Shown here piece after piece: positions 1 to 20,886 of a stretch of 20,886 bases of DNA. This DNA comes from a virus, in the IMG/VR virus record IMGVR_UViG_3300021197_001074, positions 1-20,886 of that record; one strand, 5' to 3'. The notes below the pieces were generated by a model that saw only the letters and a program-made list of their open reading frames with translations, was not told the DNA's origin and made no database searches. The translations under genes and the position numbers were made by a program. The stretch's first letter is position 1. Each line of letters starts with the position of its first letter.

Positions 1-900
1 GACGAGACGATCGGGCCGGAGGTCAACCTCTGTTCACACTCACATCCTCGGGATGTGTACCAGCTCGTCGCCGACGCGTGCACTGACATGTGCGCTGAGC
101 CCGACGATCACGGCTGGCACAAAAGGTTTCTAACCCACTACGAAGGCGTCATCCCTCGCGGGGTGGTCAAGCGCTCGGTTATGTGTGATCCGTACGGCAT
201 CAGTGCGCACAGCGTCAAGAAGTACGTGATGCAAGAAAAGCACATGCAGTGGATTAAAGAAGAGAAGGAGCAGCGTCTAGCTGCCAGTGCGATGGGTAAC
301 CTAATCTGTCGTGCTAAGGACGTTGCCATGCAACATTGCAACCATGGCAAGAAGTTCGTCCAACTTGTGTGTGGTTGGGTTATGGGTGAGATCGGTACGT
401 CGTTCTCTTGGGTTACGCCCAACGGGTTCACCTGCCGGAATCATTACGACCCACTAGTAATCAAGCCTATCGGCGTTCGTATCTGGAATAAGGACTTTAC
501 TACAGCTGCGAATTACAAGCTCCGATATGGTACATACCAGGATGAAGGTCACGATGATAAGTCTGCCGTGCAGGCTATGTCACCTAACTTCGTCCACTCA
601 CTCGATGCGGCTCATATGAGTCTAGTCGTTGATCGTCTCAGCGACATGGGTATTGAGCACTTCTCTATGATTCATGATTCGTTCGGTGTGATGGCTAACT
701 ATCTGCCAATGCTCCGTGATGTTACCAAGGAGACGTTCTATGACATTCACAACCAAGACCAACTCAAGATTCTTCTCGCGCGTGCCGAAGAGCTCGTCGG
801 CGAACCTCTACCAAGCGGACACCCCGCCTGGGAACACTACAACAAGCGAGGAACCCTCGACATCGCCGAGGTTCTCGAGTCAGACTACCTCTTTGGTTAA
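1..900 (+). CDS. Phage single-subunit RNA polymerase, C-terminal part (T7 gp1-like), 5' truncated by window
   Basis: DNA-directed RNA polymerase that transcribes the phage middle and late genes from phage promoters. Frame 1 is open from the first base, so the true start lies upstream; about 299 residues are visible, corresponding to roughly the last third of T7 RNA polymerase (883 aa). Visible motifs: the O-helix segment VKRSVMCDPYG (Lys codon at 169, Tyr codon at 193; equivalents of T7 K631 and Y639), WVTPNGF, SPNFVHSLDAAH, and the motif C signature MIHDSFG with the catalytic Asp codon at 676-678 (T7 D812 equivalent). The C-terminus, LDIAEVLESDYLFG, aligns with the T7 end LNLRDILESDFAFA, so the 3' end is intact. 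A GTG at 55 is only an internal codon. The next gene appears to start 8 bases before this stop. The family call is secure. Confidence 0.97.
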   Translation, partial: DETIGPEVNLCSHSHPRDVYQLVADACTDMCAEPDDHGWHKRFLTHYEGVIPRGVVKRSVMCDPYGISAHSVKKYVMQEKHMQWIKEEKEQRLAASAMGNLICRAKDVAMQHCNHGKKFVQLVCGWVMGEIGTSFSWVTPNGFTCRNHYDPLVIKPIGVRIWNKDFTTAANYKLRYGTYQDEGHDDKSAVQAMSPNFVHSLDAAHMSLVVDRLSDMGIEHFSMIHDSFGVMANYLPMLRDVTKETFYDIHNQDQLKILLARAEELVGEPLPSGHPAWEHYNKRGTLDIAEVLESDYLFG

Positions 901-1147
901 GGTAGTTTGGGTCGATGCATCTACTCATGGTGGACCCGGTTGGGTCGACCAGGATGATGCCGCAGAGTTCGCTGCGGTAGATCCACCACTCATGTCCACC
1001 GTAGGATATGTGCTGGCTCACGAGGATGAAGGTCCAGAAGGCTGGATCGTCCTCACTGATACGCTTGGCATCGAAGAATGCTCTAGCGTCCACAAGATTC
1101 CGAACTCCATGATTCGGACTATGACATACCTGGAGACTAACCGATGA
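893..1147 (+). CDS. Small conserved-looking phage protein, function unknown (84 aa)
   Basis: No function recognised. The reading frame opens with TTG at 893, giving MVKVVWVDASTHGGPGWVD, and overlaps the RNA polymerase stop by 8 bases, an overlap size seen at three other junctions here. No strong Shine-Dalgarno precedes it, so translation probably depends on coupling; the first in-frame ATG (992) would remove the Trp/Gly-rich N-terminus and leave about 51 aa. The protein is acidic (WVDQDDAAEF, HEDEGPEG) with a central segment resembling a short beta-sheet domain and two adjacent residues E-C near CSSVHKIP. No signal peptide or membrane segment. Proteins with a similar STHGGPGWVD start are, as far as I recall, found in other T7-like phages as hypotheticals. 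The gene is likely real; the start is less certain. Confidence 0.7.
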   Translation: MVKVVWVDASTHGGPGWVDQDDAAEFAAVDPPLMSTVGYVLAHEDEGPEGWIVLTDTLGIEECSSVHKIPNSMIRTMTYLETNR

Positions 1148-1254
1148 CACAGCACTTAGACCCTCGGGGAAATACCCCAGAAAATGATTTTCAATATGAT
1201 CTTTGGGATGATCATGGCGATGACTATGACACTGATACAGAGGAGGATAACTGA
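1144..1254 (+). CDS. Tiny acidic protein (36 aa), function unknown
   Basis: A short frame starting ATG at 1144 inside an ATGA overlap with the preceding stop and ending in a TGATG overlap with the next start. A Shine-Dalgarno GGAG lies at 1132-1135, 8 bases before the start, which supports translation. The product is extremely acidic: 13 of 36 residues are Asp or Glu, with the C-terminal half reading WDDHGDDYDTDTEEDN, and it has no Cys. There is no recognisable domain; it may be unstructured. Its final codons (GAG GAG GAT AAC) also supply the ribosome binding site of the downstream metallophosphoesterase. Acidic miniproteins in phages can mimic DNA or bind host nucleic-acid enzymes, but nothing here shows that function. 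An alternative is that it is only a leader peptide that couples translation. Confidence 0.6.
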   Translation: MTQHLDPRGNTPENDFQYDLWDDHGDDYDTDTEEDN

Positions 1255-1946
1255 TGGCTAGAGTACTTGTGATTGGAGATACGCACTGTCCGGCTATGCT
1301 CGAGGAGTATCCGGACTTTCTGGCTCAAACGTACGACCAGTGGCAGTGCGACAGGGTTGTTCATATCGGCGACCTTGCTGACTTCCACGCGATCAGCTTC
1401 CACCAGAAGCAGTTCGGCCTGGAGTCGATTGAGCGAGAGTTGGATGAGGCTCGCACCCAGGTGGAGCGACTTACCAGTCTCTTCCCTGACGTGGACTACC
1501 TCACGGGTAACCACACCGCTCTGCCAGCAAGGCAGGCGGCAGAGGTTGGCTTGCCGCCAAGCCTTATGCTCTCGCTGTCATCGATACTCGATCTGCCTAA
1601 GGGTTGGACCGTCCATCCTCGGCATTACGATCTCAACATCGAAGGAGTTATCTACCGACACGGAGACAAGGGTCGCAGCAACCAGATTAATGCTGCCTTC
1701 CTTAATGCCCAGAACGAGTTCACCTCACTCGTCCAGGGTCACTTCCACGCTCAAGCCGGCGCCGTGTTTGGTGCCAACCAGCGTGAACGTTACTTCGGCC
1801 TACAGGTTGGATGTGGTACTGATCCACGCTCTGACTACATGGCTTATTCTAACATCTACTCTAAGCGACCCTTGTTGGGTTGCGGAGTTGTACTCGACGG
1901 CGAGTACGCAGCGTTCGAGCCGCTTCTGCTCGAGAACATTCGATAG
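1254..1946 (+). CDS. Calcineurin-like metallophosphoesterase
   Basis: Predicted dinuclear-metal phosphohydrolase of 230 aa. The full family signature is visible in order: GDTH (D9, H11), GDLADFH (D40), GNH (N86, H87), RHGD (H136) and GHFH (H163, H165); these are the residues that bind the two metals and activate the phosphate. The substrate cannot be deduced; family members cleave phosphomonoesters, phosphodiesters, cyclic nucleotides or nucleic acids. The start at ATG 1254 overlaps the previous stop by one base and has GAGGAG upstream, at 1240-1245. Placed between RNA polymerase and the ssDNA-binding protein, it occupies the slot where T7 has genes 1.1-2; a role in nucleotide salvage, RNA end processing or countering a nucleotide-signalling defence is possible but is inference. 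Confidence 0.93.
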   Translation: MARVLVIGDTHCPAMLEEYPDFLAQTYDQWQCDRVVHIGDLADFHAISFHQKQFGLESIERELDEARTQVERLTSLFPDVDYLTGNHTALPARQAAEVGLPPSLMLSLSSILDLPKGWTVHPRHYDLNIEGVIYRHGDKGRSNQINAAFLNAQNEFTSLVQGHFHAQAGAVFGANQRERYFGLQVGCGTDPRSDYMAYSNIYSKRPLLGCGVVLDGEYAAFEPLLLENIR

Positions 1947-1978
1947 TGCGCCTGATGGCTCTTTGAAAGGATTTACCT

Positions 1979-2527
1979 ATGGCAAAGTTTATTACCCCCA
2001 ACCTTACCGTTACGTTCGCCCACCTCATGAAGCCCGACGATAAGTTCGGTGCTGATACCGCTAACTTCAATATCACTGTGACCATGACTGACGAGCTTGG
2101 TGCTCTCATCAAGGATGCAGTCCGGGAAACCGGTGCTAAGAAGGTCAACGGTGTGTGGGAGAATGATGAAGGCATTAAGCAGATCAAGTTCAAGAACCGC
2201 ATTATGGTCAAGGATGGTCAGACCACCTTCCCGTGTGTGGACTCTCAGAACCAGCCTACCCGTCAGTTTGCCGCTGGCAGTGACGTGGTCCGGCTTCTGC
2301 TTAGCCCATCTCTCATCAAGCGAGATAACTCGCTCAGCGTCTATCTCGACGGTGTTCAGATCATCGAGAAGAACTCGACCTTCGGTAACGGTTCGAACGG
2401 AACCGGATTCGAGGCTGTTGAAGGAGGCTTCACTGATGGAAGTGCTCCGACTGCTGACTTTGAAGCGAGCGCTATGGATGAGGAGGATGTCGCCCCTGCG
2501 GAGGGGAGCGATGATCTGCCCTTCTGA
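1979..2527 (+). CDS. Single-stranded DNA-binding protein (T7 gp2.5-like)
   Basis: ssDNA-binding protein of the replisome, 182 aa (T7 gp2.5 is 232 aa). The N-terminal ~130 residues form a likely OB-fold (start MAKFITPNLTVTFAHL), followed by a Gly/Ser/Asn-rich linker and an acidic tail with MDEEDVAPAEGSDDLPF. The last residues DDLPF look like the C-terminal peptide of bacterial SSB (DDIPF) and end in Phe as gp2.5 does; in these families the tail recruits polymerase, primase-helicase and repair proteins. The start ATG has GAAAGGA about 10 bases upstream. Its position directly before the resolvase and primase-helicase matches T7. Family assignment rests on order, size and tail more than on strong residue identity. 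Confidence 0.88.
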   Translation: MAKFITPNLTVTFAHLMKPDDKFGADTANFNITVTMTDELGALIKDAVRETGAKKVNGVWENDEGIKQIKFKNRIMVKDGQTTFPCVDSQNQPTRQFAAGSDVVRLLLSPSLIKRDNSLSVYLDGVQIIEKNSTFGNGSNGTGFEAVEGGFTDGSAPTADFEASAMDEEDVAPAEGSDDLPF

Positions 2528-3027
2528 TGTACGTACCTTCCGGTAAGTGCACAGTTGATATCAAGCCAATCACTAAGTGTGCGCCTCGCACCGTTGCCCG
2601 GGTTGTTAACCAGGGTGCGGTGCGAGGAGGCGCGCGTCCCAAGTTGCATTACAGCACGTACTACGAGGATGGTCCGTACAAGACCTTCCGTGATACGGCT
2701 CCGCAAGCAATCGCTGAAGCAACCAAGGACGTTGATACTTTGTGGGAACCGCTTGACCTCGTACTCACGATCACCGCTGCCATGCCGAAGAGCACTACGC
2801 TACCCTTCCCTAAGGGTGATGTGGATAACTTCAGCAAGAGTATCCTGGATGCCTGCACCACCGCAGAGTTCTGGATCGACGACTGGCAAGTACGTGAGTT
2901 GACTCTCATCAAGGAGTGGGGCGAAGAACATAGCTTCACCCTTGAGTGGAATGTTATACCTAACCTCGCGGATGATTGGCCAGTGTTTGCCAAGCACCGT
3001 GTATCTAAGGAGATGGCCGATGAGTGA
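2527..3027 (+). CDS. RusA-like Holliday junction resolvase (in the position of T7 gp3 endonuclease)
   Basis: Predicted structure-specific endonuclease (166 aa) that cuts four-way DNA junctions. The RusA signature is visible: PKGDVDNFSKSILDA (D98, D100, N101, K104, D108) followed by FWIDDWQVRELTLIKEW (D118/D119), where the acidic residues bind Mg2+ and the lysine is needed for cleavage in RusA. T7 has an unrelated junction resolvase, gp3 endonuclease I, at exactly this place after gp2.5, so this looks like a non-homologous replacement; the likely job is debranching of concatemers before packaging and breaking down host DNA. ATG 2527 overlaps the SSB stop by one base (TGATG). The coding sequence carries a strong predicted stem-loop at 2584-2627, listed separately. 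Confidence 0.9.
   Translation: MYVPSGKCTVDIKPITKCAPRTVARVVNQGAVRGGARPKLHYSTYYEDGPYKTFRDTAPQAIAEATKDVDTLWEPLDLVLTITAAMPKSTTLPFPKGDVDNFSKSILDACTTAEFWIDDWQVRELTLIKEWGEEHSFTLEWNVIPNLADDWPVFAKHRVSKEMADE
2584..2627 (+). other. Strong intragenic stem-loop inside the resolvase gene
   Basis: Bases 2584-2593 are perfectly complementary to 2618-2627 (10 bp, mostly G-C). Inside, 2597-2599 pairs with 2613-2615, and 2601-2604 pairs with 2608-2611 around a three-base loop; 2600 and 2612 form a single mismatch. In total about 17 bp form within 44 bases. There is no U-tract after it, so it is not a typical terminator. It could be an RNase-processing site, a translation pause or a structure limiting RusA expression. 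The pairing is seen; the role is unknown. Confidence 0.5.
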
Positions 3028-3235
3028 CGGTGAATGGCTCAGTGGTAAGAATGACCACAATAGACAGAGGCAAGCTAGACGTCGTGCGTCTGGTGATGCT
3101 GGTAAGGGAGACCAATCTCGGATCTCCAATACTAATAAGTTTAGACTCGGCATGCGCCTGATTCAGCTCGCTGAAGAGGGTAGTAAAGATTCTGATGAAT
3201 ACCGTAAAACCCTTAATGCCTGGAGGAATGCCTGA
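3020..3235 (+). CDS. Small basic hypothetical protein (71 aa)
   Basis: Function not recognised. ATG at 3020 overlaps the resolvase stop by 8 bases; AAGGAGATGG at 3007-3016 provides a Shine-Dalgarno. The frame is open further upstream (to 2942) but that part lies inside the resolvase and lacks a start signal, so 3020 is preferred. The N-terminal half is strongly basic and polar (NDHNRQRQARRRASGDAGKG), suggesting nucleic-acid binding; the second half is probably helical (FRLGMRLIQLAEEG, DEYRKTLNAWRNA). It ends in a TGATG overlap with the primase-helicase gene. Given its neighbours it may be a replication accessory factor, which is inference only. Confidence 0.75.
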   Translation: MSDGEWLSGKNDHNRQRQARRRASGDAGKGDQSRISNTNKFRLGMRLIQLAEEGSKDSDEYRKTLNAWRNA

Positions 3236-4983
3236 TGGACGACACCACTCTCTCTGAAAACGTAGTTGTAGGACGTGAACGCTGCCCCAAGTGTGCAGAC
3301 AATGGTAAGGATAACAGCGGTGACAACCTCGCTCGCTACAGCGATGGTGGTGGCTACTGTTTCTCCTGTCAGTATTTCGAGAAGGGAGATGGCTCGGCCC
3401 CAGCGGTCGAGTCCACTCCCTCCTCGTTCAAGGTTTATCGCGGGGCTATCCGCCATCTCGATGAACGTAAGATTGATACTAAGCCTTGCCGTGTCTACGG
3501 CTACCAGACAGCTGATATCAATAACAAGGAAATCCAGATCGCCAACTACTTCAAGGAAGGTAATCTGGTCGCGCAGCACATGCGTGGTCCCAACAAGCAG
3601 TTCCACTGGGTGGGTTCACCTCGTGGCTGCGAGCTGTTCGGTCAGCACCTGTGGGGAGGCACTAGCAAGAAGATCGTCATCACCGAGGGTGAAGTCGACT
3701 GCTTGACTGTGGCTCAGCTGCAGGATTGTAAGTGGCCTGTTGTCTCTCTCCCTAACGGTGCTGCTGGCGCTGTGCGGGATATCAAGAACAACCTAGCGTT
3801 TGTCAACCGATTCGAGGAGGTCATCCTCATGTTCGATATGGATGACGCGGGACGTAATGCTGCCAAGGCGGTAGCTGACATCCTCCCTCCTGGAAAGGCC
3901 AAGATTGCTTCGCTGCCGTTCAAGGATGCCAACGAGTGTCTCACTAAGGGTAACTCGAAGGCTGTCATTGAAGCTATGTGGAACGCCACGGTGTATAGCC
4001 CTGACGAGATCCTCCACATCAGTGCTGTTACTGAACGTGATCAGGATAGTGCCAACATGAAGGTGTGGCCGTTCCCGTTCAAGAACCTTACCAAGTTCCT
4101 CACGGGACAGCGGTCAGGTGAGATCACGCTGCACGCATCGGGTACTGGCTCAGGTAAGTCTACCTTCCTCCGTGAGCTGGCATACCACCACGCGACCAAT
4201 GGTCGTAAGGTTGGTATGATTATGCTCGAGGAGTCACCTGAGGAGACTATGGATGACATGATCTCGCTCATCATCAACAAGCCGGTCCGCAAGCTGCGGT
4301 CCACTAGGATGATGAACACTCTGCTCGAGCAGATGGGCGAAGAGAAGATCGAGATGGACATCATTGATGACCTGACCGACGAAGAGTATGCCGAAGCCCG
4401 ACGTAAGCTCGGGGATACTGGCATCTACATCTACGATCACCTTGGCAACAATGCCATGAAGAATCTTCTCGCTCGTATGGAGTACATGGCGGTCAGCCTC
4501 GATGTTGACGTCATTATGCTCGACCACATCACGGCAGCTGCGGCTGGCCTGATGAATGTTAATGAGAAGGATATCGATGGCGGTGGCTCTGAGCGCCTCA
4601 TCATCGATGCTATGATGCGAGACATGCGAGCACTCGCTGTCCGTACTGGTGTCCACATCGACGTGGTCAGCCAGCTGAAGAAGACTCAGACTGCCTTCGA
4701 AGAAGGTGCGAGGATCACTATGCAGGATCTTCGTGGCTCCGGTGCTCTCGCGTCGGTGCCCAACACAGTGGTAGCGCTCGAGCGAGATAGGCAGAGCGCT
4801 GACAAGCGTAAGGCTAACACCACTACTGTTCGTGTTCTCAAGAACCGGCTCGATGGTCGAGCTGGTATCGCGAGTGCTATCTACTATAACCACGAGACTG
4901 GACGTATGGAAGAGACCACGTGGGTTGAAGACGAGAAGGGTGAAGTTACCTTCGAGCCTGTTGATCTACCTACCGACTTCTAG
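3235..4983 (+). CDS. DNA primase-helicase (T7 gp4-like)
   Basis: Bifunctional replicative primase and hexameric 5'-3' helicase, 582 aa (T7 gp4A 566 aa). Domains: a zinc-binding site for primer-template recognition (C17, C20, C42, C45); a TOPRIM primase core with EGEVD (E151) and DMDDAG (D201, D203); a linker near 265-280; and a RecA-like helicase with Walker A GTGSGKST (303-310), Walker B VIMLDH (D430), the VVSQLKK sensor segment (Q480) and the motif DLRGSGALASVPNTVVALER. The C-terminus EPVDLPTDF is acidic and ends in Phe; in T7 gp4 a similar tail (ending TDF) docks on the DNA polymerase. The start is ATG 3235 in a TGATG overlap, preceded by TGGAGGAA. I see no clear internal start corresponding to T7 gp4B. 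All catalytic motifs are intact. Confidence 0.97.
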   Translation: MDDTTLSENVVVGRERCPKCADNGKDNSGDNLARYSDGGGYCFSCQYFEKGDGSAPAVESTPSSFKVYRGAIRHLDERKIDTKPCRVYGYQTADINNKEIQIANYFKEGNLVAQHMRGPNKQFHWVGSPRGCELFGQHLWGGTSKKIVITEGEVDCLTVAQLQDCKWPVVSLPNGAAGAVRDIKNNLAFVNRFEEVILMFDMDDAGRNAAKAVADILPPGKAKIASLPFKDANECLTKGNSKAVIEAMWNATVYSPDEILHISAVTERDQDSANMKVWPFPFKNLTKFLTGQRSGEITLHASGTGSGKSTFLRELAYHHATNGRKVGMIMLEESPEETMDDMISLIINKPVRKLRSTRMMNTLLEQMGEEKIEMDIIDDLTDEEYAEARRKLGDTGIYIYDHLGNNAMKNLLARMEYMAVSLDVDVIMLDHITAAAAGLMNVNEKDIDGGGSERLIIDAMMRDMRALAVRTGVHIDVVSQLKKTQTAFEEGARITMQDLRGSGALASVPNTVVALERDRQSADKRKANTTTVRVLKNRLDGRAGIASAIYYNHETGRMEETTWVEDEKGEVTFEPVDLPTDF

Positions 4984-5018
4984 TTCACACTCACTCCTCA
5001 TGATCCGGAGATGTAACG

Positions 5019-6728
5019 ATGAATGTATTTACTTTTGATATTGAGGCTAACGGCCTCGTCAACCTCGAGCTCGACAACAAAGGTCGAGCCAACACCCGGG
5101 CTGATACCGTACACTGTATCGTAGTCACGAACGTGACGACCGGTGAAGTGCACGCAGCTCGACCTGATAACCTGCAGATGGCACTTGATGTGATGGACAC
5201 CGCTGATGTCCTGATCGGCCATAACATCGTAGGTTACGATATCCCTTGCTTGGAGAAGCTGCTCGGCTGGTCGCCTAAGCCGCATACCAAGCTCGTAGAT
5301 ACCCTGGTTGTCGGCAGACTTATGCATCCCGACCGGACCCAGCTTCCGGAAGGATTGAGAGGACACGCTCTCAAGGATTGGGCTAAGTACGCTGGTAACT
5401 TCAAGCAGGACTACGATGCCGGCTGGGAGTTCTACAGTGAGGAGATGCTGGAGTACTGCATCCAAGATGTGGACGCTAACATCTCTATCTACAAGAAGCA
5501 GTTGCCGTGGATTAAGGAGAACTGGAAGCTCGTGAACTTCGAGCAACAGGTCGCCGCGCTCTGCCAGGATATGACCCGTGATGGCTTCGGTTTCAACACG
5601 GAGAAGGGTGAGAAGCTGCAGTACGAGTTCACTGTACGCCGAGCCGAGATCGAGGATAAGCTGCGTGAGTCTTTCCCGGACATCGTTGAAGAGCGGTGGT
5701 CGGACAAGACTGGCAAGCGCCTTAAGGATAAGGTCACGGCATTCAACCCGGGTTCATCCCAGCAGTGGGCATCCCGCCTCAAGGACAAGTACGGCTGGGT
5801 AGCCAAGACTTCCGAGAAGGGTTATCCGATCGTGGATGAAGAGGTGATGAGCAAGCTGAAGTACGAAGAGGCTCAACTCGGCCTCGAATATCGTGAGATC
5901 AACAAGAAGCTCACGATGGTTACTGACTGGCTCATGCGGGTACAGGACGATGGTTGTATCCATGGTCGCACCAACTCGCAGGGTACTGCCACCGGTCGCG
6001 CTTCACACTCACAGCCCAACCTCGCTCAGGTTCCGTCTGATCCACAGTGTCGAGCATTGTTCGGTCCTAACAAGGATGGTTGGGTTCAGGTTGGCTGTGA
6101 CCTCAGTGGTATCGAGCTTCGCTGTCTCGCCCACTACATGGCTGTGTATGATGATGGGGCTTACTCAAACGAGATCCTGTCAGGTGACATCCATACCCAT
6201 AATCAGCAGGCTGCTGGTCTCCCCACTCGACCAAATGCGAAGACGTTTATCTACGCCTTCCTCTATGGTGCTGGTGATGGTAAGATCGGGCAGATCGTTG
6301 GTGGTAATGCCAAGGATGGTAAGCGTCTCAAGGATCAGTTCTTCGAGAAGATCCCTGCGATGAAGAAGCTGGTCGACGCCGTCACCTATAAGACGATGGA
6401 GACTGGTTCGCTCAAGCTCATTGACGGTCGGACTGTGTTGGTCCGATCTCCTCACAAGGCACTCAACACCCTCTTGCAGGGCGCTGGTGCTATCGTTTCC
6501 AAGGCTTGGCTTGTGATCGCCCGCCAGCAGCTCGATGCTGCCGGCCTCGATTACTCGATCATGGCTTGGGTTCACGATGAGCTTCAGGTTTCTTGTCCTG
6601 CCGATGTCGCTCAGCAGGTCGGTGACATTCTCGTGGCTGCGGCTCGCGAGTCTGGTGACCGTCTTGGTTTCCGTTGTCCTGTTGACGCGGAGTTCGACGT
6701 GGGTGCTGATTGGAGTGCGTGTCACTGA
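5019..6728 (+). CDS. Family A DNA polymerase with 3'-5' exonuclease (T7 gp5-like), no thioredoxin-binding loop
   Basis: Replicative DNA polymerase of 569 aa. Exonuclease residues are present: FDIEANG (D7, E9), GYDIP (D74), QDVDANI (D150). Polymerase motifs: the segment TATGRASHSQPNLAQVP, motif A DLSGIELRCLAHYM (D361), O-helix RPNAKTFIYAFLYG (R404, K408, Y412) and motif C WVHDELQV (D520). The C-terminus VGADWSACH matches the T7 end GPNWAICH, so the protein is complete. It is about 135 residues shorter than T7 gp5 (704 aa). Much of the gap is in the thumb, where the T7 thioredoxin-binding insertion would sit: here only about 20 residues link ESFPDIVEE to FNPGSSQQW (residues 218-250). ATG 5019 has GGAG at 5007-5010, 8 bases upstream. 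Processivity is therefore probably achieved without host thioredoxin (inference). Confidence 0.97.
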   Translation: MNVFTFDIEANGLVNLELDNKGRANTRADTVHCIVVTNVTTGEVHAARPDNLQMALDVMDTADVLIGHNIVGYDIPCLEKLLGWSPKPHTKLVDTLVVGRLMHPDRTQLPEGLRGHALKDWAKYAGNFKQDYDAGWEFYSEEMLEYCIQDVDANISIYKKQLPWIKENWKLVNFEQQVAALCQDMTRDGFGFNTEKGEKLQYEFTVRRAEIEDKLRESFPDIVEERWSDKTGKRLKDKVTAFNPGSSQQWASRLKDKYGWVAKTSEKGYPIVDEEVMSKLKYEEAQLGLEYREINKKLTMVTDWLMRVQDDGCIHGRTNSQGTATGRASHSQPNLAQVPSDPQCRALFGPNKDGWVQVGCDLSGIELRCLAHYMAVYDDGAYSNEILSGDIHTHNQQAAGLPTRPNAKTFIYAFLYGAGDGKIGQIVGGNAKDGKRLKDQFFEKIPAMKKLVDAVTYKTMETGSLKLIDGRTVLVRSPHKALNTLLQGAGAIVSKAWLVIARQQLDAAGLDYSIMAWVHDELQVSCPADVAQQVGDILVAAARESGDRLGFRCPVDAEFDVGADWSACH

Positions 6729-7192
6729 TGCCTACATATCAACTTGTTGCTTATTGTTGGGATGACCAGATTGGTAAGAAGATTCGTAAGGTTACGAACT
6801 CAGGCATAAGCCATGTTACCATCCGCGTCACTCCCTATTGTGGATACTCAAGGGAATTATACGTCACCCCTCAGAGCCGAAGTGATGCTTGGGTTTTGTC
6901 AAAGGCTGTACGTAAGCTGAATGGTCCAGAAGTCTGGAGCAGTAAGCACATTAAGCTATACCACCACCAAGTCGAGTGGATCAAAGGTAGAGCGCGTGAC
7001 TGGGAGCGAAGGCAACCAGGCAGCGTAACCCAGTGCTGGCTGTATCATTACGTAGGCAAGCACCTCGGCTTGCCAGTACCTGAATGCTGTACTAACCTAT
7101 GCAGTTCCGTTCTTAACTACTTGGGTGTTCCAGTAAAAGAGAAGTTCTACCCGAACGCTCTCGTTTCTGAATACCTCCGGGAGACATGCTGA
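6728..7192 (+). CDS. Hypothetical protein, possible permuted NlpC/P60 (papain-like) fold
   Basis: 154 aa, start ATG 6728 in a TGATG overlap with the polymerase stop (the frame extends 18 bases further upstream, but that part lies inside the polymerase). A His in SGISHVTIRV (H29) is followed near the C-terminus by PECCTNLCSSVLNYLG (C121 and C125). A His early and a Cys followed by Thr/Ser late is the order seen in circularly permuted NlpC/P60 proteins such as YiiX, where His and Cys form the active site. No signal peptide or membrane helix. Eight or so cysteines is high for this phage. T7 has its amidase gp3.5 upstream of gene 4, and no such amidase is visible here; whether this gene replaces it is unknown. 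Codon choice is more A/T-rich than in its neighbours. The gene is real; the fold call is tentative. Confidence 0.7.
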   Translation: MPTYQLVAYCWDDQIGKKIRKVTNSGISHVTIRVTPYCGYSRELYVTPQSRSDAWVLSKAVRKLNGPEVWSSKHIKLYHHQVEWIKGRARDWERRQPGSVTQCWLYHYVGKHLGLPVPECCTNLCSSVLNYLGVPVKEKFYPNALVSEYLRETC

Positions 7193-8037
7193 TGTTTGTT
7201 ATTGGAATTGGTGGAATGGCTGGAAGCGGAAAGACCACCGCCGCTGATTATATTGAAATCGAGAGCATTAATCTCGACTGTACTCCTATCCGACTTTCGT
7301 TTGCCGACCCAGTTAGAGAGCAGGCAGCTGCTCAGGCAGGCTTCGACGATTGGCGGATCTTCAAGAAGCAGAAGCACGAAGAGTATCGTGATCTCTGTCA
7401 GTCGATTGCTGATGAGGGTCGACCCGGCAAGTGGGTCAATATCATGGAGGATAAGCTCCGAAAGATCCAAGAGGAAGAGCTTGAGGATGGTGATCCTAAC
7501 TTCAAGGAAAGGCTGGTCATCATCGATGATGTTCGTTATGAGAACGAGATTGACCTGCTTAAGTGCTGGGAAGCTCTTCGTCTCTTTATCTTCATCGGCA
7601 AGCGGTCTAGCAAGCTTCCTGGTGGAAAGTGGCGAGCTCATGAATCAGAGTGGATGAACCAGCACGTCGAGGCTTACCGCCCTGAATACGCTGACTACTA
7701 TGATTGGTACTTGTTTAATGATCGAGATCATATCGCGTTCGAGACGAAGCTCGATGATAGGCTCGAACAGTTCTGTGGAACGGCACCCAGTAGGTTCGGT
7801 AAGTCTTGTGACTGCCCGAGCTGTAAGATTTTTAAGGCTGACATCCAAGTTGATGAGATGATTGAAGGCTTTGAAGATGCTATCGAACGGGCTGCTGAAG
7901 ATCCAGATATCCCGGACGATACCAAGGCTGACATCGCTGATGCCTTCCGACAAATTATTGAAGGACTCGAAGATGGCTCGATCTCACCGTTCGACGTCAT
8001 GTTCGAAGAAGAAGAAGAGGATGACAAAGATGAATAG
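7192..8037 (+). CDS. Deoxynucleoside monophosphate kinase with acidic C-terminal extension
   Basis: P-loop kinase, 281 aa, likely phosphorylating dNMPs to dNDPs for phage DNA synthesis. Walker A GMAGSGKT lies at residues 8-15, and the segment VIIDDVRYENE at about 110-119 is typical of phage dNMP kinases (T4 gp1 family). The kinase core appears to end near residue 195. It is followed by a short Cys cluster SCDCPSC (C206, C208, C211) and an acidic helical tail ending in EEEEEDDKDE, about 85 residues not expected in a minimal kinase. The start at 7192 (TGATG) is preferred over ATG 7186 because the Shine-Dalgarno GGGAG lies 8 bases before it but only 2 before 7186. The run of GAA codons at the 3' end also forms the ribosome binding site for the next gene. 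Confidence 0.85.
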   Translation: MFVIGIGGMAGSGKTTAADYIEIESINLDCTPIRLSFADPVREQAAAQAGFDDWRIFKKQKHEEYRDLCQSIADEGRPGKWVNIMEDKLRKIQEEELEDGDPNFKERLVIIDDVRYENEIDLLKCWEALRLFIFIGKRSSKLPGGKWRAHESEWMNQHVEAYRPEYADYYDWYLFNDRDHIAFETKLDDRLEQFCGTAPSRFGKSCDCPSCKIFKADIQVDEMIEGFEDAIERAAEDPDIPDDTKADIADAFRQIIEGLEDGSISPFDVMFEEEEEDDKDE

Positions 8038-8770
8038 ACCCACAACGGCCGTCCTTGACGGCGACATGATTGCTCACCTCTCAGCTTATGTCTGCACAGA
8101 TGCAGAAGAGCTGCCAATGTTTCTACGTCAGCGGATCCGAGCATGGACCCCTTCTAACGTGAAGCATGTATACATCGCTAGATCTGCCACTCGTGAGGAT
8201 AACTACCGCCGGGACTACTGGCCGGAGTATAAGGCTCACCGTGACAAGGTGAAGGTAGACGAGGTACTCAGCGCACGGATCGAATACGCGAAGGAACTCT
8301 TAGCAGAAGATGTCCTCCGTGATAAGTTCGTTGAGACCCTCGAGGCAGATGACCTTATGGGCATCGCAGCATCGGCCGGCAAGGCAATTGCTGTGACGCT
8401 CGATAAGGATCTGCTGTCCGTACCAGGGTGGCACTTCCGCCCTGAGTACAGCCATCCCGGTAAGGTACAGGAGGATGGTACCAGGCCTAGGGTCACCCAT
8501 GAGGCTACCGAAATTTTTCAGACGCCTTGGGCGGCTGATCTCGAGTTCCACAAGCAGTGGCTCACGGGCGACAAGACCGATAACTTCGGGGGCATTGACG
8601 GGATTGGACCCGCCAAGGCTTACAAGTGGCTGAAACAATTCAGTCCAGCTGATTATTCAGACGCCGTACGGGTCATGTATGACCAGAAGGGTCTGGATGA
8701 AGACTACTGCGAGGCCATGAGGGCCTGCGCCCGGATCCTCAGAATTGAGGACTGGGAGAACTGGCACTAA
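8030..8770 (+). CDS. 5'-3' exonuclease / flap endonuclease (T7 gp6-like)
   Basis: FEN-family nuclease, 246 aa, expected to degrade host DNA, remove RNA primers and take part in recombination, as T7 gp6 (300 aa) does. Metal-binding acidic residues occur in the usual order: LDGD (D10, D12), ETLEADDLMG (E105, D107, D108), TLDKDLL (D125, D127) and TGDKTDN (D181, D184). The basic segment YRRDYWPEYKAHR (60-71) fits the arch that contacts the 5' end, and GIDGIGPAKA (188-197) is a helix-hairpin-helix DNA-binding motif. ATG 8030 overlaps the kinase stop by 8 bases with GAGG 9 bases upstream; ATG 8021 in the same frame is directly adjacent to that GAGG and so is less likely. Confidence 0.93.
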   Translation: MNRPTTAVLDGDMIAHLSAYVCTDAEELPMFLRQRIRAWTPSNVKHVYIARSATREDNYRRDYWPEYKAHRDKVKVDEVLSARIEYAKELLAEDVLRDKFVETLEADDLMGIAASAGKAIAVTLDKDLLSVPGWHFRPEYSHPGKVQEDGTRPRVTHEATEIFQTPWAADLEFHKQWLTGDKTDNFGGIDGIGPAKAYKWLKQFSPADYSDAVRVMYDQKGLDEDYCEAMRACARILRIEDWENWH

Positions 8771-8826
8771 TTACGTCTATCTAGAAGAAACGGATAGTAT
8801 TTTAAGGAAAGCTAAGGAGATCTATT
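8771..8826 (+). promoter_or_regulatory. 56-base spacer before dUTPase, RBS and possible promoter
   Basis: One of the few real gaps in the DNA-metabolism block. It contains two purine-rich segments, AAGGAAAG and AAGGAGATC; the second is the Shine-Dalgarno of the dUTPase gene. The rest is A/T-rich compared with coding sequence. A promoter for the dUTPase-reductase unit would be reasonable, but no motif is convincingly shared with other spacers. Confidence 0.35.
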
Positions 8827-9234
8827 ATGATTAAGTATTTTACCTCTGGTAAGTTTGAACCCCAGACAGCCACCGATGGTTCGGCTGGACTGGATCTGTA
8901 TATTGATAATATTAAGGGCGAAAAGCTCCATACTGGCGTCCACGTGGAAATCCCCAAGGGATGGGTTGGACTCTTGCTGCCCCGCTCGTCGTGGGGAATC
9001 AAGGGATTCCAGCTGGCCAACACCTGTGGAGTCATCGACTCCGATTATCGTGGCGAGATCATTATGGTCCGCGATTATCACCCGACCCGTGGCTCTCTCG
9101 TTCTTCGAGAAGGCGATCGCGTCGGCCAATTGATCGTGGTATCCTGTATGTCTAGCGTTTTTAAGTGTGATAGCCTTACCGACCTCAGCTCTACCGAGCG
9201 TGGTTTGGGTGGCTTCGGCTCGACTGGAGGCTGA
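8827..9234 (+). CDS. dut: dUTP diphosphatase (dUTPase), trimeric family
   Basis: Hydrolyses dUTP to dUMP and PPi, keeping uracil out of phage DNA and feeding dTMP synthesis. 135 aa, typical for the homotrimeric family. All five conserved motifs are visible: I ATDGSAGLDLY (15-25), II PRSSWGIKG (52-60), III GVIDSDYRGEI (68-78, with the catalytic Asp D71), IV REGDRVGQLIV (94-104), V STERGLGGFGSTGG (122-135). The start ATG is preceded by AAGGAGATC; a 56-base gap (8771-8826) separates it from the exonuclease gene, one of the few spacers in this block. It ends in a TGATGATG overlap with the ribonucleotide reductase gene, so the two are translationally linked in a dNTP-supply unit. Confidence 0.97.
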   Translation: MIKYFTSGKFEPQTATDGSAGLDLYIDNIKGEKLHTGVHVEIPKGWVGLLLPRSSWGIKGFQLANTCGVIDSDYRGEIIMVRDYHPTRGSLVLREGDRVGQLIVVSCMSSVFKCDSLTDLSSTERGLGGFGSTGG

Positions 9235-9236
9235 TG

Positions 9237-11120
9237 ATGAATATGACACCGTTTCAGACCTTCATTCACCAGAGCAAGTATGCCCGGTGGAACGATGAAG
9301 CAGGAAGACGTGAGAATTGGGGAGAAACGGTAGACCGTTGGTGGGATTGGATGCTTACCAAGGCACCCGAGATTGCCGACCGTATCGACATCCGTGATGC
9401 CGTCTATAACCTCGAGGTCATGCCGAGCATGCGTGCTCTCATGACCGCCGGTCCCGCCGCGGACCGTGATAATACTTCTGTTTACAACTGCTCCTTCCTG
9501 GAGCTTGACTCACCGATCGCCATGGCCGAACTCCTGTACATTCTGATGAATGGTACTGGTGTTGGCTACTCAGTCGAGAGGCGAGTCGTTGATAAGTGGA
9601 ACACCATCCCTGAGGACATCACCCGCGACGAATCTGTCGTGATCAAGGTGAAGGACTCGAAGGCTGGTTGGGCTGATGCCGTCAAGGCATTGCTCTCCAA
9701 CCTTATGGGCGGTGTTCACCCAACCTGGGATATCAGCGCGGTTCGTCCCGCTGGTGCTCGACTTAAGACCTTCGGAGGGCGTGCTTCCGGTCCGGGTCCG
9801 TTGGAAGATTGCATGCGGTTTATTACCAACGCAGTCTACAACGCCCGCGGCCGGCGCTTCCGTCCTATTGAGGTGCATGACATCGCGTGTGTCATCGCCA
9901 ACTCGGTCATCGTCGGCGGCGTTCGTCGCTCGGCTATGATCTCTCTGTCCGACCTGGACGACCACGAGATGGCTCGTGCCAAGTCAGGCAACTGGTGGGA
10001 GGCTCACCCGTATCGAGCTCTCTCTAATAATTCAGCTGTTTACACTCACAAGCCCGAGATGGATGTGTTCATGGAGGAGTGGCTCTCGATCTATCGTAGC
10101 TACTCCGGCGAGCGAGGTATCTTCAATCGTGAAGCTGCCAAGCTCTGCTCCGACGATATTGGTCGGGACCCTGAGCACAACTTCGGTACCAATCCCTGTG
10201 GTGAGATTACTCTTCGCCCCATGCAGTTCTGCAACCTGACGGAAGTCGTGATGCGCCCTGACATGACCGAAGATGAACTTCGCCGCCGCGTCGAGATCGC
10301 TACGATCATCGGCACGGTTCAGTCTAAGTGTACCCACTTCCCGTATCTTCGGAAGGCTTGGCAGCGTAACTCCCAGGAGGAGCGACTGCTTGGTGTCTCG
10401 TTGACGGGTATCCAGGATCACCGCGAGCTTGCTCTTCGTCCCTTCGCTCTGAGCGAGGCACGTAAGATGGCGAAGCAGGTGAATGTGGAGTGGGCTGACA
10501 AGCTCGGTATCGAAGAGTCTAAGGCAGTCACCACGGTCAAGCCTTCGGGCACCGTGTCCTGTCTCGTGGACTCCGCCTCTGGTATCCACCACCGTTATGC
10601 TCCGTACTACATCCGTCGAGTCCGCTGTGACAAGAAGGATCCACTGTTCGAGCTGATGATGGACGCTGGAGTTCCTGGTGAGGATTGTGTGAACAACCCC
10701 ACCAACACCTATGTGTTTGAGTTTGTTATTGGCTACGACGGTCCCGCGACCCGAGGTACGGCTCATGACATGCTTGAAGACTGGGCTACCATTAAGACCC
10801 ACTGGACCGACCATAACCCGTCGGTCACTATCGAGTATCGACCCGAAGAGTTTATGGCTCTTGGTGCTGAGCTTTACGGCGAGCACTGGAACATCGCTCA
10901 GGGTCTCTCCTTCCTTCCTCGTAGTGAGCATGTGTACAAGCAGGCTCCGTATGAAGAGATCACTAAGGCTGAGTATGATGCCCGGCGACAGATGTTCCCG
11001 GATATTGACTGGGCTAAGCTCTCGGATTATGAGAAGGAAGACAATACCAAGTCCTCTCAGACGCTGGCTTGTGCTGGTGGATCCTGTGAGGTTGTTGACA
11101 TTGAATCTGGAAAGGATTGA
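9237..11120 (+). CDS. nrdJ: Class II (adenosylcobalamin-dependent) ribonucleotide reductase, monomeric type
   Basis: Converts ribonucleotides (probably triphosphates) to deoxyribonucleotides with a thiyl radical generated from adenosylcobalamin. 627 aa, shorter than the Lactobacillus leichmannii enzyme (739 aa). Visible hallmarks (numbering from 9237): VYNCSF (C85) and QFCNL (C332), the active-site disulfide pair; NPCGEI (C321 thiyl radical Cys, E323); VKPSGTVSCLVDSASGIH; and the C-terminal redox pair CAGGSC (C612, C617) that passes electrons from thioredoxin or a similar reductant. No partner beta subunit or activase gene lies nearby, in keeping with class II. ATG 9237 is 6 bases after GGAGG (9226-9230); ATG 9234 and ATG 9243 are alternatives. 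No intein or frameshift. Similar enzymes are known in marine T7-like phages and cyanophages. Confidence 0.95.
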   Translation: MNMTPFQTFIHQSKYARWNDEAGRRENWGETVDRWWDWMLTKAPEIADRIDIRDAVYNLEVMPSMRALMTAGPAADRDNTSVYNCSFLELDSPIAMAELLYILMNGTGVGYSVERRVVDKWNTIPEDITRDESVVIKVKDSKAGWADAVKALLSNLMGGVHPTWDISAVRPAGARLKTFGGRASGPGPLEDCMRFITNAVYNARGRRFRPIEVHDIACVIANSVIVGGVRRSAMISLSDLDDHEMARAKSGNWWEAHPYRALSNNSAVYTHKPEMDVFMEEWLSIYRSYSGERGIFNREAAKLCSDDIGRDPEHNFGTNPCGEITLRPMQFCNLTEVVMRPDMTEDELRRRVEIATIIGTVQSKCTHFPYLRKAWQRNSQEERLLGVSLTGIQDHRELALRPFALSEARKMAKQVNVEWADKLGIEESKAVTTVKPSGTVSCLVDSASGIHHRYAPYYIRRVRCDKKDPLFELMMDAGVPGEDCVNNPTNTYVFEFVIGYDGPATRGTAHDMLEDWATIKTHWTDHNPSVTIEYRPEEFMALGAELYGEHWNIAQGLSFLPRSEHVYKQAPYEEITKAEYDARRQMFPDIDWAKLSDYEKEDNTKSSQTLACAGGSCEVVDIESGKD

Positions 11121-11122
11121 AT

Positions 11123-11320
11123 ATGAACTCTATTGACACTATGAAAGCCAAGCTCGCCCGTGGCGGGCAGGTCAATGGCGGTGAGCTTCGGCTCATCGTC
11201 AAGGACTTTCTTGATATTATTGAAACAACTGTGGAGCGTATGAATGAACTCGAGAAGAAGCTCAATGCCAAGCCTAGAGGAGGCGGCTCAGGAACTAAGA
11301 AGCCTGATTCGACCGACTGA
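11123..11320 (+). CDS. Small helical hypothetical protein (65 aa)
   Basis: Function not recognised. ATG 11123 lies two bases after the reductase stop, with AAAGGA at 11111-11116. The central part (LRLIVKDFLDIIETTVERMNELEKKL) is amphipathic and probably forms a short coiled coil; the C-terminus is Gly/Lys-rich and likely disordered (KPRGGGSGTKKPDSTD). No Cys. Its 3' end overlaps the start of the next small gene. The position corresponds to the T7 6.5-7 region, where small proteins of partly known virion or assembly function occur. I would call it real but uncharacterised. Confidence 0.7.
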   Translation: MNSIDTMKAKLARGGQVNGGELRLIVKDFLDIIETTVERMNELEKKLNAKPRGGGSGTKKPDSTD

Positions 11321-11447
11321 CTACGACCAAGCGGCGAGCAGTGAGGCCATTGCTCGTCAGCAGGCGTATCTTGCTGGCCAGCTTTGGGTTCTCGATAAGC
11401 TCGACGCTATGCACACTAAGTACCAGAAGGGAGGCGACAATGCCTGA
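11265..11447 (+). CDS. Small hypothetical protein (60 aa), overlaps neighbours on both sides
   Basis: Function not recognised. The start is uncertain: ATG 11265 (MPSLEEAAQELRSLIRP) is chosen because GAGAAG lies about 8 bases upstream and the overlap with the preceding gene is smaller (56 bases); ATG 11244 would add seven residues. The product is predicted to be all alpha-helical (SSEAIARQQAYLAGQLWVLDKL) and may be a small assembly or structural factor. The stop overlaps the next start by 8 bases. The unusually long overlap with the upstream gene in another frame is odd in this compact genome but both frames look like proteins. Confidence 0.6.
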   Translation: MPSLEEAAQELRSLIRPTDYDQAASSEAIARQQAYLAGQLWVLDKLDAMHTKYQKGGDNA

Positions 11448-12726
11448 AATCTTTAAAAACCTAATGGCGGACTTCGCCGCTACTACTGGATGGTCTTCTA
11501 ATCAGAATGCTGGTGGACTCACGTCAGACATGTTCGAGCGCTCATTCGGCGTTGAGCATGAAATGTTTAGTCGCGAAGCCGCTGGACTAAGATCCCTTTC
11601 CGGTTTGCGAGGAGCCAGACAGTATATGGCTCCCCGTTTGGATGAGTCTCAACAGCTGTATGCTAGCTTCGTTGACGAGTCTAACCGGTACGCTGCTGGT
11701 ATGGATGCTATGCACTCCGCTGCCAGCTTCGAATCAGAAACGTTTATGAATCTTCAAACCCAGCTCGATGCCAGTAAGGCTAAGCTGGGTGCTAACAAGT
11801 CCGCCTCCTCGTTGGGTGCTTATTCTGTGGCTGCCAAGCGGCAGATGCAGGAGACCCAGAGGATGGCGAACGTGTTGAAGGGTATGAATACCCCTCAGCA
11901 GATCGAGATGGATACTACATTCATCAATCCTCTCACCAACAAGCGTGAGGGTCAAGAGGCACAGTTCAATCCGACGGGTCAGGATATTGGAGGCAAAGTC
12001 GCCGACATGATCCGATCTGATTATAAGGATAGACAGAATGCCATCATCTCTGAAGTTGAGAAAGAAGTCACAGCAAAAACTGGTTTCAACATCGACTCGC
12101 TAGAAGGTGGCCAAGCATCAGCCGATCTGATCAGTGAAGGACTTAATAAGCTGGTGCCAAGTACTCACGCGATACATGCAGACGCATTCTGGGAAGATGT
12201 TAACAGCGGTAAGCATGACCATCGTAGTTTCGGAAGTGATTGGACCGTTGGTCAATACCGAAAGTTTAATGAGGCCAAGCAACAGTACTCCGGCGTCCGT
12301 GAGTTCGCGGAATCCCGTGCTCTCGCTGAGATGTCCAGTATGACTGAGGGCTTCAAGGCTTCCGACAATACCGGTAATGTGTACACGACTGGTAGCCAGG
12401 TGTTTCAAGGTGCCGACCGTGATTCTCTTATTGACCAGATGATTGCCGATACTACTACTAAGTACGAGACTCAAAGCCTAAAGGACACTGCCTCTCTCGA
12501 GGCTGAGTTCGAGAAGCGAAAGGGTCTTGCCCTATCTCAAGCTACTGATGTGAGCCGACGCAACAAGCTCAACGCTACCCGCGCTGAGCAGAACCAGCAG
12601 AAGGCTCGCGAGTATGAAAAGCTCCTTGCTCAACAACAGCAGGAGTATGCTTCCACCCTTTCCTCAGCTGGTGCTGTGGATTCTCAATCGGGTGGAGTTA
12701 CTTTTAAAGACATTAGACCCGCATAA
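11440..12726 (+). CDS. Uncharacterised 428-aa protein upstream of the portal, possible internal virion protein
   Basis: No family recognised. ATG 11440 follows GGGAGG and overlaps the previous stop by 8 bases; the longer open frame upstream (to 11341) has no start signal. The protein has no Cys, no signal peptide and no membrane helix. Residues 50-150 are rich in Ala, Ser, Gln and Met and look helical; 190-300 have mixed charge with WEDVNSGKHDHRSFG; 345-405 form a long Gln/Lys/Glu-rich helix (AEQNQQKAREYEKLLAQQQQ), likely coiled coil. In T7 the same slot carries genes 6.7, 7 and 7.3, of which 6.7 and 7.3 encode virion proteins. A virion or ejected protein is therefore a fair guess, but it is based on position and composition only. 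The C-terminus ends just before the next gene, whose AGGAGG overlaps the spacer. Confidence 0.8.
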   Translation: MPEIFKNLMADFAATTGWSSNQNAGGLTSDMFERSFGVEHEMFSREAAGLRSLSGLRGARQYMAPRLDESQQLYASFVDESNRYAAGMDAMHSAASFESETFMNLQTQLDASKAKLGANKSASSLGAYSVAAKRQMQETQRMANVLKGMNTPQQIEMDTTFINPLTNKREGQEAQFNPTGQDIGGKVADMIRSDYKDRQNAIISEVEKEVTAKTGFNIDSLEGGQASADLISEGLNKLVPSTHAIHADAFWEDVNSGKHDHRSFGSDWTVGQYRKFNEAKQQYSGVREFAESRALAEMSSMTEGFKASDNTGNVYTTGSQVFQGADRDSLIDQMIADTTTKYETQSLKDTASLEAEFEKRKGLALSQATDVSRRNKLNATRAEQNQQKAREYEKLLAQQQQEYASTLSSAGAVDSQSGGVTFKDIRPA

Positions 12727-12737
12727 GGAGGTGCCCC

Positions 12738-13091
12738 ATGGGTTCCGGTACTCCAATTATCCAGGGTGGCATGACCGATGCGGAAATGACTGCCCAACTT
12801 GAAAGGCAAGCGGCCGAGAACGACCGCATGCTTGCGCAGGCTGCCTCGCAGACTGCTGCACTCGAAGACCAGATCTCAAAGCAAGATGCTGAGATGCAAG
12901 CACTGGTCGAACAGCAAGCCCGCCAGCAGGAGCTGGACTTGGCTAGCGCGCAGAAGAAGCTCGGCGTAGAGCTTGACGCGATCAGTGAACAGGAAGATAA
13001 GGACGACCTCGAGTTGAACTATGACGCTGTTCAAGCTGCTCTCGCTAAGGGCCTCGGCTCTTCTGCTACCAACTCTGCACGACCTGAATGA
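12738..13091 (+). CDS. Coiled-coil hypothetical protein (117 aa) directly before the portal gene
   Basis: Function not recognised. ATG 12738 is preceded by a near-consensus Shine-Dalgarno AAGGAGGTG, one of the strongest here, suggesting abundant expression as expected for a virion or assembly protein. Residues about 13-90 are almost uninterrupted Ala/Gln/Glu/Lys-rich heptad-like sequence (ERQAAENDRMLAQAASQTAA, EQQARQQELDLASAQKKL), indicating a long coiled coil; the ends are Gly/Ser/Asn-rich. No Cys. T7 gene 7.3 occupies this place but shows no evident similarity. It could be a small tail- or head-assembly protein, or could work with the 428-aa neighbour that also ends in a coiled coil. Confidence 0.75.
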   Translation: MGSGTPIIQGGMTDAEMTAQLERQAAENDRMLAQAASQTAALEDQISKQDAEMQALVEQQARQQELDLASAQKKLGVELDAISEQEDKDDLELNYDAVQAALAKGLGSSATNSARPE

Positions 13092-13101
13092 GAGGTAATT
13101 T

Positions 13102-14742
13102 ATGGCTAACCTGGCAAAACCCGGGACTGGTCAGACAGATGGCACGGTTGCCGCAAGGTTTGTTTCCCTCGACTCGTTGAGAGAAACTAACCTCGAACGC
13201 TCCCGTTATATGGCATCACTGACTATCCCCTCACTTCTGCCGCCTAACGGTATCACCAACAACGGTGCTCTGCCTAAGCCTTTTAGTTCAGTCGCTGCGC
13301 GCGGTGTAACTAATATGGCCAGCCGCATGCTGTCCGCTCTACTTCCGTTGAACGATCTTCCGTTCTTTCGGTTTGAGCTGGCAGACGGCGAGGCTGCAGA
13401 TCCGGAGACTTTCTCCTACATGGAGTCTCTCTCTAATCAAATCTATACGAAGTTGTCCGGCCAGAACCTCCGTGAGTCCATCTTCCTTGCTCTACAAGAG
13501 CTCATCGTAACCGGTGATATTCTTGTCTGTATGGAGGATGATTATACGTTCAAGGTTTATAGGAAGGACCAGTATGTTGTTCGCCGAGATACCGATGGTA
13601 GCCTCAGCGAGCTGATCTACATGGAATGGGTTCCTAAGGATCCCTCAAACCCTATGGTTGAGGCATATGATAATAACTTCTTCCCGTCCGCTTGGAATGC
13701 TATGTCGGCTTTGCCCGACTACCAGGCTAACTTCTACCGCCTCGTGTGGAACAAGGACACGGCAAGATGGGATTACTATGCTGAGACTCAAGCCGGAGAT
13801 TTCATTGACGAAGGTGAATACATCGATCTGCCTTACATGGCACTTCGCTGGATCTCCGTTACGGGTGAAGACTACGGTCGATCCCACGTCGAGGAAATCC
13901 TTGGTGACGTTGAGACTCTCGAGTCTTACACCAAGTCACTCATTGACGGGATGACCGCTGCCAGTACCTTCTGGATGGCTGTCAACCCTGGTGGTATCAC
14001 CGATATCGATGATGTTGCTTTGGCTCCCACTGGTTCCTTCATCGGAGCCCGTATGGAAGACGTGTTCACTGTCTCGCCAGCTCAGTCCCTCAGTCCTCAG
14101 CTCAGCGCTGCTCAGACTGCCGTGGAACAGATGCGACGCGAGGTCGGTGCTGCCTTCCTTCTCGGTTCGGCTGGCGTCCGCCAAGCCGACCGTGTGACCG
14201 CTACCGAAGTCCGTATGATGGGTATGGAAATCGAGAACGTACTCGGTGGAGCCTTCAGCTCTATCGCCCGTACCTTGCTCGAGCCTATCATCCGACGCGC
14301 CATCACTCTCATGATCCGCGAAGGAGAGATTGATGAGCGGCTGGCAGCGGAGTTCATGACGGATGGCCGTCTGACTATTAGTATTGTTACTGGTCTTCAG
14401 GCTCTGTCACGAGACTCGGACGTCACCAGGCTCATGCAGCTCGGTGAGATGGTCCGTAACCTCCCGCCAGAGGCTATCCAGCACTTCCGCTGGGACCAGT
14501 ATGGTATTGCACTTATCTCTTCTCTCGGATTCGACCCGCGTAACTGGGTTCGTAATGAAGAAGAAACCGATGAACGAATGCAGCAACAGCAACAGCAGGC
14601 TATGGAAATGCAAGCACAGGCTACGATGGCACAAGGTGCCGCGCAAGGAGCCGGTGCGGGTATGGGCCAAGCAGCTGCTACTGGTATCACTGAAGCTGCT
14701 ATGAACATGATGCAGGGTGGACAAGCTCCGCCAACTGTCTAA
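13102..14742 (+). CDS. Portal / head-tail connector protein (T7 gp8-like)
   Basis: Dodecameric portal through which DNA is packaged and ejected; 546 aa, close to T7 gp8 (536 aa). Recognisable portal features include the N-terminal RFVSLDSLRETNLERSRYMA, LPKPFSSVAARGVTNMASRM, ALLPLNDLPFF, the middle GEDYGRSHVEEILGDVETLE, and GSAGVRQADRVTATEVRMMG followed by an extended helical region. The C-terminal 50 residues are Gln/Met/Ala-rich, with a run of six Gln codons (CAG/CAA repeats at about 14581-14600). The start ATG has GAGAGG about 6 bases upstream. It is followed, 11 bases later, by the scaffold gene, the standard T7 arrangement. Confidence 0.96.
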   Translation: MANLAKPGTGQTDGTVAARFVSLDSLRETNLERSRYMASLTIPSLLPPNGITNNGALPKPFSSVAARGVTNMASRMLSALLPLNDLPFFRFELADGEAADPETFSYMESLSNQIYTKLSGQNLRESIFLALQELIVTGDILVCMEDDYTFKVYRKDQYVVRRDTDGSLSELIYMEWVPKDPSNPMVEAYDNNFFPSAWNAMSALPDYQANFYRLVWNKDTARWDYYAETQAGDFIDEGEYIDLPYMALRWISVTGEDYGRSHVEEILGDVETLESYTKSLIDGMTAASTFWMAVNPGGITDIDDVALAPTGSFIGARMEDVFTVSPAQSLSPQLSAAQTAVEQMRREVGAAFLLGSAGVRQADRVTATEVRMMGMEIENVLGGAFSSIARTLLEPIIRRAITLMIREGEIDERLAAEFMTDGRLTISIVTGLQALSRDSDVTRLMQLGEMVRNLPPEAIQHFRWDQYGIALISSLGFDPRNWVRNEEETDERMQQQQQQAMEMQAQATMAQGAAQGAGAGMGQAAATGITEAAMNMMQGGQAPPTV

Positions 14743-14753
14743 GGAGATTCACT

Positions 14754-15752
14754 ATGACTGAAGAAAGTAATGGAGACTACCGCGAGGAAGTGTCGACCGA
14801 ATCGGCAACTCCTGGCAAGGACGCACCTATGACTACGGAAGCAATGGCTGGCCTCGATGCCGTCAATGCTGACCCACTCGCTGACAACGCTACCAAGCAG
14901 GCCGCTCATGAGCGAGCCATGTTCGAGCGCTACGTCCAAGACAACGGACAGAAGATCCCTGAGAACTTCAAGTCCGCTGGCGATTGGTTCGACTCCCTTA
15001 AGGGTGCTCAATCACAGTACACTAAGTCCCAGCAGGAAGTTGCTGCCCTTAAGAGGCAGTACGAGATGGCTGGGAATACTGAGAATCCTGATTACGTGCC
15101 CGCTGCACCGGAAGCCGCTCCCGCTGTGGAAGCTCCCGCCAGTAGCGAGCCCGCTCTTGAAGAGCTGCGCATCCCTACTCCCGAGGCCAAGGACGAGACT
15201 CCAGATGTAGAGTCTCCTACCGCTCGGGTTACGGATGCAGACTATGCCAAGTGGCAGACTGAGGTCGCCACTACTGGTACGCTCAGTGCCGAAGCCCGTA
15301 ACGACATTAAGGCTAAGACTGGCTTCACTGAGTCTATGGTTGATGATTATCTCTCCGCCCAGCAGGCTAAGCGACGCCAGGCATTTGCCAACGCCGCTGA
15401 GATTGTTGGTGGTGGAGATAACCTCTCGAAGATCCTGCGTTGGGCAGCGAATAATTTTGCCGGTGAGCAGCTACAGGGCTTGCAGGCAGGACTCGCTGGT
15501 CCTAACTCGGAGCTGACCCTTCGAGGACTTGCTGCCGCTTACTCTCAGCAGTCTGGTTCATCTGAGCCGGCTGCCGAAAAGAAGCAGGCAGTTTCTCCCG
15601 CTACGGCTAATGCCACAAGGGAACTCCCGGGTTATAAGTCCATGGATGAATATCGTATGGATATGTCTAACCCTCGTTTTAAGCGTGACGATCAGTTCCG
15701 ACGAGCTGTTGAGACACGTGCCGCACGGACCGACTGGCGTCAGCTTGGCTGA
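14754..15752 (+). CDS. Capsid assembly scaffolding protein (T7 gp9-like)
   Basis: Internal scaffold that guides capsid assembly and leaves the procapsid before DNA packaging. 332 aa, acidic, rich in Ala/Glu/Pro, with little similarity to other proteins as is usual for T7-type scaffolds; the assignment rests mainly on position between portal and capsid, composition and size (T7 gp9 307 aa). A Pro/Ala/Glu-rich linker covers about 115-165 (EAAPAVEAPASSEPALEELR). The C-terminus MDEYRMDMSNPRFKRDDQF resembles the short helical, basic end that contacts the capsid protein in other scaffolds. Shine-Dalgarno AAGGAG lies 8 bases before ATG 14754. A tiny frame follows immediately (15754-15840). Confidence 0.9.
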   Translation: MTEESNGDYREEVSTESATPGKDAPMTTEAMAGLDAVNADPLADNATKQAAHERAMFERYVQDNGQKIPENFKSAGDWFDSLKGAQSQYTKSQQEVAALKRQYEMAGNTENPDYVPAAPEAAPAVEAPASSEPALEELRIPTPEAKDETPDVESPTARVTDADYAKWQTEVATTGTLSAEARNDIKAKTGFTESMVDDYLSAQQAKRRQAFANAAEIVGGGDNLSKILRWAANNFAGEQLQGLQAGLAGPNSELTLRGLAAAYSQQSGSSEPAAEKKQAVSPATANATRELPGYKSMDEYRMDMSNPRFKRDDQFRRAVETRAARTDWRQLG

Positions 15753-15753
15753 T

Positions 15754-15840
15754 GTGTTGACTCCCTCTAACGAGCCGATTACAGCAACACAGATGCTACG
15801 CCTTGTATTGAATGATCCCGTCAGCTGGGGCAATCGCTAG
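15754..15840 (+). CDS. Possible tiny ORF after the scaffold gene (28 aa), doubtful
   Basis: GTG at 15754 lies two bases after the scaffold stop and opens a frame of 28 codons (MLTPSNEPITATQMLRLVLN, then DPVSWGNR). The composition looks protein-like, but there is no Shine-Dalgarno and a GTG start is needed. The same frame is open upstream within the scaffold gene (to 15529), so a +1 frameshift extending the scaffold is formally possible, though I see no recognisable slip site at CAG CTT GGC TGA. It may equally be chance open sequence in the spacer before the capsid gene. Confidence 0.3.
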   Translation: MLTPSNEPITATQMLRLVLNDPVSWGNR

Positions 15841-15911
15841 ATACATGTCGTCTAAGAATGTGCAACCGTTTCTAATTTTACTTTTTGATTCTAAAAACAG
15901 GAGACATAACT
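15841..15911 (+). promoter_or_regulatory. Leader of the major capsid gene, with A/T-rich enhancer-like segment and RBS
   Basis: This 71-base spacer is much richer in A/T than the surrounding coding sequence, especially 15870-15898. It resembles in layout the T7 gene 10 leader: a T-rich stretch, then a purine-rich Shine-Dalgarno (AGGAGA, 15900-15905) 6 bases before the capsid ATG. The segment at 15873-15889 begins TAATTTTACT, which shares TAAT and ACT spacing with the T7 promoter, but the match is weak. A phage promoter for the late genes would be expected here; I cannot confirm its sequence. Confidence 0.45.
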
Positions 15912-17081
15912 ATGTCTATCTACCCTAGTCTGACCCCGGGCGAACTCGCTTACCGTTCTACTCTTCTTGGACCCACCGATAGCACTGCCGGTGCTGATGC
16001 CAAGCTCTGGCTTCCTATTTGGAGTGGCGAAGTCCTCCACGCGTACGACGAGTACAACATGTTCGAAGGCCGAGTCACCGCTCAGACCATCGCGTCTGGT
16101 CGTGAGAAGCAGTTCCCCATCACCGGTACCGTCGGACTTAAGTCCGCGTGGGCCGCTGGTGAATACCTCTACGGTGGTACCGACTCTAAGGCCGGTAACT
16201 TCGCCGTCAGCCTGGACAACCGTCCGATGGCTGCGTACTTCGAGCTCGACAACGTCGACCTCATGATCACCCAGTGGGAGTACCGTCAGGAACTCGCCCG
16301 CCAGGCTGGTCTTACGCTCGCGAACACTCGCGACAAGCAGATTGCTAACTACATCGCTGGTGCTGCGTCGGTCCCGCTGACCGCTGCCGATCCGCGATCC
16401 GTTAGCAACAGCGGCAACCTGTCGCTGCCCGTTCCCTTCGACCTCTCGCTTGCCGGAACCCTCACCGAGAACACCGCTGAAGAGGCTCTCGAAGTCCTCA
16501 AGGCTATCGAAGAGTTCAACGTTGAGTGCCAGGAGAACGACGTGCCCATGGGTACCGCGTTCTGTGCCGTTCCCCCGAAGCTGTTCCAGGCGATCCGTCG
16601 TCTTGGTGTGGCTGAGTCGCAGCCGCAGGCTTCCAGCATGCAGCCGATGTTCGGCGGCGTGTCCATGGCCGGTGGCCTTGGCGCTGGTCTCAAGGACGGT
16701 ATGTCTTCCATCGACGACTCGCTCGTCTACATGGGTGCTACCATCATCAAGTCCAACCACGTCCCGACCGTCGACTACGGTGCGGACACCGTTGGTGAAG
16801 ATCGCTACGAGATCACCGGTCTCAACGCCGGCGTCCGTGGTCTGATCTGGATGCCCGACTGTGTTGCGGCCCTCCGCAAGACTGGTCTGGTCGTTGATAC
16901 CGAGGACGACGTCCGTCGTAACACCACGTTCACCGTGGCCTCGATGCTCTCCGGTACCGGTATCCTCAAGCCTGAGCTCGCGAAGATCATGTCTTCCAAG
17001 GCTGCTGCGGCTGCTGACCGCGCTACTATGCTCGGGGCTCTCGGCACCACTGCCGCTGATCTGGGTTACACGAACAAGTGA
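15912..17081 (+). CDS. Major capsid protein (T7 gp10A-like)
   Basis: Main head protein, HK97 fold, 389 aa (T7 gp10A 345 aa). The start at ATG 15912 (MSIYPSLTPGELAYRSTLLG) has AGGAGA 6 bases upstream; the longer frame to 15885 starts on ATT with no RBS. T7-like features include the WLPIWSGEVLHAYDEYNMF segment, the EGRVTAQTIASGREKQFPIT segment, RPMAAYFELDNVDLMITQWE, and a C-terminal region ending in TAADLGYTNK. Codon use is clearly biased: third positions are mostly C or G, with CGT/CGC, GGT, AAG and AAC preferred, in contrast with its neighbours, as expected for the most highly translated gene. No downstream -1 frame extension like T7 gp10B is apparent, since stop is followed by hairpins. Confidence 0.96.
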   Translation: MSIYPSLTPGELAYRSTLLGPTDSTAGADAKLWLPIWSGEVLHAYDEYNMFEGRVTAQTIASGREKQFPITGTVGLKSAWAAGEYLYGGTDSKAGNFAVSLDNRPMAAYFELDNVDLMITQWEYRQELARQAGLTLANTRDKQIANYIAGAASVPLTAADPRSVSNSGNLSLPVPFDLSLAGTLTENTAEEALEVLKAIEEFNVECQENDVPMGTAFCAVPPKLFQAIRRLGVAESQPQASSMQPMFGGVSMAGGLGAGLKDGMSSIDDSLVYMGATIIKSNHVPTVDYGADTVGEDRYEITGLNAGVRGLIWMPDCVAALRKTGLVVDTEDDVRRNTTFTVASMLSGTGILKPELAKIMSSKAAAAADRATMLGALGTTAADLGYTNK

Positions 17082-17087
17082 CGCCAC

Positions 17088-17128
17088 ACCTTCTGATAGT
17101 TAATAGTTCTCTATTACACACAGAAGGT
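17088..17128 (+). other. Stem-loop immediately downstream of the capsid gene
   Basis: Bases 17088-17095 are complementary to 17121-17128 (8 bp), with an inner 6-bp stem 17101-17106 with 17111-17116 around a TTCT loop; the two are separated by an asymmetric internal loop. It starts 6 bases after the capsid stop codon. No U-tract follows, so it may protect the capsid mRNA 3' end or mark an RNase cleavage site. The inner part, starting at 17101, also reads TAATA, then CTC three bases later, as in the first half of the T7 promoter. Confidence 0.5.
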
Positions 17129-17177
17129 AGGTGATCCTAGCATGAAGAGCTGTATCTATTGATCGCAAGATCTACTC

Positions 17178-17210
17178 GCGTCGCTCGGGGGAAACCTCGG
17201 GCGGCGTCTT
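17178..17210 (+). other. 13-bp GC-rich hairpin with GAAA tetraloop
   Basis: Bases 17178-17190 pair with 17195-17207 over 13 base pairs (nine Watson-Crick and four G-U) closed by a GAAA (GNRA) tetraloop, followed by CTTT. The hairpin is very stable, but its T-tract is too short for a standard intrinsic terminator. It may act together with the terminator 45 bases downstream, or as an RNA stability or processing element. The pairing is read directly from the sequence; the function is inferred. Confidence 0.55.
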
Positions 17211-17252
17211 TGACGCTCCATCCCCAGTGATGTGAGCCAGGACTTCAATTGG

Positions 17253-17285
17253 GACCTGGACTGCTACCGCGGTTCAGGTCTTTTT
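17253..17285 (+). terminator. Intrinsic transcription terminator between capsid and gp11-like genes (T7 T-phi equivalent)
   Basis: Bases 17253-17264 pair with 17269-17280 over 12 base pairs (two G-U) around a four-base loop TACC, followed directly by five T residues (17281-17285). This is the textbook shape of a factor-independent terminator. Its position after the major capsid gene and before the tail-tube gene equals that of T-phi in T7, which lowers transcription of downstream genes relative to the capsid gene. A weaker competing pairing of CCAGG (17237-17241) with CCTGG (17255-17259) would disrupt the stem and could modulate it. Confidence 0.78.
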
Positions 17286-17313
17286 ACATTAACCCCTATA
17301 ATGGAGATTAACT

Positions 17314-17973
17314 ATGGGACAAATGACTAGACTTGATGCAGTCAACCAATGTCTCCTCGCCGCCGGTGAAGCAATCGTTGCCGATCTTGAAAACATGAGC
17401 GGCGTTGATACAAGCATCGCCGAATACCTTCTGGACCAGTACACTTCGGACTTCCAGATGCGTGGGCTCGCTAATAACGAGTACACGACCGAACTCGAGA
17501 TCCAACCCTCCGGTGAGATCTATCTCCCTGAAAATATCATCAGCCTCGACTTCCTCACTCTTCTCATGAATGAGCAGGGACTCGAGATTCGCGTGTCGAT
17601 CAAGAAGGTCGGTACGTCGTATATCCTCTGGAACGTGACCGATCAGACCAGCGTCTGGACCGCGTTCGACGAGCTGCCCATCAGAGCCAAGCTCATTGTG
17701 CAGATCGAGTGGGAAGATATTGATACGCCTGGACAGCGAGCTATCACCTCGTCTGCCGCCCGTCGATATCAGATGCTTACCCAGGGAGATGGAGAGATGG
17801 ATGCATACCTGATGCAAGATGAACAAATGTATAACTTCAAGGGTAAAGCCCGTGACCAGGAGAGTAAGGGTCGTACTATCTGGGACGCTGCTGGCGTCGA
17901 GAAGAGACGAGCCGTAAACCGACCTGCGGGTAATATCGCTGACTTCCGCCTGTGGCGGGGAAGGATGAGCTGA
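17314..17973 (+). CDS. Tail tubular protein A / adaptor (T7 gp11-like)
   Basis: Ring protein that joins the portal to the nozzle in the short tail; 219 aa (T7 gp11 196 aa). The N-terminus MTRLDAVNQCLLAAGEAIVA, the helical DTSIAEYLLDQYTSDFQMRG and the middle IYLPENIISLDF are typical of the gp11/tail-adaptor family, as are AITSSAARRYQMLTQGDGEM and the C-terminal NIADFRLWRGRMS. ATG 17314 has GGAGAT 6 bases upstream and lies just downstream of the terminator, so read-through or a promoter in the leader must supply its transcript. Stop and next start overlap (TGATG, 17971-17975). Confidence 0.95.
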   Translation: MGQMTRLDAVNQCLLAAGEAIVADLENMSGVDTSIAEYLLDQYTSDFQMRGLANNEYTTELEIQPSGEIYLPENIISLDFLTLLMNEQGLEIRVSIKKVGTSYILWNVTDQTSVWTAFDELPIRAKLIVQIEWEDIDTPGQRAITSSAARRYQMLTQGDGEMDAYLMQDEQMYNFKGKARDQESKGRTIWDAAGVEKRRAVNRPAGNIADFRLWRGRMS

Positions 17974-20846
17974 TGACTAACCCTCGCCGTGGAAAGACTC
18001 TAACTACTAAGATCCCTATCTTCACCCTATCCGGTGGTGTGGGCCGCCAGGCACCGTCTAAGCGACTGCCTAGCGAAGCCCAAGAACTGGTGAATGCCAT
18101 GTGCTCAGTCGAGCGCTCGATCGAGAAGCGCCCCGGTACCGACCTCATGTCTGTCAAGGATTTTGATAGTCAAGCCTGGAACGGTGACCGGTTGGGTGTT
18201 GAAGCTGGAGCTGATCTCCAGTTCTTCTGGCACTCGCTCTCAGATCAAATCCGATATCTTATTGCTGTCGATCGTAATGCCAAGGATGACGGACAGAAGC
18301 TGTTCTACACCTGGTACTACGATCAGGTGGCTGACTACTTTATTGACCAGACTCCTCAGACTCAGACCGATGCTGGCAACGTACCTATGACGGTCCGTGA
18401 CTACATTACCTATGGTGACAGTGTCACTCTCAAGACCGTGACTCGTGGCCAGAACCTCGTCTTCCTCAACCCTGAAGTTTCCGCTGGTTACACCAGTGTA
18501 CCTCAGACTGTTGCCGTTGGGGAATGGGTTATCGAGGCAGGAGATTCTTCTCCTTCACAAGTAAGTGGTGATCCTCTTGATATCTGGGCAACCATTAACC
18601 TCAACGGAAACGTCAAGGGTGATGGCACCCAGAGTGATCCCTACGTCGAAGATGCTGTTGGTGGAGAGGTTGAATACCTCACCTCTATCAACGTTGACCC
18701 GGCGCAGATCGCTACGTACTACGATACCTACAGCCCGTACCTTATCGGTACTCAGGTGCTGTCAATCCCTGGTGTTCCGCAAGGAGTAACCGAGGGTACT
18801 AATGGTATCACTGCCGGTCAGGCAGCGAACGATTACTTTATTCTTCAAGCCAAGCAGTCTGTTAGTCCGAACTCAGACATCTCTGATGCTACTCTTTGGA
18901 CGGTTATCTCTACCACGGCAGTGGGCTATGTTCCTGCCGGTGGTAACCCTGCTATTGATGATGATCGTATTCCGACTAGGATCCCCGTTAAGGACTGGCA
19001 GTACCCTGACTCTACCAAGTATAGCCTTGGCCAGTCGCTGCCTACGTTCAACGACCTCACCATTCCGCCTCTCTCAGTGGACGTTACCGATGGTAACAAC
19101 AATGCTGAAGATATGCTGGAGGCATTGTATGGGCTCCAAGATCCACCGGCTGCCGGCCCGACTAACTCGGCCGCCGGTAAGGTGTACTACATTCAGGCTG
19201 GCTACCTTGGTGAGTCTCCTGGATACTACATCGCCAAGTCGGTAACAAGCCCGAGCTTCCAGAAGGTTCGTACTCCCGATCCGTACTCCGTGCTGGACGA
19301 CAAGCGCATGCCTATGCAGCTCGAGTTCACTGTAGACGGCTGGGAGTGGTCCACCATCGAGTGGCAAGAGCGAACTACTGGTGATGCCGATACTAACCCT
19401 GGACCGAGCGCCTTCAAGAAGGGTCGCCAGTCTAAGATTACGGCTATCTCCTCGTTCCGTACCCGACTGTGGTTTGCTGTGGGCGATACGATCTTTTCTA
19501 CTCGAGACAACGACTTCACCAATCTCTGGATTGATGATCCGGGTCTCCTGGTGGATACTGATCCTATCGACATCGCTGCCTCAACTAACAAGTATACCCC
19601 GATCACCTCCATGGTGCCCTTCAAGGAGTATATGTTCGTCAACACTAACGCTGATACTCAGTACGAACTCGAGGGATCTGAGAACAAGATCACTCCGTTC
19701 ACTGCCTCGCTTCAGCCGATGACGTTCTACTCCACGGCACCTCTTGTTGATCCACTGACTCTCGGAAACAACATCTTCTTCTATGATGCCGAGCGTCTCT
19801 ACATGTACTACGGCTATGGTGGTACTCTTGCCGTCGCGCAGGAGCTCTCCTCTCACTGCCCTAAGTACTTGCCAAAGAACTTTGGTGCTACCGCCGTCGC
19901 TGCTGCTCAGGATAGTATCCTAGCGGTCGACGCTGATTCTCCAGAAGACGTCTACATCTTCACGACTAGATATCGTGGAGACCAGATTATTCAGAATGCC
20001 TTCTATCGGTATCATTACGAAGGAGCAGATGTCCAAGCGATGAGATCGTGGGACAACTTCCTCTTCATGGTAGCCGAGCGAGATGGTGACTACTTCATTG
20101 AGCGACAGCACATGAGGTACGATGGTATTGAGATCCCCCGCTTGGACCGCAAGCAGAAGATCAAGCTCAATGTCAAGTCTACCCCTCTTGATGGCTCAGA
20201 TACTGTTAACCCTCTATACGATCCTAGTGCGTACAACGCGTACTTTGATCCAGATGCAGCAGAAACGACTATCCGTATACCCTACCAACTTGACCTAAGT
20301 ACCTCTTACGATATCGTAAACCTCATTGGTGCTTCTTATAGTATCAAGTCGATAACTTCGACCTCCGATTATTCGGACATCATCGTATCTAGCCGATTCG
20401 ATACAGATGAAGAGTTGTGGTTCGGTCAGTCGTTCACCATGCTTATCCAGTTGTCCACTCAGTTTGTGCGCGGTGAAAACAACAACCCCGAACAGGGTGT
20501 TCTGAATCTGGCCTCCATGGAGACCATGCACTACAACACTGGCAACTACGATGTTGTCACGACGAGATCAGGTAGACCTACCACCGATCTCCAGACTGAA
20601 TATGAATCTCGTGATCCGAATCTTCTTCCGTATATCTCCTCGTTTACGGGGCTTCAAGTAAATACGTTTGATGAGTCGGATCTACCTATGCCCTCTATCG
20701 AATATCAAGGTGAACTCGTTAGTAAGATTATGGGCTTTAGTGAGAAAGTCGAAATATACATTATGTCCGACTACTTCACACCTGTGAATATTACCAACAT
20801 GATTATTAGGGGTAAGTTTAGACAGACTTACTCCTCTATCACATGA
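17973..20846 (+). CDS. Tail tubular protein B / nozzle (T7 gp12-like), with enlarged N-terminal half
   Basis: Nozzle of the short tail, 957 aa, about 160 longer than T7 gp12 (794 aa). Gp12-like landmarks are visible in the second half: GDADTNPGPSAFKKGRQSKI (T7 has GDVDTNPWPSFVG), FRTRLWFAVGDTIFSTRDNDF, DTDPIDIAASTNKYTPITSM, ELSSHCPKYLPKNFGATAVA and MRSWDNFLFMVAERDGDY. The first 60 residues (FTLSGGVGRQAPSKRLPSEA, EKRPGTDLM) fit the family start. The extra residues lie mainly between about 190 and 440; within them 245-310 has the pattern YLIGTQV, YFILQAKQSVSPNSDISDATLW, which is like small carbohydrate-binding repeats of other tail proteins. ATG 17973 (TGATG) is chosen over GTG 17952 because of the coupling and the upstream AAGGA. 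Confidence 0.93.
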   Translation: MTNPRRGKTLTTKIPIFTLSGGVGRQAPSKRLPSEAQELVNAMCSVERSIEKRPGTDLMSVKDFDSQAWNGDRLGVEAGADLQFFWHSLSDQIRYLIAVDRNAKDDGQKLFYTWYYDQVADYFIDQTPQTQTDAGNVPMTVRDYITYGDSVTLKTVTRGQNLVFLNPEVSAGYTSVPQTVAVGEWVIEAGDSSPSQVSGDPLDIWATINLNGNVKGDGTQSDPYVEDAVGGEVEYLTSINVDPAQIATYYDTYSPYLIGTQVLSIPGVPQGVTEGTNGITAGQAANDYFILQAKQSVSPNSDISDATLWTVISTTAVGYVPAGGNPAIDDDRIPTRIPVKDWQYPDSTKYSLGQSLPTFNDLTIPPLSVDVTDGNNNAEDMLEALYGLQDPPAAGPTNSAAGKVYYIQAGYLGESPGYYIAKSVTSPSFQKVRTPDPYSVLDDKRMPMQLEFTVDGWEWSTIEWQERTTGDADTNPGPSAFKKGRQSKITAISSFRTRLWFAVGDTIFSTRDNDFTNLWIDDPGLLVDTDPIDIAASTNKYTPITSMVPFKEYMFVNTNADTQYELEGSENKITPFTASLQPMTFYSTAPLVDPLTLGNNIFFYDAERLYMYYGYGGTLAVAQELSSHCPKYLPKNFGATAVAAAQDSILAVDADSPEDVYIFTTRYRGDQIIQNAFYRYHYEGADVQAMRSWDNFLFMVAERDGDYFIERQHMRYDGIEIPRLDRKQKIKLNVKSTPLDGSDTVNPLYDPSAYNAYFDPDAAETTIRIPYQLDLSTSYDIVNLIGASYSIKSITSTSDYSDIIVSSRFDTDEELWFGQSFTMLIQLSTQFVRGENNNPEQGVLNLASMETMHYNTGNYDVVTTRSGRPTTDLQTEYESRDPNLLPYISSFTGLQVNTFDESDLPMPSIEYQGELVSKIMGFSEKVEIYIMSDYFTPVNITNMIIRGKFRQTYSSIT

Positions 20847-20886
20847 GTTCTCCTTTCCTTTCGGCCTTCGGTCGTCGAAAGATGGT
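20843..20886 (+). CDS. Start of a further gene, truncated by window end
   Basis: ATG 20843 overlaps the gp12-like stop in an ATGA junction, as elsewhere in this genome, and the frame stays open to the last base (MSSPFLSAFGRRKM). In T7 the next gene after 12 is 13, encoding an internal virion or assembly protein; the product cannot be identified from 14 residues. No Shine-Dalgarno is apparent, so start depends on coupling. A hairpin with a UUCG loop lies at 20858-20881 within this frame, which leaves open that this is a non-coding spacer instead. Confidence 0.45.
   Translation, partial: MSSPFLSAFGRRKM

Follow-up and report, generated by a model that had tools for sequence, protein, structure and literature searches.

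Two adjacent genes, here called L and S, lying directly 5' of the portal gene in a lineage of T7-type podoviruses represented solely by environmental DNA, encode proteins without detectable homology to each other that end in an identical short tail, Arg-Pro-x (RPx), a new feature that a sequence-only reading of the same DNA had not recorded. From the observed genes, their fixed position, the common tail, the absence of cysteine, the divergence rates and the predicted helices, we infer that L and S could be lineage-specific internal virion proteins for DNA delivery, probably ejected or serving core assembly, docked at one portal-tail site through Arg-Pro-x. We regard this proposal, which extends to their presence in the virion, their ejection, their docking site and their individual roles, as evenly poised.

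Genes L and S, their neighbours and their relatives

The window, by which we mean the whole stretch of DNA analysed, is a 20,886-base record of a T7-type podovirus, and its gene content marks it as a fragment. The structural block runs in the order L, S, portal, scaffold, capsid and two tail tube genes, the last of which is assigned by position. The features of the region are as follows.

11244..11447, + strand: 67-aa ORF 5' of L, with weak likeness to the short gp6.5-position ORF of other T7-type phages
11440..12726, + strand: L, 428 aa, Cys-free, mostly helical in its model, in the T7 6.7/7 slot (ORF, ribosome-binding site, 20/20 loci, AF2 model)
11806..11865, + strand: L residues 123-142 (SSLGAYSVAAKRQMQETQRM), more conserved than any other stretch in the N-terminal half (alignments)
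12487..12666, + strand: L residues 350-409, predicted long C-terminal helix with invariant E356, F357, R360, Q399, E402 and Y403 (model, alignments)
12676..12723, + strand: L residues 413-428, loose C-terminal tail with pLDDT <50; F422 and R426-P427 invariant
12738..13091, + strand: S, 117 aa, acidic, Cys-free, one long predicted helix, in the T7 7.3 slot (ORF, ribosome-binding site, alignment, model)
12741..12776, + strand: S residues 2-13, conserved N-terminal motif of the G-G-x-P-I-I-x-G-G type, no helix predicted
12777..13055, + strand: S residues 14-106, single predicted helix (model)
13080..13085, + strand: S invariant R115-P116 of the C-terminal RPx (13/13 sequences)
13102..14742, + strand: portal (head-tail connector), the fixed right-hand neighbour (PF12236, E 1.8e-59; phrog_449, E 1e-106)
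14754-15752: scaffold (Pfam PF05396, E 7.5e-8)

The two genes and the strong ribosome-binding sites described in the sequence-only reading were borne out. L starts at ATG 11440, with GGAGG at 11430-11434, and its stop codon ends at 12726; the longest reading of the frame opens at GTG 11341, and the ribosome site belongs to the ATG. Its ORF translates into 428 aa with no cysteine. S occupies 12738-13091 (117 aa), with AGGAGG at 12726-12731. Both genes are genuinely coding, since relatives differ from one another mainly at third codon positions: at codon positions 1/2/3, L showed 41/30/179 differences between loci L013 and L016 and 137/114/232 between the window and locus L004, and S showed 21/13/61 in the latter pair.

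The claim that the pair fills the T7 slot ahead of the portal also holds, as L and S lie between the portal and the short gp6.5-like ORF, whose likeness is weak (11244..11447; hhalign E 0.0027, probability 11%), where T7 has 6.7-7-7.3. The T7 order is 6.5, 6.7, 7, 7.3, 7.7, portal, with 7.7 separating 7.3 from 8. Both proteins had been called much larger than their T7 counterparts, which is right for L and wrong for S (117 aa versus 99 aa for gp7.3). Further upstream, window positions 9234-11120 encode a Class II (adenosylcobalamin-type) ribonucleotide reductase whose best matches in the phage collection come from roseophages (about 53-55% identity); the three roseophage records inspected at the reductase have different genes behind it. 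A search for the host found no portal relative among genome contigs.

Searching directly with L, or with early alignments of the two proteins, returned two contigs. The portal as query returned 19 loci, those two contigs included, and L052 was added when the S alignment was used subsequently; in L006 the sequence 5' of the portal is absent. An L-like gene followed by an S-like gene stands directly 5' of the portal in 20/20 loci holding that stretch, the window included, and S thus has in every one the position of the gp7.3 family, within the block that precedes the portal. The L of L004, used in a protein search, matched 11/11 queried records.

Protein statistics were computed on the 13 distinct, complete loci among the 20, the window included. 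Five of the dropped loci (L003, L008, L018, L019 and L020) have an L 99.8-100% identical to that of a kept locus; L010 was dropped as a near-copy of L011 (L 94%, S 100% identical), and L009, which is distinct, holds only the last 105 aa of L. L008 was included in the long-contig counts, and the S of L009 in S alignments A6 and A8. Across the kept loci, L has 399-540 aa and S 116-144 aa, and identity to the window is 18-55% for L, 44-76% for S and 63-86% for the portal.

Several of these loci show peculiarities of their own. The L010 sequence to the left of about base 970 is no continuation of the L gene seen in L011, and in L052:1-474 a cut reductase ORF runs into sequence unlike reductase; each could be an assembly chimera or a real junction. 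In the capsid gene region of L008, a 222-aa ORF (5056-5724, +), a LAGLIDADG-type homing endonuclease by eye, is followed by a 354-aa capsid piece, a possible intein or intron. In L020, a 156-aa ORF (6400-6870, +), an HNH endonuclease by eye, precedes a late-starting reductase piece, which may indicate an intron in the ribonucleotide reductase gene.

Neither protein belongs to a recognised family, as had been noted from the sequence, and PHROGs, Pfam, PDB sequences and the phage collection gave no convincing match. The closest PHROGs result was phrog_31398, for 2/13 S (best E 0.0049). In Pfam nothing exceeded the cut-off for either protein (chance-level ArsA_ATPase, E 0.03, and PEP_C, E 0.03), including the T7-type scaffold family PF05396, which the neighbour at 14754-15752 does match. 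Searches of 50,697 phage records by tblastn found no match for the window's L and S or for one relative of each, and PDB sequences yielded only ten chance-level coiled coils (E >=0.33).

The AF2 model of L, built on an alignment of 17 sequences, is of moderate confidence (mean pLDDT 70.8, pTM 0.49) and mostly helical, with long helices and a final 16 residues of pLDDT <50. A fold search with it against PDB and BFVD gave no match at E <=0.001. With VIA-align 2, long-helix bundles, among them alpha-pore-forming toxins and BAR domains, scored Z values of up to 10.2; reading L as a toxin was rejected, as many of these matches are at large rmsd and VIA-align 2 calls such matches common for helical models. 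The S model (15 sequences; mean pLDDT 74.5, pTM 0.32) is likewise of moderate confidence, with loose ends. Gln-rich coiled coils, through which the two might interact, had been suggested for both proteins. The description applies loosely. In the window, Gln makes up 12.8% of S and 11.2% of the final 80 residues of L, and the lowest values across the 13 loci are 3.5% (S) and 7.5% (L tail); the models have long helices.

The shared C-terminal Arg-Pro-x

RPx closes 13/13 L and 13/13 S sequences, and both genes of all seven dropped loci end likewise. L ends, for example, in DIRPA, DTRPM or DDRPQ and S in SARPE, GARPL or GMRPV; among the last three residues only R and P are fixed, and the final residue varies. 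In the window's L, the RP codons lie at 12715-12720. The codons of the tail vary between genomes, with Arg written by AGA and by CGN, so the conservation is of the protein. For the same reason, the idea that these codons form part of the next gene's ribosome site was dropped.

The ending is specific to the pair. Four long contigs of 42-57 kb, read in pieces, gave 186 ORFs (complete, >=60 aa, longest first), and the eight that end in RPx are exactly the four L and the four S. Within <=600 bases of the portal, each of 19 loci has exactly two RPx-ending ORFs, again L and S. A common origin of the two proteins is unsupported (hhalign probability 4.5%). The titles and abstracts returned by a narrow literature search, which held no query for RPx itself, describe no such pair or tail.

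A tail of this kind might also be a processing, stability or host-directed signal, such as a site for a C-terminal-binding factor of phage or host in the infected cell, instead of a docking tag, and be all that L and S share. Such a signal would suit a loose tail in which only R and P are fixed and the last residue is variable; the absence of the ending from all the other ORFs among the 186 argues against it, and we judge it decidedly unlikely.

Cysteine content and divergence rates

The 13 L and 13 S proteins contain no cysteine in 7,485 aa summed. In the dropped loci, the longest L reading of L010 has one, at residue 24, in a part that is absent from L011 and resembles a contig junction; the others have none in L or S. 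As controls, we used six named podophages (T7 NC_001604, phiKMV, P22, LUZ100, P-SSP7 and HTVC048P), whose proteins were picked by annotation and position, leaving aside T7 gp13 (3 Cys) with its counterparts, as well as P22 gp14 and P22 Orf69, and counting phiKMV gp29, P-SSP7 023, HTVC048P gp32 and LUZ100 gp33 as internal by slot only. Among the 24 ejected or internal proteins, there are 8 Cys in 12,889 aa, 7 of the 8 at residue 2, against 84 Cys in 15,419 aa for 32 other virion proteins (5/32 Cys-free); six scaffolds, all acidic, hold 0 Cys in 1,707 aa. Taken as sets, the ejected/internal proteins and the scaffolds have a cysteine content lower than that of the other virion proteins by a factor of about nine or more (Mann-Whitney p 0.0027 for ejected/internal versus other virion proteins, the proteins not being independent).

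Within the lineage, the putative core proteins encoded behind the terminase gene are also free of cysteine (0 in 11 sequences or parts), and the portal, tubes, terminase and, where read, capsid contain some. L and S fit near-absence of cysteine as an ejection-protein marker, one derived in this analysis and unpublished, and scaffolds fit it too. The four long contigs also contain nine other Cys-free ORFs of >=110 aa (135, 120, 116, 238, 274, 672, 547, 172 and 136 aa; L, S, scaffold and the putative core trio not counted), some of them likely tail-fibre genes, so the absence is not an exclusive marker. It cannot tell ejected proteins from scaffolds. Titles and abstracts from a narrow literature search held nothing on cysteine loss in ejection proteins, and the word cysteine does not occur in the review PMC8954989. 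The cysteine count would be a cheap candidate marker for ejected or scaffold proteins among uncharacterised genes of uncultured phages, alongside position and divergence rate.

A cysteine at residue 2 occurs both in the gp14-position protein and in a 6.7/7.3-slot protein of T7 (gp14/gp6.7), P-SSP7 (033/023) and HTVC048P (gp41/gp32), a common N-terminal element that parallels the common C-terminal RPx of L and S.

The same counts bear on whether L and S are ordinary accessory proteins, unrelated to the virion and there by chance. Their lack of a family match would agree with this; they stand, however, at the head of the structural block in 20/20 loci, and they are Cys-free, whereas the window's eleven genes from RNA polymerase to reductase hold 1-12 Cys each (the two 67-aa ORFs before L have none). 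We consider a chance presence highly improbable.

Divergence was compared in three genomes (G003, G006 and G009), using as a yardstick a putative 14/15/16-like trio of core proteins that is assigned by position and size alone. Identity is 28-37% for L, close to the putative 15-like (25-32%) and 16-like proteins (22-42% over the first 1,400 residues), and 53-66% for S, which is slower than L; the 14-like protein lies at 40-71%, the tubes at 54-72%, the scaffold at 61-68%, the portal at 70-83% and TerL at 74-83%. In these three genomes, divergence is far above that of portal and terminase for L and intermediate for S. Passages of PMC8954989 report a similar contrast elsewhere (gp15-like 34% versus portal 69%) and state that ejection proteins are often matched by size and synteny alone.

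The putative trio (213-252, 998-1,140 and up to 3,494 aa) is found in L021, L024, L025 and L028 behind the terminase gene and well away from the genes for the tail tube; T7 differs, its genes 14-16 coming after gene 12. The largest member, a Cys-free protein of 3,494 aa (L028:622-11106, -), follows the putative 14- and 15-like genes; towards its C terminus it weakly resembles a polyvalent-protein ADP-ribosyltransferase domain, at a sub-threshold E of 0.0025. The putative gp14-like protein has no profile link to T7 gp14 or HTVC048P gp41, and tblastn against the phage records found none for one putative gp14-like protein or for the first 1,000 aa of one putative gp16-like protein.

The main rival to our proposal is that L and S act as assembly factors, either as a second scaffold or as a chaperone for portal and core. 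They would bind portal or scaffold through RPx while the head is being built and be absent from, or dispensable in, the finished virion. They are acidic, Cys-free and helical and lie beside portal and scaffold genes, and the six tested scaffolds are Cys-free and acidic as well. Unlike the T7-type scaffold PF05396, however, L diverges far faster (28-37% versus 61-68% in the same three genomes), and a scaffold is already encoded in its usual place, by its own gene at 14754-15752. We hold the assembly-factor reading to be possible, if rather doubtful.

Comparison with known systems and a proposed role

The ejected or head-tail role suggested earlier for both proteins receives indirect support from the missing cysteine, the divergence rate of L, the synteny and the helical models with loose tails. 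For a closer comparison, passages of the 2024 paper PMC11784390, which presents the first in-place structures of gp6.7 and gp7.3, describe how both T7 proteins are held. What is resolved of each is a short docking element: gp6.7 encircles the portal barrel with an N-terminal loop (2-15), and a C-terminal loop of gp7.3 (84-98) is anchored to the nozzle gp12.

Like S, T7 gp7.3, an ejected virion protein of tail assembly, comes from the before-portal block, has about 100 aa and lacks cysteine. The two differ in charge, gp7.3 being at +10 and in contact with the DNA end and S at -13, and in their last residues, GGGINI in gp7.3 and RPx in S; several gp7.3-type tails read G-x-N-x (T7, Pasto, TRX32-1, LUZ100), unlike RPx. 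Net charge is negative in all 13 loci for both S (-7 to -16) and L (-2 to -26), whereas ten T7-type slot proteins from eight phages lie at +3 to +14. S is thus not strongly basic and, being acidic where the T7-type slot proteins are basic, is unlikely to grip the DNA end as gp7.3 does. Kinship of the pair with gp7.3-type proteins is unsupported: the charge is opposite, and S lacks profile homology, with an hhalign probability of 0.15% between S profile A8 and profile A10 of 8 gp7.3-position proteins.

L resembles gp6.7, a core protein which bridges portal barrel, gp14 and gp15 and acts by short loops binding portal and core, in its before-portal slot. It departs from it in composition and size: gp6.7 has 88 aa, is basic and starts with Met-Cys, and L is acidic and Cys-free with 399-540 aa. 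Neither sequence, with no PHROG or Pfam match, nor length (399-540 versus 88 aa) places L in the gp6.7 family. With gp14/gp15/gp16 of podophages and EP3/OEP/TEP of phiM1 it has its poverty in cysteine in common, and gp15/gp16 are also fast-evolving. Its hhalign comparisons with T7 gp14 and gp15 were insignificant. A further difference from the known ejection proteins is that, besides L and S, the lineage encodes a putative 14/15/16-like trio of its own, located behind the terminase gene.

These comparisons bear on whether L and S share ancestry with T7 gp6.7/gp7 and gp7.3 and have diverged so far that the similarity can no longer be detected. The before-portal slot is identical, the small neighbouring ORF is weakly gp6.5-position-like and the length of S is near that of gp7.3. 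S, on the other hand, shows no profile similarity, carries the opposite net charge, is modelled as one long helix and ends in RPx where gp7.3-type tails read G-x-N-x. Homology of this kind seems unlikely to us. The pair may work like gp6.7/gp7.3, and membership in either family is unsupported.

In our preferred reading, that of internal DNA-delivery proteins, L and S would be produced together with the portal as a single block. Their place would be on or inside the portal-tail channel, and they would probably exit with the core proteins at infection. Until then, their loose C-terminal tails would hold them in place, and RPx would fit one common site, for which the portal barrel, the adaptor or the nozzle lumen are candidates. 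Conserved loose RPx tails fit the docking pattern of T7 and phiM1, where, according to passages of PMC11440229, an octamer of EP3 bridges the 8-fold core interface and the 12-fold portal, and on this ground we propose that both proteins dock at one portal-tail site. S would be a helical rod with a conserved motif at either end, serving as a spacer or assembly guide and working in a gp7.3-like manner. L would be a larger helical protein linking the portal to the core, much as T7 gp6.7/gp14 or the EP3 adaptor of phiM1 do.

A more specific and tentative suggestion, which we put forward with some doubt, is that RPx acts as an address tag that loads two non-homologous internal proteins on one portal-tail site. 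Both could then be loaded together, so as to match rings that differ in symmetry, or one after the other, S occupying the site during assembly and then handing it to L.

Even in T7, work continues on how the small internal proteins come to sit on the portal and are driven through the tail. Unrelated proteins with two identical fixed residues near their ends offer a short, testable docking element. Encapsulin cargo peptides follow a comparable logic. If the address-tag reading is true, RPx would be a loading code for ejection cargo, and it could serve to address foreign proteins to the phage head.
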